NCBI GenBank assembly: GCA_013205085.1
Contig: JABMLH010000004.1
Coordinates: 186,001 to 250,000, forward strand
Direction: 5' to 3'
From: Microbacteriaceae bacterium VKM Ac-2854
Lineage (GTDB): Bacteria > Actinomycetota > Actinomycetes > Actinomycetales > Microbacteriaceae
Length of the DNA: 64,000 bases
The notes under the pieces are model-generated. The model worked only from the letters and a program-made list of their open reading frames with translations, was not told the DNA's origin and ran no database searches. Below, piece after piece: positions 1 through 64,000 of this stretch. A program made the position numbers and the translations under genes. How positions within the stretch are numbered: position 1 is the stretch's first letter; each line of letters starts with the position of its first letter.

Positions 1-1
1 G

Positions 2-418
2 CGTACGTCACCCAATCGCCTGCTCGCGACCGTCTTCGGCGCGGTCTACGTCCTCGTCGGACTCCTGGGCTTCGCCTTCACCGGCGGAGTGAGCTTCCTC
101 GCCACTCAGGGCGGTCTGCTGCTGGGCATCTTCGAGGTGAACCCGTTGCACAACGTGGCCCACATCCTGATCGGAGCCGCCCTGCTGATCGCCGGCCTCT
201 CGACCGTCAGTGCCGCGAAGTCGGTGAACACCGTGATCGGTGCGGCCTACCTGCTGCTGGGGATCGTCGGCTTCTTCCTCGTCGGTACCGCCGCGAACGT
301 GCTCGCACTGAACACACCCGACCACTTCCTGCACCTCGGTAGCGCCATCGTGCTGCTGGGCGTCGGACTGGGCGCCGAGAAGTCGGCCCGCCGGGCCGGC
401 TCCGCCGCCACGGCCTGA
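2..418 (+). CDS. DUF4383 family membrane protein, 5' end missing
   Basis: The reading frame is already open at the left edge and ends in TGA, so the start lies outside the window. The visible 138 residues carry NRLLATVFGAVYVLVG near the beginning, and later NPLHNVAHILIGAALL and HFLHLGSAIVLLGVGL. These are the hydrophobic, Gly-rich segments typical of DUF4383 proteins, small four-helix membrane proteins of actinobacteria with no known function. An internal GTG at 89 is not the start, because the family motif continues upstream of it. The family assignment is by recall of its motifs. Only a few N-terminal residues are probably missing. Confidence 0.8.
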   Translation, partial: RTSPNRLLATVFGAVYVLVGLLGFAFTGGVSFLATQGGLLLGIFEVNPLHNVAHILIGAALLIAGLSTVSAAKSVNTVIGAAYLLLGIVGFFLVGTAANVLALNTPDHFLHLGSAIVLLGVGLGAEKSARRAGSAATA

Positions 419-462
419 CCGCCACGGCCTGACCGCTTCGGGCGGCGCCATGCGGGGCGCCG

Positions 463-526
463 CCCGAACACGTCGAAACCCGAACACGTCGAAACCCGAA
501 AACGTCGAGACCCGAACACGTCGAGG
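463..526. repeat. Tandem repeat, 4 x 16 bp
   Basis: Four head-to-tail copies of a 16-bp unit (consensus CCCGAACACGTCGAAA) at 463, 479, 495 and 511. The first two copies are identical and the last two differ by two or three bases. The array ends inside the Shine-Dalgarno of the next gene: the fourth copy runs into GAGGAAGGAG. It therefore forms the 5' untranslated region of the 539 gene. Confidence 0.9.
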
Positions 527-538
527 AAGGAGCGCGTC

Positions 539-1030
539 GTGCGCACACTCATCCGCCAGTGGGCGGCCTTCGCGGCCCTCGGTGCCGGCCTGGTGCACAT
601 CGCTCTCGGAGCCGGATCGGCCGCGGGACCGGCGATCGCGCTGATCGGCGCCGGAGCCGTCGAGTTGCTCTGGGCCGTGCTCGTGCTGGCGCGCGGGCGG
701 ATCCTCGCGCCACGCGCCTCCGCCACCGTCGCGACGGCCTACGTCGGGGCGTGGATCGCCGCGATCCTGATCGGCGACGGCTTCGGCGTCGATCCGCTGC
801 CGATGCTTGCGGCCGTCCTGCTGGACCTCGCCGTCGCGGGTATCGCCATCGCGAGCCTGCGCTCGCCCGGCGTCGACCGCGATCCGACGGCCGGCCGGAT
901 GCTAGTGGGCGCTTTCGCCGGCGCCCTCATCGTGGCCGGAATCGCCACTCCGGCGCTGGCCGCGACCCCCGCCGGCGGCGGCGACATGGGCGGGATGCAC
1001 ATGACGGTGCCGGCTGGTCATTCGCATTGA
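539..1030 (+). CDS. Hypothetical membrane protein with Met/His-rich tail
   Basis: GTG start at 539 with a strong GAGGAAGGAG Shine-Dalgarno at 523-532; 163 aa. About four hydrophobic helices are visible (residues 8-30, 35-52, 60-80 and 85-105), with a further hydrophobic stretch near 123-142 ending in TPALAATP. After that comes a short tail, GGDMGGMHM followed by GHSH, rich in Met and His. Such tails bind copper or other soft metals in some membrane proteins, but that is inference here. No family was recognised. It follows the DUF4383 gene on the same strand, separated by the 16-bp tandem array. Confidence 0.7.
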   Translation: MRTLIRQWAAFAALGAGLVHIALGAGSAAGPAIALIGAGAVELLWAVLVLARGRILAPRASATVATAYVGAWIAAILIGDGFGVDPLPMLAAVLLDLAVAGIAIASLRSPGVDRDPTAGRMLVGAFAGALIVAGIATPALAATPAGGGDMGGMHMTVPAGHSH

Positions 1031-1064
1031 CCAAGGATCCGCTCCGAGCTCTTGCGGCTCGGTG

Positions 1065-1080
1065 CTTAGGTCACCCTAAG
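1065..1080. promoter_or_regulatory. DtxR/IdeR-like iron box
   Basis: CTTAGG-TCAC-CCTAAG is a palindrome with 6-bp arms. It matches both halves of the DtxR/IdeR consensus (TTAGGTTAGSCTAACCTAA). It sits about 40 bp before the heme oxygenase start, where a repressor would block the promoter. Iron-replete repression of heme oxygenase by DtxR is established in corynebacteria; its use here is inferred. Confidence 0.75.
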
Positions 1081-1118
1081 ATGGAGCAACATCCTGCCAG
1101 CCGTCGAGGAGTCCCGCC

Positions 1119-1772
1119 GTGTCGAATGTCATCCCGTTCTCCCAAGCTCTGCGACAGCGCACCTGGAACGGCCACGGTGAGAGCGAAGGCGCCGGCTTCA
1201 TGAGCGACCTGATGACCGGCAAGGGCACCCGCGAGGACTACATCGCCCTCGTCGCGCAGCACTTCTTCATCTACGAGGCCCTGGAGGCCGCAGCGGATCG
1301 GATGCGCACCGACGCCGTCGCTGCTCCCTTCATCTCACCCAAGCTCACGCGACTGCCGGCGATCATCGAGGACCTGCGGTTCCTGATCGGAGAGGACTGG
1401 CGCGAGCAGATCGTGCCGCTGCCGACCACCGTGCGCTACGTCGAGCGGATCGATACCGTCGCTGCGGTGTGGAGCGGCGGATTCGTCGCGCACCACTACA
1501 CCCGATACCTCGGCGACCTGTCGGGTGGCCAGATCATCCGCACCCTGATGCAGCGCCAGTTCGGCTTCGAGACCAACGGCGTCGGCTTCTACCTCTTCGG
1601 CGACATCGCGAAGCCGAAGGAGTTCAAGGAGACCTACCGCGAGCAGCTCGACGCCGTCGGTTGGGACGACGCCGAGCGCGATCGCGTGATCGACGAGGTG
1701 CTGGTCGCCTACCGCTTCAACACCGAGCTGTTCGAGGATCTCGCCCGGGCCAAGGCGTCCGCCGTGGCGTGA
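1119..1772 (+). CDS. hmuO: Heme oxygenase (biliverdin-producing)
   Basis: A 217-aa soluble protein of the usual bacterial heme oxygenase length. It opens heme to biliverdin, CO and Fe2+, allowing use of heme iron. His19 (in TWNGHGESEG) is at the position of the proximal heme ligand. GDLSGGQII near residues 131-139 is the distal-helix signature, and the C-terminal half has the family's FKETYR pattern. The GTG start at 1119 has GAGGAG about 8 nt upstream; a later ATG at 1200 would remove the proximal His. The palindromic DtxR-like box just upstream implies derepression under iron limitation. Confidence 0.93.
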   Translation: MSNVIPFSQALRQRTWNGHGESEGAGFMSDLMTGKGTREDYIALVAQHFFIYEALEAAADRMRTDAVAAPFISPKLTRLPAIIEDLRFLIGEDWREQIVPLPTTVRYVERIDTVAAVWSGGFVAHHYTRYLGDLSGGQIIRTLMQRQFGFETNGVGFYLFGDIAKPKEFKETYREQLDAVGWDDAERDRVIDEVLVAYRFNTELFEDLARAKASAVA

Positions 1773-1940
1773 ACGCGCTCTCCTCGGCGTGTCGTGCCGC
1801 TATTCGCATCGGATGCCGAGTTTCGGGTCGAGAGGCGCGCGTAGCTTAGGTTGCAAACAGTTGCACCCGCGAAGTACCTCGTATCGCGACTCCCCGCTCC
1901 GGATCTCGGAGCGTCCAACGACGGACCACCGGAGGAAACG

Positions 1941-2129
1941 ATGTATGCACCAACCATGTCCCGCGTCTCGGACGATGTGATCGAAGTGAGCGCCGATGGC
2001 GCGGTGCTGGGCTGGGTCCAGACCGTCGGCCGCGTCTACGTCGCGCTGCGCGGCCGCGACCTCGGCCACGCCGAAGAAGTCGGCCAGTCGCTCTCGAAGG
2101 ACACGGCGCTGGCACTGCTCGCGCACTGA
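1941..2129 (+). CDS. Small hypothetical protein (62 aa)
   Basis: ATG at 1941 follows a clear GGAGGAAACG Shine-Dalgarno, which decides the start against longer in-frame reading from 1851. The protein is mixed polar with a Val-rich centre (GWVQTVGRVYVALRG) and an Ala/Leu end (KDTALALLAH); no signal peptide or membrane segment. No family recognised. A half-match to an iron box (TTAGGTT at 1846-1852) lies about 90 bp upstream, but there is no second arm, so iron regulation is not supported. Confidence 0.7.
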   Translation: MYAPTMSRVSDDVIEVSADGAVLGWVQTVGRVYVALRGRDLGHAEEVGQSLSKDTALALLAH

Positions 2130-2175
2130 CGCCCGGCGGACGCTGGCTGCTCCGGTCGACGCAGCGCGCCCGCTG

Positions 2176-2313
2176 CTACGGCGACCCCGTGCCGCCGTCC
2201 GTCGGCGTGGGGATCGGGATGAAGAACTCGATGTTCTCGGGCAGGTGGTTGAAGCGCGCCTCCATCTCCTCCTGATCCTCGGGGATGTGGTTGCCTTCTG
2301 CGTCTCGTGCCAT
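2176..2313 (-). CDS. Small acidic protein, paralog of the 2357 gene (45 aa)
   Basis: The ATG (complement of 2311-2313) has GGAAGG a few bases upstream; the frame ends in TAG at 2176. The product is acidic at the N-terminus (PEDQEEMEAR) and ends with LPENIEFFIPIPTPTDGG. The neighbouring small gene (2357-2485) ends with a matching LPPEAQFFLPEPEPTD segment, so the two look like tandem duplicates under constraint. No known family recognised. The shared ending is the main reason to believe both are real genes. Confidence 0.65.
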   Translation of the reverse strand: MARDAEGNHIPEDQEEMEARFNHLPENIEFFIPIPTPTDGGTGSP

Positions 2314-2356
2314 GACCGATCCTTCCTAGCGATTCGAACGGGGAACGGGCGTCAGG

Positions 2357-2485
2357 TCAGGGCGCAGGCGACTCGGCGTCCGTCGGCTCGGGCTCAGGCA
2401 GGAAGAACTGCGCCTCGGGCGGCAACTCGTCGACCTTCTCCTCGAGATCTTCGGCGTCGTCGTTGGTGCTGCGATCCTCGCTCAT
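2357..2485 (-). CDS. Small acidic protein, paralog of the 2176 gene (42 aa)
   Basis: Starts with ATG at 2485 after a GGGGAG Shine-Dalgarno and stops at TGA 2357-2359. The sequence is MSEDRSTNDDAEDLEEKVDE followed by LPPEAQFFLPEPEPTD and a short tail: highly acidic, no membrane segment. It lies 43 bp upstream of its paralog on the same strand, so the pair is likely co-transcribed. Function unknown. Confidence 0.65.
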   Translation of the reverse strand: MSEDRSTNDDAEDLEEKVDELPPEAQFFLPEPEPTDAESPAP

Positions 2486-2530
2486 GGCGATCTCCCCTCG
2501 TCGATTCTGCTCATGCTACGCCCGAGCCCC

Positions 2531-2602
2531 GCACGAACGGCGGCCCCGAGCCGCTTGCGAACGGGATGACGTTCGCGAACCTCGCTCAACCGTCGTTCGT
2601 GC
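2531..2602. repeat. 72-bp palindromic element, copy 1
   Basis: Outer arms GCACGAACGGCGG (2531) and its near-complement ending at 2602 (one mismatch) enclose a second inverted pair built on GCGAACGGGATGACGTTCGC. The same two-level layout recurs at 10730-10801. It lies between the start of the 2357 gene and the end of the 2586 gene, both on the minus strand, where it could act as a terminator or processing structure. Confidence 0.75.
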
Positions 2603-3053
2603 GAGCGACCGGGATCTCGAGCCGCGTGACCCACTCGCTCTGCGGTAACGGCTGCGAGACGAGGTACACCTCCCGGGTCGGGCCGATGGGTCGCCAGCCC
2701 TCGCGCGCGATCGCGTCGAACAGCGCCTCCCAACTCGACCGGATGTCCGCCATCTCGCCGTGGTGCACGAGCGACGCCACGTTCTCCTCGGCCGGCAGCA
2801 CGACCACATCGAAGCCGGCGCCGTCGGCGGTGCCGGGATCGACGGAGAAGGCGGCGTGGATCTCGACCCCGTCAGCCACGTCCTCGTAGTACGCGATCGC
2901 CGGCATGCGCGTCGCGGCCCCCGCCGCCTGCAGCGCCTCGGCCAGCGCCGGGTACATCGGCGTGATCACCCCGGAGATCTCGTCGTAGCTGTTCGCGTGC
3001 GCGTGCGCCACGGCGAGGTGGCGCTCCGGCGTCGCACTGATCTCGATCGTCAT
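2586..3053 (-). CDS. GyrI-like / AraC effector-binding domain protein
   Basis: A 155-aa stand-alone GyrI-like (BacR/SOUL-fold) domain. These domains bind small amphipathic ligands, usually as sensor parts of MerR or AraC regulators; free-standing copies are common and their ligands mostly unknown. Typical features are the N-terminal EISATPERHLAVAH strand, AIAYYEDVADGVEIHAAFSV in the middle, and AREGWRPIGPTREVYL before the end. It starts at ATG 3053 with a GGAAAGGA Shine-Dalgarno. No DNA-binding domain is present. Its last bases overlap the right arm of the 72-bp palindrome. Confidence 0.8.
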   Translation of the reverse strand: MTIEISATPERHLAVAHAHANSYDEISGVITPMYPALAEALQAAGAATRMPAIAYYEDVADGVEIHAAFSVDPGTADGAGFDVVVLPAEENVASLVHHGEMADIRSSWEALFDAIAREGWRPIGPTREVYLVSQPLPQSEWVTRLEIPVARTNDG

Positions 3054-3073
3054 CGATCGTCCTTTCCGCCTGC

Positions 3074-3151
3074 GGCCGTGGCCCGTCTTCGGCCGTGGCC
3101 TGTCTTCGGCTCAGGCCTGTCTTCGGCCCTGGCCCGTCTTCGACTCAGGCC
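3074..3151. repeat. Tandem repeat, 4 x 17 bp
   Basis: Units of 17 bp (GGCCGTGGCCCGTCTTC and variants) at 3074, 3091, 3108 and 3125, plus a 10-bp partial copy to 3151. The partial copy contains the TGA stop codon of the helicase gene (3145-3147), so the array forms the end of that gene and its 3' flank. Confidence 0.85.
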
Positions 3152-4473
3152 GCGGGCCCCGGCGCCTCCGCCGCGGCCGCACCCGCGTCGATCACGCCGC
3201 CGACGTCGCCGCGGCGGGACGCCATAAAACGCATCACGTCCTTATCGACGATGATGTCGCTCGGACGCAGCGGGCGCGAGAGGTAGAGCCCCTCGAGGCT
3301 GGTGATCCGGCTCAGCGCCACGTAGGTCTGGCCCGGCGCGAAGACGCGTTGACCGAGGTCGACGACCGCGGATTCGTAGGTCTTGCCCTGCGACTTGTGG
3401 ATCGTGACGGCCCATGCGAGGCGCAGCGGGAACTGCGCGAACTCGGCGACGATGTCACGGGTCAGCTTCTTCGTCGCCGCGGAATAGGAGTAGCGGTACC
3501 GCTCCCAGGTGGCGGGCTCGACCTCGTGCACCTCGCCGTCGACCTCGACCCACACCGTGCTGTCGATCTTGGTGACCTTGCCGATCGTGCCGTTCACCCA
3601 GCGCTGCTCCGAGTCGTTGCGCAGGAACATCACGTGCGCGCCGATCTTGAGTTCGAGGTTCTGATCGGCCGGGAAGTTGCGCCCACCGAAGTCGCCGCTG
3701 ATCTCGGCCGCCGCCGTCTTCGCCTTGCCGGGCAGCCGGTTCAGCGCGGCCTGGTTGATCCGGTTCACGGTGTCGTTGCGGGTGGCGAGCGTGATCGCGT
3801 CGTTGTTCGGCGGCGTGCGCGCGCCGGCGGCGTTCAGCACGTCCGCGATCTCCTTGGTGACCATGCCGAAGCGCACCGCGTTCAGCATCCACTTGAACCG
3901 CTCGTCGCTCTGGCGGTGCACCTGGCCGAGCTCGATCATCCGCAGCGGCGCCTGCTCCCAGACCAGCGCGTCGAAGAACCACATCGAGCGGTAGCGGTCG
4001 GCGAAATAGGCACGCTCCTCCGGGTCGCCGGGCACCGGTGCGAGCTGGAACGGGTCGCCGAAGAGCACCACCTGCACGCCGCCGAACGGCTCGGCCTTGC
4101 GCTGGCGGGCCTGGCGGAGGCTGCGGTCGATGGCGTCGAGCAGATCGGCGTTGACCATCGAGATCTCGTCGATGACCAGCGTGTCGATGGTGTTCAGCAG
4201 CTTGCGCAGCTCGGGCGGCTGGTCGAGGTCGCTGTCGGCGATCACGCCGATCGGCAGCCGGAACAGCGAGTGGATGGTCTGGCCGCCGACGTTCAGCGCG
4301 GCGACGCCGGTGGGCGCGCAGATCACGATCTGCTTCTCGGTGTTCCAGCTGAGGTGATTCAGCAGCGTGGACTTGCCGGTGCCGGCCCGGCCCGTGACGA
4401 AGAGGTGTTCGCGCGTGCCCTCGATCAGATCGAACACGCGCTGCTGCTCCGCGGAGAGGGGCACCTGAGTCAC
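3145..4473 (-). CDS. PIF1/RecD-like ATP-dependent DNA helicase
   Basis: 442 aa of superfamily 1B helicase. Walker A GRAGTGKST is at residues 28-36, Walker B VIDEIS at 100-105, the GDPFQL sensor region in the middle, and the UvrD_C_2 motif AVTIHKSQGKTYE plus YVALSRITSLEGLYL near the end. It resembles the compact Pif1-like helicases of actinobacteria and likely unwinds DNA during repair or replication. The chosen GTG start lies 6 nt after TACGCT, a leaderless arrangement; an ATG 21 bases further upstream (4494) has no ribosome site. The C-terminal 30 residues are Ala/Gly-rich and end in a 17-bp tandem repeat. Divergent from the 4582 gene. Confidence 0.85.
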   Translation of the reverse strand: MTQVPLSAEQQRVFDLIEGTREHLFVTGRAGTGKSTLLNHLSWNTEKQIVICAPTGVAALNVGGQTIHSLFRLPIGVIADSDLDQPPELRKLLNTIDTLVIDEISMVNADLLDAIDRSLRQARQRKAEPFGGVQVVLFGDPFQLAPVPGDPEERAYFADRYRSMWFFDALVWEQAPLRMIELGQVHRQSDERFKWMLNAVRFGMVTKEIADVLNAAGARTPPNNDAITLATRNDTVNRINQAALNRLPGKAKTAAAEISGDFGGRNFPADQNLELKIGAHVMFLRNDSEQRWVNGTIGKVTKIDSTVWVEVDGEVHEVEPATWERYRYSYSAATKKLTRDIVAEFAQFPLRLAWAVTIHKSQGKTYESAVVDLGQRVFAPGQTYVALSRITSLEGLYLSRPLRPSDIIVDKDVMRFMASRRGDVGGVIDAGAAAAEAPGPAA

Positions 4474-4581
4474 CGGACAAGCGTACTCATGCATCCGAGC
4501 GCAGCCGCGGATTTCGGCGAGATCGGTCGGGCGTCGGGGCTGTGGAGGAGAGGATGCGGCCCACCGCCTACCATTGCGATC

Positions 4582-5745
4582 ATGGGTGGCGCGGAGGAAC
4601 ACGAGCGCGCTGGATCGGGACACGGCGCTGACGAACGGTCCGTCGACGACGAATACGTCACGCAACCGATCGGCATCATGCCGGAACCGCTGCGCGCCGT
4701 CGCCGAGGCCTGGCAGCCCGAACCGCCGAGACCGCGACTGTGGCCGATGGTCGTGCTGTGGAGCGTGGTCGCCGCGCTTCTGCTCGGTGCGGGCGCGAGC
4801 ACGGTCGGTGCGCTGCAGCGCGATGTCTACGGCGCTGGCGCCTTCGTCTCCGGCTACCTCGACGCGATCGCGCGGCACGACGCGGAAGGAGCGTTGGCCA
4901 CGGCCGGCGTGCAGGTGGATCCGGAGGTCGAGGCCGAGCTGCCCGCCGATGCCTCCTCCGTGCTCCTGCGCGGCGACGTGCTCGGACGCGTGACGAAGGT
5001 CGCGGTCGAGTCCGTCGAGCCGGGCGCATCCGGCACCGTGGTGGTGACCGCCTCCTACCTGCTGGATTCCGTCGCCCACGAGACGGAGTACACGGTGCGG
5101 CAGACGGATGCCCGATTCGGGGTGCTGCCGCAGTGGCGGTTCGAGGTCTCCCCGATCGCGGCGATCGACGTCACCGTCGCGCGCAGCACCACGTTCGACG
5201 CGAACGGCCTGACCCTGGACGTGCAGTCGACGCATCCGACTGCGGACACGGGCTTCGGAGCCGAGGGCGCCTACCTGGTGCTGACCCCGGCCACGTACAC
5301 CTTCGGACACGAGTCGCGCCTGTTGACGGCGACGACGACCAGCGTGGCCGCCGTGGACCCGGGCACGATCACGAAGGTGACCGTCACGGCGGCGCCGAAC
5401 GCGGTGTTCGAGCAGGAGGCGAGCGCGGCGGTCTCGGCGCTGCTGGACGAATGCGCGACGCAGCAGGTGCTGCAGCCGACGGGATGCCCGTTCGGCACGG
5501 TGATCGACGACCGGCTGTTGACCACTCCGGAGTGGTCGATCGCGCAGGTCCCGGCCGTGCAGCTCACCGCCGACACCACCGGCTGGTTGATGGCGCCGTC
5601 GATCGGCTACGCGCACCTCGACGTGAAGGTGCGCAGCCTCTTCGACGGCAGCATCGACCGCATCGACGACAGCGTCAGCTTCGTGGCCTCCTACCGCTTC
5701 GCCCTGGGCGACGACGACGCGCTGACGCTCGTCCCGTCCGCCTGA
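4582..5745 (+). CDS. Hypothetical membrane-anchored extracytoplasmic protein
   Basis: 387 aa. About 53 cytoplasmic residues are followed by one hydrophobic helix (LWPMVVLWSVVAALLLGAGA, residues 53-72), and then a long beta-rich domain outside the membrane containing two widely spaced cysteines (DECATQ...PTGCPF) that could form a disulphide. The C-terminal half alternates short Thr/Val strands. The start is ATG at 4582, preceded by TACCAT with a 7-nt gap and no Shine-Dalgarno, so it is probably leaderless. No family was recognised. It is divergent from the helicase with about 100 bp between them. Confidence 0.75.
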   Translation: MGGAEEHERAGSGHGADERSVDDEYVTQPIGIMPEPLRAVAEAWQPEPPRPRLWPMVVLWSVVAALLLGAGASTVGALQRDVYGAGAFVSGYLDAIARHDAEGALATAGVQVDPEVEAELPADASSVLLRGDVLGRVTKVAVESVEPGASGTVVVTASYLLDSVAHETEYTVRQTDARFGVLPQWRFEVSPIAAIDVTVARSTTFDANGLTLDVQSTHPTADTGFGAEGAYLVLTPATYTFGHESRLLTATTTSVAAVDPGTITKVTVTAAPNAVFEQEASAAVSALLDECATQQVLQPTGCPFGTVIDDRLLTTPEWSIAQVPAVQLTADTTGWLMAPSIGYAHLDVKVRSLFDGSIDRIDDSVSFVASYRFALGDDDALTLVPSA

Positions 5746-5761
5746 TCCCGTCCGCTGAAAC

Positions 5762-5888
5762 CTCGCGAAATTTCGCGAGATTCGATGCCGCGGACGAGGT
5801 GCGCCGCCGCGGCGCGCCATCTCGTCCGCAGCACCCGATCTCAAAAACGCGCCGCCGCCGTAGCAGCGAATCTCGCGAAATTTCGCGA
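5762..5888. repeat. Nested palindromic element between convergent genes
   Basis: An 18-bp perfect palindrome (CTCGCGAAATTTCGCGAG, 5762-5779) is repeated almost entirely at 5872-5888. The flanking ATTCG/CGAAT bases are complementary, so both ends pair with themselves and with each other. Between them lies another inverted pair (GCGGACGAG / CTCGTCCGC). It sits at the meeting point of the 4582 and 5927 genes and is a candidate two-way terminator. Confidence 0.7.
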
Positions 5889-5926
5889 TGAGGGCGGGCG
5901 GCCGGGGGCCGCGGCGCCCCTCCCGG

Positions 5927-7948
5927 TCAGCGCGTCGAGTCCTGCTTCTGGATCGCGGCGAGGCGCTCGTTGTAGGCCTCGAGTTCGGCCTCGCCGGTGC
6001 GATCAGCGTGGCGGTCGCGGCGCTTGGTCTCGCGGTCGTCGCTCCGACTCCACATGATCGCGACGACGATCGCGAGCACAACGGTCGGGATCTCACCGAT
6101 ACTCCACGCGATGCCGCCGCCGGCCTGCTGATCGGCCAGCGCATCCGTGCCCCACCCCATCGCGCCGTACCAGTCCGCGAGCAGCAGACCCGTGCCGGTC
6201 ATTAGCGTGACGCCGAAGAACGCGTGGAAGGCCATCACGCCCAGCAGCAGCAGCAGGCGCAGCGGGTACGGCGTGCGGTGCTCGCTCGGATCGACGCCGA
6301 TCAGGGCCGAGACGAAGAGGAATCCGGTGATCAGGAAGTGCACGACCATCCACTGATGGCCGAGGTGGTCCTCCATCGTCCAGCGGAACAGCGGCGAGTA
6401 GTAGAACACCCAGAGCGAGCCCACGAAGAGCACAGCGGCCACGATCGGATGCGAGATGAACGTCGCGAACTTCGAATGAACGGCGAGCAGGATCCACTCG
6501 CGCGGCCCGCGGGAGCCGTCGTCGCGCTTGCTGATCGCTCGCATCGCCAGCGTGACCGGCGCGGCGGGCACCAGCAGCAGCGGCACGGCCATCGTCAGCA
6601 CCATGTGCGAGAGCATGTGGGCGCTGAACAGGTACTTCTCGTAGACGTTCACGCCACCGTTGGTGATGTAGAACAGCACCAGCAGGCCCGCGATCCAGAG
6701 CACGGTGCGGTGCACGGGCCAGGAGTCGCCGCGGCGGCGCAGCCGGATCACGCCGGCCACGTAGAAGGCGATGCCGAACAGGCAGAACAGCAACCAGACC
6801 AGGTCGATGTTCCACAGGCCCACGTAGTTCGCGAACGACGGCGTCGGCGGGAGCGGCTCTCCGGTCAGCAGTTCGGCGGGCGTCGGATTCGCGAGATCGG
6901 TCGCCGAGGTCTGGTCGACGGGGGTCTCGGTGCGCGCGAGCGCCGCGGCGACACCCGAGGCGATGCCCATAAAACCGAGCTCGCAGACGACCAGCCACCA
7001 GAAGGCGCGACCGCCCGCGCGCGCCGCGGGCTGCGCATCCGCCCGCGTCTGCATCCGCCCGATGAAGAGGTTGCGCTGCACCGCACCGAAGAGGCCGAGC
7101 GCGATCAGAGCGGCGACCTTGACGAGCACGAGGATGCCGTAGGGCGTGAGGAGGTTGTCGAGGGTGGCCAGGCGCAGTTCGGCGCTCACGTAGCCGGAGA
7201 GCGCGACGACCACGAAGCAGACCAGGGCGAGGCTGGAGTAGCGGCGGATGACCGGCACGATGCGGCCGGAGTCGAGAGTGCCGCGGATCAGCACGATGGT
7301 GAGCAGACCGCCGAGCCAGATCGCGGCGAAGACGAGGTGCAGCCCGAGGGCGGTGATCGCCTCGTCGTGGCCGCTGGTGCCGGCAGCGTGGCCCTGCTGC
7401 GCCATCGGCAGCAGCGAGTACAGCGCGAGAGCGAGCACGAAGACCAGTGCGGTCTGGTTGCGCACCGCGAAGCAGAGCACGGTGACGACGGCGGCAACGA
7501 GGGTGGTGATCAACCACGCCTGGCCGACGGGGATGCTGGTGATGAAGTAGCTGAGCTTGGTGCCGAAGTCGCGGTCGAAGCTCAGCGGCGTCTGGGTGAC
7601 GTTGAGGAAGGTGAAGAATCCGGTGAAGGCCGCCGCGACGGCGTAGAAGGCGGATCCGGCGGCGGCGATGTCGAGCGCGGCGCCGAACTCGGGCAGCTTC
7701 AGCGCCTTCTTCTTCTCGCGCTTCTCGGGGCTGAGCGCGAAGCAGGTGAGCACGATGGCGCCGATGGTGGCGGCCGCGCCGAGGTTGACGGCGAGCTTGG
7801 CGATCGGGAGGCCGTACCGCACGAACGCGCCCGGATCCTGGATCAGCGGCGCGGCTGCTCCGCCGCCGAAGGCGAGCGCCGCCAGCAGCGCGGCGAGCGC
7901 CGCGACCAGGAGCAGCGCCGGGCCGAGGACGCGCGCAGTTCGATTCAC
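5927..7948 (-). CDS. CopD-CtaG fusion: copper resistance/cytochrome oxidase assembly protein
   Basis: 673 aa polytopic membrane protein. Residues about 1-330 match CopD-type copper-transport proteins (eight or so helices; GHAAGTSGHDEAITALGLHLVFAA and AIWLGGL). Residues about 370-620 match the CtaG/caa3 oxidase assembly family (HMLSHMVLTM, ISHPIVAAVLFV, WMVVHFLITGFLFV with the conserved His residues). Together these probably move copper across the membrane for insertion into cytochrome oxidase. The C-terminal 40 residues are charged and cytoplasmic. GTG start at 7948, 6 nt after TACGCT, so leaderless; the same box plus spacer occurs before the helicase at 4473. Fusions of this type are common in actinobacteria. 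Confidence 0.9.
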   Translation of the reverse strand: MNRTARVLGPALLLVAALAALLAALAFGGGAAAPLIQDPGAFVRYGLPIAKLAVNLGAAATIGAIVLTCFALSPEKREKKKALKLPEFGAALDIAAAGSAFYAVAAAFTGFFTFLNVTQTPLSFDRDFGTKLSYFITSIPVGQAWLITTLVAAVVTVLCFAVRNQTALVFVLALALYSLLPMAQQGHAAGTSGHDEAITALGLHLVFAAIWLGGLLTIVLIRGTLDSGRIVPVIRRYSSLALVCFVVVALSGYVSAELRLATLDNLLTPYGILVLVKVAALIALGLFGAVQRNLFIGRMQTRADAQPAARAGGRAFWWLVVCELGFMGIASGVAAALARTETPVDQTSATDLANPTPAELLTGEPLPPTPSFANYVGLWNIDLVWLLFCLFGIAFYVAGVIRLRRRGDSWPVHRTVLWIAGLLVLFYITNGGVNVYEKYLFSAHMLSHMVLTMAVPLLLVPAAPVTLAMRAISKRDDGSRGPREWILLAVHSKFATFISHPIVAAVLFVGSLWVFYYSPLFRWTMEDHLGHQWMVVHFLITGFLFVSALIGVDPSEHRTPYPLRLLLLLGVMAFHAFFGVTLMTGTGLLLADWYGAMGWGTDALADQQAGGGIAWSIGEIPTVVLAIVVAIMWSRSDDRETKRRDRHADRTGEAELEAYNERLAAIQKQDSTR

Positions 7949-7997
7949 CGCACAAGCGTACGTTGTCGGCGCTGAATGGACATCCCGAGCTGGGCCG

Positions 7998-8057
7998 CGC
8001 TGTCGTTTTGACCACGCGCGGGCGGCATGCGTGCAGCGCGCGGCGAAAACGACAGCG
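7998..8057. repeat. Palindrome with 12-bp perfect arms
   Basis: CGCTGTCGTTTT (7998-8009) pairs with AAAACGACAGCG (8046-8057), with a GC-rich inner inverted pair. It lies just upstream of the 5927-7948 gene and downstream of HU. The A/T-richer outer arms stand out against the local GC. Confidence 0.75.
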
Positions 8058-8088
8058 TAGCCGGATGAGCAGACGGCCCGCGCACGCC

Positions 8089-8120
8089 GAAGGCCCCGGA
8101 CGACACGGTCCGGGGCCTTC
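8089..8120 (-). terminator. Hairpin downstream of HU
   Basis: A perfect 13-bp stem (GAAGGCCCCGGAC and complement) with a 6-nt loop, about 115 bp past the HU stop codon on the minus strand. There is no clear T-run. The stem strength and position suggest the HU transcript ends here. Confidence 0.7.
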
Positions 8121-8141
8121 GAGTGAGCCGACGGTAATCGG

Positions 8142-8231
8142 CGTCAGAGTGCGTCAGCTGCAAGGCGGAGGAGGGAGCAATGACGAAGTCATTGTGACCG
8201 ACGACAACGCCGCAGATGGCGTGCTCTGGCG
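8142..8231. repeat. 90-bp dyad element with central hairpin
   Basis: Outer arms of 20 bp (8142-8161 and 8212-8231) pair with a few mismatches. At the centre is a perfect 7-bp hairpin, CAATGAC-GAA-GTCATTG (8178-8194), flanked by GGCGGAGGAGGGAG and GACCGACGACAACGCC. It abuts the HU stop codon by 4 nt. The combination GCTGCAAGGCGGAGGAG / ACGACAACGCCGCAGATG resembles a dispersed intergenic repeat I recall from other bacteria; a search would settle that. Confidence 0.6.
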
Positions 8232-8235
8232 GCGA

Positions 8236-8523
8236 TTACTTGGCGGCGGCCTTGAGCTTGGTGCCGGCGGAAACCTTCACCGAGTGACCCGCGGGGATCT
8301 CGATGGTCGCGCCCGTCTGCGGGTTGCGGCCGGTGCGGGCGGCACGCGAGGTGCGCTCGACGGCGATCCAGCCCGGGATGGTCACCTTGACGTCCTTGGA
8401 GACGGACTCTGCGAGGGTGGAGAAGAGCGAGTCGAGAACGCCGTTCACAGCGGTCTGGCTCTGGCCGGTCTCGGCAGCGATCGCCGCGACGAGCTCGGTA
8501 CGGTTGAGCGACTTGTCAGCCAT
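8236..8523 (-). CDS. hup: HU family DNA-binding protein
   Basis: 95 aa, the standard HU length. HU dimers bend and compact DNA with a pair of beta-arms. The N-terminal helix pair is NRTELVAAIAAETGQSQTAV; the arm region carries GRNPQTGATIEIPA with the conserved Arg-Asn-Pro and Pro tip; the end is SAGTKLKAAAK, the short C-terminus of simple HU proteins rather than the long Lys/Ala tail of mycobacterial HupB. ATG at 8523 has GGGAGGA upstream, so the longer upstream reading is not used. Single gene with its own terminator. Confidence 0.95.
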   Translation of the reverse strand: MADKSLNRTELVAAIAAETGQSQTAVNGVLDSLFSTLAESVSKDVKVTIPGWIAVERTSRAARTGRNPQTGATIEIPAGHSVKVSAGTKLKAAAK

Positions 8524-9057
8524 TGAAGTGTCCTCCCAGGACATTCGTGCTGTTGAGAACAGCTGGTGGTTTGTGGTTCGCCCGCCGCCTCGGATCGATG
8601 ACCCGTGGCGGGCTGGACGGTCGGTAACTTATCAGCCCATCTCGCCGAATCCGGGATTTTCAGGGCCCGGATGCCCGGATTTCCGCGGATTCGGCGCTGT
8701 TTCACCGGCTGGAGGGGCTTATTCCGGTCGCGGTGGGGTGAGCGGACGTCAGCTCCGCGGCCTGATCGTCCCGATCCGAGCCGGATACGGCCGGTCCGAT
8801 CGGCCCCCATCCGGTGGGTTTCTCCGAGCACCCGAGCGGCGCGGTGTACCCCATATCTCGGCCGAGCTCCGACCGGGCGGGTCCGACCTCATCCGCCCGT
8901 ACCCCGTTTCTCAGGTCGGACGTGCTCGGCACCGGATCGAGAATCGGTCACCTCCATCACCCGCACTTGCGCTGCATCTGTCCGTTTCGGTGGGCTTATC
9001 CGCGGGGACGCGACTTCGCATCCCTCCGATGCCACCGACACCACAGGAGTCGCCACC
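8524..9057. other. Intergenic region between divergent HU and secreted-protein genes
   Basis: 534 bp without a convincing gene. It should contain the HU promoter at the left and the 9058 promoter at the right. It is dense in short CCGGAT/GATCCG words and has one 9-bp inverted pair (GCCGAATCC at 8644 with GGATTCGG C at 8687). No clear -10/-35 pair could be assigned. Confidence 0.4.
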
Positions 9058-9555
9058 GTGACCGAGAACTCGTCCACCCCCACCCGCCGCGTCATCACCA
9101 CCGGGGCGCTCTGGAGCGTGCCCGCCCTCGCCGTCGCCGTCGCCGCCCCGATGGCGTCCGCCTCCGGCGACACCGAGATCGGCGCCTACAGCCTTCGCGG
9201 CACCTGCGGCATCCTCGGCGTGATCGGCCCCGGCTTCCTGCTGCAGGCCAGCGCCTCGGCTCCCGTTCCCGCCGGCACGACCATCCTGATCGTCGGCTCC
9301 GGCATCGCGAACGTCGGCGTCTTCTCGGTGACCGGCGGCCTCGCCTCCGTCTCCGTGCTGAGCGGAACCTCCCGCCTGATCACGCTGACCGCCCCCCTCG
9401 CGGCTGGCGCCACGATCGCCTTCCGCACCACGCTGTCGATCTCGGTCGCCTTCACCCTGACCGGTGCCAGCACCCTCCCCACCGGCTACGTCGCCACCGG
9501 CGCGAAGACCTCGGGCAGCGTCTCCTCGACCCTCATCCTCTGCTCCGCGAACTGA
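9058..9555 (+). CDS. Secreted protein with Tat-like signal peptide
   Basis: 165 aa starting at GTG 9058 with AGGAG 10 nt upstream. The N-terminus TPTRRVITTGALWSVPALAV and the following APMASAS form a twin-arginine signal with an AxA cleavage site near residue 38. The mature part is a small Ser/Thr/Val/Ala beta-rich domain with two cysteines (GTCGILG near its start, LILCSAN at the end). This plan, a Tat signal with a W-VPA core and a one-domain exported body, recurs in Microbacteriaceae, but no function is known to me. A GC hairpin follows at 9595. Confidence 0.75.
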   Translation: MTENSSTPTRRVITTGALWSVPALAVAVAAPMASASGDTEIGAYSLRGTCGILGVIGPGFLLQASASAPVPAGTTILIVGSGIANVGVFSVTGGLASVSVLSGTSRLITLTAPLAAGATIAFRTTLSISVAFTLTGASTLPTGYVATGAKTSGSVSSTLILCSAN

Positions 9556-9594
9556 CCCGCGCCGAGCCCTCTGCGAGGGACTCCTTCAGCGCGC

Positions 9595-9621
9595 GAGGGC
9601 GCCCCGCTCCGGGGCGCCCTC
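9595..9621 (+). terminator. GC-rich hairpin after the secreted-protein gene
   Basis: GAGGGCGCCCC-GCTCC-GGGGCGCCCTC: an 11-bp perfect stem with a 5-nt loop, 40 bp past the stop. No T-run follows, as is usual for actinobacterial terminators. Confidence 0.7.
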
Positions 9622-9659
9622 GCGTGCTGCCGGGGTCCCTCGCGGGTTAGGGTGGGGGC

Positions 9660-9929
9660 ATGCGGATGGTGTTGCTCACGCTCGGGCTTGTGCTCGCGGT
9701 GGGTTACGCGGAGCCCGCCGGGCTGCTCGCCGGAGTGGCCGTCGTGGGGCTCGCGCTCGCGGTGTCCGCGCAGTTGCGCGAGCGGATCGGCGTCGCGTTG
9801 CGCACCGCTCTTCCGCCCATGCGAGCGCCGGAGCGCGTCGAGCTGCCCGTTATCATCACGCAGAGCCGACCGGACGCTCCCGGTCGCCCCTCACCCCGAG
9901 CGCCGGGATCCTTCGCCGCGTCGCGCTGA
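9660..9929 (+). CDS. DUF6412-like small membrane protein
   Basis: 89 aa. Two hydrophobic stretches (residues 3-20 and 22-38) are followed by a basic segment and a Pro/Arg-rich C-terminus. It lies 59 bp before a YidC/Oxa1 paralog on the same strand; such a pair is the usual setting for DUF6412 proteins, which is the main reason for the name. ATG at 9660 is preceded by TAGGGT with a 6-nt gap, i.e. leaderless. Possible partner of the insertase; not proven. Confidence 0.65.
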   Translation: MRMVLLTLGLVLAVGYAEPAGLLAGVAVVGLALAVSAQLRERIGVALRTALPPMRAPERVELPVIITQSRPDAPGRPSPRAPGSFAASR

Positions 9930-9988
9930 GCCTTCCGCTCCCGCGCGGCGACACGGATCCCCTGTCCCTGCGCTCGAGGAGCAACCCA

Positions 9989-10714
9989 GTGAATATCGCT
10001 GCATCTTTCAACATCTACGAATTCGGCCCGGTAGCGGCCGCGCTCGACGGGGCCTACGCCGTCGTCGACCACCTCTCCACCCTGCTGGCGCCGATCGCCG
10101 GCGCCCAGTCCTCCGCGGCGGCGATCGTGCTGCTCACCGTGCTGGTGCGACTGCTGCTGACCCCCGTCGGCGTCTCGCAGCGGCGCGCCCAGCTGGCGCG
10201 GCTGCGACTCGCCCCGAAGCTGGCGTCGCTGCGAACCCGCTACGGCACGGATCCGCAGCGGTTGCAGAAGGAGACGCTCGCCCTCTACGCCGCCGAGAAC
10301 GTCTCGCCGTTCGCCGGCTTCGGCCCGTTGCTGCTGCAGGCGCCGGTGCTGTCGATCGTCTACGGCCTCTTCCTGCAGACGACGATCAACGGCCACGCCA
10401 ATGCCCTGCTGGCGCACACCCTCGGCTCCGCCTCGCTCGGCTCGAGCATCGTGGCGCAGTTCGCGACCGGCGGCTGGGTCGTCGGCTCGGTGATCCTGCT
10501 GCTCATCCTGCTCGTAGTGCTGGTGTCGCGGTGGCGCGGGCTCAGCCAGGCGGACGGACCGGTGGTGCCGCTGGCGCGGGCGCTGAGCTGGCTGCCGCTG
10601 ACGACGGTCGCCTTCGCGGCCTTCGTGCCGCTCGCGGCGGCGCTGTACCTGCTGGTCACTACCACGTGGACCCTGGGTGAGCGCGAGGTGCTGCGCCGGG
10701 CCATTCCGGCGTGA
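9989..10714 (+). CDS. YidC/Oxa1-type membrane protein insertase paralog
   Basis: 241 aa, GTG start at 9989 with GAGGAGC. YidC-type insertases help membrane proteins fold into the bilayer. Visible are the first helix after a short N-terminus, the Arg-rich cytoplasmic hairpin (SQRRAQLARLRLAPKLASLR), FGPLLLQAPVLSIVYGLF, and three further helices. It is shorter than the essential housekeeping YidC and lacks its long extracytoplasmic domain, so it is probably a second, accessory insertase. Probably co-transcribed with the small 9660 gene. Confidence 0.82.
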   Translation: MNIAASFNIYEFGPVAAALDGAYAVVDHLSTLLAPIAGAQSSAAAIVLLTVLVRLLLTPVGVSQRRAQLARLRLAPKLASLRTRYGTDPQRLQKETLALYAAENVSPFAGFGPLLLQAPVLSIVYGLFLQTTINGHANALLAHTLGSASLGSSIVAQFATGGWVVGSVILLLILLVVLVSRWRGLSQADGPVVPLARALSWLPLTTVAFAAFVPLAAALYLLVTTTWTLGEREVLRRAIPA

Positions 10715-10729
10715 CACCATCGAAGGTCC

Positions 10730-10801
10730 GCACGAACGGCGGTTCAGACGGGTTCACGAACGAGATACCGTTCACGACGTCGTCTCAACCGCCGTTCGTG
10801 C
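10730..10801. repeat. 72-bp palindromic element, copy 2
   Basis: Perfect 15-bp outer arms (GCACGAACGGCGGTT at 10730 and its complement ending at 10801) around an inner inverted pair, CACGAACGAGATACCGTTCACG. Same length and two-level plan as 2531-2602, though the inner sequence differs. It lies between the yidC paralog and the GH13 gene. Confidence 0.85.
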
Positions 10802-10823
10802 AGCACCGCGACGAGGGAGCATC

Positions 10824-12068
10824 ATGAACGACCGGAACTGGGCCGACACCGCGATCTGGTGGCACGTGTATCCACTTGGATTCGTCGGCGCCGATACCAC
10901 CCGCAATCCTCACGACGCCGTGGTGCACGCGTTGCCGCGGCTGAGCGGCTGGCTCGACGAGGTGCTCGCCCTCGGCGCGAACGGGCTGCTGCTCGGCCCG
11001 ATCTTCGACTCCGAGACGCACGGCTACGACACGATCGACCACCTGCGGGTCGATCCGCGGCTGGGCGACGAGGCGGATGTGGCTGCGCTGATCGCCGCGT
11101 GCCACGAGCGCGGCATCCGCATCCTGTTCGACGGAGTCTTCAACCACGTCGGCCGCGCGCATCCCTGGTGGCAGGAGGCCGTCGCCGCCGGGCCGGGCTC
11201 CGCCGCGGCGGATCGATTCGCCGCCGGCGACCGCGTGATCGACGGCCTCTCGGTGACGCCCTTCGAGGGCCACGACGCCCTCGTCACGCTGAATCACGAG
11301 AACGCCGAGGTGCGTGCCATGGTGCAGTCCGTGCTGGCGCACTGGTTGGAGCGGGGCATCGACGGCTGGCGGCTCGACGCCGCGTACGCCGTCGCGGCGG
11401 ACTTCTGGCGCGCGGTGATCGATCCGCTGCGTGAGCTCTTCCCGGCCGCGTGGTTCGTCGGCGAGGTGATCCACGGCGACTACGTCGGCTACGTCGAGGA
11501 GTCCGGCCTGGACTCGGTCACGCAGTACGAGCTCTGGAAGGCGATCCGCAACTCCCTCCAGGAGCAGAACCTGTTCGAGCTCGACTGGACGCTGCAGCGC
11601 CACAACACCTTCGCGGCGGCGTTCCTGCCGATGACCTTCGTCGGCAACCACGACGTCACGCGGTTCGTCTCCGCGATCGACGACGAGCGCAATCACGGGC
11701 ACGCCGTCGCGCTGCTGATGTTCGTGGCCGGGACGCCGAGCGTCTACGCCGGAGACGAGAGCGGGCTGCGCGGAGTGAAGGAGGAGCGCGCCGGCGGCGA
11801 CGACGCCGTCCGCCCCGAGTTCCCGGAGTCGCCGTGGCCGCGCACCGAGCTGTTCCACACGCATCAGGCGGCGATCGCGTTCCGCCGGCAGCACCCGTGG
11901 CTGGCGCGTGCGTCGGTGCGGAGCGAGCAGCTGACGAACGAGAGTGCGCTACTGGTGGCGACCGGAACGGAGGGGCAGCGGGCGACTCTGGCGCTGAATC
12001 TGTCGGATGTTCCGGTCGTGCTCGACGGAATCCGCACAGATGCGCATTCGTGGGCGTTCCGCGGCTGA
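10824..12068 (+). CDS. Alpha-amylase family (GH13) glycoside hydrolase
   Basis: 414 aa, cytoplasmic (no signal peptide). The four GH13 regions are seen: DGVFNHVG, GWRLDAAYAV with the nucleophile Asp185, FVGEVIHGDY with the acid/base Glu214, and FVGNHDVTRF with the transition-state Asp277. The N-terminal IWWHVYPLGFVGA is the first strand of the barrel. At this length there is little room for a full C-terminal beta domain. Likely acts on intracellular malto-oligosaccharides or a trehalose/sucrose-type substrate; specificity cannot be read. ATG with GAGGGAGC upstream. Confidence 0.88.
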   Translation: MNDRNWADTAIWWHVYPLGFVGADTTRNPHDAVVHALPRLSGWLDEVLALGANGLLLGPIFDSETHGYDTIDHLRVDPRLGDEADVAALIAACHERGIRILFDGVFNHVGRAHPWWQEAVAAGPGSAAADRFAAGDRVIDGLSVTPFEGHDALVTLNHENAEVRAMVQSVLAHWLERGIDGWRLDAAYAVAADFWRAVIDPLRELFPAAWFVGEVIHGDYVGYVEESGLDSVTQYELWKAIRNSLQEQNLFELDWTLQRHNTFAAAFLPMTFVGNHDVTRFVSAIDDERNHGHAVALLMFVAGTPSVYAGDESGLRGVKEERAGGDDAVRPEFPESPWPRTELFHTHQAAIAFRRQHPWLARASVRSEQLTNESALLVATGTEGQRATLALNLSDVPVVLDGIRTDAHSWAFRG

Positions 12069-12117
12069 CCGCGGCGGGTTACGCTCATCGCAGGATTGGC
12101 GCGAAAGGACCGCATCC

Positions 12118-12369
12118 ATGGCGACATCGACAGAAGCGAACGCCGTCTCCGGGCGGATCGGCTCCGACGACGAGACGCTCAGCGATCCCGGCCCCGGTGA
12201 GCGCAGCGGGATCTCCAGCGTGGTCGCCGCCGAGCTGATGGACGACACGGTGACGGCTATCGACGTGGAACAGGCGATCGAGGAGATGCCCGCGTTCGGC
12301 GTCGGTGACGACCCCGCGCATCCGATCCACGGCTCCATGGCGGGCGAGTTCGAGCAGAACGCCTCGTAA
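12118..12369 (+). CDS. Small acidic hypothetical protein (83 aa)
   Basis: ATG at 12118 with AAAGGA upstream. Polar and acidic, with segments VVAAELMDDTVTAIDVEQAI and EEMPAFGVGDDPAHPIHGSM; no membrane segment. No family recognised. The TAA stop lies inside the left arm of a 22-bp perfect hairpin shared with the convergent 12424 gene. Confidence 0.65.
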   Translation: MATSTEANAVSGRIGSDDETLSDPGPGERSGISSVVAAELMDDTVTAIDVEQAIEEMPAFGVGDDPAHPIHGSMAGEFEQNAS

Positions 12370-12420
12370 GAAGGGTTGTCACTTCGTCGGCTGGTGAGCG
12401 ACGAAGTGACAACCCTTCTT
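12368..12420. terminator. Bidirectional terminator hairpin, 22-bp perfect stem
   Basis: The left arm 12368-12389 (AAGAAGGGTTGTCACTTCG...) pairs without mismatch to 12399-12420 around a 9-nt loop. It lies exactly between two convergent genes. Read in either direction it ends in a short T-rich segment (CCCTTCTT), so it can terminate both transcripts. Confidence 0.85.
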
Positions 12421-12423
12421 CAC

Positions 12424-12924
12424 TCAGGTGCGCGAGCGCGCGAGCAGCAGCCGCTCGCCCGGCTCGTCGAGACACAGGATGACCGCCTCGGCCCAGGGCG
12501 ACTTCCCGTTCTCGGCGAGGGTGCGGCCGGTGCAGCTCCAGTCGCCGGGATCCTCGCCCTGCGACTCCAGCACCGGCACGGCGGTCAGCGGCAGGGACGC
12601 CCCGGTGTCGATCGCCTCGGGCACACCCCAACCGTCGGCGCAGCTGTAGGAGCCGCCGCAGTCGGCGAAGACCGGATCGGAGCCCCGCAATCGAGCAGCG
12701 GCCGGCGAGGCGACCGCGAGCACGGTCTGACTCTGCTGCCAGAAGCTGGTGCCGATCGCGCTGCCGCTGATCACGCCCGCGGTCTCGAGCAGCGCGGGTT
12801 CGGCGAGGAAGCTTGCCGCCTGCGCGCGAGCCTCGGCCTTGTCGAAGCCCACGGCCCAGGTCGCCCCGGCCACGACCGCGACCGCCACGACGGCGACGAC
12901 GCTCCAGCCGACAACACGATTCAC
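12424..12924 (-). CDS. Membrane-anchored secreted hypothetical protein
   Basis: 166 aa with an N-terminal hydrophobic helix (VVGWSVVAVVAVAVVAGATWAV, residues 4-25 by eye) acting as anchor or signal. The exported part has four cysteines (FADCGGSYSCADG, WSCTGR, VILCLDE) that could make two disulphides. GTG start overlaps the stop of the S9 peptidase gene by 4 bases, so it is translationally coupled to the peptidase. Function unknown. Confidence 0.72.
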   Translation of the reverse strand: MNRVVGWSVVAVVAVAVVAGATWAVGFDKAEARAQAASFLAEPALLETAGVISGSAIGTSFWQQSQTVLAVASPAAARLRGSDPVFADCGGSYSCADGWGVPEAIDTGASLPLTAVPVLESQGEDPGDWSCTGRTLAENGKSPWAEAVILCLDEPGERLLLARSRT

Positions 12925-14780
12925 GCGGGTCCCGCCAGCGCCGACTCGAGGAAGCGCAGCATCGTGCCGAGCAGCTCCTCCTTCGACTCCTTGCGTCGGT
13001 ACTCGTGGCCCTCACCGGCGAGTTCGAGGTACTCGACCGGTCGATCCAGCTCGCGCAGCGCGGCGACGATCTGCTGCGCCTCGCCGATCGGCACGTTGGT
13101 GTCGAGCTCGCCGTGCACCACCAGCAGCGGCACGTCGATCGCGAAGGCGCGGCCGAGCGGCGACAGCTCCTCCAACAACTCGGCGTCGTGCTCCGGATGC
13201 CCGTACTTGGTCACCGCTGCGGAGGCGATCCACGGCTCGGTGTCGCGGTAGAAGGTGAGCAGGTGCGACATGCCGCAGATGTCGATGCCCGCGGCGAACA
13301 CGCCCGGCGAGAACGCCAGCGACGCGAGGGTGAGGTAGCCGCCGTAGGAGCGTCCGGTCACCGCGATGCGGCCGGCATCCGCCACACCGATGTCGGCGAG
13401 GTATCCCGCGGCGGCGAGCACGTCGTCGAAGGCGCCGTAGCGGCGCTCCACGTCGTCGGCGTGCACGAAGTCGCGGCCGAAGCCGGAGGAGCCGCGCACG
13501 TTCGGCGCGAACACCGTGATGCCCGCCGCGGCCATCGCCTGGTGCTGCGGGTTGTAGGTCGGCCGCTCCTGCGACTCGGGGCCGCCGTGCAGGCTCAGCA
13601 TCGCGGGCCCGGGCTCCGCATCCGCTCCGACGTAGAGCCAGCCGGTGAGCGCGAGGCCGTCGCGGCCCTCGAAGCGCTCCAGCGTCGGCACCACCAGGGC
13701 GGTCGGCGGCAGTTCCGGCACGGCGGTGATCCGCGACCACTCGTGCGTGTGGGTGTCGAAGCGCCAGAGCTCACGCGGACGCTCGGGGCCCTCGACGCCC
13801 AGCACGACGGAGCTGCCGTCGCGCGAGAGCACCGGGGTCGAGGCGACGAGCCCGGGCAGGCCAGCCACGGGGATCCGCTGGTTGGTGGTGGTGTCGAAGA
13901 GCTCGAGTTCGCTCTGGCCGGCGACGTTCCAGACCAGCATCAGCAAGGCACCGGCGTCGTCGGCGTCCAGGCCCTCCAGCTCCGCGTCGTCGCGCGCGGC
14001 CAGGCGGCGCACTCGCCCGCGCCAGCCGTTCATCCCGATCGGCATCGCCACGAGCTGGCGGCGCGGCAGGTCGACGTCGGTGGCGACGTAGGCGACCAGC
14101 GGACTCTCGTGGTCGTTGATCGGCGCGGGTCGCAGCATCGCCACATCGGTGGAGCCGGTGCCGGAGTCGGGCAGCAGCAGGTGGTTCTCGGCGGTGAGTC
14201 GGTCGACCACAACGCAGTACTGGTGGCCGCGCTGGCCGTCGCGCAGCACGACCAGGCGCTCCTCGACCGAGAGATCGAGCACCGAGATCAGGTCGCCGTC
14301 GACGAGTTGCTGCCGCTCGCCGGTGACCGGGTCGACGAGGAAGGAGCGGGTGGGCTGATCCGGCTCCGCGGACGGGATGGTGACGACGACGTGGTGGCCG
14401 CTGCGGGTCCACGGGCCGAGCTCGGCATGGGCGTCGCGCGAGCCGGCGATCCGCTTGGCGTCGCTGCCGTCGGGGCGGACCACCCAGACCTGGGTGCGCA
14501 CGCCGCCGTCGGTCGCGACGAGGCAGGCGAGCCAGGCGGAGTCGGCCGACCAGGAGACCTCGATCACCGGATCCTCGCAGAAGCGGATGCAGACAGCCGG
14601 CGGGATCTCGCCGCTCGCGACCACCTCCTGGATCCACACCTCCGGCGCGCCGCCGCGATCGCTGATGAACGCGACCCGCGCCGCATCCGGCGTCATCGTC
14701 GGCCCCCAGCTGCCCCAGGCGTCGACGAGCTCCCGCCCGAGTCGCGCGGCCGCATCGATCCTCGTCTGCGTGAACGTCAT
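12921..14780 (-). CDS. S9 family peptidase (acylaminoacyl-peptidase/prolyl oligopeptidase type)
   Basis: 619 aa serine peptidase of the S9 family: an N-terminal beta-propeller (residues about 20-350, with repeated WSADSAWLACLV-like blades) and a C-terminal alpha/beta hydrolase. The catalytic triad is readable: Ser478 in GRSYGG, Asp560 in HGELDTNVP, His592 in GEGHEYRR. No signal peptide, so it likely trims short peptides in the cytoplasm. The start ATG at 14780 sits 6 nt after TAGCGT and has no Shine-Dalgarno, i.e. leaderless. First gene of a two-gene unit with the 12424 membrane protein. Confidence 0.9.
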   Translation of the reverse strand: MTFTQTRIDAAARLGRELVDAWGSWGPTMTPDAARVAFISDRGGAPEVWIQEVVASGEIPPAVCIRFCEDPVIEVSWSADSAWLACLVATDGGVRTQVWVVRPDGSDAKRIAGSRDAHAELGPWTRSGHHVVVTIPSAEPDQPTRSFLVDPVTGERQQLVDGDLISVLDLSVEERLVVLRDGQRGHQYCVVVDRLTAENHLLLPDSGTGSTDVAMLRPAPINDHESPLVAYVATDVDLPRRQLVAMPIGMNGWRGRVRRLAARDDAELEGLDADDAGALLMLVWNVAGQSELELFDTTTNQRIPVAGLPGLVASTPVLSRDGSSVVLGVEGPERPRELWRFDTHTHEWSRITAVPELPPTALVVPTLERFEGRDGLALTGWLYVGADAEPGPAMLSLHGGPESQERPTYNPQHQAMAAAGITVFAPNVRGSSGFGRDFVHADDVERRYGAFDDVLAAAGYLADIGVADAGRIAVTGRSYGGYLTLASLAFSPGVFAAGIDICGMSHLLTFYRDTEPWIASAAVTKYGHPEHDAELLEELSPLGRAFAIDVPLLVVHGELDTNVPIGEAQQIVAALRELDRPVEYLELAGEGHEYRRKESKEELLGTMLRFLESALAGPA

Positions 14781-14832
14781 CCTTCGACGCTACCGCGCGT
14801 GCGCCGCCATCGGCCTCGTCAGCGGGTTGTCG

Positions 14833-15020
14833 AGGAGTGGTTTCGGCAAGCTCAACCAGCAGAACGCCACCCCGTGGTTGAGGAGTGGTTTCGGCAAGCT
14901 CAACCAGCAGAACGCCACCCCGGTGGATGAGCCGTGGTTTCGGCAAGCTCAACCAGCGAAAGGCAAGCTCAACCAGCGAAAGGCAAGCTCAACCAGCGAA
15001 AGGCAGGCTCAACCAGCGGA
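14833..15020. repeat. Direct-repeat cluster with TTTCGGCAAGCTCAACC core
   Basis: Two 41-48-bp units (14833 and 14881) are followed by a partial third (14934) and then a 20-bp tandem array (GGCAAGCTCAACCAGCGAAA) at 14942, 14962, 14982 and 15002. The core is the same dispersed repeat seen at 26183 and 29113. It fills the gap between the S9 peptidase promoter and the end of the amidotransferase gene. Confidence 0.85.
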
Positions 15021-15032
15021 GACGTCCGCCCG

Positions 15033-16814
15033 TCAGCCGACGCCGTGCTCCTGCAGCCACATCTCGAGCAGGGCGAGCTGCCAGAGGGCGTTCGAGCCGA
15101 GGTTGGTGCGGGTCTCGTTCGGGGCGGCGAGCATCCGCTCGACCGTCGCCGGGTCGAAGAGGCCGCGGGCGCGGGCGGAGGGGTCGGTCAGCGCATCCGT
15201 CACCCGCTGCAGGTACGGCCCCTCCAGCTGGCGGATCGCCGGCACCGGGAAGTACCCCTTCGTGCGATCGATCACCTCGTCCGGCACGATGCCGCGGGCG
15301 GCTCGCTTGAGCACGCCCTTGCCGCCGTCGGCGAGCTTGAGCTCGGGCGGGATCCGCCCCGCCAGTTCCACGAACTCGTGGTCGAGGAAGGGCACCCGCG
15401 CCTCCAACCCCCACGCCATCGTCATGTTGTCGACGCGCTTCACCGGGTCGTCCACCAGGTTGATGGTGGTGTCCTGCCGCAGTGCCGCGTCGACCGACGT
15501 CTCAGCCCCCGGAACCGCGAACTGCGCCGCGATGTAGTCGCTCGCCAGGTCTCGCCCGAGCCAGGAGGGTGCCATCAGCCGCGACAACTCGTCGTAGCGG
15601 CGATCGAAGAAGACGGACGCGTACGCCTCCGCCGCCTCGCCGCGCGGCACCCCGGCCAGCGGCGGGTACCAGTCGTAGCCGCCGAGCACCTCGTCGGCAC
15701 CCTGCCCCGATTGCACCACCTTCACGTGCTGCGAGACGTCCTCGCTGAGTAGGTAGAACGCGACGCAGTCGTGCGAGACCATCGGCTCGCTCATCGCGCG
15801 GATCGCACCGTCGATCCCCGGCAGCAGCCGCGACGAGTCGATCTTGATGCGGTGATGATCGGTCTCGAATCGCTGCGCGACGAGGGTCGAGTACTCGAAC
15901 TCGTCGCCGGATTCGCCGCCCGCGGAGTCGAAGCCGATCGAGAACGTCGCCAGATCCTTCTGCCCCATCTCGGCCAGCAGCGCAACGACGAGGCTCGAGT
16001 CGATGCCGCCCGAGAGCAGCACCCCGACCGGCACGTCGGCGACCATCCGCCGCTCGACCGCGGTGCGGAACGACGCGATCAGCGCGTCCTCCCAGTCGCG
16101 CGCATCCCAGTCCGCGCGGGCCTCGTCCCGCGTGAACGACGGGGTCCAGTAGACGTGCTCGTGCTGCGAGCCGTCGGGCTCATAGACCCGCACCGTCGCC
16201 GGCGGCAGCTTCTTCACACCGTTGAGGATGGTGCGCGGCGCGGGCACGACCGAGTGGAACGACATGTAGAACATCAGCGCCTCGCGGTCGATCGAGGTGT
16301 CGGTGCCACCGCCGTCCAGCAGCGCCTGCACCGTGGAGGCGAAGCGGATCCGATCGCCCGACTCGTCGAGGTACAGCGGCTTGATGCCGAGCCGGTCGCG
16401 CCCCATCACCACACGTCCCGAGACGTGCTCCACGATCACGAACGCGAACATGCCGAGGAAGTGGTCGACGCAGTCGGTGCCCCACTCGGCGTAGGCCTTG
16501 CCGATCACCTCGGTGTCGGAGTGCGAGAAGAAGGTGTGCCCCTGGGCCGTCAGCTCGTCGCGCAGCTGCTCGTAGTTGTAGATGCAGCCGTTGAACACGA
16601 CGGAGAGGCCCGCGGCGGAGTCGACCATCGGCTGCGATCCGGCGGCCGAGAGGTCGATGATCGAGAGCCTCCGGTGCCCGAGCGCGGCCGGGCCGCGGGC
16701 CCAGATGCCGTCCCCGTCCGGGCCGCGGTGCGTCATGCACTGCGTCATCCGGTCGACCGCCGCGACGTCGGCCGTTCGTCCATCCAGCCGGAACTCGCCC
16801 GCCAAACCGCACAT
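15033..16814 (-). CDS. Glutamine-dependent amidotransferase, asparagine synthase / NAGGN amidotransferase type
   Basis: 593 aa. The N-terminal class-II glutaminase domain begins MCGLAGEF, with nucleophile Cys2, and has THRGPDGDG and FNGCIYNYEQLR. The C-terminal synthetase domain has the PP-loop SGGIDSSLV (residues about 265-273) and GADEVLGGYDW. It transfers ammonia from Gln to an AMP-activated carboxylate. The overall sequence resembles N-acetylglutaminylglutamine amidotransferases more than plain AsnB, so the substrate may be a small peptide. It lies 13 bp behind the GCS2/ATP-grasp ligase on the same strand, a clear operon; the two together suggest synthesis of an amidated di- or oligopeptide. 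Confidence 0.82.
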   Translation of the reverse strand: MCGLAGEFRLDGRTADVAAVDRMTQCMTHRGPDGDGIWARGPAALGHRRLSIIDLSAAGSQPMVDSAAGLSVVFNGCIYNYEQLRDELTAQGHTFFSHSDTEVIGKAYAEWGTDCVDHFLGMFAFVIVEHVSGRVVMGRDRLGIKPLYLDESGDRIRFASTVQALLDGGGTDTSIDREALMFYMSFHSVVPAPRTILNGVKKLPPATVRVYEPDGSQHEHVYWTPSFTRDEARADWDARDWEDALIASFRTAVERRMVADVPVGVLLSGGIDSSLVVALLAEMGQKDLATFSIGFDSAGGESGDEFEYSTLVAQRFETDHHRIKIDSSRLLPGIDGAIRAMSEPMVSHDCVAFYLLSEDVSQHVKVVQSGQGADEVLGGYDWYPPLAGVPRGEAAEAYASVFFDRRYDELSRLMAPSWLGRDLASDYIAAQFAVPGAETSVDAALRQDTTINLVDDPVKRVDNMTMAWGLEARVPFLDHEFVELAGRIPPELKLADGGKGVLKRAARGIVPDEVIDRTKGYFPVPAIRQLEGPYLQRVTDALTDPSARARGLFDPATVERMLAAPNETRTNLGSNALWQLALLEMWLQEHGVG

Positions 16815-16827
16815 CAGCTGCTTCCCA

Positions 16828-19353
16828 TCAGTTGCCCCCGATGATCCAGGTGTCTTTCGCGCCGCCGCCCTGCGACGAGTTCACGACCATGCTGCCCTCC
16901 GCGGCGACACGGGTGAGCGCGAGGTCGGCGAGCCGCACATCCGCCGCCCCGGTGCCGGTGACGAAGACGAACGCGCGCAGATCGACGTGCCTCGGCTGCA
17001 GCTGCGTGCCCGAGAAGGTCGGCAGCGACGAGAGCGTCACCACCTCCTGCGCGACCCAGTCGCTCGGATCCGCAACGATCTCGGCTCGCCGGGCGGCGAC
17101 CGCGGAGGCGCTGGCGGAGGGACCGATCATCACGCCGCGACCGCCGAAGCCGCCGACCGGCTTGGTGACCAGCTCGCCGACGCGCTCCAGCACGATCCGC
17201 CGCTCCGCCTCGTCGCCAGGCCGGTACGTCGGCACGGACTCGAGCAACGGACGCTCGTCGAGGTAGTAGCCGATCAGCTCGGGAATGTTGCAGTACATCG
17301 CCTTGTCGTCGGCGAGCCCGTTACCCGGCGCGTTCACCAGCGCCACCGCGCCCGCCTCGGCGACGACGAGGATCTCGGCCCCGAGCGCGTGGGCGTCCGA
17401 ACGCGTGACGTCGGCCAGCTCATCGTCCAGGCGCAGGTAGAGCGCGTCGATCGCGGTCTCGCCCGCGAAGACGCGACCGTTCTGCACCCGGAGGTCGTCG
17501 GCGGTGACCAGGAGCAGCTGCGCCCCCTGGGCAAGCCGTCGGTGCTCGTACCACGCGGAGGATTCGGGGCCGCTGGAGAAGAGGGCGAGCACCGGAGCGG
17601 CGATGCCGGGGGTGCCGTCGGCCGCGGCGATCAGGGTGCGCCGCAGCTCGGCCAGCGCCGTGTGCGGATCCCGCAACGGGGTCGGCCGGGGCAGCTCCGG
17701 CACGATCGCATCCATCAGCTCGCGAATGCCCATGCCGTAGGCGAGGCCGCTGGGGTTGCGCACGTTGTCCTCGAGCACCCGCCAGCCGCCGAACTCGTTG
17801 CGCACCAGGTCGAAACCCATGATCGGCGCACGCACGGCGTCGCGCGGCAGGCGGGTCGCCTCGTCACGCCAGCCGGTGGCCAGGTGCAGCGGAGGCAGGA
17901 TGCCGTCGGCGACCACGCGCTGCTCGCCGTAGGCGTCGCGGAGGAACGCCTCGATCGCGCGGGCGCGCTGGCCCAGGCCCGCGGCCAGCTCGCCCCACTC
18001 GTGCGGCTGCAGGATGCGCGGCATCAGGTCGACCGGGAACGGCCGGTCCTCCCCCTCGACGCGGAAGCTGAACCCCGCGGCGGCGACCCGCTCGTCCCGA
18101 TCCGTGTTGCGCGCGGCGAGACCGGCGTCGCCGAGTTCGCGGAAGTGATCCACCAGCGGCGCGTAGACCGCGCGCGGCCGACCGCCGGAACCGACGGCCT
18201 CGTCTCCGGCGCGGACGCGGTAGCTGCGCAGGCTCGGCTCGGCCAGCGCCGGGCCGGAGGCGGGGCCGTGGGTCTCGGCGACGACGGCGTCCACGACCGC
18301 GTCGAGCGTGCCGTGCTCGGCGTAGACGGCGCGCTGGCGGTCGGCGGAGTTGCCGCGGGCGAGCGCGATCTCGGCGAGTTCGCGCACCTGCTGCAGGTCG
18401 CCGAGTTCGTCGAGGGCGGGCTGCAGCCGCGCGATCATGCTGCGCAGCGCCTCCGCCGCGGGCACCGGGCGCGGATGCTCGGTGTGATCCAGCAGTTCGC
18501 CCGCGAGCCCGCCGCGCGCGGCCTGCCACATCGCGGCGCGGTGGATCGGCGGCGGGGTCGGGCGGAACGCGCGCCCGGCCTCGATGTCGAGCTCGGCGGC
18601 GCGCACGAGGCCGCGGAAGAGGCCGGCGATCAGCACCGCGTCGTCCACGATCGGGGTCGCGTCGCAGACCCGGAGTTCGAGCGTCGGCGCGTGCGAACTC
18701 GGTCGCACGTCGAAGTACGCCATCTTCGAGTCGGCGATCACGCCGGTGGCGATCAGGTCTTCAAGAAGTCGGTCGTATTCCGCCGCGGAGGCGAGCGGAC
18801 CGGTCGCGCCCGCGCTCGGCCAACGCTGCCAGATGATGGTGCGGATGCTGGCGTAGCCGGTGTCCTGGCCGTTGAGGTACGGGCTGGAGGCGCTGAGCGA
18901 GAGCAGCACGGGCAGGTCCCGGGCGATGCGCTGCGCGATCTGCACGGCGAGTTCGCGATCGCTGACGCCGACATGGATCTGCGTTCCGCAGATCAGCTGC
19001 TCGTCCACAAGCATCCGGTACTGCTCCTGCATCCGCCCGTAGCGACCGGTGCTGGTCAACTCGAAGTCGGAGTAGTCGGAGCGCGGCGCGGTGCCGACCG
19101 CCGCGATGCCGATGCCGTCGGGAGCGGCGGCCTCGATCACCGCCTGGCGCAGCCGAGTGAGCTCGGTGCGCAGCCCGTCGAGGGTGTCGACGACGGGCGT
19201 GTTCGTTTCGACCGTGGTGCGCTGCAGTTCCGCGGAGAAGAACTCTTTCGGCAGTCGCGCGAGCACCTGCGGCGCGTGCGCCGACAGCTGCTTGGTCTTC
19301 AGATCGATGAGGTGGAGTTCTTCTTCTGCGCCGAGCGTCAGTTCTGCGGCCAT
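16828..19353 (-). CDS. Carboxylate-amine ligase (GCS2) fused to circularly permuted ATP-grasp ligase
   Basis: 841 aa fusion. Residues about 1-370 are a GCS2 (YbdK-like) carboxylate-amine ligase: LGAEEELHLIDLKT, TNTPVVDTLDGL, CGTQIHVGVSDRELA, TLELRVCDATP. Residues about 400-841 are a type 2 circularly permuted ATP-grasp: VLEDNVRNPSGLAYG, KPVGGFGGRGVMIGP, PRHVDLRAFVFV, NSSQGGGAKDTW. Each half forms ATP-dependent amide bonds, so one chain could make two bonds in sequence. ATG 19353 is 6 nt after TACGGT with no Shine-Dalgarno, i.e. leaderless. Amidoligase clusters are known to make peptide-like metabolites or modify proteins; the product here is unknown. The usual alpha-E and transglutaminase partners are not next to it. 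Confidence 0.88.
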   Translation of the reverse strand: MAAELTLGAEEELHLIDLKTKQLSAHAPQVLARLPKEFFSAELQRTTVETNTPVVDTLDGLRTELTRLRQAVIEAAAPDGIGIAAVGTAPRSDYSDFELTSTGRYGRMQEQYRMLVDEQLICGTQIHVGVSDRELAVQIAQRIARDLPVLLSLSASSPYLNGQDTGYASIRTIIWQRWPSAGATGPLASAAEYDRLLEDLIATGVIADSKMAYFDVRPSSHAPTLELRVCDATPIVDDAVLIAGLFRGLVRAAELDIEAGRAFRPTPPPIHRAAMWQAARGGLAGELLDHTEHPRPVPAAEALRSMIARLQPALDELGDLQQVRELAEIALARGNSADRQRAVYAEHGTLDAVVDAVVAETHGPASGPALAEPSLRSYRVRAGDEAVGSGGRPRAVYAPLVDHFRELGDAGLAARNTDRDERVAAAGFSFRVEGEDRPFPVDLMPRILQPHEWGELAAGLGQRARAIEAFLRDAYGEQRVVADGILPPLHLATGWRDEATRLPRDAVRAPIMGFDLVRNEFGGWRVLEDNVRNPSGLAYGMGIRELMDAIVPELPRPTPLRDPHTALAELRRTLIAAADGTPGIAAPVLALFSSGPESSAWYEHRRLAQGAQLLLVTADDLRVQNGRVFAGETAIDALYLRLDDELADVTRSDAHALGAEILVVAEAGAVALVNAPGNGLADDKAMYCNIPELIGYYLDERPLLESVPTYRPGDEAERRIVLERVGELVTKPVGGFGGRGVMIGPSASASAVAARRAEIVADPSDWVAQEVVTLSSLPTFSGTQLQPRHVDLRAFVFVTGTGAADVRLADLALTRVAAEGSMVVNSSQGGGAKDTWIIGGN

Positions 19354-19563
19354 TTTTCAACCGTACGTGCCGGAGCTGTCCAACGGCTATGCCGAAGGTG
19401 GGCGGGATGTGGGGGTCGCCGCGAATACGAATGTGCAGTATGCGCCCCGTCCGGTGGTCGAGACGCCCGATCGTCGCTCGGAGTGCGGGGGCACGTCTCG
19501 CTCCGGTGCCAGGATGGTTGCGGCGGAACCGCCTCTGCACGTCCGCCCGGTGACGCCAGTCGA

Positions 19564-20529
19564 ATGATGGAGACGATCGTGGACAACAGCACAGCCCCGG
19601 ATCTGATCGGCGATGTCCTCGCCGTGGTCGGCGAGCGCGTCAGAGCCGTTGTGGACCCGGCCCTCGGCGAGTGGTGGGGCCGGCTCATCCCCGGCGACGC
19701 CGCAGCCGAACCCGATCCGAGCGGCGCCCGGCTGCCCCTGCTCGCCCTGACCACGGAGCTGGAGGGCCGCGGGCGTCCGTTCGCCGCGACGCTGGGCCGT
19801 GCCGGGGCGCGCGCCGCCGAGACGCTGCTGGCGGCGAGTTCGGCCTGGGCGGCCGGCGAGCCGGTGGATGCGGAGAGCAGCATCCGCGTGGTCGACTCCG
19901 CGGCGCGACTGCTGCGTGTGCTCGGCGACGAGGATGCGGCGGAGCGGGTGTCGGCGGCGGGGAGTGCGGTGTCGGTCGTCGCGGAGGAGCCGGTCGCTGC
20001 GGCGGAGCCGGTCGCTGATGTGGAGCCGGACGCCGAGCCGGTCGGAGTGGTGGAGCCGGTCGTTGCGGCCGAGCCGATCGTTGCGGCCGAGCCGGTCGAC
20101 GCGCCGGCGCTCGACGAGGACGCCATCGAGTTGCCGCCGGCCACCAGCGTGAACCTCGGCGACTTCGCCATTCCCCAGGATTCGAACCCGTTCTACTCGC
20201 AGAGCACCTTCGCCGAGCGGATGCAGCGCGGCACGGCCGACCTTTTCGGCATCCGCGAGCCGGAACCCGAGCCGGCGCCAGTGGCCCAGGATCCGATCGT
20301 CGAGCCGGAACCCGAGCCGGAGCCGGAACTCGAAACCGAGCCCGAGCCGGAGCCGGCCGTCGAGGAGGTCGATGAGGAACCGGGCGCGATCGCCGCCTTC
20401 TTCGCCGCCGCGGGAGTCGTGCCGACGACTCCGGCGAGCGCCGCCCGCGCCGCGACGGAGCGTCACGGCCTGCCCGACGACGCCGAATCGGACGATCCCG
20501 AGCACAACAGCACGCCGCGCACGAGCTGA
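19564..20529 (+). CDS. Hypothetical acidic protein with Glu-Pro repeats
   Basis: 321 aa. Residues 1-135 are a compact alpha-helical domain (LIGDVLAVVGERVRAVVDPA, FAATLGRAGARAAETLLAAS). Residues about 140-185 are near-perfect repeats of a 6-residue unit, (V/I)VAAEP and variants. Residues about 235-270 are Glu-Pro runs (EPEPEPEPELETEPEPEP). The end is charged. The middle looks like a flexible, possibly wall-spanning or periplasm-spanning linker, but no signal peptide or helix is seen. Two adjacent ATG codons at 19564/19567; Shine-Dalgarno weak. Function unknown; divergent from the ligase operon. Confidence 0.65.
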   Translation: MMETIVDNSTAPDLIGDVLAVVGERVRAVVDPALGEWWGRLIPGDAAAEPDPSGARLPLLALTTELEGRGRPFAATLGRAGARAAETLLAASSAWAAGEPVDAESSIRVVDSAARLLRVLGDEDAAERVSAAGSAVSVVAEEPVAAAEPVADVEPDAEPVGVVEPVVAAEPIVAAEPVDAPALDEDAIELPPATSVNLGDFAIPQDSNPFYSQSTFAERMQRGTADLFGIREPEPEPAPVAQDPIVEPEPEPEPELETEPEPEPAVEEVDEEPGAIAAFFAAAGVVPTTPASAARAATERHGLPDDAESDDPEHNSTPRTS

Positions 20530-20538
20530 GCCGTCCAT

Positions 20539-20602
20539 AAATGACGTCGATCGGCCCCGCACGTACCCGGAACGGCCCGTTCGGGGTCGATCAGCGTCAT
20601 TT
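20539..20602. repeat. Palindrome, 21-bp arms with 3 mismatches
   Basis: AAATGACGTCGATCGGCCCC (20539) pairs with 20582-20602 around a 22-nt centre that contains a smaller inverted pair. It starts 10 bp after the stop of the 19564 gene and before the ECF42 operon promoter; candidate terminator. Confidence 0.75.
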
Positions 20603-20652
20603 GTGAACAGCACCCCGCAGAGAAGACTCTCGGAAGAAAGTTCACGAGGGCC

Positions 20653-20678
20653 TGTCGATCGAGCGCGAGCGCTGCGTC
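20653..20678 (+). promoter_or_regulatory. ECF42-type sigma promoter
   Basis: TGTCGA (20653-20658), 16-nt spacer, CGTC (20675-20678), about 50 bp before the first gene of an operon that encodes an ECF42 sigma factor. From memory, TGTCGA/CGTC is the reported ECF42 promoter pattern, so autoregulation is likely. The match is short and the conclusion rests on its placement. Confidence 0.6.
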
Positions 20679-20730
20679 ATGTCTCCGAGAGGATGAGCAC
20701 AGGGCTCGTCCGCAGGCTCAGGAGGAACTC

Positions 20731-21186
20731 ATGCCAGCACCCCTCGCCGTCACGGTGGAGACCGTGATCGCCGCCGAACCGAACACGCTCTACGACCTCG
20801 TCTCCGACGTCACACGGATGGGCGAATGGAGCCCCGAGACCGTGAGTGCGCGGTGGCTCGACGGCGCAACGGCCGCCGCCCCCGGCGTGCGTTTCGTCGG
20901 CACGAACGCCCTCGGCCGGCTGCGCTGGTCGACCAAGCCCACCATCGAGGTCGCCGAGCGCGGCGTGCGTTTCGCGTTCCGGGTGCCCGGCGCCTCCGGT
21001 CCGCTCTGGAGCTACGACTTCGAGCCCGTCGCCGGCGGCACCCGGGTCGTCGAGTCGATGTCGCAGTCGGCGCCCTCGCCCGCGATCCAGCGTTGGCTGC
21101 AGGCCCGCGCCGGCGTGACCGACCGCGGGGAGCACCTGCGCGCCGGCATGCGCACCACCCTCACCAACCTCGCGACCGCGATCTGA
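20731..21186 (+). CDS. SRPBCC family (polyketide cyclase-like) protein
   Basis: 151 aa START/SRPBCC fold: a lipid- or small-molecule-binding helix-grip domain. Begins with the strand VTVETVIAAEPNTLYDLVSDV, has the typical MGEWSPE loop, and ends with a long C-terminal helix (EHLRAGMRTTLTNLATAI). ATG preceded by AGGAGGA. It is the first gene of a three-gene run with the YCII/DGPF protein (13 bp gap) and ECF42 sigma factor (2 bp gap), and the likely promoter has an ECF pattern. Ligand unknown. Confidence 0.85.
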   Translation: MPAPLAVTVETVIAAEPNTLYDLVSDVTRMGEWSPETVSARWLDGATAAAPGVRFVGTNALGRLRWSTKPTIEVAERGVRFAFRVPGASGPLWSYDFEPVAGGTRVVESMSQSAPSPAIQRWLQARAGVTDRGEHLRAGMRTTLTNLATAI

Positions 21187-21199
21187 ATCGGAGCCTCCC

Positions 21200-21562
21200 A
21201 TGGACTACATGATCCTCATCCACAGCGACGAGACCTCGAGCATGCCGGCTCCCGGCGACGCGGGCTTCGAGCAGATGATGGCGGCCTGGGCCGCCTACAA
21301 CCAGCAGCTGATCGACGGCGGGCACTGGATCGCCGGCGCGATGCTGCGGCCCACCGCGACCGCGACGACGGTGACGCTGGCCGCCGGCTCCGCCCCCACG
21401 GTGACCGACGGACCCTACGCCGAGACCAAGGAGCAGCTCGGCGGCTTCTACCTCGTCGCCGCACCGGATCTCGATCGGGCGCTGGAGTTGGCCTCGGCGA
21501 TTCCGATCCCGTACGCGTCGATCGAGGTGCGCCCCGTCGCGGTACGGCCGGACGCCGTCTGA
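21200..21562 (+). CDS. YCII-related (DGPF domain) protein
   Basis: 120 aa with the family signature TDGPYAETKEQLGGFYLV in the middle (residues about 73-90) and ALELASAIPIPYASIEVRPV near the end. DGPF/YCII proteins are the standard genetic partner of ECF42 sigma factors, as seen here directly downstream. GGAGCC at 21190 serves as ribosome site. The molecular role is unknown in the family. Confidence 0.9.
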   Translation: MDYMILIHSDETSSMPAPGDAGFEQMMAAWAAYNQQLIDGGHWIAGAMLRPTATATTVTLAAGSAPTVTDGPYAETKEQLGGFYLVAAPDLDRALELASAIPIPYASIEVRPVAVRPDAV

Positions 21563-21564
21563 CG

Positions 21565-22815
21565 ATGTCCGCGGAGGTCGACGCCGCCGTCACCAGGGCG
21601 GCGCGGGAGGAAGGCGGTCGTGTGATCGCCCTCCTCGCGCACCGCTTCGGCAGCGTCGACCTCGCGGACGACGTGGTGCAGGAGGCGCTGATCGAGGCGT
21701 TGACGGCCTGGCGGGCCGGCGTGCCCGATAACCCGGCCGCCTGGCTGCTCACCGTCGCCCGCAATCGCGCGATCGATCGGATCCGCCGCGCCGCGAGCGC
21801 CGAGCGGCGAACCTTGGCCGCCGCGCCCGAGTTGTACGTGCACTCCGTCGATCCCGCGGACGAGTCGGAGGAGGAGGTGATGGTCGTGGACGAGGGCGAG
21901 GTGCCGGACGAGCGGTTGCGGCTGATGCTGCTGTGCTGCCACCCCGCGCTCGATCCCGGCGCCCAGGTCGCGCTGACGCTGCGCCTCGTCGGCGGGCTGA
22001 GCACGCCGGAGATCGCCGCCGCCTTCCTGCTGCCGGAGGCGACCATGGCCCAGCGCATCGTGCGGGCCAAGCGCAAGATCCGCGACGCGGGCATCCCTCT
22101 CTCCGTCCCGGCGGATCCGCGCGAGCGGGTGGGCGCGGTGCTCGGTGTGCTCTCGCTGGTGTTCAACGAGGCGTACCTCGCCCGCGGCGGCGCGGATGCG
22201 GTGGTGCGCGTGGACCTGGCGGAGGAGGCGATCCGGCTGGGTCGAGTGCTCCTGACGCTCGTGCCGGAGGACGCGGAGGTAGCGGGGCTGCTGGCGCTGA
22301 TGCTGTTCCAGCACGCGCGCGCCGCGAGCCGCACGGATTCGCTGGGCGAGCTGGTGCTGCTGGAGCAGCAGGATCGCAGCCGCTGGGATCTCGCCGCGAT
22401 CACCGAGGCGAACGCCGTCATCGTGAGCGCGATGGCGCGGATGCGACCAGGGCCGTTCCAGGTGCAGGCGCTGATCGCCGCGCGGCACGCGAACGCGCGC
22501 ACCGCGGCCGACACGGATTGGCCGGCCATCGCATCGCTGTACGCCCAGCTGAGCGCGATGACCGGTTCGCCCGTAGTGGCGCTGAATCACGCGGTCGCGG
22601 TCGCCATGGCGGACGGCCCGCGGGCCGGACTCGCCCTGCTGGAGGGGATCGACGAGCTCGATCGCTACTACCTGCTGCACGCGGCCAGGGGCGAGCTGAT
22701 GCTGCGGGTCGGGGCGGTGACGGATGCGCGAGCCGCGTTCGCCCGCGCGCTGCAGCTCACCGCGAATCCGGCGGAGCGGCGGCACCTGGAGCGGCGGATC
22801 GCGGCCGCTGGTTGA
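21565..22815 (+). CDS. RNA polymerase sigma factor, ECF42 group
   Basis: 416 aa. N-terminal sigma2 (FGSVDLADDVVQEALIEAL, WLLTVARNRAIDRIRR) and sigma4 (LCCHPALDPGAQVALTLRLV, STPEIAAAFLLPEATMAQRI) are followed by a 200-residue C-terminal extension that resembles the TPR-like domain of ECF42 proteins (FNEAYLARGG, LYAQLSAMTGSPVVALNHAV, YYLLHAARGELM). In this group the extension controls activity in place of an anti-sigma factor, and none is encoded here. It starts 2 bp after the DGPF gene. Likely recognises the TGTCGA/CGTC element in front of its own operon. Confidence 0.9.
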   Translation: MSAEVDAAVTRAAREEGGRVIALLAHRFGSVDLADDVVQEALIEALTAWRAGVPDNPAAWLLTVARNRAIDRIRRAASAERRTLAAAPELYVHSVDPADESEEEVMVVDEGEVPDERLRLMLLCCHPALDPGAQVALTLRLVGGLSTPEIAAAFLLPEATMAQRIVRAKRKIRDAGIPLSVPADPRERVGAVLGVLSLVFNEAYLARGGADAVVRVDLAEEAIRLGRVLLTLVPEDAEVAGLLALMLFQHARAASRTDSLGELVLLEQQDRSRWDLAAITEANAVIVSAMARMRPGPFQVQALIAARHANARTAADTDWPAIASLYAQLSAMTGSPVVALNHAVAVAMADGPRAGLALLEGIDELDRYYLLHAARGELMLRVGAVTDARAAFARALQLTANPAERRHLERRIAAAG

Positions 22816-22884
22816 GGCCGCCGGGCCGATCGAGGCTGCCGGAGCGCCCGGAGCCGGCCGCGCGGGAGGAGGTCTCGCCGCTCC

Positions 22885-23010
22885 CGTGTACGAAATGTCG
22901 GGTGGCGGCCGAGGCCACCTCCACCGGCACCCGCGAGATCCGCGGAATGACGCGGATCGCGATGACTCGCTGACGGGTGACCTTTCGCGCCGCCCGACAT
23001 TTCGTACACG
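22885..23010. repeat. Palindrome with 18-bp perfect arms
   Basis: CGTGTACGAAATGTCGGG (22885-22902) pairs with 22993-23010; the 90-nt interior holds further short inverted pairs. It lies between the sigma gene and the AI-2E gene, both on the plus strand. The A/T content of the arms contrasts with the surroundings. Confidence 0.8.
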
Positions 23011-23064
23011 CGGGGCCGCACACCGTAGGCTTCGAGCGTCGAATCACGGTCCCGAGGAGCATGC

Positions 23065-24135
23065 ATGACCCCCACCCGCTCCGTCGACGGCGCCGTCACT
23101 CCGGGCATCCGCATCGCCGCCGCCTGGAGCTGGCGCTTCCTCGCCGTCGTCGGTGTGCTGGCCCTGGTGTGTTGGCTGGTCTCGCTCGTACCGGTCGCGG
23201 TGATCCCGGTGATGGTGGCGTTGTTGCTGAGCGCCCTGCTGACCCCGCTGCGCGCGTTCCTGCAGCGACACCGCTGGCCGAAGTGGGCCGCCGTGCTGGT
23301 CAGTCTGCTGGCGCTGCTCATCGCCGTCGGCGGACTGATCACGCTCGTTGTGATGCAGACCCGCTCCGGATTCTCGGGCCTGCGCGAACAGAGCGTCACC
23401 GCCGCCGAAGGCTTCGAGGCCTGGATCGCGGCGCCGCCGTTCAACGTCACGGATGTGCAACTCAGCGACTGGCTCGATAAGGGGCTTACGGCGGCTCAGG
23501 CGCAGGCCGGCGCCATCGCCTCGGGCGCTCTGAAGGCGGGATCCGTGATCGCCGAGGTGTTCACCGGCACCCTGCTCACGCTGTTCACCCTGCTGTTCTT
23601 CCTGCTCGACGGCCGCGCCATCTGGAACTGGATCGTCCGGCTCTTCCCGCGAAACGCGCGGGCAGCGCTCGACGTCGCCGCCCAGTCCGGCTGGCGCACC
23701 CTGAGCCTGTTCGTCCGCGCCCAGCTCGCGGTCGCCGGCATCAACGCCGTCGGTATCGGCATCGGCGCGTTCGCCTTGCAGCTTCCGCTCGCCCTGCCGA
23801 TCGCCGTCGTGGTCTTCCTCGGTTCGTTCATCCCGATCGTCGGCGCCATCGCCACCGGTGCTGTCGCCGTGGTGATCGCCCTCGTCTACAACGGCTGGGT
23901 CGTGGCCCTGATCATGCTCGCGATCGTGATCGTGGTGCACCAGGTGGAGGGGCACGTGCTGCAGCCGTTGATCCTCGGTTCCGCGGTGGAGGTGCATCCG
24001 CTCGCCGTTGTGCTCGGCGTCGCCGCCGGACTCGAGATCGCCGGGATCGCCGGAGCCTTGTTCGCCGTGCCTCTGATCGCGACCGCGAACGCCATGATCA
24101 CGGCCGCCGCCCGGCATCACCGAGCACCCGAGTGA
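23065..24135 (+). CDS. AI-2E family transporter
   Basis: 356 aa with about seven or eight membrane helices and the family's long amphipathic segment between helices 3 and 4 (residues about 100-160). LLFFLLDGRAIWNWIVRLFP and GSFIPIVGAIATGAVAVVIAL are characteristic. Named for TqsA, but members export diverse substrates or exchange Na+(Li+)/H+; the substrate cannot be told. The ATG at 23065 is 5 nt from GAGGAG. Stop overlaps the start of the methyltransferase by 4 bases. Confidence 0.88.
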   Translation: MTPTRSVDGAVTPGIRIAAAWSWRFLAVVGVLALVCWLVSLVPVAVIPVMVALLLSALLTPLRAFLQRHRWPKWAAVLVSLLALLIAVGGLITLVVMQTRSGFSGLREQSVTAAEGFEAWIAAPPFNVTDVQLSDWLDKGLTAAQAQAGAIASGALKAGSVIAEVFTGTLLTLFTLLFFLLDGRAIWNWIVRLFPRNARAALDVAAQSGWRTLSLFVRAQLAVAGINAVGIGIGAFALQLPLALPIAVVVFLGSFIPIVGAIATGAVAVVIALVYNGWVVALIMLAIVIVVHQVEGHVLQPLILGSAVEVHPLAVVLGVAAGLEIAGIAGALFAVPLIATANAMITAAARHHRAPE

Positions 24136-24977
24136 ATCCGTTCGACCCCACGACACCGCTGGGTGCCGCGACGCTGGGCGCGCTCGCCTGCCCGATCTGT
24201 GCGGGCGAGCTGACCCCGCGAGGCCCCGAGCTGCGCTGCGAGAGCGGCCACTCGGCCAGCGTCGCACGCCAGGGCTACGCCTCTCTGCTGCGCGGCAAAC
24301 ACGCGACCTCGGGCGACACCGCCGAGATGGTGGCGGCGCGGGCGGACTTCCTCGCGGCGGGTCACTACGCCCCGATCGCCGAGGCACTGGCTGCGGCGTC
24401 CTCGCCCGGACTCACCGTCGACCTCGGCGCGGGCACCGGCTTCTACCTCGCGGCGGTGCTCGACGCGCAGCCCGCCTCCTTCGGGATCGCGCTGGACCTC
24501 TCCGCCTACGCCTGCCGGAGGGCGGCGCGCGCCCACCCGCGCGCCGTGGCCGCAACGGCGGATGCGTGGCAGCCGCTCCCCCTGCGCGACGCCGGCGCCG
24601 ATCTGCTGCTGAACGTGTTCGCCCCGCGCAACGGGCCCGAAATGCTGCGGATCCTGCGCCCGGGCGGTGCGCTGCTGGTGGTCACACCGACGCCGCATCA
24701 CCTCCGCGAGGTGCGCGCGCGGTTCGGGATGCTCGGGATCGACGAGCGCAAGGCCGACCGGTTGGACGCGCAGCTCGCCGATTTCGAGCGCGCCTCCGCC
24801 GCGACGATCGAGTACGTCACCCCGATGCCCGCCGCCGATCTGCGCAACGAGGTGCTGATGGGTCCGAGTGCGCACCACGTCGATCCCGAGCGGCTGGATG
24901 CGCTGCTCGCGGAGGTGCCCGGCGCACTGCCGGTCACGATCTCGGTCACGCTGACGAGGTATCGCCGGCCGGCGTAG
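24132..24977 (+). CDS. RlmA-like 23S rRNA (guanine) methyltransferase
   Basis: 281 aa SAM-dependent methyltransferase. N-terminal Zn ribbon with CPICAGEL and LRCESGHS, then GYASLLRG, and the Rossmann motif I VDLGAGTGFYLA (residues about 97-108). This is the RlmA(I/II) layout, which methylates N1 of G745/G748 in 23S rRNA; the actinobacterial TlrB/RlmA(II) enzymes can affect macrolide sensitivity. GTG start overlaps the AI-2E stop (GTGA), so translation is coupled. Which G is modified cannot be told. Confidence 0.85.
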   Translation: MNPFDPTTPLGAATLGALACPICAGELTPRGPELRCESGHSASVARQGYASLLRGKHATSGDTAEMVAARADFLAAGHYAPIAEALAAASSPGLTVDLGAGTGFYLAAVLDAQPASFGIALDLSAYACRRAARAHPRAVAATADAWQPLPLRDAGADLLLNVFAPRNGPEMLRILRPGGALLVVTPTPHHLREVRARFGMLGIDERKADRLDAQLADFERASAATIEYVTPMPAADLRNEVLMGPSAHHVDPERLDALLAEVPGALPVTISVTLTRYRRPA

Positions 24978-25210
24978 CGCGCTGCGCAGTTCGGTTCTCG
25001 GCTGCGCGGCGGCGACCCGGGGGCCTACTCCCCGGCCGCCGCCGTGCCCTTCGACCGTACGTCGACACGGCTTCGTGCCGCCGGGCGGAAGGGGCGAAAC
25101 GGGACAACTCGCGCGCTCTCGGAGCCTGTGGAGGAGGAGACGCGGATACCGGACAGCTCCCGTCCTGATGGCTGCGTAGCGTTGCAGTACCAGAACGGAA
25201 GGATCCGATC

Positions 25211-25606
25211 ATGACCAGTCCCCTCCGCGGACTCGCGAACATCAGCTACTTCGCCGACGATGTGCAGGCCGCCCGCGATTGGTACGCCGACTTCATCGGC
25301 GTCGAGCCCTATTTCGAGCGCGGCGGCGCGTACTTCGAGTGGCGCATCGGCGACGACGGTGACGAACTCGGCCTGATCGACGCGAAGTGGGCCCCGCCCG
25401 GGGCGGGCGGCACGGGCGGCGTGGTCGCGTACTGGCACGTCGACGACGTGTTCGGCGTCTACGAGCGGCTGCTCGAACTCGGCGCGCTGCCGCAGGACGA
25501 ACCGCGCGAGCGCGGCGAGGGCTTCATCACCGCCTCCGTCATCGACCCCTTCGGCAACGTCCTCGGTGTGATGCAGAACCCCAACTGGCTCGGGCGGCAC
25601 GAATGA
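25211..25606 (+). CDS. VOC family (glyoxalase/bleomycin-resistance fold) protein
   Basis: 131 aa, two beta-alpha-beta-beta-beta units typical of VOC proteins: NISYFADDVQAARDWYADFIG at the start and YWHVDDVFGVYERLLELGA in the middle, ending DPFGNVLGVMQNPN. The motif DPFGN plus acidic positions suggests a metal site. GGAAGGATC upstream of the ATG. Overlaps the next gene by ATGA. Substrate unknown. Confidence 0.85.
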   Translation: MTSPLRGLANISYFADDVQAARDWYADFIGVEPYFERGGAYFEWRIGDDGDELGLIDAKWAPPGAGGTGGVVAYWHVDDVFGVYERLLELGALPQDEPRERGEGFITASVIDPFGNVLGVMQNPNWLGRHE

Positions 25607-26139
25607 CCCGGCCGTCGCTGGATGCGCGATTGACGGAGGAGGAGTTCCGGCGGTGGTACTGGTTGCGGGCGGAACTCGCGGTCTTCGCGCGCGAGCGCGG
25701 CGTCGCGGCGAGCGGCTCGAAGCAGGACCTCGCCGACCGGATCGCCGCGTCGCTCGCCGGTCGCCCGCAACCGCTGATCACCCGACTCCGCGTGACGGCA
25801 CAGCTCCAGGGGCCGCTGACGGACGATACGCCGATCCCGCCCGGTCAGCGCTCGAATCAGCGGTTGCGGGCCTGGTTCGTCGAACGGATCGGCGCAGGAT
25901 TCCGCTTCGATGCGACGATGCGTGCGTACCTTCTCGACGGCGGCCACACGCTCGGTGAGGCCGTCGAGCACTGGCATGCCACGCGGGACCCGGGCCCGAA
26001 ACCCATCGCCGAGCAGTTCGAACTGAACCGCTTCGCTCGGCACTGGCACGCCGAGCATCCGCATGGCGACCGAGAGAACATGCTCGCCGCGTGGCGTCGG
26101 CATCGGGCCCTGCCGCGGGACGCGCGCGCCGCCGGTTGA
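25603..26139 (+). CDS. SAP domain protein (DUF6434-like)
   Basis: 178 aa. Residues about 10-50 (LTEEEFRRWYWLRAELAVFA then GSKQDLADRIAASLAG) match the SAP-like helix-extension-helix fold, a putative DNA-binding module. Residues about 60-160 (SNQRLRAWFVERIGAGFRFD, YLLDGGHTLGEAVEHWHATR, IAEQFELNRFARHWHAEHP) fit DUF6434. Start codon overlaps the VOC stop, so the two are coupled. A similar SAP-like module ends the 37081 protein. Role unknown. Confidence 0.8.
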   Translation: MTRPSLDARLTEEEFRRWYWLRAELAVFARERGVAASGSKQDLADRIAASLAGRPQPLITRLRVTAQLQGPLTDDTPIPPGQRSNQRLRAWFVERIGAGFRFDATMRAYLLDGGHTLGEAVEHWHATRDPGPKPIAEQFELNRFARHWHAEHPHGDRENMLAAWRRHRALPRDARAAG

Positions 26140-26182
26140 CTCCATCCCCTCCGCCGGTTGAGCAGCGGCGCCCATCCCCCTT

Positions 26183-26340
26183 CCGCTGGTTGAGCTTGCC
26201 GAAACCACCCCTCCAAGAGGCGAGGTTTCGGCAGGCTCAACCAGCGGACGACGGCAGGCTCAATCGGCGGACGTCGGCACGCTCAATCGGCGGACGTCGG
26301 CGGGCTCAATCGGCGGACGTCGGCACGCTCAACCCGCGGA
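26183..26340. repeat. 24-bp-arm hairpin followed by 23-bp tandem repeats
   Basis: Arms 26183-26206 and 26224-26247 (core CTGGTTGAGCTTGCCGAAAC) form a stem with one mismatch. The right arm starts an array of 23-bp units (GCAGGCTCAATCGGCGGACG...) at 26231, 26254, 26277 and 26300, with a partial fifth at 26323. The last partial unit contains the stop codon of the D-lactate dehydrogenase gene (26329-26331). Confidence 0.85.
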
Positions 26341-29082
26341 GGGCTCGGCGAGCCCGTCTGCGAGCAACTCCGCCAGGTGCAGCCCCTCGCGGCGCGCGAG
26401 TTGCTGCGCCTGGGTGCGGCAGGAGAAGCCGTCGGCCAGGAGGGTCGCGTTCGGCGCCGCGCGCAGAGCCGGCAGCATCCCGTTCTCCGCCACGGCGACG
26501 GAGACGTCGTAGTGTCCCTTCTCCATGCCGAAGTTGCCGGCCAAGCCGCAGCAGCCGGCGATACTGTCGACTCGCGCGCCCGCGCCGCGCAGCAGCGCCT
26601 CATCCGCCGCGAATCCCATCACCGCGTGTTGGTGACAGTGCGGCTGCGCGACCACGTCGACATCGAGCGTCGGCGGCGTCCAGCCCGACTCCGCCAGCAG
26701 CTCGGCCAGCGTCCGCGTCGACGCCGCGACGGCGCGCGCCCGCGGATCCTCCGGCAGCAGCTCGATCACATCGCTGCGCAGGACCGCCGTGCACGAGGGT
26801 TCCAGCCCCACGATCAGCCGCCCCGCGGCGACGTGCGGCGCCAGCGCGTCGACGCTGGAGCGCAGCAGCCGCCGGGCGGTGTCGAGCTGGCCCGTGGTGA
26901 TCCAGGTCAGGCCGCAGCACTCCTGCCGGGGCAGCATCAGCACCTCGAACCCCGCATCCTCCAGCACAGTCACCGCCGCGCGGCCGATGTCGGGCGAGAG
27001 CGCGTTCGTGAAGGAATCCATCCACAACACCACCTGCCGCGATCCCCGCACGACGGGTCGCCGCCGCCACCAGCGCCGGAAGGTCCGCCGCGCGATCCGC
27101 GGCACCTCGCGCCGCGGATCCGCCCCCGCGAGCCGCAGCCCGAGCCGAGCGAGCGGGCCGGCGGCGTTCACCAGCCCGGCGACGGGCGCAGCGAGCCGCA
27201 ACCAGAGCGGCAACCGGCCGAAGCTGTAGTGGGCGATCGGCCGCAACCGCCCGCGGTACTTCTGGTGCAACGCCTCCGACTTGTAGGCCGCCATGTCCAC
27301 TCCGGCCGGGCAGTCGGACCCGCAGGCCCGGCAGGACAGGCAGAGCTCGAGCGACTCGGCCACCTCTGGCCCGTCGAGCGCGAGCGCCCCGCTCGCGACC
27401 TCCTGCAACACCCGCGCACGGGCGCGGGTCGAGTCCTTCTCGTCCTTCGTCGCCAGGTAGGACGGACACATAAAACCGCCCGCCGCGGAGTGATCGCCGC
27501 GGCACTTGCCCACACCGACGCAGCGGTGCGCCGCCCGGCCCAGGTCGCCGCGATCGTGCAGCAAGGCGAGCCCGCGCGCGGGCAGCGGATGCGCGCGCGG
27601 CAGCCGCAACGACGCGTCCAGCGGCTCCGGCGCCACAACGATGCCGGGGTTCAGCACACCATCGGGATCGAACAGCGACTTCACCTCGGCGAACAGGCGC
27701 AGCGCCTCGGGCGAGTACATCTTCGCGAGCAGTTCGCCACGGGCCCGGCCGTCGCCGTGCTCGCCCGAGAGGGAGCCGCCGTGCGCGAGCACCAGATCGG
27801 CGGCGGCCTCGATGAACGCGCGGAACCGCTGCGGCGCCTCCTGGATCGGCAGGTCGAGTCGAGTGTGCACGCAGCCGTCGCCGAAGTGTCCGTAGGAGAG
27901 ACCGCGCACCCCGTGCGCCGCCTTGAGGTGCTCGAAGCCGCGCAGGTAGGCGCCGAGTCGCTCGGGCGGCACCGCCGCATCCTCCCACCCCGGCCAGGCG
28001 GGCTCCCCCTCGGGGGTGCGGCCGGCGAGTCCCACGCCGTTCTCGCGGATCCGCCAGAGTCGGCGTGCGTCCGCGCCGTCGGTCACGATGCGCGACGCGA
28101 GCGGATGCGCGGCCGCGACGACCCGCTCGGCCTTCGCGAGAGCCTCCTCCGCCGTCGCGCCGGAGGTCTCGACGAACAGCCAGGCGCCACCCTCGGGCAA
28201 GGCGGGTACCGAGCCGTGCGCCTGAGCGACGACCTCGACGAGGTAGGAGTCCATACTCTCGATCGCGGCCGGCCGCAGCGGCAGCAGCGCCGGCACGTCG
28301 TCCGCGGCGGACGGAGCGTCGGCGTAGGCGAGCACGGTCAGCACGGTCGCGGCCGGAATCGGCACCAGGTCGACGGTGGCCTCGAGGGTCAGCGCGCAGC
28401 TGCCCTCCGTGCCGACGAGCATCCGCGCCAGCGAGCGTCCGTTCTCGGGCAGCAGGTGCTCGAGCGAGAAACCGGAGACCTGGCGGGTGAAGCGGCCGAA
28501 CTCGAGCCGGATCAGGGCGAGCTCGCGCCGCACGATCGGCTCCAGCTCGGGGTGATCGGCGAAGCTCGCGTCGGTGATGCGACCCGTGCCGTCCACGATC
28601 CGCAGCGCCCGCACGTTGTCGGCCGTGCGTCCCCACTGCACGGCGCGGGGGCCGCAGGCGTTGTTGCCGATCATCCCGCCGATCGTGCAGCGCGACTGCG
28701 TTGACGGGTCGGGGCCGAAGCGCAGGCCGTGCACGGCGGCCGCTCTCTGCAGGTCCGCGAGCACCACTCCGGGCTGGACCCGGGCGGTGCGTGCCTCGGG
28801 ATCGATCGCCAGGATGCGGTTCAGGTGTCGCGAGAAGTCGAGCACGAAGCCGGGGCCGACGGCATTGCCCGCGACGCTGGTGCCGGCTCCGCGGGCGGTC
28901 ACGCTCATCCCGCGCTCGCGTGCCGCCCGCACCACGGCGACGACATCCGCCTCGCTGCGCGGGAACACGACGGCGGTGGGCACAACGCGGTAGTTCGACG
29001 CATCGCTGGAGTATTCGGCGAGCCGCCGCGGAGTCGTGTCGAGTTCACCGTCGAGGCGGGCGGCGAGGGCGGCGAACTCCAT
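26329..29082 (-). CDS. FAD-linked oxidase / D-lactate dehydrogenase with Fe-S and CCG domains
   Basis: 917 aa. The N-terminal FAD_binding_4 domain (residues about 35-210: ARGAGTSVAGNAVGPG, GMIGNNACGPRAVQWGRTAD) is followed by the FAD-oxidase C domain (GEHGDGRARGELL), an Fe-S region with GVGKCRGDH and LSCRACGSDCPAGVDM, and two CCG half-domains (QECCGLTWI, AGCCGLAGNFGMEKG). This is the Dld-II/GlcDF-type layout: membrane-associated oxidation of D-lactate or D-2-hydroxy acids feeding the quinone pool. ATG 29082 has a GATACT box just upstream and no Shine-Dalgarno. The stop codon lies within the 23-bp repeat array. Confidence 0.9.
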   Translation of the reverse strand: MEFAALAARLDGELDTTPRRLAEYSSDASNYRVVPTAVVFPRSEADVVAVVRAARERGMSVTARGAGTSVAGNAVGPGFVLDFSRHLNRILAIDPEARTARVQPGVVLADLQRAAAVHGLRFGPDPSTQSRCTIGGMIGNNACGPRAVQWGRTADNVRALRIVDGTGRITDASFADHPELEPIVRRELALIRLEFGRFTRQVSGFSLEHLLPENGRSLARMLVGTEGSCALTLEATVDLVPIPAATVLTVLAYADAPSAADDVPALLPLRPAAIESMDSYLVEVVAQAHGSVPALPEGGAWLFVETSGATAEEALAKAERVVAAAHPLASRIVTDGADARRLWRIRENGVGLAGRTPEGEPAWPGWEDAAVPPERLGAYLRGFEHLKAAHGVRGLSYGHFGDGCVHTRLDLPIQEAPQRFRAFIEAAADLVLAHGGSLSGEHGDGRARGELLAKMYSPEALRLFAEVKSLFDPDGVLNPGIVVAPEPLDASLRLPRAHPLPARGLALLHDRGDLGRAAHRCVGVGKCRGDHSAAGGFMCPSYLATKDEKDSTRARARVLQEVASGALALDGPEVAESLELCLSCRACGSDCPAGVDMAAYKSEALHQKYRGRLRPIAHYSFGRLPLWLRLAAPVAGLVNAAGPLARLGLRLAGADPRREVPRIARRTFRRWWRRRPVVRGSRQVVLWMDSFTNALSPDIGRAAVTVLEDAGFEVLMLPRQECCGLTWITTGQLDTARRLLRSSVDALAPHVAAGRLIVGLEPSCTAVLRSDVIELLPEDPRARAVAASTRTLAELLAESGWTPPTLDVDVVAQPHCHQHAVMGFAADEALLRGAGARVDSIAGCCGLAGNFGMEKGHYDVSVAVAENGMLPALRAAPNATLLADGFSCRTQAQQLARREGLHLAELLADGLAEPSAG

Positions 29083-29112
29083 GCTCCAGTATCGCCGGGC
29101 AACCCATCCGCT

Positions 29113-29168
29113 GGTTGAGCCTGCCGAAACCACCGCTCGGTGAAAAGGTGGTTTCGGCAGGCTCAACC
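29113..29168 (-). terminator. 22-bp perfect hairpin of the dispersed repeat
   Basis: 29113-29134 (GGTTGAGCCTGCCGAAACC...) pairs perfectly with 29147-29168 around a 12-nt loop. It follows the marR stop by 15 bp on the minus strand and so probably ends the MFS-MarR transcript. Same core as the 14833 and 26183 repeats. Confidence 0.8.
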
Positions 29169-29182
29169 ACCGGCACACGTCG

Positions 29183-29614
29183 TCACTCGTCGAGTGTGAG
29201 CCGCTCCAGGTACCGGGCGAAGGCGCGCAGGTCCGCCTCCGGCCAGGCGGACAGGTTGCGGTGCATCCGCAGCTTGCCCGCGGGGCCGGTGGTCCGCATC
29301 CGCTCGACGCCCGCGGCCGTCAGCGCCAAGATGCGCGCGCGCCCGTCGGACGCGTCGGGCCGGCTCTCGACCAAGCCCAGGTCCTCCAGCTGGCGCGCCT
29401 GACGGCTGACGGCGCTGCGATCCACGAACAGGAGTTCGGCGACAGCACCCGCGTGCGTCGGCCCGCAGCGCTCCAGGAGTCGGAGCAGCCGCAGGCCGAA
29501 CGGCGGCAGGTTCGGATCGACCGCCAGCGCGGCGTCGCGGATGCTCGCCCGGATCTGGCCGGCGAGCACCGCGATCTGCTCCTCGACGAGACCGAGCGCC
29601 TCCGCGGTGGGCAT
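29183..29614 (-). CDS. MarR family transcriptional regulator
   Basis: 143 aa winged-helix repressor. The DNA-binding part is GPTHAGAVAELLFVDRSAVS followed by RQARQLEDLGLVESRPD and the wing DGRARILALTAAG. ATG overlaps the stop of the MFS gene (TGATG), so the regulator is translated after the pump. Two palindromic operators (AGTTGAC-N4-GTCAACT type) lie in front of the operon, which suggests autorepression and release by a pump substrate. Confidence 0.9.
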   Translation of the reverse strand: MPTAEALGLVEEQIAVLAGQIRASIRDAALAVDPNLPPFGLRLLRLLERCGPTHAGAVAELLFVDRSAVSRQARQLEDLGLVESRPDASDGRARILALTAAGVERMRTTGPAGKLRMHRNLSAWPEADLRAFARYLERLTLDE

Positions 29615-31299
29615 CAGCGGCGGCTGCCGACGACGTCCACCGCGCCGGTGGGGTTGCGCTGACCGACGGGGGTGAGCGCGGCCTGACCGTCCGCCGCGGC
29701 GATGAGCGCATCCTCCGCGTCCGAGACCGGCGTGGCCTTGCGTTGCACCGCGTTCTGCGTGCCCAGCTTGGCGTTGGGCAGGAAGATCACCGCGATCAGC
29801 GTGACGATGGCGAGCGGGATGCTGAACAGGAAGACGTCGCCGACACCGATGCCGTAGGCCTGCTCGACCACGATCCGCACCGCGTCGGGCAGGGTGGCCG
29901 GCTGCGGGATCGTGCCGCTGCCGAGGGCCTGCGCCGCGACGACCTGATCGGCGGGGGCGAGGCCGGCGATGCCCGTCTTGATCCGGTCGGCGATCACGGT
30001 ACCGAGCATGGAGCCCAGCACGGAGACGCCGATCGTGCCGCCGAGGCTGCGGAAGAAGGTGACCGCGCTGGTGGCGACGCCCAGGTTCTTGACCTCGATC
30101 GAGTTCTGTACCACGAGCACCAGGTTCGACATCAGCATGCCGAGGCCGGCGCCGAGGATCGCCATGTAGACGCCCACGAGCACGAGGTTCGTGTCGTAGC
30201 GCAGGGTGCTCAGCAGGAAGGTGCCCACCACGGTCGCGCTCGCACCGGAGACCATGATGGTCTTCCACTTGCCCGTGCGCGAGATGACGCCACCGAAGAT
30301 CGTCGACGCGATCAGCAGGCCGCCCATCATCGGGATGGTCAGCAGCCCGGACTGCGTCGGCGTGGCGCCGCGGGAGAGCTGCATGTACTGGGCGAGGAAG
30401 ACGGCGGTGCCGAACATCGAGACGCCCACCGAGATGCTCGCGACGACGGCGAGGGTGAAGGTGCGGTTCTTGAACATGGTCATCGGGATGATCGGCTCCG
30501 GAACCTTCAGCTCCACGATCACCGCGGCGGCCAGCAGCAGCACGGCACCGCTCACCATCACGGCGGTCTGCCACGAGGCCCACTCGAAGTTGTTCCCGGC
30601 CAGCGAGACCCAGATCAGCAGCAGCGAGACGCCCGCGGCGATCAGCACGGCGCCGAAGTAGTCGACGTGCACCTTGCGCTTGGGGTGCTTCGGGAGGCGC
30701 AGGGTCACCTGCAGCAGGATGATCGCCACGATCGCGATCGGCAGCGCGATGAAGAAGTTCCAGCGCCAACCGAACGAGTCGGTGACCAGTCCGCCCAGCA
30801 GCGGGCCGCCGACGGTGCCGATGGCCATCACGCCACCGAAGAGCCCGGCGTACTTGCCGCGCTCACGCGGGCTGATGATGTCGGCCATGATGATCTGGCT
30901 CAGCGCGGCGAGTCCGCCGCCACCGAGGCCCTGGAACACGCGGAAGACGATCAGGGTGTTCGTGTCCTGCGAGAAGCCGGCTGCCGCGGATCCGACCACG
31001 AACAGCGCGAGCGCGAGCTGGATCAGCAGCTTGCGGTTGAACAGGTCGGCGAACTTGCCCCAGAGCGGGGTGCTCACGGTGGTGGCGAGCAGCGTCGCCG
31101 TGACGACCCAGGTGTAGGCGGACTGGTCGCCCTTGAGGTCGGAGATGATCAGCGGCAGCGAGGTCGACACCACCGTTCCGGCGAGGATCGACACGAACAT
31201 GCCCAGCAGCAGACCGCTGAGCGATTCGAGCACCTGACGGTGCGACATCGCCCCGTCCACTCCGACATTGACTTCCTTGACTTCCCTGACCCGAGACAT
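29614..31299 (-). CDS. DHA2 family MFS drug exporter (EmrB type)
   Basis: 561 aa with 14 predicted helices. Motif A GKFADLFNRK is after helix 2, motif C GGVMAIGTVGGPLLGGLV in helix 5. These exporters use the proton gradient to expel drugs. Start is ATG 31299 with AGGAGGAG, not the further-upstream ATG at 31320, which would lie inside the operator. The gene is coupled to marR behind it. Substrate unknown. Confidence 0.9.
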   Translation of the reverse strand: MSRVREVKEVNVGVDGAMSHRQVLESLSGLLLGMFVSILAGTVVSTSLPLIISDLKGDQSAYTWVVTATLLATTVSTPLWGKFADLFNRKLLIQLALALFVVGSAAAGFSQDTNTLIVFRVFQGLGGGGLAALSQIIMADIISPRERGKYAGLFGGVMAIGTVGGPLLGGLVTDSFGWRWNFFIALPIAIVAIILLQVTLRLPKHPKRKVHVDYFGAVLIAAGVSLLLIWVSLAGNNFEWASWQTAVMVSGAVLLLAAAVIVELKVPEPIIPMTMFKNRTFTLAVVASISVGVSMFGTAVFLAQYMQLSRGATPTQSGLLTIPMMGGLLIASTIFGGVISRTGKWKTIMVSGASATVVGTFLLSTLRYDTNLVLVGVYMAILGAGLGMLMSNLVLVVQNSIEVKNLGVATSAVTFFRSLGGTIGVSVLGSMLGTVIADRIKTGIAGLAPADQVVAAQALGSGTIPQPATLPDAVRIVVEQAYGIGVGDVFLFSIPLAIVTLIAVIFLPNAKLGTQNAVQRKATPVSDAEDALIAAADGQAALTPVGQRNPTGAVDVVGSRR

Positions 31300-31311
31300 C
31301 CCACTCCTCCT

Positions 31312-31346
31312 AGTTGACACCCGTCAACTATTGACAACGGTCAACT
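31312..31346 (-). promoter_or_regulatory. Two tandem MarR operators
   Basis: AGTTGAC-ACCC-GTCAACT (31312-31329) and TTGAC-AACG-GTCAA (31331-31344) are adjacent palindromes, centres about 17 bp apart, 13 bp before the MFS start codon. Read on the minus strand, a TATAGT-like -10 lies just upstream, so bound repressor would cover the transcription start. Confidence 0.8.
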
Positions 31347-31455
31347 ATATAGCCCAGCTCCCCTTTTCGCCAGCCCTGCTTTCCCCGCGGCCTCCGTCCC
31401 TCCGTCCCTCCCCGTCCCTCCGTCCCCCTCCGTCCCTCCCCGTCCCTTCCCCCGA

Positions 31456-31504
31456 TGGCGAAAAGTTGCAGCCCTCGCGGGCCCGGGGCTGCAACTTTTC
31501 GCCA
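31456..31504. repeat. Palindrome, 19-bp perfect arms (GCGAAAAGTTGCAG family)
   Basis: TGGCGAAAAGTTGCAGCCC (31456-31474) pairs with 31486-31504 around an 11-nt loop. The arm core recurs in the palindrome at 42737-42780. It lies in the 300-bp gap between the divergent MFS and 31623 genes, next to a run of CCTCCGTCC repeats (31386-31450). Confidence 0.85.
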
Positions 31505-31622
31505 GGAGGGCCGGGGCGCCGTGAACGGATGTGCGCGGGCAACGGGTTGCGGCGGACGGGACGGGCGGAGGAAGCTCGGACGTGGCGCCAGGACGGGCGC
31601 CTGACAACGAAGTGAGGCCGCC

Positions 31623-31847
31623 ATGAGCGAAACGAACTCCACCGGACGGGGCCGTCACGCGGCTGAGACCTCCGGCGAGTACACCGAGACGGAGACGACG
31701 CAGCCCCGGAACACCGATGTCGAGGGCGAGTACGTCGACAAGGACGAGGCCGCGCCCATCTCCGCGGAGGACAAGGGCAGCTACGTCGACACCTCCGACA
31801 ACACCGAGTCGGGGCCCGAAGGCGAGTACACCGACGTCGACGAATAG
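31623..31847 (+). CDS. Small acidic repeat protein (74 aa)
   Basis: Four copies of a short motif, G-(E/S)-Y-(T/V)-(D/E), appear at GEYTETE, GEYVDKDE, GSYVDTSD and GEYTDVDE, about 15-20 residues apart. The rest is Glu/Asp/Thr-rich and surely disordered. ATG at 31623 has GAAGTGAGG upstream. No family recognised. Even spacing of one Tyr per repeat suggests a binding or modification site. Confidence 0.65.
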   Translation: MSETNSTGRGRHAAETSGEYTETETTQPRNTDVEGEYVDKDEAAPISAEDKGSYVDTSDNTESGPEGEYTDVDE

Positions 31848-31924
31848 TTCTTGCATCCGCGTCGGAACAGGTCTAGACCGGTAACTACGAAACTCCACCG
31901 AGAGACCGGACGGAGGTGAGGCCG

Positions 31925-31990
31925 ATGATCTCGGCCACACGAACGACGCGAATCGACGGGCGGGTGCGCTCGCCCCCGGTGAGCGTTTGA
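31925..31990 (+). CDS. Putative 21-aa small ORF before a strong terminator
   Basis: ATG at 31925 preceded by GGAGGTGAGG; product MISATRTTRIDGRVRSPPVS plus one residue, basic. The start codon lies in the loop of a 6-bp hairpin (GGCCGA / TCGGCC, 31920-31936). A strong terminator follows 12 bp after the stop. This could be a real small protein, a leader peptide, or just part of a small RNA. No downstream gene on this strand is close enough to be attenuated. Confidence 0.4.
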   Translation: MISATRTTRIDGRVRSPPVSV

Positions 31991-32002
31991 ATCTCGAACA
32001 CG

Positions 32003-32031
32003 GCCGCCCCGCATCCATCGTGCGGGGCGGC
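32003..32031 (+). terminator. Rho-independent-like hairpin
   Basis: GCCGCCCCGC-ATCCATCGT-GCGGGGCGGC followed by TTTCGTGT: 10-bp perfect GC stem with a short T-rich tail, immediately behind the 21-codon ORF. Confidence 0.8.
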
Positions 32032-32051
32032 TTTCGTGTGTCCGGCCGGTG

Positions 32052-32118
32052 CCCCGCGAGATGCCACTTGTGTACGCGACACGCCGCGGAACGCGTACAG
32101 AAGAGGCATCTCGCGGGG
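32052..32118. repeat. Palindrome, 28-bp arms with 3 mismatches
   Basis: The outer 14 bp (CCCCGCGAGATGCC, 32052-32065, with 32105-32118) pair perfectly; pairing continues inward through TGTACGCG to an 11-nt loop. It separates the plus-strand small ORF from the minus-strand 32132 gene, so is placed as a terminator between convergent genes. Confidence 0.85.
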
Positions 32119-32131
32119 AGGAGTGGGGAAC

Positions 32132-32833
32132 TTACGGCAGCAGGTGGCCGAGCCCCTGCGCGATCGCCGTCATCAGCTGGTTGCCGTTCATCCGGTACGC
32201 CTCCAGCAGCGCGAACCGGCCGGCCTCGGTGTGCACGTCGCCGTACTGATCGAACAGCGCGATCGGTTGCAGGTCGCGCATCAGCACCCACGCCGCGGCG
32301 GGGCCGCCGAGGTACAGCGAGCCGAAGGCCTGCTCCTCCCACCACCACGCCTTCAGCCCTGGCACGCTCGGGAAGCCGCTGAGATCGCCCGCCCACTCCA
32401 GCGACGTCGTCACCGCCGGATCGTCCGGACGCTCGCCGCGCACGGTCCAGTCGCGCCGATCGTCCACGGTGAGGGCCAGGATCTTCGCGATCGCCCGGAA
32501 CCGGATGTTCACCGCTGTGGTCGCCGGCCGCACCTCCGGCCGCCCGAGTTCGGCCTCGACCCGCTCGATCACGGTGTGCCGACTGCTCGCTGCGAACACC
32601 TCCGGCCAGCGGATGCGCAGCTCGCCGCGCGGGAGCACCTCGAGCCCGCGGGTCCGCGTGATCCGCAGCTGCGGGCGGTCCTGCTCCGTGAGATCCGCGA
32701 TGGTCAGCGCGCTGCCGAGCTTCTCATCGAAGGTCTCGATCACGCCCCAGCCCGCGTGCCGACGCAGCATCTCGGCGATGATCCACCAGCTCTGCGCATC
32801 GAGGAAGCGGTCGGCGATCAAGGGAGCAGTCAT
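32132..32833 (-). CDS. Hypothetical protein (233 aa)
   Basis: Soluble protein without signal peptide or membrane segment. Starts MTAPLIADRFLDAQSWWIIA, with a Trp-rich middle (PGLKAWWWEEQAFGSLYLGG) and a helical end (NQLMTAIAQGLGHLLP). No family recognised and no catalytic motif seen. The length and codon pattern match neighbouring genes, so it is native. Start at ATG 32833; a Shine-Dalgarno is not obvious. Confidence 0.65.
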   Translation of the reverse strand: MTAPLIADRFLDAQSWWIIAEMLRRHAGWGVIETFDEKLGSALTIADLTEQDRPQLRITRTRGLEVLPRGELRIRWPEVFAASSRHTVIERVEAELGRPEVRPATTAVNIRFRAIAKILALTVDDRRDWTVRGERPDDPAVTTSLEWAGDLSGFPSVPGLKAWWWEEQAFGSLYLGGPAAAWVLMRDLQPIALFDQYGDVHTEAGRFALLEAYRMNGNQLMTAIAQGLGHLLP

Positions 32834-32883
32834 CGCCAGCCATCATCCCCCACACCGCGCCGCGACGGCACTGCTTGTGCGCT

Positions 32884-32921
32884 TTCAGCCGGGCTTCAGC
32901 ACGGATGCGCGACGTTAGCCT
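32884..32921 (+). promoter_or_regulatory. Response-regulator direct repeat and -10 box
   Basis: TTCAG at 32884 and 32895 (11-bp period, one helical turn) are followed 16 bp later by TAGCCT (32916-32921). A nearly identical repeat (TTCAGGCTGGCTTCAGC) lies before the 35807 PepSY gene. This is the usual site geometry of OmpR-type regulators, so the two-component system likely controls both. Confidence 0.6.
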
Positions 32922-32930
32922 GAACCCGAC

Positions 32931-32990
32931 GCTCAGGCACTGACGCTCGCGCCCACGCACCGACGCCGACGCCCACGCACCGACGCTCAC
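32931..32990. repeat. Tandem repeat, 3 x 20 bp, in a leader
   Basis: Units at 32931, 32951 and 32971 (consensus GCCCACGCACCGACGCTCAC); the last ends directly before the GGAAGGAG Shine-Dalgarno of the response regulator. The array therefore makes up most of the mRNA leader. Confidence 0.8.
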
Positions 32991-33004
32991 GGAAGGAGCC
33001 CGCC

Positions 33005-33679
33005 ATCCGCATCCTGGTGGTCGACGACGAGATCAACCTGCTCCGCGCGGTCGAGGCCGGACTCGAGGCCGAGGGCTTCGCCGTCGACACGGCGACCAAC
33101 GGGGTGGACGGACTCTGGCTCGCCCGCGAGAACGAGTACGCGGTGATCGTGCTCGACATCATGCTGCCCGGAATGAGCGGTTACCGGATCTGCGCCGAAC
33201 TGCGTCGCGCCGAGAACTGGACCCCCGTGATCATGCTCACCGCCAAGGACGGCGAGCTCGACCAGGTCGAGGCCCTCGACACGGGAGCCGACGACTACCT
33301 CACTAAACCGTTCTCCTTCCCGATCCTGCTGGCCCGGCTGCGGGCCCTGATCCGCCGTGGCGGCACCGAGCGTCCCACCGTGCTGACCGTCGGCGACCTT
33401 CGCCTCGACCCCGCCGCGAAGCGCGTCTCCCGCGGCGGGGCCGCCATCGAGCTGACCACCCGCGAGTTCAGCGTGCTCGAATTCCTCCTCTCCCGCGCCG
33501 GAACGGTCGTCTCCAAGAGCGAGGTGCTCGGCGCGGTGTGGGACTTCGACTTCGAGGGCGATCCCAACATCGTCGAGGTCTACATCCGGCACCTGCGGAA
33601 CAAGATCGACCGGCCGTTCGGCCGCGCCTCGATCGAGACGCTGCGCGGCTCGGGCTACCGACTGGTCGCGGATGCGTAG
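33005..33679 (+). CDS. OmpR-family response regulator, apparent ATC start
   Basis: 224 aa: receiver domain with the phosphorylated Asp51 (VLDIMLPGMSG), the acidic pair in VVDDE, and LTAKDG and LTKPFS. The C-terminal winged helix follows (LTTREFSVLEFLLSRAG, VEVYIRHLRNKID, SGYRLV). The first strand RILVVDDE is required, yet no ATG/GTG/TTG precedes it in frame; the only codon at the right distance from GGAAGGAG is ATC at 33005. This gives Asp51, the usual position. GTG 33017 would delete the strand. Either a true ATC start or an ATG-to-ATC change. Overlaps the kinase gene by 8 bases. Confidence 0.88.
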   Translation: MRILVVDDEINLLRAVEAGLEAEGFAVDTATNGVDGLWLARENEYAVIVLDIMLPGMSGYRICAELRRAENWTPVIMLTAKDGELDQVEALDTGADDYLTKPFSFPILLARLRALIRRGGTERPTVLTVGDLRLDPAAKRVSRGGAAIELTTREFSVLEFLLSRAGTVVSKSEVLGAVWDFDFEGDPNIVEVYIRHLRNKIDRPFGRASIETLRGSGYRLVADA

Positions 33680-34979
33680 TCGGCTCTCTCTGCGCGCCCG
33701 GATCACCGCGGTCGCGACGCTGGCCGTCGCGGTGGCGGTGGGTCTGGGCGGCGTGCTGTTCCTCTTCGTGCTCTCGACGACGCTCTTCGACAGTGCCGCG
33801 TCGGCGGCCGAGAACGAGGCCGACCGTTTTCAGCAGATCGTGCAGGATTCGGGCCCGGCCGCGCTGCAGGAGCTGGACGGCTACGCGCAGCTGATCGCGG
33901 ACGGTCGCGTGGTCGCGTCGACGGAAGACCTGGAGGATGCGCCCGCGTTGGCCTCCGACGAACTCGATGACCCGGTGGCCGCGTCGGTTCCCGGTGAGGA
34001 CGATCGGCTCGTGATCGCCACCACGGACGTCGACGACGACCTGCTCGTCGCGGGGGTCGCCGACGACGGCCGCGACGAGGCGATCGCCACCACCGGCGTG
34101 CTGCTGCTCGTCGCGGTGCCGGTGATCGTGCTGTTCGTAGGCCTGACCTGCTGGGTCGTGGTGGGTCGCGCGCTGCGACCCGTCGAGCGGATGCGCGCCG
34201 CGGCCGAACGCGTCACCGCGGCCGACCTCGCGCAGCGGATCGACGCCCCGGCCGGTGGCGACGAGGTCGGCAGGCTCGGCGCCACCCTGAACCGGATGCT
34301 CGACCGGCTGCAGGATGCTCAGACGCGGCAGCGACGTTTTGTGTCCGACGCCTCCCACGAGCTGCGCTCGCCGGTCAGCTCGCTGCAGCAGAACGCCGAG
34401 ATCGCGCAGCACTATCCGGGCCGGATCCCGCCCGCGAGCTTCGCCGCCACGGTCGCCGAGGAGTCGGCGCGGATGGCCGGCCTGATCGACGGACTGCTGC
34501 TGCTCGCTCGGGCCGACGAGGCGACCCTGCGGCCCGTGCTGCGCCCCGTCGACCTCGATGACCTGGCCCTGCGGGAGGTGCGGCGCCTGCGCGGAGGGGA
34601 ACTCAAGATCGACGGCTCCGCGATCGCCGCGGCGCGAGCATCCGCCGACGAGGCACTGCTGGGCCGGGCACTGCGCAACCTCGTCGACAACGCGGCGCGA
34701 CACGCGCGCTCGCGGGTGGCGATCGCGTCCGCCGTCGTCGGCGAGGAGGTCGTGCTCGCGGTCGAGGATGACGGCTCGGGGATCGCGCCGAGCGAGCGCG
34801 AGCGGGTGTTCGAGCGATTCGTGCGCCTCGACGAGTCCCGCTCGCGGGACGCCGGCGGTTCCGGGCTGGGCCTCGCCATCGTCGCCGAGATCGCGCACGC
34901 CCACGGCGGATCCGTGAGCGTCGGCGACAGCCGACTCGGCGGCGCACGCTTCGAGATCCGACTGCCCAGCGGCGGCTGA
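33672..34979 (+). CDS. Sensor histidine kinase
   Basis: 435 aa. Membrane helix 1 at about residues 8-32, an acidic extracytoplasmic domain of about 100 residues (DDPVAASVPGEDDRLVIATT), helix 2 at about 140-165, HAMP, the H-box SDASHELRSPVS with His229, then N (NLVDNAARHA), G1 (DDGSGIAPSE) and G2 (GGSGLGLAIV) boxes. It should phosphorylate the regulator at 33005. The Asp/Glu-rich sensor domain hints at cation or antimicrobial-peptide sensing, but that is a guess. Confidence 0.92.
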   Translation: MRSRLSLRARITAVATLAVAVAVGLGGVLFLFVLSTTLFDSAASAAENEADRFQQIVQDSGPAALQELDGYAQLIADGRVVASTEDLEDAPALASDELDDPVAASVPGEDDRLVIATTDVDDDLLVAGVADDGRDEAIATTGVLLLVAVPVIVLFVGLTCWVVVGRALRPVERMRAAAERVTAADLAQRIDAPAGGDEVGRLGATLNRMLDRLQDAQTRQRRFVSDASHELRSPVSSLQQNAEIAQHYPGRIPPASFAATVAEESARMAGLIDGLLLLARADEATLRPVLRPVDLDDLALREVRRLRGGELKIDGSAIAAARASADEALLGRALRNLVDNAARHARSRVAIASAVVGEEVVLAVEDDGSGIAPSERERVFERFVRLDESRSRDAGGSGLGLAIVAEIAHAHGGSVSVGDSRLGGARFEIRLPSGG

Positions 34980-35017
34980 CGCCGCGGCGAGCTGCCTGGG
35001 GACGGACGCCGCCGCGC

Positions 35018-35611
35018 TCATCGGGACAGTCCGAACGACGCGCCCCGCCGCGGCGCCGCCTCGAGGCGTTCCCGCGCCGCGATCTCATCGCAGCGCAACC
35101 GATCGAGGAAGAGCTCGTCCTCATCCGGATAGTGCTCCACCACGGTGATCGGCAAGCATTCCAGGCCGGCGCCCTGCCGAAGGGAGTCGGACCCGACACT
35201 GCTCCACGCCGTGTCTTCGTCGGCCCCGAACGCCACGTGCGCCAGCAGGACGACCTCGCGCTCGGCGAGCTCCACCACGAGCTCGTCCAGCGAGCGCCGC
35301 CACTTCGGCAGTCGGCCGCTGCGCACCGCGACCGGGTCGCTGTGGAAGCCGACGGCGACGAACGGGAACCCTGCGGTGTGCTCGACGATCGCGTCGCGGA
35401 ACGGGCCGAAGTCGTCGTCGAATCCGTCGATGTCGGGGTCGATCGGGAACGGGCACCCACCCGGATGCTCGCCGTGATCGGGCATCCGCAGGACCCCGGC
35501 GACCCGGAGATCCATCGTGAAGTAGGCGGCGACGACGGCGCGTTCGCCGCCGCACTCGTGCAGCACGCCGCGGAGGAAGGAGAGGAGGTCGTGGCCGGAT
35601 TCGATGATCAT
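35018..35611 (-). CDS. Hypothetical protein, MIIESG family (197 aa)
   Basis: Begins MIIESGHDLLSFLRGVLHEC, closely like the start of the 37081 protein (MFIESGYDLHLLVHAFF), and shares its layout of beta strands broken by Asp/Glu-rich loops. No known domain recognised. The C-terminus LRCDEIAARERLEAAPRRG is helical and basic. Start ATG 35611 is 6 nt after TACGGT, leaderless. A TGTGGAGGAG motif lies in the divergent gap towards 35807. Confidence 0.7.
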   Translation of the reverse strand: MIIESGHDLLSFLRGVLHECGGERAVVAAYFTMDLRVAGVLRMPDHGEHPGGCPFPIDPDIDGFDDDFGPFRDAIVEHTAGFPFVAVGFHSDPVAVRSGRLPKWRRSLDELVVELAEREVVLLAHVAFGADEDTAWSSVGSDSLRQGAGLECLPITVVEHYPDEDELFLDRLRCDEIAARERLEAAPRRGASFGLSR

Positions 35612-35721
35612 GCCGACACCGTAAGCAGGCCGCTCGATGGGCCGCAGGCCGGATCGATCGATTGTGCAGAACTCGCCGGGCGGGGGTCGTTGTGGAGGAG
35701 GAGACCGCCCGGATCTCGCGC

Positions 35722-35737
35722 TTCAGGCTGGCTTCAG
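35722..35737 (+). promoter_or_regulatory. Direct repeat TTCAG-N6-TTCAG before the PepSY gene
   Basis: TTCAGGCTGGCTTCAG matches the repeat in front of the response regulator (32884) in both sequence and 11-bp period; placed about 70 bp before the 35807 start codon. Probable binding site of the 33005 regulator. Confidence 0.6.
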
Positions 35738-35806
35738 CGACCGATCGGCATCGTGGAGGCACCACGTCGGATCAACGCCGACCCTCGCACTCGAAGGAGC
35801 ATCCCC

Positions 35807-36391
35807 ATGCGCAAGAAGACCATGATCATCGCCGGTTCGGCCGTCGCGGCCGCCTTCGTTCTCGGCGGCACCGGCATCGCCTTCGCCGCCACCGACGGAT
35901 TCGGCGGTTCGGACGCACTGACCGGCTCCGACCTGGACCGCGCGTCCGCCGCGGCGATCGCCGAGATCGGCGGCGGCACCGTGACCGCGGCCGAGCGCGA
36001 CGACGACGGCCTGAAGCTGTACGAGCTGGACCTCGTGGGCAGCGACGGAACGGAGTACGAGGTGCGCCTCGACGCCGACTTCGCCGTGGTCTCGGTGGAT
36101 CGCGACGACAGCGACCTCAGCAGCTCGAACGACAGCACCGACCGCGGCAGCACGGACGACAGCACAGACCGCAGCAGCACGGCTCGCACCGACCCCGACG
36201 ACCTCGTGGGCGCGGAGCTGCAGCAGGCCTCGGACGCCGCTCTCGCGGCGGTCGGCGGTGGCACCGTCACCGAAGCCGAGCGCAGCGACGACGCCGATCA
36301 TGCCTTCGAGGTCGAGGTCACCCGTGCCGACGGTACCGACGTCGACGTCGAACTCGATGCCGCGTTCGCGGTGGTGCGCACGGACCGCTGA
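35807..36391 (+). CDS. Secreted protein with two PepSY-like domains
   Basis: 194 aa. Sec signal peptide (MRKKTMIIAGSAVAAAFVLG ending FAATD), then two PepSY-like units (LDRASAAAIAEIGGGTVTAA...YEVRLDADFAVVSVD and LQQASDAALAAVGGGTVTEA...VDVELDAAFAVVRTD) joined by a Ser/Asp/Thr-rich linker. PepSY domains are thought to act as inhibitors or sensors outside the membrane, often next to two-component systems. The shared TTCAG repeat suggests it is a target of the 33005/33672 pair. GAAGGAGC upstream of the ATG. Confidence 0.85.
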   Translation: MRKKTMIIAGSAVAAAFVLGGTGIAFAATDGFGGSDALTGSDLDRASAAAIAEIGGGTVTAAERDDDGLKLYELDLVGSDGTEYEVRLDADFAVVSVDRDDSDLSSSNDSTDRGSTDDSTDRSSTARTDPDDLVGAELQQASDAALAAVGGGTVTEAERSDDADHAFEVEVTRADGTDVDVELDAAFAVVRTDR

Positions 36392-36436
36392 TCAGCGTGG
36401 GCGGTGGCGTCGGATCGGAGGCGATGCCCGCCCGAA

Positions 36437-37054
36437 TCAGCCGGCGACGATTTCCGCCAGCACGAGGGCGGGCTCGCCCACCGGCCCGCCGCTCAGCGTC
36501 GCCCCGACGGCCGCTCGGCCATCGAGCACCCGCCGCACGACGAGGCGGACCTCACCGGCGTCGACCACCGTCTCCCGTTCGTCGCTCGACGCCGAGACGG
36601 CATCGAGACCCACCGACCGCGGCCCGCTCGACCCGCTTCCCTGCACCGTCGCGGTCGGCTCCCGCAGCACCATCGCCCCGTCGATCTCGATCCGTTGCTC
36701 CGCCTGAATCCCGCCGCCCTCGATCGCGGCGACGAACGCCGCGACCACAACCGGATCGCCGACGCCGTCGTACACCCAGCGCTCCCCGAGTACGGAGTGC
36801 TGCATGGTGCCGATCAGCCACTCCTCCGCGCCGGCGAGAGGGGCGTCGCGATAGCTCAGCGGCACCTGCAGCAGCGGGCCGGACGAAGCCTGCAGCAGCA
36901 GCGTCTCGATGCCGACCTCGCCCGCCGGATCGTCGAAGCGATAGGCGCCGCGTTGGCTGAAGCCACCCCCGGCGCACCAGGGTTGCGCCGGGGCCCACCC
37001 TTCGACGAGTTCGAGCTTGGTCGGCGTGATCGTCGCGCGGTGCAGCAGGGCCAT
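36437..37054 (-). CDS. Maltokinase N-terminal cap-like domain protein
   Basis: 205 aa stand-alone cap domain as found at the front of maltokinases (Pep2/Mak). Signature ALLHRATITPTKLELVEGWA at the N-terminus; middle EEWLIGTMQHSVLGERWVYD; the kinase domain is absent. Start is ATG 37054, 6 nt after TACCCT (leaderless), which excludes the longer upstream frame. Possibly a partner or regulator in glycogen/maltose metabolism; not demonstrated. Located 26 bp behind the 37081 gene. Confidence 0.82.
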   Translation of the reverse strand: MALLHRATITPTKLELVEGWAPAQPWCAGGGFSQRGAYRFDDPAGEVGIETLLLQASSGPLLQVPLSYRDAPLAGAEEWLIGTMQHSVLGERWVYDGVGDPVVVAAFVAAIEGGGIQAEQRIEIDGAMVLREPTATVQGSGSSGPRSVGLDAVSASSDERETVVDAGEVRLVVRRVLDGRAAVGATLSGGPVGEPALVLAEIVAG

Positions 37055-37080
37055 ATCCCGAGGGTACGCTCGCGCAGCGC

Positions 37081-37920
37081 TCAGTCGGCCGACTGAGATT
37101 CGACGTCCACGAATCGTGGTCGGCGGCGCTTGTCGAGCCACTCCGAGGTGTCCCGACCCGCGAGCAGTGCCGCCACTCGTTCGATCAGCGCGGCCTTCGT
37201 GCCGTACGCCTTGAGGCCGTTCGCCCGGCAGAACTCCGAGAGCGGGAACACCTTCCAGGTCAGTTCCCGGAAGCGCTCTTCATCGAGTTCCATCGTCAGC
37301 GCCACGCCCTCGTTCGAGGCGGGCGGTGGCGGCGTGTACGGCGCGAACATCCGAGTGCGCCCGATCGACTCGCCCGACAGCGTCGCTCGCGCCGTGCTCC
37401 GTTGCCGGTGCAACCGCTCGGCGAAGTCGGCGTCCAGCCGCGGCTCGCGCGTCAGCGTCACCTCGGGCACCGGGTCCATCGATCCGCGGAAGTCGTGCCA
37501 GCCGTCGATGAAGATCCCGTCGCCGTACATCACGTGCCGCAGCATCAGGACGCCCTCATCGGCGAGGTCGAGCTTCAGCCGGGCCAGCGATAGCGCCCAC
37601 GGTTGCGCATCCGGGAACTCCTCGGCGGTCCGGCCGTCGCCGAGGTGCGCCAGCGCGATATAGCGCCCCGCGTTCTCCCGCACCAGCGTCAGGATGCGCG
37701 TGTGGGCGGGCCCGACATCGTCCCGGAATTCCGGCAGCACCTCGACGACCCGCCGGCAGTCCATCCGATCGTCGAGCACCACCAGCACGAGCGGGCCGAT
37801 GCCGCCGGGGGCGAGCGGCAGCGAGCGGGCGCGCGGCCCCCAGCCCGATTCCTCGAGCGAGGGCTCGAGGAAGAACGCGTGGACGAGAAGATGCAGGTCG
37901 TACCCGGATTCGATGAACAT
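37081..37920 (-). CDS. Hypothetical protein, MIIESG family with C-terminal SAP-like module
   Basis: 279 aa. Residues 1-200 resemble the 35018 protein (MFIESGYDL start, beta strands such as GPLVLVVLDDRMDCRRVVEV, LADEGVLMLRHVMYGDG). Residues about 215-265 (LDEERFRELTWKVFPLSEFC then GTKAALIERVAALLAGRD) look like the SAP-type module of the 25603 protein. So this is a family domain fused to a probable nucleic-acid-binding tail. ATG 37920 is 6 nt after TAGCGT, leaderless. Function unknown. Confidence 0.7.
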   Translation of the reverse strand: MFIESGYDLHLLVHAFFLEPSLEESGWGPRARSLPLAPGGIGPLVLVVLDDRMDCRRVVEVLPEFRDDVGPAHTRILTLVRENAGRYIALAHLGDGRTAEEFPDAQPWALSLARLKLDLADEGVLMLRHVMYGDGIFIDGWHDFRGSMDPVPEVTLTREPRLDADFAERLHRQRSTARATLSGESIGRTRMFAPYTPPPPASNEGVALTMELDEERFRELTWKVFPLSEFCRANGLKAYGTKAALIERVAALLAGRDTSEWLDKRRRPRFVDVESQSAD

Positions 37921-38012
37921 GATCCGACGCTAGATTCGCTCCTCCCGGCGCCGCTGGCCCGATCGGTCGAATGTGGAAACTCCGCCGGGTGCACGGGGTT
38001 GTGGAGGAGGCG

Positions 38013-38552
38013 TCAGCAGCCGGGGCGGTCGGTGGCGCGGGTCCGAGTGATCAGCCAGGCGTCGCCGGTCTTCAGCAGCGATACCGTCCACGCGCGGCGC
38101 TTCTCGGCCGCCTCGTTCAACCGTCCGTCCGGGTAGACGAAACGCCAGCCGCCGCGATCGATGCACGTCGAGACGACCAGGTGCCCGAGCCCGTTCGAGC
38201 CGGTCCAGCGCCGCACCACGGTCGGCGCGTCGAAGGCGGAACGGCCGTCGATGACGTACTTCTCGCCGCGATCGTTCGTGTAGTCGTCCTGATAACCGTG
38301 GGCGACGTCGGACGTGGTGACATCGACGAACATCGAGTAGTCCGCCGCGTCGGCGTGGTGTTTCACCTCCTCCACCTCGGCGAGACGGGACAGGATCCCG
38401 CTCGCCATGGCGACGGCCTCCTCGTCCGTGGCGAACGGCGCCGCGGCCTCGGGCGGTGCCGAGACCAACGGCGCAGGCCGGGCGGACGCGGCGCAGGCGG
38501 AGAGGGTCAGGATCAGAACGGCGACCACGGCGGCGCGACGAAGCAGGTGCAT
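38013..38552 (-). CDS. Lipoprotein, possible paralog of the 38653 gene
   Basis: 179 aa with a lipoprotein signal (VVAVLILTLSACA; lipobox LSAC, Cys20). The body carries VVSTCIDRGGWRFVYPDGR and ends KTGDAWLITRTRATDRPGC, an NTF2-like layout. The divergent 38653 protein has a comparable GCLDATSVVVISNADGSD element. Start ATG 38552 is 6 nt after TACCGT, leaderless. Role unknown. Confidence 0.72.
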   Translation of the reverse strand: MHLLRRAAVVAVLILTLSACAASARPAPLVSAPPEAAAPFATDEEAVAMASGILSRLAEVEEVKHHADAADYSMFVDVTTSDVAHGYQDDYTNDRGEKYVIDGRSAFDAPTVVRRWTGSNGLGHLVVSTCIDRGGWRFVYPDGRLNEAAEKRRAWTVSLLKTGDAWLITRTRATDRPGC

Positions 38553-38582
38553 CCGGACACGGTAGCCACGCGGCGCTCGACC

Positions 38583-38622
38583 CCGCAGAACTCATCCACA
38601 GGGCTGTGGATAACTTCTGCGG
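38583..38622. repeat. 40-bp palindrome containing a consensus DnaA box
   Basis: The sequence runs CCGCAGAACTCATCCACAGG then GCTGTGGATAACTTCTGCGG; the halves pair with two mismatches. Its right half holds an exact TTATCCACAG DnaA box on the minus strand. It lies between divergent paralogs 38013 and 38653. One box in a palindrome is not an origin; it may be a repeat or a DnaA titration or regulatory site. Confidence 0.75.
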
Positions 38623-38652
38623 AGCCGCGCGCGATCTGGTTATGGTCGCCGG

Positions 38653-39228
38653 ATGAAACGCATGCTCCGCTCCCCGTTCCTCTGGGCCACCCTGACGCTC
38701 CTGCTGGCGATCGGCGTCGCAGGGGCGTGGCTCTACCTCGACCCGCCGCCCGTCGCCCACCATGCGGCGTCGATCACGGATGACGAGACGGTGCTCGAGC
38801 GAGCCGAGGCGGGCTACAAGGCGTACCTCGCGACGCGGACGCAGATCCTGCAGGAAGGCGGCGCCGACCCCGCTCGCATCGAGAACGTCGCAGCGCACGC
38901 GCTGTCGGCGCAGATGTACACGACCGCCGACACGATTCGTGACGGCGACTACCACTACACCGGTGGTTGGACCTTCACCGAGCCGCAGCTCGTGAACCGG
39001 ATGATCGACGAGTACGGTCGCGCGCACGTCATCCTCCGCGGTTGTCTCGATGCGACCTCCGTCGTCGTCATCTCGAACGCGGACGGTTCCGATATCACGA
39101 ACGAGGACTGGACCGATCGTCGAGACGTGATCGAAGTCACCCTCGTCACGATGGACGAGAAGACCGACGAACTCACGCCCTACTCATCCACGGACCTCCC
39201 CGGCCAGGAATGCGCCCCGCTCGAGTGA
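38653..39228 (+). CDS. Membrane-anchored hypothetical protein, NTF2-like
   Basis: 191 aa with an N-terminal anchor (FLWATLTLLLAIGVAGAWLYL, about residues 9-29). The outside part has a helix DETVLERAEAGYKAYLATRT and a beta end with ILRGCLDATSVVVISNADG and VIEVTLVTMDEKTD. Comparable to the divergent lipoprotein 38013. ATG 38653 is 6 nt after TATGGT, leaderless. Unknown function. Confidence 0.72.
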   Translation: MKRMLRSPFLWATLTLLLAIGVAGAWLYLDPPPVAHHAASITDDETVLERAEAGYKAYLATRTQILQEGGADPARIENVAAHALSAQMYTTADTIRDGDYHYTGGWTFTEPQLVNRMIDEYGRAHVILRGCLDATSVVVISNADGSDITNEDWTDRRDVIEVTLVTMDEKTDELTPYSSTDLPGQECAPLE

Positions 39229-39303
39229 CGCATTAGATGTCGGAGGTCGCCCGTAGTGTCGAACCAGACGATCCCAACGAATTCCCGATGGAAGGAGGCG
39301 CGA

Positions 39304-42300
39304 ATGTACTTCACCGGTGACGGCATCGTGCTCAGCCCGAGCGATCTGAAGACCGCATCGGAGTGCGAGTTCGCCTTCCTACGCACCCTCGACGTCAAGC
39401 TCGGCCGGGCCGAGGCGCTCGATCTGCCCGAAGACCCGATGTACGCCCGCACCTCCAGCCTCGGCGACGCCCACGAGCTGCGCACGCTGGAGCGCTACCG
39501 GGCGCAGTTCGGAGCCGGAGTGGTCGAGGTCGAACGCCCCGATCTGCGCGACCCGGCGGCGGTCGCCGCCGCGGTCGAGGCCACCCGACGCGGCTTCGCG
39601 GAAGGTGCCGACGTCGTGTTCCAGGCCACCTTCGTCGACGATGACTTCGTGGGCTTCGCCGACTTCATCGTGAAGACCGCCGACGGCCGCTACCGGGTGC
39701 AGGATACGAAGCTCGCCCGCTCGGCCAAGGTCACCGCTCTGCTGCAGCTCGCCGCCTACGCCGACCGGATGCAGCGTGCGGGCATCCCGGTCGCGGAGGA
39801 GGTCGACCTGCTGCTCGGCGACGGCCGCACCAGCACGCACCTGCTCGCCGACATCCTGCCCGTGTACCGCCGACGCCGGCACCGCCTCGACACGATCGTC
39901 GCCGAGCGGATCGCCGAGACCGAACCGCTCGTTTGGGGCGACCCCCGGTACGCCGTCGACGGCCGCTGCGAGGTCTGCGCGGCCGAGATCGAGGCCTCGC
40001 GCGACGTGCTCCTGGTCGCCGGGATGCGCATCCTGCAACGCGAACGCCTGCACGCCGCCGGCATCACCACGATCGAGCAGCTCGCCGCGAGCGATGGAGC
40101 CGTCGAGGGCGTCACCGCGGAGGCGCTCGGCAAACTGCGCAGTCAGGCACGGCTCCAGCTCGCGGCCGTTCCCGGCGAGATGCCGCCGGTCGAGGTGTAC
40201 GCACCGAACGCCCTCGCCGCCCTGCCCGAACCGTCACCGGGCGACCTCTACTTCGACTTCGAGGGCGATCCGCTCTACACCGAGGGCGCCGGCACCAGCT
40301 GGGGCATCGACTACCTCTTCGGCTTCATCGACCGCTCCGAGCAGTTCACGCCCTACTGGGCGCACTCCTTCGCCGAGGAGCGCGTGGCGCTGCGCCGCTG
40401 GCTCGACGACGTCGCGGAGCGCCGCGCGCACAATCCGAAGCTGCACATCTACCACTACGCCTCCTACGAGCGCACCCACCTGCTCGCCATCGCGGCCCGC
40501 CACGGCGTCGGGGTCGACGAGGTCGACGCGCTGCTGCGCGACGGCGTACTGGTCGACCTCTACCCACTCGTGCGCCGCAGCGTCCGCGTCGGTTCGCATT
40601 CGTACTCGATCAAGAAGCTCGAACCGCTCTACATGGGCGACGAACTGCGCAGCGGCGAGGTCACGAACGCCGTCGCCTCGATCACGGAGTACGCCGACGC
40701 CCGCGGGCTGATCGAGAAGGGCGAGGTCGCCGCCGGGCAGCACAAGCTCGACGAGATCGGCGACTACAACCGTTACGACTGCGTCTCGACCCTGCGCCTG
40801 CACGAGTGGCTGCTGGCGAAGGCGCGCTCCGCCGGCGTCACCCTGCGGGGCCCGATCGAAGAGGCGACCCCCGCCGAGCCGCCGCGCCCGCTCTACGCCG
40901 AGCTGATGGCCCTCGCCGGCGACCCGCTCGACGCGGCCCGCAGCCCCGAGCAGACCGCGCTCGCCTTCACGGCGGCCACTCTCGACTTCCACCGCCGCGA
41001 GCAGAAGAGCTTCTGGTGGGAGCACTTCGCCCGATTGCTGTACCCGATCGACGACTGGGCCGGCAATAAGGGAGTGCTCCGCGTCGACCGCACCGAGGTG
41101 GTGCGCGACTGGTATCGCGAACCCGGACAGCGCGTCGACCGACGGCTGCTGCGCCTGCACGGCGAGCTCGCGGCGGGCGGTTCGCTCAAAGAGGGCTCTC
41201 GGCCGTTCCTCGTCTACGACTTCGACGCCTCCGTCGTGGGCCCGCGCGACCGGGAGGACCAGCGGCACTACCACTCGGCCAGGGTCGCGTCCGAGTACAA
41301 CGGCATCACCGTCGAGTTCGAGGAGACGCTGCCCAAGGGCGTCGAGCCGTTCGACGATCTGCCGATCGCGGTGACCCCCGAAGCGCCGCCGCAGGCGGGC
41401 AAACAGCAGGATGCGATCACCGGCTGGGCGCAGTCGGTGCTGGATGCGCAGCCCGACTGGCCGCTCGACCCGGCCGCCGACATCTTCCTCCGCCGCCCGC
41501 CGCGCACCCGCTCGGGCAGGCTAGCGCAGGGCGACGCCGTCGCCGCCGTGATCGCGTCGACCCTCGACCTCGACGGCTCCTACCTCGCCGTGCAGGGCCC
41601 GCCCGGCACCGGTAAGACCTACCTCGGCTCGCACGTGATCGCGGCCCTCGTCGCCGAACACGGCTGGAAGATCGGCGTCGTCGCGCAGTCGCACGCGGTG
41701 GTCGACAACCTGCTCGTCGCCGTCGTCCGCGCCGGCCTCTCCCCCGCGCTGGTCGGAAAGAAGGCCCGCACCGGCGAGCCGGAGTCGCCCGACTACGTTC
41801 CGCTGAATGCCGACGGCTACCTCGCTTTCGCGGAGGAGAACCCGGGCGGGTTCGTGATCGGCGGCACCGCGTGGGACTTCGCGCACCCCGACCGCGTGCC
41901 CCGGCACAGCCTCGACCTCCTAGTGATCGACGAGGCGGGCCAGTTCTCGCTCGCCTACACCGTCGCCGCCGCCGTCTCGGCACGGAACCTGTTGATGCTC
42001 GGCGATCCGCAGCAGCTGCCGCAGGTGAGCCAGGGCATCCATCCCGAGCCGGTGGATCGCTCCGCCCTGGGCTGGATCGCGGCCGGGCACGACGTGCTGC
42101 CGGCCGAGTTCGGCTACTTCCTCGCTGAGAGCCGGCGCATGCATCCGGCCGTCGCCGAGCCGGTGTCGCGGCTCTCCTACGAGGGCGCACTGCGCTCGCA
42201 TCCGGTCGCCCTGACCCGCTACCTCGACGGGGTCGAGCCAGGTGTGCATCCGCTGCCCGTTGTGCACTCCGGCAACGCGAACGCCTCGCCGGAGGAGGCG

Positions 42301-42717
42301 GCCGTTGTTGTCGCGCTGGTGCAGCAGCACCTCGGCCGCGCGTGGGACGACGGCGCGGGGGCGGCACCGCTCGGCGAGGCCGACGTCATCGTGGTGACGC
42401 CGTACAACGCCCAACTCGAACTGATCCGCGAGGCGCTGGACGCGGTCGAGCTGACGGAGGTGCGCGTCGGCACGGTCGACAAGTTCCAGGGCCAAGAGGC
42501 GGCCGTCTCGATCGTCTCGCTCGCCGCGTCCTCTGCCGCCGACGTGCCGCGCGGTATGGGGTTCCTCCTGCAGAAGAACCGCCTGAACGTCGCCGTCTCC
42601 CGCGCGAAGTGGGCGGCCTATCTGGTCTACTCCCCGGCCCTGCTGAACGATCTCCCGCACACCCCCGACGGCGTCGCCGAACTCAGCCGCTTCATCGCCC
42701 TGGCGGAACCCACCTAG
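39304..42717 (+). CDS. TM0106 family RecB-like nuclease fused to SF1 helicase
   Basis: 1137 aa. Residues about 1-260: RecB-type nuclease (GFADFIVKTADGRYRVQDTKLA, with the DxK of the active site, and CEVC cysteines). Residues about 300-540: RNase H-like TM0106 domain (DLYFDFEGDPLYTEGAG, IYHYASYERTHL, YNRYDCVSTLRLHEWL). Residues about 740-1137: SF1 helicase with Walker A GPPGTGKT at 765-772, LLVIDEAGQFS, MLGDPQQLPQV, VDKFQGQEAAVSIVS and NVAVSRAK. Likely DNA repair, of Dna2 type. Chosen start ATG 39304 has AAGGAGG at 39292; a GTG at 39256 lacks one. Confidence 0.9.
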   Translation: MYFTGDGIVLSPSDLKTASECEFAFLRTLDVKLGRAEALDLPEDPMYARTSSLGDAHELRTLERYRAQFGAGVVEVERPDLRDPAAVAAAVEATRRGFAEGADVVFQATFVDDDFVGFADFIVKTADGRYRVQDTKLARSAKVTALLQLAAYADRMQRAGIPVAEEVDLLLGDGRTSTHLLADILPVYRRRRHRLDTIVAERIAETEPLVWGDPRYAVDGRCEVCAAEIEASRDVLLVAGMRILQRERLHAAGITTIEQLAASDGAVEGVTAEALGKLRSQARLQLAAVPGEMPPVEVYAPNALAALPEPSPGDLYFDFEGDPLYTEGAGTSWGIDYLFGFIDRSEQFTPYWAHSFAEERVALRRWLDDVAERRAHNPKLHIYHYASYERTHLLAIAARHGVGVDEVDALLRDGVLVDLYPLVRRSVRVGSHSYSIKKLEPLYMGDELRSGEVTNAVASITEYADARGLIEKGEVAAGQHKLDEIGDYNRYDCVSTLRLHEWLLAKARSAGVTLRGPIEEATPAEPPRPLYAELMALAGDPLDAARSPEQTALAFTAATLDFHRREQKSFWWEHFARLLYPIDDWAGNKGVLRVDRTEVVRDWYREPGQRVDRRLLRLHGELAAGGSLKEGSRPFLVYDFDASVVGPRDREDQRHYHSARVASEYNGITVEFEETLPKGVEPFDDLPIAVTPEAPPQAGKQQDAITGWAQSVLDAQPDWPLDPAADIFLRRPPRTRSGRLAQGDAVAAVIASTLDLDGSYLAVQGPPGTGKTYLGSHVIAALVAEHGWKIGVVAQSHAVVDNLLVAVVRAGLSPALVGKKARTGEPESPDYVPLNADGYLAFAEENPGGFVIGGTAWDFAHPDRVPRHSLDLLVIDEAGQFSLAYTVAAAVSARNLLMLGDPQQLPQVSQGIHPEPVDRSALGWIAAGHDVLPAEFGYFLAESRRMHPAVAEPVSRLSYEGALRSHPVALTRYLDGVEPGVHPLPVVHSGNANASPEEAAVVVALVQQHLGRAWDDGAGAAPLGEADVIVVTPYNAQLELIREALDAVELTEVRVGTVDKFQGQEAAVSIVSLAASSAADVPRGMGFLLQKNRLNVAVSRAKWAAYLVYSPALLNDLPHTPDGVAELSRFIALAEPT

Positions 42718-42736
42718 CGCGCCCCACCCCTTAACG

Positions 42737-42780
42737 GCGGAAAGTTGCAGGCCAACTCGCGTCGACCTGCAACTTTTCGC
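42737..42780. repeat. Palindrome, second GCGAAAAGTTGCAG copy
   Basis: GCGGAAAGTTGCAG (42737-42750) pairs with CTGCAACTTTTCGC (42767-42780), one mismatch, 16-nt loop. Same arm core as 31456. Located between the convergent 39304 and 42801 genes, terminator position. Confidence 0.8.
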
Positions 42781-42800
42781 TGGTGAGGGCGGGGCCGGCG

Positions 42801-42971
42801 TTACTCCGGGGCGCCGCCCGAGGCGGTGTCGCCCTCGCCGTCGGGGAGCGACGAGGTGTCCTCGCCCTCCTCTTCGGGGTTGAAGTGCGATCCGTCCGGC
42901 ACGTGGCCGACGGCGATGCCGTCGTCGCTGTCCGGGATGGTGCCGTCCTGGCCGAGGTTGCTGTCGCTCAT
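42801..42971 (-). CDS. Small acidic hypothetical protein (56 aa)
   Basis: ATG 42971 with GAGAGGATC upstream; TAA stop. MSDSNLGQDGTIPDSDDGIA then VGHVPDGSHFNPEEEGED and a Gly/Ser/Glu tail. No membrane segment; surely disordered. It follows csbD by about 50 bp on the same strand, so the two small stress-type proteins may be co-transcribed. Not recognised beyond that. Confidence 0.65.
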   Translation of the reverse strand: MSDSNLGQDGTIPDSDDGIAVGHVPDGSHFNPEEEGEDTSSLPDGEGDTASGGAPE

Positions 42972-43022
42972 GCGCGATCCTCTCGTCGGTGAAAAGCCGT
43001 TGCTCTCGTCGGTGAGAGCCGG

Positions 43023-43196
43023 TCAGTTCTTGAAGATGTCCTTGACGTTCTCGCCGGCCTTCTTCGCCGAAGCGGAGGCCTGGTCGGTCTTGCCCTCGGC
43101 CACCTTCTCGTCGTCGTTGGTCGCCTTGCCCAGGGCCTCCTTGGCCTTGCCCGCGAGGTCTTCGGCTGCGTTCTTGATCTTGTCGTCCAAGCCCAT
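43023..43196 (-). CDS. CsbD family stress protein
   Basis: 57 aa, ATG at 43196 with GAAGGAGAG upstream (the longer reading upstream is excluded by it). MGLDDKIKNAAEDLAGKAKE opens the CsbD motif, followed by Lys/Ala/Glu-rich helices. CsbD proteins accumulate under general stress, with no known biochemical role. Confidence 0.9.
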   Translation of the reverse strand: MGLDDKIKNAAEDLAGKAKEALGKATNDDEKVAEGKTDQASASAKKAGENVKDIFKN

Positions 43197-43389
43197 GACG
43201 GCTCTCCTTCTCTTGTGACGGTGGCGCGTTCGCGGCGCCTCAGTAATGAGACGGAACCCGCACACCAATCGTCACGCTTTTGCTTCCACAGGGTTCAGGG
43301 CTTGTGCCGAGCAGGCGCGTGCCCTAGCGACACGGCGACTGTGCCAGCATGTTTTCATCCCCCCTGACACCATCGATCGGAGTACCTCC

Positions 43390-43779
43390 ATGCGCACCCT
43401 CATCACATCCGGATCCCCGTGGGAAGCGAAGATGGGCTACTCCCGCGCCGTCGTCGTCGGCGACACCATCTTCATCTCCGCGTCCGCCGCGACGGGAGCC
43501 GACGGCAAGGTCGTCTCGCCGAGCCTGTACGAGCAGACCGCTCACGTCATCCGAGCGCTCGGAAAGGTGCTGACGGACGCCGGATTCGCGCTGGAGGACG
43601 TTGTGCAGAGTCGCCTCTCCGTCGCCGACTCGGCCTGGGTCGACTGGCAGGAGGCGGCCCGCGCGCACGGCGAGGCCTTCGGCGAGATCCGCCCCGCGTT
43701 CGCCATCAACCACGTGCTGCCGTTCGTGGACCCGGAGATCCTGGTCGAGCTCGAACTCGTGGCGGTCCGCGCGAGCTGA
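43390..43779 (+). CDS. RidA family protein
   Basis: 129 aa. RidA enzymes hydrolyse reactive enamine/imine intermediates from PLP enzymes. The family pattern is visible: SRAVVVGDTIFISASAATGA, VIRALGKVLTDAGFALEDVV, a variant of the conserved Arg-containing strand (SRLSVAD), and ILVELELVAVRA at the end. The final strand keeps the Glu. Start ATG 43390 follows GGAGTACCTCC. Convergent with yigZ, 7 bp apart. Confidence 0.87.
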   Translation: MRTLITSGSPWEAKMGYSRAVVVGDTIFISASAATGADGKVVSPSLYEQTAHVIRALGKVLTDAGFALEDVVQSRLSVADSAWVDWQEAARAHGEAFGEIRPAFAINHVLPFVDPEILVELELVAVRAS

Positions 43780-43786
43780 TGCTCGA

Positions 43787-44443
43787 TCAGCCGGCCGGCA
43801 CGTCCACCACACGTTGCACACCGATCTCCGGCGCCAGCCGCCCGGCGGATGCGGACGCCACATCCGCCGCCAGCCGCTCGATCTCGTCCGGCGGCAGCCA
43901 CAGCTCGAAACTCGCTTGCGCCGCGAACGCCGTCTCGCCCAGCGTCGCACCGTGACTCGACGCCCAGTCGCGCAGCAGGTTGTCGAAGCGACCGGCCTCC
44001 GCGTGCGGCACGACCAGGGTCGCCTGCGTCAGAACCTCGCGGTGCACCAGCGCGGCGAGATCGAGCGTCTCGGACACCGCGGTCGAATAGGCGCGGACCA
44101 GCCCGCCCGCCCCGAGCTTCACTCCGCCGAAGTACCGGGTGACCACGGCGACGACGTCGGTCAACTCGCGGCGACGCAGCACCTCGAGCATGGGCACTCC
44201 CGCGGTGCCGGACGGCTCGCCGTCGTCGGAGGAGCGCGCCTGATCGCCGAGGAGACCGGTGACCATCGCGACGCAATTGTGCCGCGCATCCCACGCCGCC
44301 TTGCGCACGGCCGCGATCAACGCGTCGGCGAGTTCCGGCGAGCCGGCCGGGTGCACGTGGGCGATGAAGCGCGACTTCTTGACCACGATCTCGTGCTCGA
44401 CCGGCTCGGCGATCGTGGCCGGATAGCGCCGCACGGAGGTCAT
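43787..44443 (-). CDS. YigZ/IMPACT family protein
   Basis: 218 aa. Signature KKSRFIAHVHPAG near the N-terminus and EPSGTAGVPMLEVLRRREL then VVTRYFGGVKLGAGGLVRAY in the middle (UPF0029), followed by a short C-terminal ferredoxin-like domain. Relatives bind nucleic acids or translation factors; bacterial role unclear. ATG 44443 is 7 nt after TAAGCT, leaderless. Confidence 0.9.
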   Translation of the reverse strand: MTSVRRYPATIAEPVEHEIVVKKSRFIAHVHPAGSPELADALIAAVRKAAWDARHNCVAMVTGLLGDQARSSDDGEPSGTAGVPMLEVLRRRELTDVVAVVTRYFGGVKLGAGGLVRAYSTAVSETLDLAALVHREVLTQATLVVPHAEAGRFDNLLRDWASSHGATLGETAFAAQASFELWLPPDEIERLAADVASASAGRLAPEIGVQRVVDVPAG

Positions 44444-44467
44444 TTCGTCGAGCTTAGGGCGCGGTCG

Positions 44468-44589
44468 CGGTCATAACTTCGGATCGCGCCGACGGTCACC
44501 CGGCCTAGGCGCGGCCGGATCCGCATGATGGCACGGTTCGCAGCGGTGCCGGCGAGGGTGGCCGGCCGAGCTATCCGAAGTTATGACCG
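44468..44589. repeat. Palindrome with 17-bp perfect outer arms
   Basis: CGGTCATAACTTCGGAT (44468-44484) pairs with 44573-44589; the 88-nt interior contains more inverted pairs (CCCGGCC / GGCCGG). It fills the whole gap between the ankyrin gene stop and the yigZ promoter. Confidence 0.8.
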
Positions 44590-44593
44590 CCGC

Positions 44594-45547
44594 CTACCGC
44601 CGGTAGTCGGGTGCCGGCAACGGCACCGGATCCGGATGCGCGAGCACCCATTCCACCGCCGCGCGCGGATCGACGGGCGACCCGGTGAACCGCTCGAAGG
44701 CCGCGGCCATCGCGTCGTAGTCGCTGTCCCAGTTCGCGCCGCCGTTACGTTCGCGCTCGTCCGCGATCCGCCCGCTGATGCGGATCACCTCGCCCTGCAC
44801 CGTGGCGGCGGCACCGGATGAGGGCACCAGCAGCTCCCACAACTCCTGGTGCTGCTCGGGCCGGCTCGTCGCCGTCACGGTGATCGGCGAGACGCCGTCG
44901 TGCTGTCGCCGCGGCGGAGCGGCGGCCACCGCGAACAGTGCGTTCAGGCGAGCGAGGCCGGCCTCGGTCTCGACGAGGTAGTCGGGGTTGAAGCCCGCGC
45001 GGTGGAACTCGAACTCGCGACCGATCCGCTCGACCTCGGCCCGCGCCGCGTCCGTGACCGGACTGCCCGCCTCGATCAGGGCGGCCGACGTCTCGGCCGC
45101 GACGCCGATGTGGCTGTTGCGGCACTGTCGCAGCGCGGCGAGCAGCGGCGTCTCGTCGCGGTCGTTCTCGGCGTGCACGTCGGCCCCGTGCTGCACGAGC
45201 AGTCGCACGTCGTCGGCGCTGTAGCGCTCCGCCGCGGCGTGGAGCGCGGTCTCGCCCTGGTAGTCGCGGGCCGAGACGCTCGCGCCGAGCTCGAGCAGCG
45301 CGCGGATGCGGCGCCGCACCATCAGCGGCGTGCGGTCGTACGTGTCCGCGGCATCGACATCCAGCCCCTGAGCGACCAGCCAGGCGGCCAGCTCGTCCGG
45401 GCACTCGTCGAAAGCGAGCGCCGTGCCCTTGCTGTAGCCGCCGCGGGCATCGAGCAGGCACCGGTCGAAAATCGCGATCAGCTCCGGCAACGGAGTCGTT
45501 TCGAGGCGCTCGGCGAAGTCCTTCGGCAGTGTCTTGCGTTTCGGCAT
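44594..45547 (-). CDS. Ankyrin repeat protein
   Basis: 317 aa. Residues about 45-150 hold three to four ankyrin units (DTYDRTPLMVRRRIRALLEL, DYQGETALHAAAERYSADDV, NDRDETPLLAALRQCR), ending with a helical C-terminal half of unknown type that repeats a short domain in residues 190-300. No signal peptide. ATG 45547 with GGGGAGGATC. Lies 17 bp behind the cupin gene on the same strand. Ankyrins bind proteins; partner unknown. Confidence 0.8.
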   Translation of the reverse strand: MPKRKTLPKDFAERLETTPLPELIAIFDRCLLDARGGYSKGTALAFDECPDELAAWLVAQGLDVDAADTYDRTPLMVRRRIRALLELGASVSARDYQGETALHAAAERYSADDVRLLVQHGADVHAENDRDETPLLAALRQCRNSHIGVAAETSAALIEAGSPVTDAARAEVERIGREFEFHRAGFNPDYLVETEAGLARLNALFAVAAAPPRRQHDGVSPITVTATSRPEQHQELWELLVPSSGAAATVQGEVIRISGRIADERERNGGANWDSDYDAMAAAFERFTGSPVDPRAAVEWVLAHPDPVPLPAPDYRR

Positions 45548-45564
45548 GATCCTCCCCGACGACA

Positions 45565-45996
45565 TTATGACCCCGCCGGACCGGACGCCGCAGTGCCAGA
45601 TGCTGCGCCGGCCCCCGCAGTGCCAGATGCTCCGCCGGACCCCGCAGCGCCGGACGCCGCCGGACCGAGCGCCCCAGCCCCTGCCTCCCCCGCCGCTGCA
45701 CCCTTCAGTTCGATCAGGATCGTCTGCGTCGGCGTGGTGCCGATGTTCTCGCCCGCGTGCCGCTGCGCCGGCAACCAGACGGCGCGACCCGCCGGCAGTT
45801 CGACCTGAGCCTCCCGCTCGCCGGCGATCAGCAGCCGACGGAACGAGGTCAGGGTCACCATCACGCTGTTCGGATGGTCGTGCGGATGGGTGCGCTGGCC
45901 AGGCTCGTCCGCGTAGGACAGCACTCGGACGTACTCGTTCTCCCAGAGCACGACGTAGTGCTCGGGATCGGTCACGGTGGGATCGTCGTTGATCAT
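45565..45996 (-). CDS. Cupin-fold protein with repeat-derived Gly/Ala tail
   Basis: 143 aa. Residues 10-100 form a small cupin: VVLWENEYVRVLSYADEPGQ, metal-type motif THPHDHPNSVMV, and AVWLPAQRHAGENIGTTPTQ. Residues about 105-143 are Gly/Ala/Ser only and are encoded by a 27-bp tandem DNA repeat (45588-45668), i.e. a nine-residue repeat SGTAGAGAA-like. ATG 45996 is 6 nt after TACGCT, leaderless. A paralog with a changed metal site is at 49280. Function unknown. Confidence 0.78.
   Translation of the reverse strand: MINDDPTVTDPEHYVVLWENEYVRVLSYADEPGQRTHPHDHPNSVMVTLTSFRRLLIAGEREAQVELPAGRAVWLPAQRHAGENIGTTPTQTILIELKGAAAGEAGAGALGPAASGAAGSGGASGTAGAGAASGTAASGPAGS
45588..45668. repeat. Minisatellite, 3 x 27 bp, inside coding sequence
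   Basis: Units at 45588, 45615 and 45642 (CCGCAGTGCCAGATGCTSCG...). The 27-bp length keeps frame, adding nine residues per copy to the end of the cupin protein. Copy-number change would alter tail length without breaking the gene. Confidence 0.85.
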
Positions 45997-46066
45997 GGCG
46001 CCAGCGTAGGTCTGCCGCGGCGGCGCCGCGATGGGGCGAGCACTGAGCTTCGCCGAACACATCACC

Positions 46067-49000
46067 TCAGTCGAACAACCCGCGGATGTCGTCCGCCGTC
46101 AGCGTCGACACCGCGCCCGGATCCCCGTCCAGCACCTCGCTGAACAGGCGCGACTTCGACTCCTTCAGCGCCATCACCTTCGCCTCGATCGTGCCGCGCG
46201 CGACCAGCCGGTACACGACCACCGGGCGGGTCTGCCCGATCCGGTGCGTGCGGTCGACCGCCTGCGCCTCGGCCGCCGGGTTCCACCAGGGGTCGAGCAG
46301 GATCACGTAGTCCGCCTCGGTCAGGTTCAGTCCGAATCCGCCGGCCTTCAGCGAGATGAAGAAGACGGAGTCGTCGCCCGAGCGGAATCCGTCGATCACC
46401 TCGGCACGATGGCGCGTCGATCCGTCCAGGTAGGCCGAGGTGATGCCCGCCGCATCCGCCGCATCGCGCGCCTTCGAGAGGAAGCGGGTGAACTGGCTGA
46501 ACACCACGACCCGATGCCCCTCCGACGCCGCCTCGATGAGGATCTCGATCAGCGCATCCAGCTTCGCCGACGGCACCGTCGACTCCTCGTCCACCAGCGA
46601 GGCGTCCAGCGCGAGCTGTCGCAGCATCGTCAGCGAGCGGAAGATCTGGAACTTGTCGTCTTCGCCGCTCTGGATCAGCCCGAGCACCTTCTGCCGCTCG
46701 CGCTGCAGGTGCAGTTGGTAGAGGTCGCGGTGCTGCGGATGCAGGTCGAGTTCGAGCACCTGTTCCTGCTTCTCGGGCAGGTCGGCCGCGACGAGTTGTT
46801 TGGTGCGCCGCAGCAGGAACGGCCGCAGCCGTCGCGTCAGCTGCGCGAGCTTGGCCGCATCGTGCTCGCGCTCGATCGGCTGGCGGTAGTACTCGGTGAA
46901 GTGCGTCACGCCGCCGAGCAGGCCCGGGCAGACGAGCGACGCGATCGACCACAGTTCGAGCACATTGTTCTCCAGCGGCGTGCCCGTGATCGCAAGCTTG
47001 AACGGAGCGTCAAGCAGCCGCGCGCAGCGATAGCCGCGCGAGGTGTGGTTCTTGATCACCTGCGCCTCATCCAGCAGCAGGCCCGACCAGTTCAGATCCC
47101 TGTACTGCTCGAATTCGAGACGGAAGAGTGCGTAGCTGGTGACCACCACGTGTGCGCCCTGCGCCGCCTCCGCGAGTGTCGATCCGCGCCGCTTCTGCGT
47201 CTCCGAGATCGCCACCACGTTCAGCGCGGGCGCGAACTTCGCGCACTCGCTGGCCCAGTTGCCCACCACGCTCGTCGGCGCCACCACCAGGAACGGCGGC
47301 ATCGCGCCGCCCGACTCCTCGCGCGCGATCTCCATCATCGCGATCGCCTGCACGGTCTTGCCCAGGCCCATGTCGTCGCCGAGGATACCGCCGAGATCGT
47401 TGCGGCGCAGGAAATCCATCCAGTCCAGGCCCGAGCGCTGGTAGTCGCGCAGGGTGGCGGTCAGCCCGGCCGGCACCGGAACCCGCAGCATCATGTCGAG
47501 ATCGGAGAGCGCCGCGACGGCCTGCTTCCACGACTCCTCCTGCGCATGCACGAAGCCGATCTCGACGAGCTCGCGCCACAGGTCGACCTGGTACTTGCTC
47601 ACCCGCAGCTGGGTGATCGGCCGGTCATTCAGCATCCGAGCCTCGTCGAGGATCGCCCGCAGCTTGTCGAACTCGGGCCCGAGCAACGAGAAGTAGACGC
47701 CGCTCGGTAGCGCGAACACGGGGTCGCCCAGCGCCAGCGCCGCGAACACCTCGCCGAACACCACCGGCTCGCCCTCGAGCGTGATCGTCACCGCGAGGTC
47801 GAACCAGTCGGTGTCGGTGCCCGTGGTCTCGAGTCGCACCACCGGCAGTTCGAGCGCCGCACGGTACTGCGGGCCCTCGTTCTCGGTGACCTCCACATCC
47901 GCCAGCTCGCGCAGCCGCGGCACCACCTCACCGAGGAACAGCACCGCCCGGGCGCCCGTCAACACGCTCGGAGCGAGCCCCCCAAGCAGTTCCGGATGCG
48001 CGCCTGCTGCCGCGAGCACATCGGCGACCGTCTGCTGCTCGGCCGCCGGATCCGCGCTCCGACGCCGCCAGTCCCAGTCGAGCGCGACTCCCTCGGCGGT
48101 ATGGGTCAGCGCGAGCAGCAGCACCGGCCGGGCCGGCGTGGGCGGCTCGTAGGAGCCGTCGGCCGAGCGGATCGGTGCGAGCCTGCTCAGCCGCGGCAGG
48201 TAGTCGGCCTCGAAGAACTCGCGCTGCTCCTCCGCGACCGAGAGCGAATCCTTACGCCGCAGCAACGCGTGGATCTCCGCCGGCACGGGCTCGGTGGTCC
48301 GCAGGATCTCGATCGTGTCGTCGACGAGGCGGGCGAGGCCCACACCTGGCGTGCCGAGGAAGCTCAGCCCATCCATCGTCACCGGCTCGCCGTCGATGCT
48401 GAGCTGCACGTCGATCCGCAGCCGCTTGCGGGCGTGCCTGGCGTTGAGTTCGACGGAGGCGAGTTCGGAGCCGAAGCGGATCGGTGGCTGCTGCTTGCCG
48501 CTGGAGATCAGTGCGATGCCGGCCTCGCGCACCTCGTCGAGCAGGTTCCACAATCCGCGCGAACGGATGGTGTCCAGCGGCAGCCACTCGGGCGGCAGGT
48601 AGCCGTAGCTCGCGCGGTCGCCCGATTGGTAGAGACGGACGATGTCGAGCAGCAGGTCGAGGTGGTCGCCGCGGATCGGCGCGGACTCGATCCGGCCCCA
48701 CTCGGTGCCGCCGCGGATCCAGTTGTCGCGCGCGCCGCGGATCGCGGGACGGATCGCGAGGAACGGATGCTTCGGCGAGGTGCGCTGCCACCACTGCTTC
48801 GGCCCGCCCGGCTGCCGGATGTCGAAGACCAAGGCGGCGGGCGACTCGTCGTCCCGCGGCTCGTCGCCGAGGATCGCATCGAGAGTGCGCTGCCAGGGCG
48901 CGACAGGGGCAGGCGGCTCCTGATCGAGCTCGTTGAGTGCGTAGCGGATCAGCGTGGCGGCGACGTGCTCGCAGCGCTTGTGGCCGCAGGTGCAGACGAC

Positions 49001-49213
49001 GCTCGCCTCGGCGCCCGACTCGTGCAGCTCGACGAAGGTCTGGCTGATGTCGACGTCGTCGCCCACGACCGCGTTCAGCGAGAGGAAGCCGAGGCCCTCG
49101 CGGATGCCCAACAGCACCTCGTCCTGCTCGACGTAGCCCCGCGCCCGCGCCACCGCGGCGGGCGAGGTGAGCCGGGTGACGGCGTCGAGGCTGAGATCGA
49201 AGGGCATGGCCAC
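46067..49213 (-). CDS. SWIM zinc finger SNF2-family helicase
   Basis: 1048 aa. SWIM finger near residues 65-85 (CTCGHKRCEHVA, CxC...CxH), a long middle region, then the SNF2 ATPase from about 590: GDDMGLGKTVQAIA (Walker A), LLLDEAQVIKN, the helicase C part VVVFSQFTRFLSKA, FISLKAGGFGLNLTEADYVI and DRTHRIGQTRPVVVYRL. DNA-translocating remodeller or repair helicase. The start could be GTG 49213 or ATG 49207; neither has a Shine-Dalgarno and no TANNNT box fits well. Confidence 0.88.
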   Translation of the reverse strand: MAMPFDLSLDAVTRLTSPAAVARARGYVEQDEVLLGIREGLGFLSLNAVVGDDVDISQTFVELHESGAEASVVCTCGHKRCEHVAATLIRYALNELDQEPPAPVAPWQRTLDAILGDEPRDDESPAALVFDIRQPGGPKQWWQRTSPKHPFLAIRPAIRGARDNWIRGGTEWGRIESAPIRGDHLDLLLDIVRLYQSGDRASYGYLPPEWLPLDTIRSRGLWNLLDEVREAGIALISSGKQQPPIRFGSELASVELNARHARKRLRIDVQLSIDGEPVTMDGLSFLGTPGVGLARLVDDTIEILRTTEPVPAEIHALLRRKDSLSVAEEQREFFEADYLPRLSRLAPIRSADGSYEPPTPARPVLLLALTHTAEGVALDWDWRRRSADPAAEQQTVADVLAAAGAHPELLGGLAPSVLTGARAVLFLGEVVPRLRELADVEVTENEGPQYRAALELPVVRLETTGTDTDWFDLAVTITLEGEPVVFGEVFAALALGDPVFALPSGVYFSLLGPEFDKLRAILDEARMLNDRPITQLRVSKYQVDLWRELVEIGFVHAQEESWKQAVAALSDLDMMLRVPVPAGLTATLRDYQRSGLDWMDFLRRNDLGGILGDDMGLGKTVQAIAMMEIAREESGGAMPPFLVVAPTSVVGNWASECAKFAPALNVVAISETQKRRGSTLAEAAQGAHVVVTSYALFRLEFEQYRDLNWSGLLLDEAQVIKNHTSRGYRCARLLDAPFKLAITGTPLENNVLELWSIASLVCPGLLGGVTHFTEYYRQPIEREHDAAKLAQLTRRLRPFLLRRTKQLVAADLPEKQEQVLELDLHPQHRDLYQLHLQRERQKVLGLIQSGEDDKFQIFRSLTMLRQLALDASLVDEESTVPSAKLDALIEILIEAASEGHRVVVFSQFTRFLSKARDAADAAGITSAYLDGSTRHRAEVIDGFRSGDDSVFFISLKAGGFGLNLTEADYVILLDPWWNPAAEAQAVDRTHRIGQTRPVVVYRLVARGTIEAKVMALKESKSRLFSEVLDGDPGAVSTLTADDIRGLFD

Positions 49214-49279
49214 ATGGTGTCAGATGGGTGTGACACTGAGCGCGGATCGAGCCGCGGTCGGGCCTGTGGAGGAGGGGAC

Positions 49280-49843
49280 TCAGCCGAGTTCCGCGAGTCC
49301 TTCCTCGATCAGTTCGGCGAACGCCGGGTCGTCGAGCGTCTCGACCAGCAGCGCGAAGGTGTGCACGCAGGTGCCCGGGTCGTCGACGTCGCAGGAGAAC
49401 GACCACTCCCTCGTCAGCACGTTCACGCCGACCGAGGCGTAGGCCGCCCAACCCTTGTGCCGCTGCATCGGCGAGGTGCACGACACCTCGGCGTCCCAGC
49501 GCGACACCTCGGGATCCTCCGGGGTCAGCAGCACCCGGGCGTCGACGATCTCGTCGCCGAAGATCTCGCGGAGCCGAGTATCGCTGAGACCGAAGGCGGT
49601 TTCGACCGGTCGCGCCTCGTGCCGGGCTCCTTTCAACTCCACGACGATCGCCCGAGCTGCGTCGGTGCCGATTCCGCCGCCCTGCTGCGCCGGCAGCCAG
49701 TTCGCCGCCAGCGCGTCCGCGGATCCGTTCGACGCCACCACCACGCTGTCGGGATGCGCGCGCTGCTCCTCCCGCGCGCCCGGCTCGGCCGCGTAGCTGA
49801 GCACCCGCACGTGCTCGTTCTCCCAGAGGACGGTGAAGGTCAT
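49280..49843 (-). CDS. Degenerate cupin fused to a second domain
   Basis: 187 aa. Residues 1-75 clearly resemble the 45565 cupin (TVLWENEHVRVLSYAAEPGA, NWLPAQQGGGIGTD, VVELKGARHEARPVE), but the HPHDHP metal motif is replaced by EEQRAHPDS. Residues about 80-187 are another domain (GLSDTRLREIFGDEIVDARV, TREWSFSCDVDD with Cys, TFALLVETLDDPAFAELIEE). ATG 49843 is 6 nt after TAGACT, leaderless. The changed site suggests the cupin part no longer binds metal in the same way. Confidence 0.72.
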   Translation of the reverse strand: MTFTVLWENEHVRVLSYAAEPGAREEQRAHPDSVVVASNGSADALAANWLPAQQGGGIGTDAARAIVVELKGARHEARPVETAFGLSDTRLREIFGDEIVDARVLLTPEDPEVSRWDAEVSCTSPMQRHKGWAAYASVGVNVLTREWSFSCDVDDPGTCVHTFALLVETLDDPAFAELIEEGLAELG

Positions 49844-49893
49844 GGCGCAAGTCTAGGAAGCGCGCCGCGCCGGCCCGGCGATAGTGTCTCGAC

Positions 49894-51003
49894 ATGCACG
49901 CACGCTCCACCCTCGGGCTCCTGGCCGTTCTCGCCGCACTCGCGCTCGCGGGGTGCACGTCGGGCGGCGCCGCCGCGCCCAGCGCATCCGCAACGGCCAC
50001 CGCGACCCCGACCGCCACGCCCACTCCGGTCGTCGCGCCGCTCACCTGCGCCGATCTCATCGGCCCGGCGCAGGCGGCCACCGCCCTCGCCGCCGACGCC
50101 GCCCTCGTCGACCCGCTGAGCATGGAGATGTTCGACCCGACGCTGGCCGCGATCCCCGCAGCGGGTGGGCTCTCCTGCGAGTGGGCCCCGGCGCCCACCG
50201 GCTCTGCCGTGGCCCGCCTCGAACTCAGCGTGCTCCCCGGCACGACCGGCGAGAACCCCGCCTGCATCGCGCTCGGCGACGAGCCCTGCGCCGCGGACCG
50301 CGAGGTGCCGCGCTACGGCGACACGGAGGCGCAGACCGGCTGCGGCGACCCGGGCTGCGTCTTCTCCGCCCTCGTCGGCGACACCTGGGTCGTGCTCGAG
50401 GTGCACAACCCGGGCCAGAGCGGGGCGGGCGGCGTGCTCGGCTCGCCCGACGTCATCCTGTCGACGATCGGCGATGCCGCGACCCAGGCGTTCTCGACGA
50501 TCGCCGCCGCCGATCCCGCCGCGCTCGCCTGGCCCAGCACCGCCCCGGCGATGCCGGCGAGCTGCGAGAGCTACCTGCCGCTGAGCGCCGCCGGCGCCCT
50601 GATCAACGACGACTCGGTGCAGTGGCGCGAGCGGAGCGCGCCCGTCGCCGGCCAGCGCACGCTCCAGGACGCGGCCATCGCCCGCGCCGGCTTCATCGAC
50701 TGCGACGCGGCGCCCACGTCGACCGATGCGAACACCGTCGGCGCCGTCACCTTCACCGCGATGCCCGGCGATGCCGCGCTGCTGACGCGGTTCACGCAGG
50801 CGCAGGCCTCCCGCGCCGAGGCGCCGCTGCCGCTGCAGCCCGAGACGATCGACGGCCAGCCGGCATTCGTGTTCCGCGACGGCGGCGGGACAGCGCGGAT
50901 GGCGCTGTTCGGGGTGGGGGCGGACGCGGTGTTCACAGAGGGGAGCCTCGCGGGCAGCGATGCGCAGGCGGTCGCGGCGGCGATTCTGGCGCATGCGGGG
51001 TGA
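49894..51003 (+). CDS. Cysteine-rich lipoprotein
   Basis: 369 aa. Lipoprotein signal with lipobox LAGC (Cys21), a Thr/Ala/Pro-rich linker (SASATATATPTATPTP), then a two-domain exported body holding about nine cysteines spread through both halves (LTCADLIGP, LSCEWAP, PACIALGDEPCAAD, GCGDPGCVFSA, ASCESYLP, IDCDAAP). Internal similarity (CADLIGPAQAATAL / CESYLPLSAAGALI) suggests a duplicated domain. ATG 49894 is 6 nt after TAGTGT, leaderless. Function unknown. Confidence 0.78.
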   Translation: MHARSTLGLLAVLAALALAGCTSGGAAAPSASATATATPTATPTPVVAPLTCADLIGPAQAATALAADAALVDPLSMEMFDPTLAAIPAAGGLSCEWAPAPTGSAVARLELSVLPGTTGENPACIALGDEPCAADREVPRYGDTEAQTGCGDPGCVFSALVGDTWVVLEVHNPGQSGAGGVLGSPDVILSTIGDAATQAFSTIAAADPAALAWPSTAPAMPASCESYLPLSAAGALINDDSVQWRERSAPVAGQRTLQDAAIARAGFIDCDAAPTSTDANTVGAVTFTAMPGDAALLTRFTQAQASRAEAPLPLQPETIDGQPAFVFRDGGGTARMALFGVGADAVFTEGSLAGSDAQAVAAAILAHAG

Positions 51004-51136
51004 GGGGCGGGCGTCGGTTGTTCCCCGGCATCACCGATCCAGCATGCTCTCGTCCAGTCCAGGATCGGCCGCGCCTCAACGGCCGGCCGAGGCGGTCGTG
51101 GCGACGACGCGTGGCTGAGACTCGACCTCTACTGAC

Positions 51137-52240
51137 CTACCTCGGAATCAGCCCGTCCGCCCGATAGCGGTCGAACAGCGTCGTGAAGGAGTCCACGGTG
51201 CGGTGGTGCGCGGTGAAGCCGGCGAGCCGGGACTTGCTGATGTCGGTGACGACCTCGATCTCGCGGCCGAGGTCGGCGTCGGTGTGCCACCAGGAGGCGA
51301 TCCGGCTGAGGTCCGGCTCGGCGAGGCCGTGCTCGCGCACGACGCGGTGCCACACCTCTTCGGCGTCGCGCATCTGCTGCTGCAACGGCTGCGGCTGGGC
51401 GCCGGGCCCGACCGCTTCGACGCCGAAGTAGTCGGCGAGCCGCTGCCACATCCATCGCCACCGGAAGACGTCACCGTTGACCACGTTGAACGCCTCATCG
51501 CGGCCGGCCGGCGAGGTGGCGGCCCACAGCATCTGCTCGGCGAGGATCGTGGCGTCGGTCATGTCGGTGAGGCCGTTCCACTGGGTCAGCGAACCGGGGA
51601 ACACGAACGGCGTGCCGAGTTCGCGGCAGATCGACGCGTACACCGTGAGGGTCAGACCCATGTTCATCGCATTGCCGACCGCGTGCCCGATCACCGTGTG
51701 GGAACGGTGCACCGACCAGGTGAAGCCGTCGCGCTTCGCCGCCGCGAACAGCTCGTCCTCCTGCGCGTAGTAGAAGTTGGGGGCATCGAGGCGAGGCTCG
51801 TCCTCGTGGAACGGGGTGTCGGGCATGTCGCCCTGTCCGTACGCCTCGAACGGACCGAGGTAGTGCTTCAGCCCGGTCACGAGCGCGACGTGCTGCACCG
51901 GCGCGTGCGAGAGCGCTGCGAGGAGGTCGCGCACCATGCCGCCGTTCACCGCGATGTTCTCCTCCTCCGTCGCCTGGCGGGACCACGCGGTGAAGAACAC
52001 GTGCGTCGGCCGCTCGTCGGCGAGCACCCGAGCGAGGTCGCGCGCCGAGCGCAGATCGGCCGACAGCGCGCGCACTCCGGTCCGGGTCGCGCCCGGCCGC
52101 CGCGACAGAGCGGCCACGGGCCAGCCACGCTCCGTCAGCGCATCGACCAGCGCGGATCCGCCGATGCCGGTCGCTCCCACCACCAGCGCTCGGGATTCGG
52201 GTCGGAGGGGCGGGGTGGACTGTGCTGCTGCGGAAGTCAT
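51137..52240 (-). CDS. NAD(P)-dependent reductase, PRISE-like SDR
   Basis: 367 aa. N-terminal GALVVGATGIGGSALVDAL-type Rossmann (VVGATGIGG, residues about 21-29), the downstream Arg pair in LSRRPG, HVFFTAWSRQATEE, and the PRISE-type ALVTGLKHYLGPFEAYG in place of a YxxxK. YAQEDELF supplies the Tyr. PRISE enzymes reduce enones such as progesterone; bacterial substrates are largely unknown. Start ATG 52240; Shine-Dalgarno weak. Confidence 0.82.
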   Translation of the reverse strand: MTSAAAQSTPPLRPESRALVVGATGIGGSALVDALTERGWPVAALSRRPGATRTGVRALSADLRSARDLARVLADERPTHVFFTAWSRQATEEENIAVNGGMVRDLLAALSHAPVQHVALVTGLKHYLGPFEAYGQGDMPDTPFHEDEPRLDAPNFYYAQEDELFAAAKRDGFTWSVHRSHTVIGHAVGNAMNMGLTLTVYASICRELGTPFVFPGSLTQWNGLTDMTDATILAEQMLWAATSPAGRDEAFNVVNGDVFRWRWMWQRLADYFGVEAVGPGAQPQPLQQQMRDAEEVWHRVVREHGLAEPDLSRIASWWHTDADLGREIEVVTDISKSRLAGFTAHHRTVDSFTTLFDRYRADGLIPR

Positions 52241-52351
52241 CCCCTGGGGCAACGTCGGCGTCGGGCTGGCATTCCGAGATGGGGCGGATGCACATGTGCG
52301 GGTCGGGTGGGAGGCCAGCCCGTGGCACTGGCCCCTCATAGACTGCACGCC

Positions 52352-52660
52352 ATGCCCGTTACCTTCGTCATCGACTACACGATCGATGCCAGCAAGATCG
52401 CCGAGTTCGAGACCTACTCCGCCCGTTGGATCGAGCTCGTCGAGCGCGAAGGCGGCACGCATCATGGATACTACCTGCCGTCGGAGGGTGCCAGCGACAA
52501 GGCGCTCGCGCTGTTCACGTTCGAGAGCCTGAGCGCATATGAGGCGTATCGGGCGAACTTCGGAGTGGATCCGGACTTCATCGCGGCCGATCGGCTGCGG
52601 ACGGATACGGGGTGCGTGCTGCGGTGGGATCGGACGTTGATGCGGCCGTTGGGGCGGTGA
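52352..52660 (+). CDS. NIPSNAP-like dimeric alpha-beta barrel protein
   Basis: 102 aa. VTFVIDYTIDASKIAEFETY, GTHHGYYLPSEGASDKALAL and AYRANFGVDPDFIAADRLR fit the NIPSNAP/ferredoxin-like fold. ATG is 7 nt after TAGACT, leaderless. Last native-looking gene before the accessory island. Function unknown. Confidence 0.82.
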   Translation: MPVTFVIDYTIDASKIAEFETYSARWIELVEREGGTHHGYYLPSEGASDKALALFTFESLSAYEAYRANFGVDPDFIAADRLRTDTGCVLRWDRTLMRPLGR

Positions 52661-53202
52661 TGCGGGGGCGGTGACCGCGGGCGGTGAGATCGTGGCCGCG
52701 CCTTTCGGCCACCCGGGCGACTTCCTTCAGCCCCGCCGAAACTTTCCCTCAATCTCCGCACCAGCATCTCCATCGCCGTCTCCGTCTCGCAGTCGGGGTC
52801 GGTCAGCCGCTCCGTGACGATGGCGCCGCACACCGTGATAGCCGGCGATCGCGTGTCGAGGTTGTTCGCCAGGCCCAGGGAGGCGGGACCCTGGATCGCA
52901 TGGCGCGAGGTTTTCGCAAAGTTTTACCAGACCCTGCACTGTGCAGGGTTCTGGAAACTTCTACGAAAACAAGACGATCGACGCGAGCCAACGGCTTCGA
53001 CCCCGCTCACCCGAAAGACTGGCCGCTGTGGACGAATATCCGCGGAACGGCGGGCCGGGACGACGACCCTTTTCGGATGGCGCGCTTCGACCGCCAGCTT
53101 GGAAACCGTGCAAAGTCGCCGCGAATCGGGCCAACGAGTCGGTCACGAGGGCGCGACGGCACGAACAGGGCGCCGTGCGCACCACCGCTAGCGGCGCACG
53201 AA
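52661..53202. other. Gap at the left edge of the island, possible gene remnant
   Basis: More than 500 bp without a complete gene. On the minus strand a frame through 52890-52700 reads like protein (ASLGLANNLDTRSPAITVCG, LTDPDCETETAMEMLVRRL), but it has neither a start nor a proper stop, since it runs into the NIPSNAP gene. It may be a fragment of an inserted gene. One 61-bp palindrome is at 52910. Confidence 0.4.
52910..52970. promoter_or_regulatory. 61-bp palindrome, copy A
   Basis: Centre 52940; the inner 9 bp (ACCCTGCAC / GTGCAGGGT) and outer 7 bp (GTTTTCG / CGAAAAC) of each 30-bp arm pair perfectly, with 22 of 30 positions pairing overall. It matches the copy at 53203-53263, 293 bp away. 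Candidate operator shared by the island. Confidence 0.7.
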
Positions 53203-53263
53203 GTTTCGGCGTAGTTTTATCAAACCCTACACAGTGAAGGGTCGTGGAAACTGTGGCGAAAAC
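53203..53263 (+). promoter_or_regulatory. 61-bp palindrome, copy B, covering the start of the AlbA_2 gene
   Basis: Centre 53233, with the same outer and inner elements as copy A (AGTTTTATCAAACCCTACAC on the left, GTGAAGGG...CGAAAAC on the right). It contains the GAAGG Shine-Dalgarno and the GTG start codon of the 53244 gene, so a bound protein would block both transcription and translation. Confidence 0.72.
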
Positions 53264-55046
53264 TACCCGGGCCGACGTCGAGGCGGCGTTGAACTCGATC
53301 GCGGACGGCGGCAGCGCCAACGCACGCGAAGGACTTCGAATCGACTTCAAAGTCGACGGACGCTCGTTGAAGGACGACCTTTCGAACATCGCCGAGGCGG
53401 CGGCGTGCTTCGCCAATGCCGACGGCGGCTACGTCATCTGCGGGGTTCGCGACCGACCAGGCGGAATCGACGCTTTCGTCGGCACACGGCTCGATCCGGA
53501 GAAGACCCGGATGCGGATCTATGAGATCACGCAACCGCACCTGTTCGTCACGGCGGAGGTCCTGAACCACCCCGCCGGAGACGTACTCCTCATCGAGGTC
53601 CCGCGCGGACTTGCCGTGCACAGCGTCAGCGGCAACTTGCCTCACGAACGCATCGACGACAACTGCGTACCGATGAACACCGACCGGATCGCCTCGGTCG
53701 TTGCCGAACGTCGTGGATCGGATTGGTCGGCGGAGGCCACCGATACACCAGCCAGCGCCGCCGATCCACTTGCCATAACAACGGCACGCGGTCTCTTGGC
53801 GCGTTCCTCCGACGCGAAGACTCGCCGGCTTGCAGCCGAACCTCAGGACATCGATGTGCTGCGCGCGCTCGGAGTCGTGCACGACGGAACACGGCTGACG
53901 AATGCGGGATCCCTGCTTTTCGTGGGCAGCTCCGACGCCGGAGCGGCGATGTCGTACGTGCATCGACGCACGCCGGCCGGATCCATCTCCGCCAACGAGC
54001 ACTTGTCCGGGCCTCTTGTTCTCATCCTCCAGCGCCTCTTCGAGTTCATCGCGGCGCGCATCGATACCACCCCAGTGTCGATCGGGCGGGGCCAGCAGAT
54101 TCACGTCGCCGATCTGCCCGAGGCTGCGATACGCGAAGCCGTCGTCAACGCCGCGATGCACCGGGAGTATCGGACCGACGGCTGGATCACCGTCGAGCAC
54201 ACTCAGACGCAGCTGGCAGTCACCTCACCAGGAGGCTTCGTCAGCGGGGTTCGAGTGGACAACGTCCTGACCACCTCCTCGCGACCGCGCAATCGGCAGC
54301 TCGCGGGTGCGATGCGCGCTCTCGGTTTCGCTGAGACCGCCGGCTCCGGAGTCGACAAGATGTACGCCGAAATGACGCGGCTCGGGCATCAACCGCCCTC
54401 ATTCGACGCGTCCGGGGATTCGGTGCGCGTCTCGCTCCGCGGCGGCGCCCCGAACACCGCCTTGACCCGATTCGTCGCAACCCTTCCTCAGGAAGAAACC
54501 AGCGACGCCGACACCATGACGATTCTGCTCATGCTGCTGACGCAACGAATCGTGGATGCCGAGCAGCTCGCACCGATTCTGCAGAAGCCAACTACCGACG
54601 AAGCTCAGGCCGTGCTCGAACGTCTCAGTTCCGATCGCGTCGAACTTCTCGAACCAACGAGGGAAACCGCCCGGCGCAGCCGGCCGAAGTACCGGTTGCG
54701 AGAACACCCACTCACCGCTCTCGGATCGGCGGTGACCTATAGGCGCCGAACATCCGACCAGCTGGATCGCAAGGTCATCGAGCTACTCACCGAGACGCAG
54801 CGGATCAACGCCCGGATGATCCGTGTGCTTCTGGACCTCGACGCCCAGACGACGTCGCGCCTCGTCGCCGATCTCGTACAACGCGGGATTCTGGAGAAGT
54901 TACCGGGTGCGGAGCGGGGCCCGAGCGTGGCATACGGTCCGGGTTCGAAGTTCCCACGGAAAGGGCGGAAGGCGCCCAACCGGAGCGCTGAAACTACCGA
55001 CGAGCCTCTCGACCTTCAGCTCGATGTGGATTTTGAGGAGAGCTGA
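53244..55046 (+). CDS. AlbA_2 / Schlafen-type ATP-binding protein
   Basis: 600 aa. AlbA_2 domain at about residues 20-150 (LRIDFKVDGRSLKDDLSNIA, ACFANADGGYVICGVRD), a GHKL-type HATPase_c_4 domain at about 265-390 (AIREAVVNAAMHREY, GFAETAGSGVDKMY), and a C-terminal winged-helix part (LLTETQRINARMIRVLLDLD). Proteins of this plan are putative transcriptional regulators and occur widely in phage-defence islands. GTG start within palindrome B implies autoregulation. Codon use is less GC-biased than in the genes to the left. Confidence 0.85.
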   Translation: METVAKTTRADVEAALNSIADGGSANAREGLRIDFKVDGRSLKDDLSNIAEAAACFANADGGYVICGVRDRPGGIDAFVGTRLDPEKTRMRIYEITQPHLFVTAEVLNHPAGDVLLIEVPRGLAVHSVSGNLPHERIDDNCVPMNTDRIASVVAERRGSDWSAEATDTPASAADPLAITTARGLLARSSDAKTRRLAAEPQDIDVLRALGVVHDGTRLTNAGSLLFVGSSDAGAAMSYVHRRTPAGSISANEHLSGPLVLILQRLFEFIAARIDTTPVSIGRGQQIHVADLPEAAIREAVVNAAMHREYRTDGWITVEHTQTQLAVTSPGGFVSGVRVDNVLTTSSRPRNRQLAGAMRALGFAETAGSGVDKMYAEMTRLGHQPPSFDASGDSVRVSLRGGAPNTALTRFVATLPQEETSDADTMTILLMLLTQRIVDAEQLAPILQKPTTDEAQAVLERLSSDRVELLEPTRETARRSRPKYRLREHPLTALGSAVTYRRRTSDQLDRKVIELLTETQRINARMIRVLLDLDAQTTSRLVADLVQRGILEKLPGAERGPSVAYGPGSKFPRKGRKAPNRSAETTDEPLDLQLDVDFEES

Positions 55047-55112
55047 GACGCGCTGGAAACGACGCAAGCATGCACTCGGGCGAATCACTCGATCGAATAG
55101 CCTCCAGACATC

Positions 55113-55691
55113 ATGGATACGAAGCAGACGAAAACCATCGGGGAGCATCACGTTGCGGCCGAACTCGCTCGACGCAACTGGGCTCCGGCGCTCACCCGCG
55201 ACGGCCTTGCCCGAACTGACATCCTCGCCGTCCGTCAGAGTGGAGGCGAGCGAAATCTCGTTGAGATCCAGGTGAAAGCGGCGCGCGGTCCGAAGTGGGA
55301 GTCGATCACGTGGTTGCTCGGTCGGAAGTCGCAGACGCCGAGCCTGCACGATTCCGAGTACTTCGTCCTTGTTGCGATACCGATGGATCTCAGCCAGCAT
55401 CCTCGCTGCTTCGTCGTGCCGCGTATCCATGTGGCTGCGGCCGCCTGGATCCAGCACATGAACTGGCTGACGGAACCTGAAATTCCGGTCGGCAAGCGCA
55501 ACGCAACTCTCGACCAGGCGCGGGTCTCGATTTCGGTCTTCCGCGAGTATGAGGATCGGTGGGATCTGCTGGATGCCGGTCAGTCGAGCGCCCCCATCCT
55601 GTTGCCTGCCAATCTCCGAGAGCTGGCGACGCTGGACCGGATCGGACTCCCTGAGGGTCATGAGTGGCGGGAGAAGCTTCCAATCTGGTGA
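55113..55691 (+). CDS. PD-(D/E)XK nuclease-like protein
   Basis: 192 aa. Residues 10-55 have the restriction-endonuclease core: helix GEHHVAAELARRNW with Glu11/Glu17, Asp36 in RTDILAV, then VEIQVKAARG with Glu51, Gln53 and Lys55 (the E/QxK strand). The remainder has Trp-rich strands (ESITWLLGRK, AAWIQHMNWLTEP). Probable nuclease of the DUF4365/Mrr-like superfamily, from motif only. It lies 66 bp behind the AlbA_2 gene and may form a unit with it. A TAGCCT box is 9 nt before the ATG. Confidence 0.7.
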   Translation: MDTKQTKTIGEHHVAAELARRNWAPALTRDGLARTDILAVRQSGGERNLVEIQVKAARGPKWESITWLLGRKSQTPSLHDSEYFVLVAIPMDLSQHPRCFVVPRIHVAAAAWIQHMNWLTEPEIPVGKRNATLDQARVSISVFREYEDRWDLLDAGQSSAPILLPANLRELATLDRIGLPEGHEWREKLPIW

Positions 55692-55771
55692 GGGCAGCTA
55701 TCCCTTTGTGCATGTCTTTCTCGCGCTTCGGCGCAGGGACCGGCGCGGCGCCGCAGGGACTGGCAAGTCAC

Positions 55772-56950
55772 TCAGCCCAGCAGTGCCGCCAACCCGCCTT
55801 CGTTCACGATCGTGATGCCGTAGTCGCGGGCCTTGCGCGCCTTGCCGCTGAGTGAATCCGGATCGGCGGCGACGAGGAGACGCACCTCCTTCGTCACCGC
55901 GCCGTGCGGAACGTAGCCGCGCTCCGTCAGCTCGCGATGCCAATCGTTGCGCGGACGGACCATCTCGCCGGTCAAGACGACGAGGTCGCCCGGCTGCAGC
56001 GCGAAGTGCTGGGTGACGCTCGCGCGGGTGATCTCGCGCGGCTCCGTCGCCTCCGCGATCCGCTCCTCATCGACATGCAGCAATACAGCGACGAGCGCGA
56101 GGTCGTCGAGTTCCTCGTCGGTGAGCACGCCGTCGGCCCAGGCGACGGAGACGAGGTCGTCGAAGTACAGGTCGTTGAGGTGCTGCGCGGTAACGCGTCC
56201 GATGCCGAGCTCGTTCGCGAGCGCGATCAAAGCCTCCTCCTCGTGCGCGGAGATCTCGCGGTCGAGCAGGCAGCGGTCAAGCAGCGCGAGGTACTCCTGG
56301 TGCTCGACCGGCCCGGAGATGTCGGGCATCCGACCGACGATGCGAGCGAGGAAGGATGCGGGCACCGCGTCGGACTCCGGCCGCGCCGTCCACATCGTGC
56401 GCCGGCGCGGCACGGGCGGCCAGCCGTCGATGGGCAGGTCCGTCCAGGATCCGCCGGCGGCGATGTACTGCTCCAAGAGTTGTCCGGTCGCGAGGGCGTC
56501 GACGGAGGCGCGGTGTGCGCCGATCAGATCGATGTCGTAGGCGGCGCAGCAATCGGCGAGCGAGCGCCCTCCGCCGGGGATGAACTCGCGGGCGAGCTGC
56601 ATCGTGCAGAGGAACGGCTGCAGCGTGACGTCGACGCCCATGCGACGCAACTCGGCGGTGAGGAAGCGTCGCTCGAAGCTCGCGTTGTGAGCGACGACGA
56701 CGCGCCCATCGAGGTGGGTGAGCAGGTCGGCCGCGATGGAGGCGAACGTCGGCGCGTTCAGGATGTCGCGGGCATTGATGCCGTGGATCCGCTGCGCGCC
56801 GAGGTCGCGGTCGGGGTTGATCAGCGTTTCGTAGGCGGCTTCGAAGCGGCCGCGCTCGTCGAGGTGGACGACGGCGATCTCGACGATACGATCGTGCAGC
56901 TCGGGACGGACGCCCGTGGTCTCGAAGTCGATGACGGCGTAGCCGGGCAT
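55772..56950 (-). CDS. DnaQ-type exonuclease with TerB-like and BRCT domains
   Basis: 392 aa. The DEDDh exonuclease spans residues 1-170 (VIDFETTG with Asp8 and Glu10, HNASFERRFL, GAHRASVDALAT). A helical TerB-like middle (EHQEYLALLDRCLLDREISA, WADGVLTDEELDDLALVAVL) follows, and a BRCT domain closes it (GDLVVLTGEMVRPRNDW, KEVRLLVAADPDSLSGKARK). 3'-5' exonuclease for repair or a defence accessory. ATG 56950 chosen because the family motif starts there; the frame is open further upstream. TACGAT lies about 38 nt upstream as a possible -10. Confidence 0.87.
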   Translation of the reverse strand: MPGYAVIDFETTGVRPELHDRIVEIAVVHLDERGRFEAAYETLINPDRDLGAQRIHGINARDILNAPTFASIAADLLTHLDGRVVVAHNASFERRFLTAELRRMGVDVTLQPFLCTMQLAREFIPGGGRSLADCCAAYDIDLIGAHRASVDALATGQLLEQYIAAGGSWTDLPIDGWPPVPRRRTMWTARPESDAVPASFLARIVGRMPDISGPVEHQEYLALLDRCLLDREISAHEEEALIALANELGIGRVTAQHLNDLYFDDLVSVAWADGVLTDEELDDLALVAVLLHVDEERIAEATEPREITRASVTQHFALQPGDLVVLTGEMVRPRNDWHRELTERGYVPHGAVTKEVRLLVAADPDSLSGKARKARDYGITIVNEGGLAALLG

Positions 56951-57033
56951 GTGCGGGTCCCCCTGGGTTGTGACGTGTGGAGGCATCGTAGCGGAGGGAC
57001 GGGACATCGGGTCGCGACGGGGCGGAGTGGCGC

Positions 57034-57064
57034 TTGACAACCCAAAGCAGCGCTCTGTCACAAT
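57034..57064 (+). promoter_or_regulatory. Sigma70-type promoter of the broken MerR gene
   Basis: TTGACA (57034-57039) and CACAAT (57059-57064), with 19 bp between them, 25 bp before the ATG. The spacer is slightly long; TTGACAAC with a following TGTCACAA forms a loose inverted pair that could be an operator. Confidence 0.55.
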
Positions 57065-57088
57065 CGAAGCGAACGGATCGGAGGCGAC

Positions 57089-57479
57089 ATGGCATTCACG
57101 ACCGCGTTGACGTCCGTGATGAGTGGCGCTTCGCAGCGGCAGTTGGCGCATTGGCGCGCTACAGGAATTCTCGTGCCCGAGACGGAACACGATGAACGTC
57201 CTTACCTCTACTCGTTCCGCGACATCGTGGCGCTGCGAACGTACGCTTGGTTACGCGAGACTCACTCTCAACCCCGACCCGACGACCTGGCAAGTCTTGG
57301 TGGAGACTGAGATTGAAGTTCGTCGCGAACACGAGCGACTGGATGAGTTCTCCGATGAGTCATCACCGACGCTCAAAGAGTTCAAGAAGAAGACCGAGAC
57401 GGTCGAGCGTGGGTTGGCCTACTTGCGGAAGAACAGCCTGGAGCCGGATGTGCTGGGCGATGCCGAGAACCACGCATGA
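57089..57479 (+). pseudogene. MerR-like regulator, frame-shifted and truncated
   Basis: Intact ATG, GGAGG and promoter. Residues 1-52 read as a MerR-type helix-turn-helix: ASQRQLAHWRATGILVPETE and LYSFRDIVALRTYAWLR. The frame then ends early after QPRPDDLASLGGD. In the next frame a further 70 codons remain open (TWQVLVETEIEVRREHERLD, ERGLAYLRKNSLEPDVLGD), ending at 57479. Either a one-base frameshift or a fusion of two gene ends. Such MerR/DUF433 pairs are often antitoxins. Confidence 0.6.
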
Positions 57480-57522
57480 GGGCTGAGTCTGCCTTGAATC
57501 GATTTCGCACGGGATGGACCGT

Positions 57523-57774
57523 ATGAGCCTCTACCGCGTCGACGGTGACTCGCTCGAGCCCGTTACGAACAAGACGTTCGCGGCGCTGCAGATCCGCGAG
57601 CGCGAGGCTCTGCAGCGCCTCCTCCGCTCCGACCTCGTCATCTTTGATGAGGGCCTCGGCGACGATCGGCTGGAACCTCAAGGAGTCGGTGCTGGCGATG
57701 ATGGGTTCGAAGGTGTGGCGCCCTTCGCCCACTTGACTATCCACCTGGCGCCGAGGAGACTACCGCCGACATAG
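57523..57774 (+). pseudogene. Truncated nuclease, DUF91/NucS-like N-terminus
   Basis: Only the first about 40 residues (MSLYRVDGDSLEPVTNKTFA, IREREALQRLLRSDLV) match the start of DUF91-type endonucleases (full length about 300 aa). After that the reading loses resemblance and ends at 57774. The conserved nuclease core is missing. Probably left by the same deletion that damaged the MerR gene. Confidence 0.55.
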
Positions 57775-57895
57775 TGATTCAACCGGCCGAGATCATTGCT
57801 GCGGGGAGGGGCTGAGGCGTCACAATGCAGCCGAGGACGGCGCCTCGCGGAGCACCGTGGCGACAAAAGTCGGAGGCATCGGAGAGAATTGGATC

Positions 57896-58348
57896 ATGGT
57901 GAACAAGGTGGTGCTGGAGACGTCTGCCGACGGTGGCGTCGGCTTGCGCATCGACGCGGTCACCGGCCCGCTGCCTGCGCGCACCCCGGCGGGCACTGAG
58001 CTACACCTCGGCAGCCAAGACCTTATTCGCCTGGCGGATTTCGCGACATTCCACGGCTTCACGATCTCATCTTTCATGATCGCAGACGGGCACCTCGTGC
58101 CGCTTCGCCCTGAAGAAGAGTCCGGGCTCTCGGACGAGATGGTTGAGGCCGTGAGGAACCATGGCGGCGCCGAGCTTGAAGCCGCTATGCAGGACGAGTA
58201 CGACGGTCTATACGTGGTCGGGGTGACGCTGATTGCGACGAGCGGCATGCGGATCTCAGTCCGCCGACGAGGCTTCGTCGATACCTCAGTGGTGCAGGAA
58301 GCCGAGCAGCTCCTTCGGTCAGCATGGCAGGAGCTCCACCTCTCTTGA
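57896..58348 (+). CDS. Unknown protein, first gene of a three-gene cassette
   Basis: 150 aa from ATG 57896 (GGAGAG 10 nt upstream; a GTG at 57857 is an alternative). MVNKVVLETSADGGVGLRID opens a beta-rich first half, then an acidic helix (EESGLSDEMVEAVRNHGGAE) and strands YDGLYVVGVTLIATSGMRIS. No membrane segment and no recognised family. Its last 25 bases overlap the start of the membrane gene 58324, so the two are coupled. Confidence 0.7.
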   Translation: MVNKVVLETSADGGVGLRIDAVTGPLPARTPAGTELHLGSQDLIRLADFATFHGFTISSFMIADGHLVPLRPEEESGLSDEMVEAVRNHGGAELEAAMQDEYDGLYVVGVTLIATSGMRISVRRRGFVDTSVVQEAEQLLRSAWQELHLS

Positions 58349-59016
58349 AGGACAGATTCATAGGCGTGCTGCTCGACGCCGTCAAGGTCGCCGTAGCGGC
58401 ATGGGCGGCCATCTACGTCGAACCGAAAGTGTCGGAGATTCTCCCGACGATCGGGGCGCCCCTGCAGTACCTAATTGCTGCATTGCTGACCGCGGCAGTG
58501 CTGGAAGTCACTCTGCAACTGCTGATCGGTTGGCCAAGGATCGCAGTCACATGGAGCGTGAAGGGCGAGGACGGCCCGATCTCGGAAGTGATCGCGAGGA
58601 TTCGACCTGCCAGCAATGAGTCCCAGCCGTTCATAGTCAAGGTGTCCGTCCCGAATGGTGGCTGGTTGGCTCGGCTGGCGCTTCGCTCCGCGATCCGTCC
58701 TGGCGCGCTTCTCCGGATCCGCATTGAGCAGGCGTCCGTGGTCCCCACGACGGAGAACTCCTACAAGAAGAACGGGGTTCCGACGACCATCCCGAACGAC
58801 GAGACGAACGGATTCATCGTCGACCTCGGTCGACCACCAGGACCGGGCCCATGGCACTGGGCCGAAGTGCGTTGGCGTGATGAGTCGACGCCGAGGGGCG
58901 ACGACTTCAACATCCTGTGCACATTCCAACACCCCAAGCCTTCCAAGCAGTTCTTGCTTAACCTCTTCATCCGGCGTTCGATGAACGCCCGCAAGTTCCG
59001 AGTCGTAGGATCCTAA
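58324..59016 (+). CDS. Unknown membrane-anchored protein of the cassette
   Basis: 230 aa. Two N-terminal membrane helices (VLLDAVKVAVAAWAAIYV and PLQYLIAALLTAAVLEVTLQ, residues about 15-60) are followed by a beta-rich soluble domain (GWPRIAVTWSVKGEDGPISE, FIVKVSVPNGGWLARLALRS, WHWAEVRWRDES). It ends basic (NARKFRVVGS). A plan of two helices plus a soluble domain is common for membrane effectors. No family recognised. Translation coupled to both neighbours: 25-base overlap left, 1-base gap right. Confidence 0.72.
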   Translation: MAGAPPLLKDRFIGVLLDAVKVAVAAWAAIYVEPKVSEILPTIGAPLQYLIAALLTAAVLEVTLQLLIGWPRIAVTWSVKGEDGPISEVIARIRPASNESQPFIVKVSVPNGGWLARLALRSAIRPGALLRIRIEQASVVPTTENSYKKNGVPTTIPNDETNGFIVDLGRPPGPGPWHWAEVRWRDESTPRGDDFNILCTFQHPKPSKQFLLNLFIRRSMNARKFRVVGS

Positions 59017-59017
59017 T

Positions 59018-60046
59018 ATGCCCACAATGAGTCAAGAATCCGTCAAAGTGCTCCCTATGCACTCCAAATCTGCCATGTCTCTGGACGAGATACGGGAGGA
59101 GATGGTGAAAACTCGCCCGAGCCTTGCCGGCTTCAAGGGCGGCTGGGCAAGCATCAGCGACTACGAGTCGAACCTGCGCAGGGCGGGCGTGGAGCCACCT
59201 GTGTCCGCGCCCCAAATTGCAGAGGCAACGGACCTGCTGCCACGGATGCTCATGGCGAGGTTCTACTATTGGGACCCGGCTCCTTCCGGCTTGCGCGATC
59301 AGCAGGACCACGACCCGCTCGTCACGCGCCGCCTCAACGCGATTGACGTCATGATCACGGAGCCTGCACAGGGACGCATCGGACTCTTGTTCTCAACAAG
59401 GACCCCGACCTACCTCGGTAGGAGCGACGGGATCATTGCCTCGCTGAACAAGATCCTTCAAACCAAAGACGGCACGATCAGAATCGACCGGCGGCAGTCC
59501 CATCTCCAGTTGGAGGACGACGAGATCTTCCTTTGGCTGGCCGTCCAGCACCGTGACAGCCCGCAGCTCGCACCAGACATCCGACTCGACCAGATCGCCG
59601 GTATCAGCAGCAGGGACAACGCGAGAAGAACCGCGGACCTGAGGTACGGCGTCGACTTCGAGCGGTCGAACTTCCTCACCGCAGTCGCGGAGAAGGACAC
59701 GCTCGGGCCCATCGACATCTGCTTCGTCAACAACGTCGGCGAGGACAATCACTCCTATGAGGTGCGGCTGCACGTCGATGGAGGCTTCGAGATTAGGAAG
59801 AACGCACTGCGCTTCCCCGACGAGCTCGACCGACCGAACCTAATGCTGGAGACGAGTCTGATTCTGGCCTATTCGCTGATTCCCAGGTTCAACGACATGT
59901 ACGTGGCTGACACAGCGAACTGGTCCTCGCAGCGCGTCGAGGTCATCCAAAACGCGATGACAGCCCTTGAAGAGCGTTATAGGTCTTTGAAGGCGGTGCT
60001 CCACAAACAACTCGTTGGAGACGCCGGACTGCAAACTGTTTCATAG
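59018..60046 (+). CDS. Unknown cytosolic protein of the cassette
   Basis: 342 aa from ATG 59018 (a second ATG, at 59027, gives MSQES). N-terminal helices (MSLDEIREEMVKTRPSLAGF), a middle beta region (NAIDVMITEPAQGRIGLLFS, IRIDRRQSHLQLEDDEIFLW), then LGPIDICFVNNVGEDNHSYE and a C-terminal coiled segment (SQRVEVIQNAMTALEERYRS). No catalytic motif recognised. It starts 1 base after the membrane gene, so is surely in the same operon. Confidence 0.72.
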   Translation: MPTMSQESVKVLPMHSKSAMSLDEIREEMVKTRPSLAGFKGGWASISDYESNLRRAGVEPPVSAPQIAEATDLLPRMLMARFYYWDPAPSGLRDQQDHDPLVTRRLNAIDVMITEPAQGRIGLLFSTRTPTYLGRSDGIIASLNKILQTKDGTIRIDRRQSHLQLEDDEIFLWLAVQHRDSPQLAPDIRLDQIAGISSRDNARRTADLRYGVDFERSNFLTAVAEKDTLGPIDICFVNNVGEDNHSYEVRLHVDGGFEIRKNALRFPDELDRPNLMLETSLILAYSLIPRFNDMYVADTANWSSQRVEVIQNAMTALEERYRSLKAVLHKQLVGDAGLQTVS

Positions 60047-60173
60047 ACCGGAAAGCGACGGCGGTGTCAAAGCGTCGTAGCTACGGAGGGGGTTGGTGAG
60101 CCCCGAGATTACGCTGGCGATCAAAGCGTCGTCGAAGCCGAGGAGGCGACGACCAACCTCGGTCAGCAGTGGC

Positions 60174-60413
60174 GTCCCGAAAGCCCTGACCGAGCTGATG
60201 ACCCTGGGTCGGACGATGACGAAGCGAGCGGCCGTCGTCCTGGCCTAATTCGACCGGCCCGGCAGCAGCAACGGACTGACCGAAGCGATGAACGGCCGCC
60301 TCGAACACCTCCGCGGCTCCCCCCTCTGCTTCCGCAACCTGACCAACTACATCGCCCGATCACTCCTCGAAACCGACGGCTTCAGACCACGATTACACCC
60401 TGGACTGCGATGA
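60174..60413 (+). pseudogene. ISL3-family transposase remnant (C-terminus)
   Basis: Only the last about 80 codons remain, with an in-frame TAA at 60246: GVPKALTELMTLGRTMTKRA, stop, FDRPGSSNGLTEAMNGRLEH and NLTNYIARSLLETDGFRP. This is the end of the ISL3 DDE transposase including the catalytic-Glu helix. No clear terminal repeats were seen. It marks past IS insertion inside the island. Confidence 0.8.
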
Positions 60414-60502
60414 GCCCCTTTGTCGTGTCTCCGGAAGAGGTGAGCGGAGGGTTGGAGAACCGCCATAGGAGTGCCACCAGGGGTGCCATCGCCAGCGCAG
60501 CG

Positions 60503-60739
60503 TCAGCGCGTCGGGAACGCGTGCTGGAGGTAAGCGACAAGCTCGAGAGCCATCATCCGGTCGAGCTGAATCGTCTGACTCGACTTGGGCTTGGACTTCC
60601 GCTCGTCCGAACCGAAGGTCGAGATGTGCACAATCTTCGAGCCATCCGGGGCGTCGACCTCCTGAACGAAGCAGTCCACCTCGGTGGTGTGTGGCTTCAC
60701 CGACTGGGATCCGTACTGGATGGAACGGACTTTGGCCAT
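60503..60739 (-). CDS. Small hypothetical protein (78 aa)
   Basis: MAKVRSIQYGSQSVKPHTTE then VDCFVQEVDAPDGSKIVHIS, SKPKSSQTIQLDRMMALELV and AYLQHAFPTR: a compact beta sheet ending in a helix. ATG 60739 with GAGGATC upstream. I recall similar short proteins near phage or defence genes but cannot name a family. Sits about 65 bp behind the GIY-YIG/DUF2075 gene on the same strand. Confidence 0.65.
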   Translation of the reverse strand: MAKVRSIQYGSQSVKPHTTEVDCFVQEVDAPDGSKIVHISTFGSDERKSKPKSSQTIQLDRMMALELVAYLQHAFPTR

Positions 60740-60804
60740 GAGGATCCTCGCTTACTAGTGGTCGACGCGACGCGTCAAAGTTCCGGTATCTTCGTTGATC
60801 ACAA

Positions 60805-62541
60805 CTACCTGCTGGTCCAAGCCGGCAGCCGCGCACGAAGGTGCTCACGCAGGCCAGGATCGCACACGTAGACGTACGTCCCGCGCATGCCTCGCGTCAT
60901 CAGCACCGAGTAGATGTTCCGCACATAAGCCAACAGGTCATCGTCGGTGTAGACGATCCCCCGACGCGGGTTGTTCTCCTTGCCCTTCTTGTCGCGATAG
61001 TTCTCGCGTTCGAACACCACGGACCCGCGTTCCCTGTCGTATCGCAGGTCGGCGCCGATGATGACCCCGGCGTAATTCAGGTCATACCCCTGAACCGTGT
61101 GGATGGATCCGACCTGGTCGATCGCGCCGCTGGAGTTGATCCAGTCGGTGTCCGTCTGGTTCCAGCGGAGCCGATACCCCTCGACATCGATGTCGTATGC
61201 CGAGCGATCGGTCTTTGTCGTCCAGTCCCACGCGAACCCGGCGACGAGCCGTGACAAACCGACCTCGGCATCCCTTGCTCGGATCTGAGCATGCATGGCG
61301 CCAAGATCATCGAAGAATTGCAGATCGTATTCGCCGAACGACGGCGATCCGGCCGGCGACGTTCCGGACAAGAGGGAACGCACGAACGCGAGGTAGTCGT
61401 TCCCGCCGCTGACGCGCATCTGCGACAAGAGAGCGAAGTGACGACTCTGAGCCTGAGCAGACTTGACAAGTTCACGAACGAACGGGCTAGGTAAGTCGGC
61501 CGGGCGTACGGCCTGCTCCTCGTCGAGCAGCAGCACCCGGTGCTTACTGCGGGCGAGCACCCAGTCGAGCTGCGTGAACTCGTCATCGTCGCGTCCGAAG
61601 AGCTTGAGGTTGATCTCAGCGAACGCCGTGTTTTGGGCGGCCGATGGCTGATTGGCGCGATGATTCAGGCGGTGTGCCTCGTCGACAACGACTAAGTCGT
61701 AGACCGCGTCCCCCTTGCCGAGTTGTGCCGGCGAAAGCACCGGGGTCCGCTGCAGTCCGGGAGTATTTTTGAACACCTTCGTGATGGAGGCGCGGAGCGA
61801 TTGCTGCGGGACTACCAGAGCGATGCTGAGTCCGCTCAAGAGCTTCCGGTTCTCCTCGACAAAGAACTCGGAGAACATCGAGTCGTGGTCGGGCTCATCG
61901 TCCTCCGTGATCGCGGCGATGTCGCGGAGCAGCTTCAGCAGGTAAATTCCGACAATCGTCTTCCCGGTGCCAGCGCTCCCCTGGACAACGGCGGTGCTTC
62001 CGTCAAGGCTGTGAGCAAGATCGTGGAGCAGACCCTCGACGATGTTCTCCATTGCAGCGGCCTGGTCACGGTTCAGGCTCTTGAAAGGAGAAAGTTTGAA
62101 CAGGTCACTGTTCTCGATCTCCGGGATGGAACGGGAGAACAGCTGCTCAGCCCGAAGCTGTTCGAACACCTCGCGGAACGTCTCGCGGTAGAGCGCGCGG
62201 TCGTAGTAGTCCGCGTCGATAACTCCGCTGTTGCGGTTGAGGACGACGCGGGCGCCGTCGCCGGAAAACCAGCGAATCAGATGCGATTCCAGGTCGAGGC
62301 ACACGGACTTGTTGAAGCGGTCCGCCAAGACGACTCGGACCGTCTCGAGGCCAGCCTTCGATTCGGAGTCCCGGTGCTGCTTCATCCGAGAGGTGACGTT
62401 GAGCGACTCGCCGACGTAGACCCGGCTGCTGTCGTTGAGCGTGTAGACAACGGGCCAGTTCGCGAATCTGCCGGCCGCAGAGGTCCAGCGCCCCATCTCC
62501 TCAGGCGAGAACGCGGCGCGCTCGATCCTAAAGTCGGTCAT
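60805..62541 (-). CDS. GIY-YIG nuclease fused to DUF2075 helicase
   Basis: 578 aa. Residues about 25-110: GIY-YIG endonuclease (VVYTLNDSSRVYVGESLNVT, with the family's VY...VYVGES pair). Residues about 170-578: DUF2075 SF1-type helicase with Walker A GSAGTGKT (Lys194), VVVDEAHRLNHR, LLLDEEQAVRP, SIHTVQGYDLNYAGVIIG and YSVLMTRGMRGTYVYVCDPG. Nuclease plus helicase in one chain is typical of defence or repair enzymes. ATG 62541 overlaps the MazG-like stop by 14 bases. Confidence 0.87.
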   Translation of the reverse strand: MTDFRIERAAFSPEEMGRWTSAAGRFANWPVVYTLNDSSRVYVGESLNVTSRMKQHRDSESKAGLETVRVVLADRFNKSVCLDLESHLIRWFSGDGARVVLNRNSGVIDADYYDRALYRETFREVFEQLRAEQLFSRSIPEIENSDLFKLSPFKSLNRDQAAAMENIVEGLLHDLAHSLDGSTAVVQGSAGTGKTIVGIYLLKLLRDIAAITEDDEPDHDSMFSEFFVEENRKLLSGLSIALVVPQQSLRASITKVFKNTPGLQRTPVLSPAQLGKGDAVYDLVVVDEAHRLNHRANQPSAAQNTAFAEINLKLFGRDDDEFTQLDWVLARSKHRVLLLDEEQAVRPADLPSPFVRELVKSAQAQSRHFALLSQMRVSGGNDYLAFVRSLLSGTSPAGSPSFGEYDLQFFDDLGAMHAQIRARDAEVGLSRLVAGFAWDWTTKTDRSAYDIDVEGYRLRWNQTDTDWINSSGAIDQVGSIHTVQGYDLNYAGVIIGADLRYDRERGSVVFERENYRDKKGKENNPRRGIVYTDDDLLAYVRNIYSVLMTRGMRGTYVYVCDPGLREHLRARLPAWTSR

Positions 62542-62848
62542 ATTTCTGACTGCTTCCGCGAGATTTTTCCACCGGGTACTTCTCCCGGGTGGTCGCGAGC
62601 TTGGCGAGCACGATCTCCGATGGGTCCAAAGAAAGCCGGTCTGCAAGCAGGAAACAATAGGTGAGCACGTCTGCGAGTTCGGCCTGGACCCGGTCGCCGT
62701 CCGCTTCAGCGCTCCATTGGAAGCACTCGAGAAGCTCCGCCGCCTCGATCGAGATGCTCTTCGCGAGATTCTCGGGACTGTGGAACTGAGCCCAATCGCG
62801 CTCGGCCACGAACGCGCGGAGTTCGTTGAGAACGCGGGCATCGGTCAT
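62528..62848 (-). CDS. MazG-like nucleotide pyrophosphohydrolase
   Basis: 106 aa all-alpha NTP-PPase: helix with EAAELLECFQW (ExxE) and AELADVLTYCFLLADRL (ExxD), the metal-binding residues of the MazG superfamily; end KLATTREKYPVEKSRG is typical for the short RS21-C6-like enzymes. It would cleave (modified) NTPs to NMP and PPi. ATG 62848 is 6 nt after TAGGGT, leaderless; coupled to the helicase by overlap. Confidence 0.88.
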   Translation of the reverse strand: MTDARVLNELRAFVAERDWAQFHSPENLAKSISIEAAELLECFQWSAEADGDRVQAELADVLTYCFLLADRLSLDPSEIVLAKLATTREKYPVEKSRGSSQKYDRL

Positions 62849-62894
62849 GGGTTCACCCTAGCGAGAGCTGAACCCACGACCTCACGGCCAAACC

Positions 62895-64000
62895 TCACCC
62901 CAACGCCGCCCGCACCGGCTCCGCCACCCGAACACCCAGGTACCCCATCTGCTCCATCAACGCCCGCACCACGGCCTTGCCCAGCTCCACCGGCACCGCA
63001 TTCCCCAGCTGCCGCTGCGCATCCGCCCGCTTGCCGACGAGCCTGAACTCGTCCGGGAACGACATTAGCCTCTTCATCTCGTTCACGCGCAGCCGTCGTG
63101 CCCTTTCGACCCCGCCGCCCACATCCACGTTCTCCCAGTGGAACGGGCCGACCCACGGACCCGGCTGTGCCTGCACGGTCGACGAAGGCCGGTTCGGGTC
63201 GAGCCGCAGCAGGAACGTCCAGTAGCGGCTGCGCCATTCGAATCGGTCACGACCGCCGTAACGGGAGGTGTGCCAGAGGTAGTTCTGCCCGGGCGGCACC
63301 TCGGCCGCCAGCTCGCCGTACTCGCCTTCGACGATCTCGTCGTCCAATGCCAACGACAGCGGGAGGCCACGGAACGCCTCAGCGGCGGTCACATGCGGGA
63401 TCTTCGACGGATCGATCGTCCGGTCGCGCTCGCTCCAACCCGAGTGAGTCGGCTCCGGGAAGACGAACTTCTCGCCGTCACGGCGTCCGACGACGAAGAC
63501 GCGCCGCCGAAGCTGCGGCACGCCGTAGTCGGCGGCGAGCAGCACCTTCCACTGCGGGTTGTAGCCGAGTTCAGCGAGCGACTTCAGCAGCCGTTCGAAC
63601 TGGGCGCGATGGGTCTTGTAGGTCAGGCCCTGCACGTTTTCGAGCACGAACGCCTCAGGCTGGGTCTCGCGAACGACGCGCACGTACTCGTCGAGCAAGG
63701 ATGCATTCGGGTCGCGGCTCTCGCGTTTCTCCTCCAACCAGAAACCGGACTTGCTGAAGGGCGTGCAGGGCGGCCCGCCGATCACCAGTACTGGTTCGCG
63801 CGGCTTCAGCCCGGCCTCAGCGAGCAGCTGCTCCGCCGGCAGTGTCCGGATGTCGCCCGTGAGCGTGTTCGCACCGTGGAAGTTCTCGCGCAGAGTCGCG
63901 AGCGCGGGGTCGTTGTAGTCGGTCGCGACGGTTACGCGCAGCAGTCCGGCCCCGGGGTCGTCTCGATCCAGCGGTGCCGCGTCAGCCCGTTCGGTCGCAA
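62895..64000 (-). CDS. dcm: DNA (cytosine-5) methyltransferase, 5' end outside the window
   Basis: The frame is open to the right edge; 368 residues are visible. Motif IV GGPPCTPFSKSG with the catalytic Cys, motif VI AFVLENVQGLTYKT, motif VIII PQLRRRVFVVG, a target-recognition stretch (residues about 200-290 of the visible part), and motif X QLGNAVPVELGKAVV. Motif I lies outside or at the edge. Methylates C5 of cytosine in a specific site. No neighbouring restriction enzyme within the window unless it is the 55113 protein; it is therefore an orphan or belongs to genes further right. Confidence 0.9.
   Translation of the reverse strand, partial: ATERADAAPLDRDDPGAGLLRVTVATDYNDPALATLRENFHGANTLTGDIRTLPAEQLLAEAGLKPREPVLVIGGPPCTPFSKSGFWLEEKRESRDPNASLLDEYVRVVRETQPEAFVLENVQGLTYKTHRAQFERLLKSLAELGYNPQWKVLLAADYGVPQLRRRVFVVGRRDGEKFVFPEPTHSGWSERDRTIDPSKIPHVTAAEAFRGLPLSLALDDEIVEGEYGELAAEVPPGQNYLWHTSRYGGRDRFEWRSRYWTFLLRLDPNRPSSTVQAQPGPWVGPFHWENVDVGGGVERARRLRVNEMKRLMSFPDEFRLVGKRADAQRQLGNAVPVELGKAVVRALMEQMGYLGVRVAEPVRAALG

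Follow-up and report, generated by a model that had tools for sequence, protein, structure and literature searches.

We propose that a compact cassette of three genes, here termed P1, P2 and P3, found in a 64,000-nucleotide stretch (the window, contig positions 186001-250000) of the genome of Microbacteriaceae bacterium VKM Ac-2854 (4.75 Mb in 18 contigs), is best read as a previously unrecognized anti-phage system. The sequence-only reading of this DNA had arrived at the same interpretation, which is now better supported than before, since the three genes are kept together, are transferred between lineages, lie in neighborhoods with defense, restriction or mobility genes in seven of eight cases, and include one member, P3, whose predicted fold links it to RdgC and RexA. 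Neither homology to housekeeping families nor a scatter of homologs outside islands was seen. In terms of mechanism, we see an even chance that the cassette is a horizontally moving phage-exclusion (abortive infection) operon working on the Rex principle. The three-gene unit, its spread across lineages, its setting, the predicted fold of P3 and the predicted topology of P2 come directly from computation, and are the basis on which we lay out the argument below.

The lengths and spacing of the three open reading frames given in the sequence-only reading were reproduced (coordinates and strand in Table 1), with P1 and P2 overlapping by 25 bases and a single base separating P2 from P3; the genes are probably co-transcribed. 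The nearest named copy is that of Compostimonas suwonensis (Microbacteriaceae, Actinomycetota), which possesses all three genes with an identical overlap and gap, and with identities to the window of 67% for P1, 59% for P2 and 81% for P3. A blastn comparison of window positions 53001-64000 with the 21-kb Compostimonas locus recovered a single 2.2-kb block (window 57856-60018), and homology between the two is limited to the module and the 40 bases before P1. Against Compostimonas, Ka/Ks is 0.13 for P1, 0.19 for P2 and about 0.02 for P3, with Ks near saturation; P3 is both the largest and the most conserved of the three genes, and P2 is poorly conserved across the eight copies known to us. Given that gene order and close spacing recur in all eight genomes and that Ka/Ks is low, the cassette is more than a chance juxtaposition. 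Among open-licence PubMed Central papers naming Compostimonas suwonensis, none concerned defense by its title.

Table 1. Cassette genes and neighboring features in the window (position 1 is the first base of the window)
Feature	Position	Strand	Remarks
DEDDh exonuclease, PADLOC candidate PDC-S48	55772-57190	-	Pfam, PADLOC
MerR-like 73-aa ORF, probably truncated	57089-57310	+	PF13411 (MerR_1), E 1.3e-5; outside the homologous stretch
P1 upstream region, probably ribosome-binding	57856-57895	+	40 bases similar to Compostimonas; blastn homology starts at 57856
P1	57896-58348	+	150 aa, first gene; frame open from GTG at 57857
P2	58324-59016	+	230 aa, middle gene
P3	59018-60046	+	342 aa, last gene
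SLFN group 3 (SLFN-g3) helicase, weak GIY-YIG match	60805-62841	-	Pfam
C5-cytosine DNA methyltransferase	62895-64000, past window end	-	Pfam, PADLOC; whole in L004 8896-10056

The cassette is rare and patchily distributed. The P3 protein search matched 2 of 99 relatives, and profile searches matched 4 of 398 genomes at the family level, 2 of 396 for the order, 3 of 394 for the class and 1 of 396 for the phylum, with further searches matching 1 of 111, 1 of 100 and 2 of 99; each count takes in the genome of the window or that at the centre of the search, and genomes recur between searches. The distinct carriers number eight, namely, G000 (window), G112 (Compostimonas), G018, G393, G612, G961, G1093 and G1705. 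All of them hold the three genes in the order P1-P2-P3, the two genes ahead of P3 agreeing in size with P1 and P2, with junctions ranging from -25 to +15 bases. The significance of the P1 and P2 homology was tested against G018 (E of 6e-9 and 2e-5, respectively, in two-sequence blastp without composition correction) and Compostimonas, and in the other five genomes it is drawn from position, size, topology and alignment; the P1 start codons are uncertain in G612, G961, G1093 and G1705. The identity matrices of P1, P2 and P3 correlate with r values of 0.91, 0.91 and 0.96 (0.86, 0.85 and 0.93 without the closest pair). The P3s of G612, G961 and G1705 (two different families, with G961 from another family) are 58-68% identical, whereas those within the window's own family are 23-29% identical, except for the 81% of the window-Compostimonas pair; the window P3 shares 24-25% identity with those of its own-family members G018 and G393. 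This is the pattern of a gene set moving between lineages. Using tblastn, no match was found on plasmids for P1, P2, P3 or two diverged P3s, nor in phages for P3, and four scans of viral contigs confirmed no relative.

The neighborhoods point in the direction of defense. In the window, the nuclease-helicase and methyltransferase genes suspected from the sequence were found as the SLFN-g3 helicase with its weak GIY-YIG match, the C5 methyltransferase and the PDC-S48 exonuclease, accompanied by a MazG-like protein. The G393 copy has as neighbors a PDC-S28 helicase (E 7e-271), a weak HNH match and a DUF2971 protein; that of G612 lies directly beside an adjacent Eco57I-type methylase and XhoI-type restriction enzyme (L012 6235-8599); and that of G1705 is accompanied by a tyrosine integrase, PD-Lambda-1 (E 1e-106) and a protein with a type IV restriction match. 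The Compostimonas copy neighbors a TrwC relaxase and a Mutator transposase. Together with the two integrative elements described below, defense, restriction or mobility genes are found near 7 of the 8 copies, the G018 neighborhood holding no nameable gene of these kinds. At a threshold of 1e-15, 73 PADLOC families (25 of them listed, several of these being methyltransferase models) were matched by 66 flanking proteins, as against 3 by 87 control proteins, a comparison of families rather than of proteins. Both sets of proteins were called by a crude script, the flanking ones lying no more than 6 kb from one of the eight cassettes. The controls are eight 14-kb stretches of the cassette-bearing contigs at round coordinates, chosen non-randomly but blind to what they contain; the comparison covers PADLOC matches and not integrases or other mobility genes.

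Several further genes deserve mention in their own right. Window positions 53244-55691 encode a 600-aa protein with SLFN_AlbA_2 and HATPase_c_4 domains, and next to it lies a gene for a 192-aa protein that matches no family but is reminiscent of PD-(D/E)XK nucleases in its sequence; the two are possibly another defense pair. The MerR-like ORF weakly matches mad1 (PADLOC, MADS defense system) and also matches phrog_31673. Downstream of the cassette, the DNA at about 60080-60415, single-copy in the genome, is plausibly a dead ISL3 transposase, judging by its letters. A 299-aa neighbor of the G1705 cassette (L024 10903-11802, minus strand) matches nothing in Pfam or PADLOC at E 0.01, and its sequence is reminiscent of class III nucleotide cyclases of the Pycsar kind. 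Finally, a gene of 349/343 aa, 51% identical between the two genomes, stands beside the cassette in G018 (L003 5338-6387, minus strand) and Compostimonas (L005 11424-12455, minus strand), again matching neither Pfam nor PADLOC at E 0.01, and with a C-terminal half reminiscent of abortive-infection domains. We weighed it as a possible fourth component and rejected it, since it lies on different sides of the cassette in the two genomes and is missing from the remaining loci retrieved.

Two copies reside within serine-integrase elements with approximate ends. The G961 element (about 9.5 kb; L018 8360-17905) also codes for a primase-polymerase and splits a gene for a tadA-like type II/IV secretion ATPase, the front part of which was recognized by a Pfam match and the end part by eye. 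The G1093 element (about 11 kb; L019 9280-19501 plus L025 1-2860) codes for a capsid protein (PF05065), is carried in a small gene that we take to be a Flp pilin gene, and resembles an actinomycete phage satellite equipped with a capsid gene. In both, the cassette sits towards the end opposite the integrase; the attachment-site repeats amount to matches of 8-11 bases, which we do not count as evidence. Such locations suggest another role, in which the cassette serves its mobile carriers, with a P3 DNA clamp, held to the membrane by P2, anchoring, partitioning or regulating the replication or recombination of the element, and it would suit this role that RdgC is itself described as a recombination-associated protein (PMC11077077). 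We regard it as unlikely: the copies in the window, G393 and G612 lie beside restriction or defense-candidate genes with no integrase among the scanned neighbors, and the remaining genes of the two elements are not the same.

In sequence searches, the window P1-P3 show no significant match in Pfam, PADLOC, NCBIfam or PHROGs, the sole row at E up to 1 being PF18820 with P1 (E 0.084). When all 24 proteins of the eight copies were compared with Pfam and PADLOC, only single-member rows were obtained (six Pfam and two PADLOC, with best E of 0.016 and 0.017, respectively). A named family for P1, P2 or P3 was thus looked for and not found. Sequence profiles from the PDB gave nothing for P3, and rows for P1 and P2 with E of 0.09-0.97 that we take as chance. 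Hence, the statement in the sequence-only reading that no family could be named stands for sequence in all four libraries, but it does not hold for the predicted structure of P3, which has a recognizable fold: we are dealing with a candidate defense gene family missed by sequence profiles and revealed through fold comparison.

Upon structural comparison, the P3 model matched RdgC far above all else, followed by weaker matches to Iml3, halves of TBP and other kinetochore proteins. P3 is therefore predicted to adopt an RdgC-like two-domain fold, the feature of a RexA-like sensor; the structural relatives reported for RexA include RdgC, IML3 and CHL4 (PMC11077077). By the same model, it is a candidate DNA sensor or clamp, which might bind DNA as a dimer. 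A long C-terminal helix (residues 299-339) falls outside the RdgC-aligned range. The match has 9% identity and an rmsd of 4.1, in a model built from 8 sequences and with no sequence signal, and it could accordingly be a chance arrangement, with P3 having an unrelated function; we give this little credence. A sequence link of P3 to RdgC or RexA was looked for and rejected. PF04381 was absent from the P3 locus in all six carrier genomes searched at E up to 10 (a sub-threshold match, E 0.059, lies elsewhere in G612), hhalign of the P3 profile against RdgC gave 0.2%, and RdgC, RexA and CarolAnn gp44 did not rise above decoys in hmmsearch against 294 sequences or hhalign against 65. However, CarolAnn gp44, termed a Lambda RexA homolog with a weak HHpred match to DUF4747 (PMC6426606), has no significant blastp match to Lambda RexA either (E 1.9); as homologs accepted in the literature thus miss each other, these negative results do not refute the fold. 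P3 is acidic in all eight copies, and E. coli RdgC and CarolAnn gp44 are likewise acidic.

For P2, hydrophobicity and the AlphaFold2 model (pLDDT 77.6, pTM 0.66) agree with the two N-terminal membrane helices and soluble domain seen from the sequence: hydrophobic 19-mers span residues 12-30 and 50-68, and the modeled helices span residues 5-39 and 45-68. Two N-terminal segments exceed the hydrophobicity threshold in 3 of the 8 copies and one does so in 5. The soluble part (about 70-229) is modeled as an Ig/cohesin-like beta-sandwich, the best structural rows from VIA-align being of the Ig/cohesin type. We infer from this model that P2, which is neutral to basic, is a two-helix membrane hairpin and a candidate membrane effector. 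P1 is small and acidic (pI 4.7), and might be an adaptor or inhibitor. Overlapping or abutting small genes that combine a neutral-to-basic membrane protein with an acidic small protein also recall a toxin-antitoxin-like module, with P2 as the membrane toxin, P1 and/or P3 as the neutralizer or sensor, and defense as one use among others; this is improbable, in that P3 exceeds the other two in both size and conservation, which is unusual for an antitoxin, and there is no significant match to a toxin family. Binding of a cyclic nucleotide by P2, as an S-2TM-beta effector of the Cap15/OptE type, is very improbable, for although the cyclase-reminiscent G1705 neighbor would suit it, no nucleotide-synthase family was matched in the operon, the predicted fold of P3 differs, and the best structural rows of P2 are Ig/cohesin-type sandwiches (an absent row in itself excludes nothing). 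The layout of P2 is as in OptE and Cap15 (PMC12657218), and a Cap15 reading was the one expected first; it is unsupported by the model, Cap15 not being among the best 50 rows, which is not proof.

This brings us back to exclusion on the Rex principle. Rex-like pairs are reported from actinophages (PMC11077077), and those of Sbash and CarolAnn jointly use a RexA-like protein and a membrane protein in defense; in CarolAnn both genes are required, four helices are predicted in the membrane partner, and the proposal made for Sbash is that membrane potential is lost (PMC6426606, PMC6426596). By analogy with these pairs, P3 would dimerize round DNA through its RdgC fold and sense phage DNA or intermediates of phage replication or recombination. 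The signal would pass to P2, perhaps via the small acidic P1 as a bridge; P2 would then oligomerize and damage or depolarize the membrane, and the infected cell would cease to support the phage. The putative order of action is thus P3-P1-P2. Speaking against a Rex-like mechanism are the acidity of P3 and the fact that P2 is not RexB-like and is poorly conserved. For RexA itself, the molecular interactions behind its activities are described as unknown and many mechanisms as a mystery (PMC11077077). Slightly short of even is our estimate for the fuller proposal, that this is a new three-protein, actinobacterial immunity of the Rex principle, which satellites and islands spread and which connects an RdgC-fold DNA clamp to a membrane effector made of two helices and a beta-sandwich. 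Open-licence PubMed Central papers yielded no title on a three-gene RdgC-fold system. If true, it would add another lineage to the RdgC/RexA fold, one whose effector does not resemble RexB. To find the RdgC fold paired with a membrane protein a second time and independently, here with another membrane partner and one more subunit, would suggest that this fold can be reused for sensing phage DNA, and the cassette would offer new, sequence-diverse material for testing such sensing.

Among known systems, the Iml3 and inner-kinetochore proteins are eukaryotic, differ in function and match P3 much more weakly than RdgC does. The S-2TM-beta proteins, CBASS Cap15 and Panoptes OptE, place two membrane helices ahead of an all-beta domain (PMC12657218), as P2 does; however, the P2 model is a sandwich rather than a barrel, and the operon has no nucleotide-synthase family match (for P1, by sequence). 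E. coli RdgC shares the fold predicted for P3 as a monomer, whereas P3 lacks a PF04381 match, has the extra C-terminal helix, stands beside a membrane-protein gene and is patchy in actinomycetes. The Rex-like pairs come with an RdgC-like-fold partner (reported for RexA, predicted for P3) beside a membrane protein, in a compact gene set on mobile carriers, those of Sbash and CarolAnn having actinobacteria as hosts. They differ in having two genes rather than the three of all eight cassettes, and a RexB-like protein with four membrane helices rather than two helices and a beta-sandwich; moreover, the cassette has neither DUF4747 (24 proteins, Pfam E up to 1) nor detectable RexA similarity, and its fold-bearing P3 comes last, after the membrane gene. 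Hence, we file the cassette as an exclusion system of the Rex-principle kind and not as a member of RexAB.
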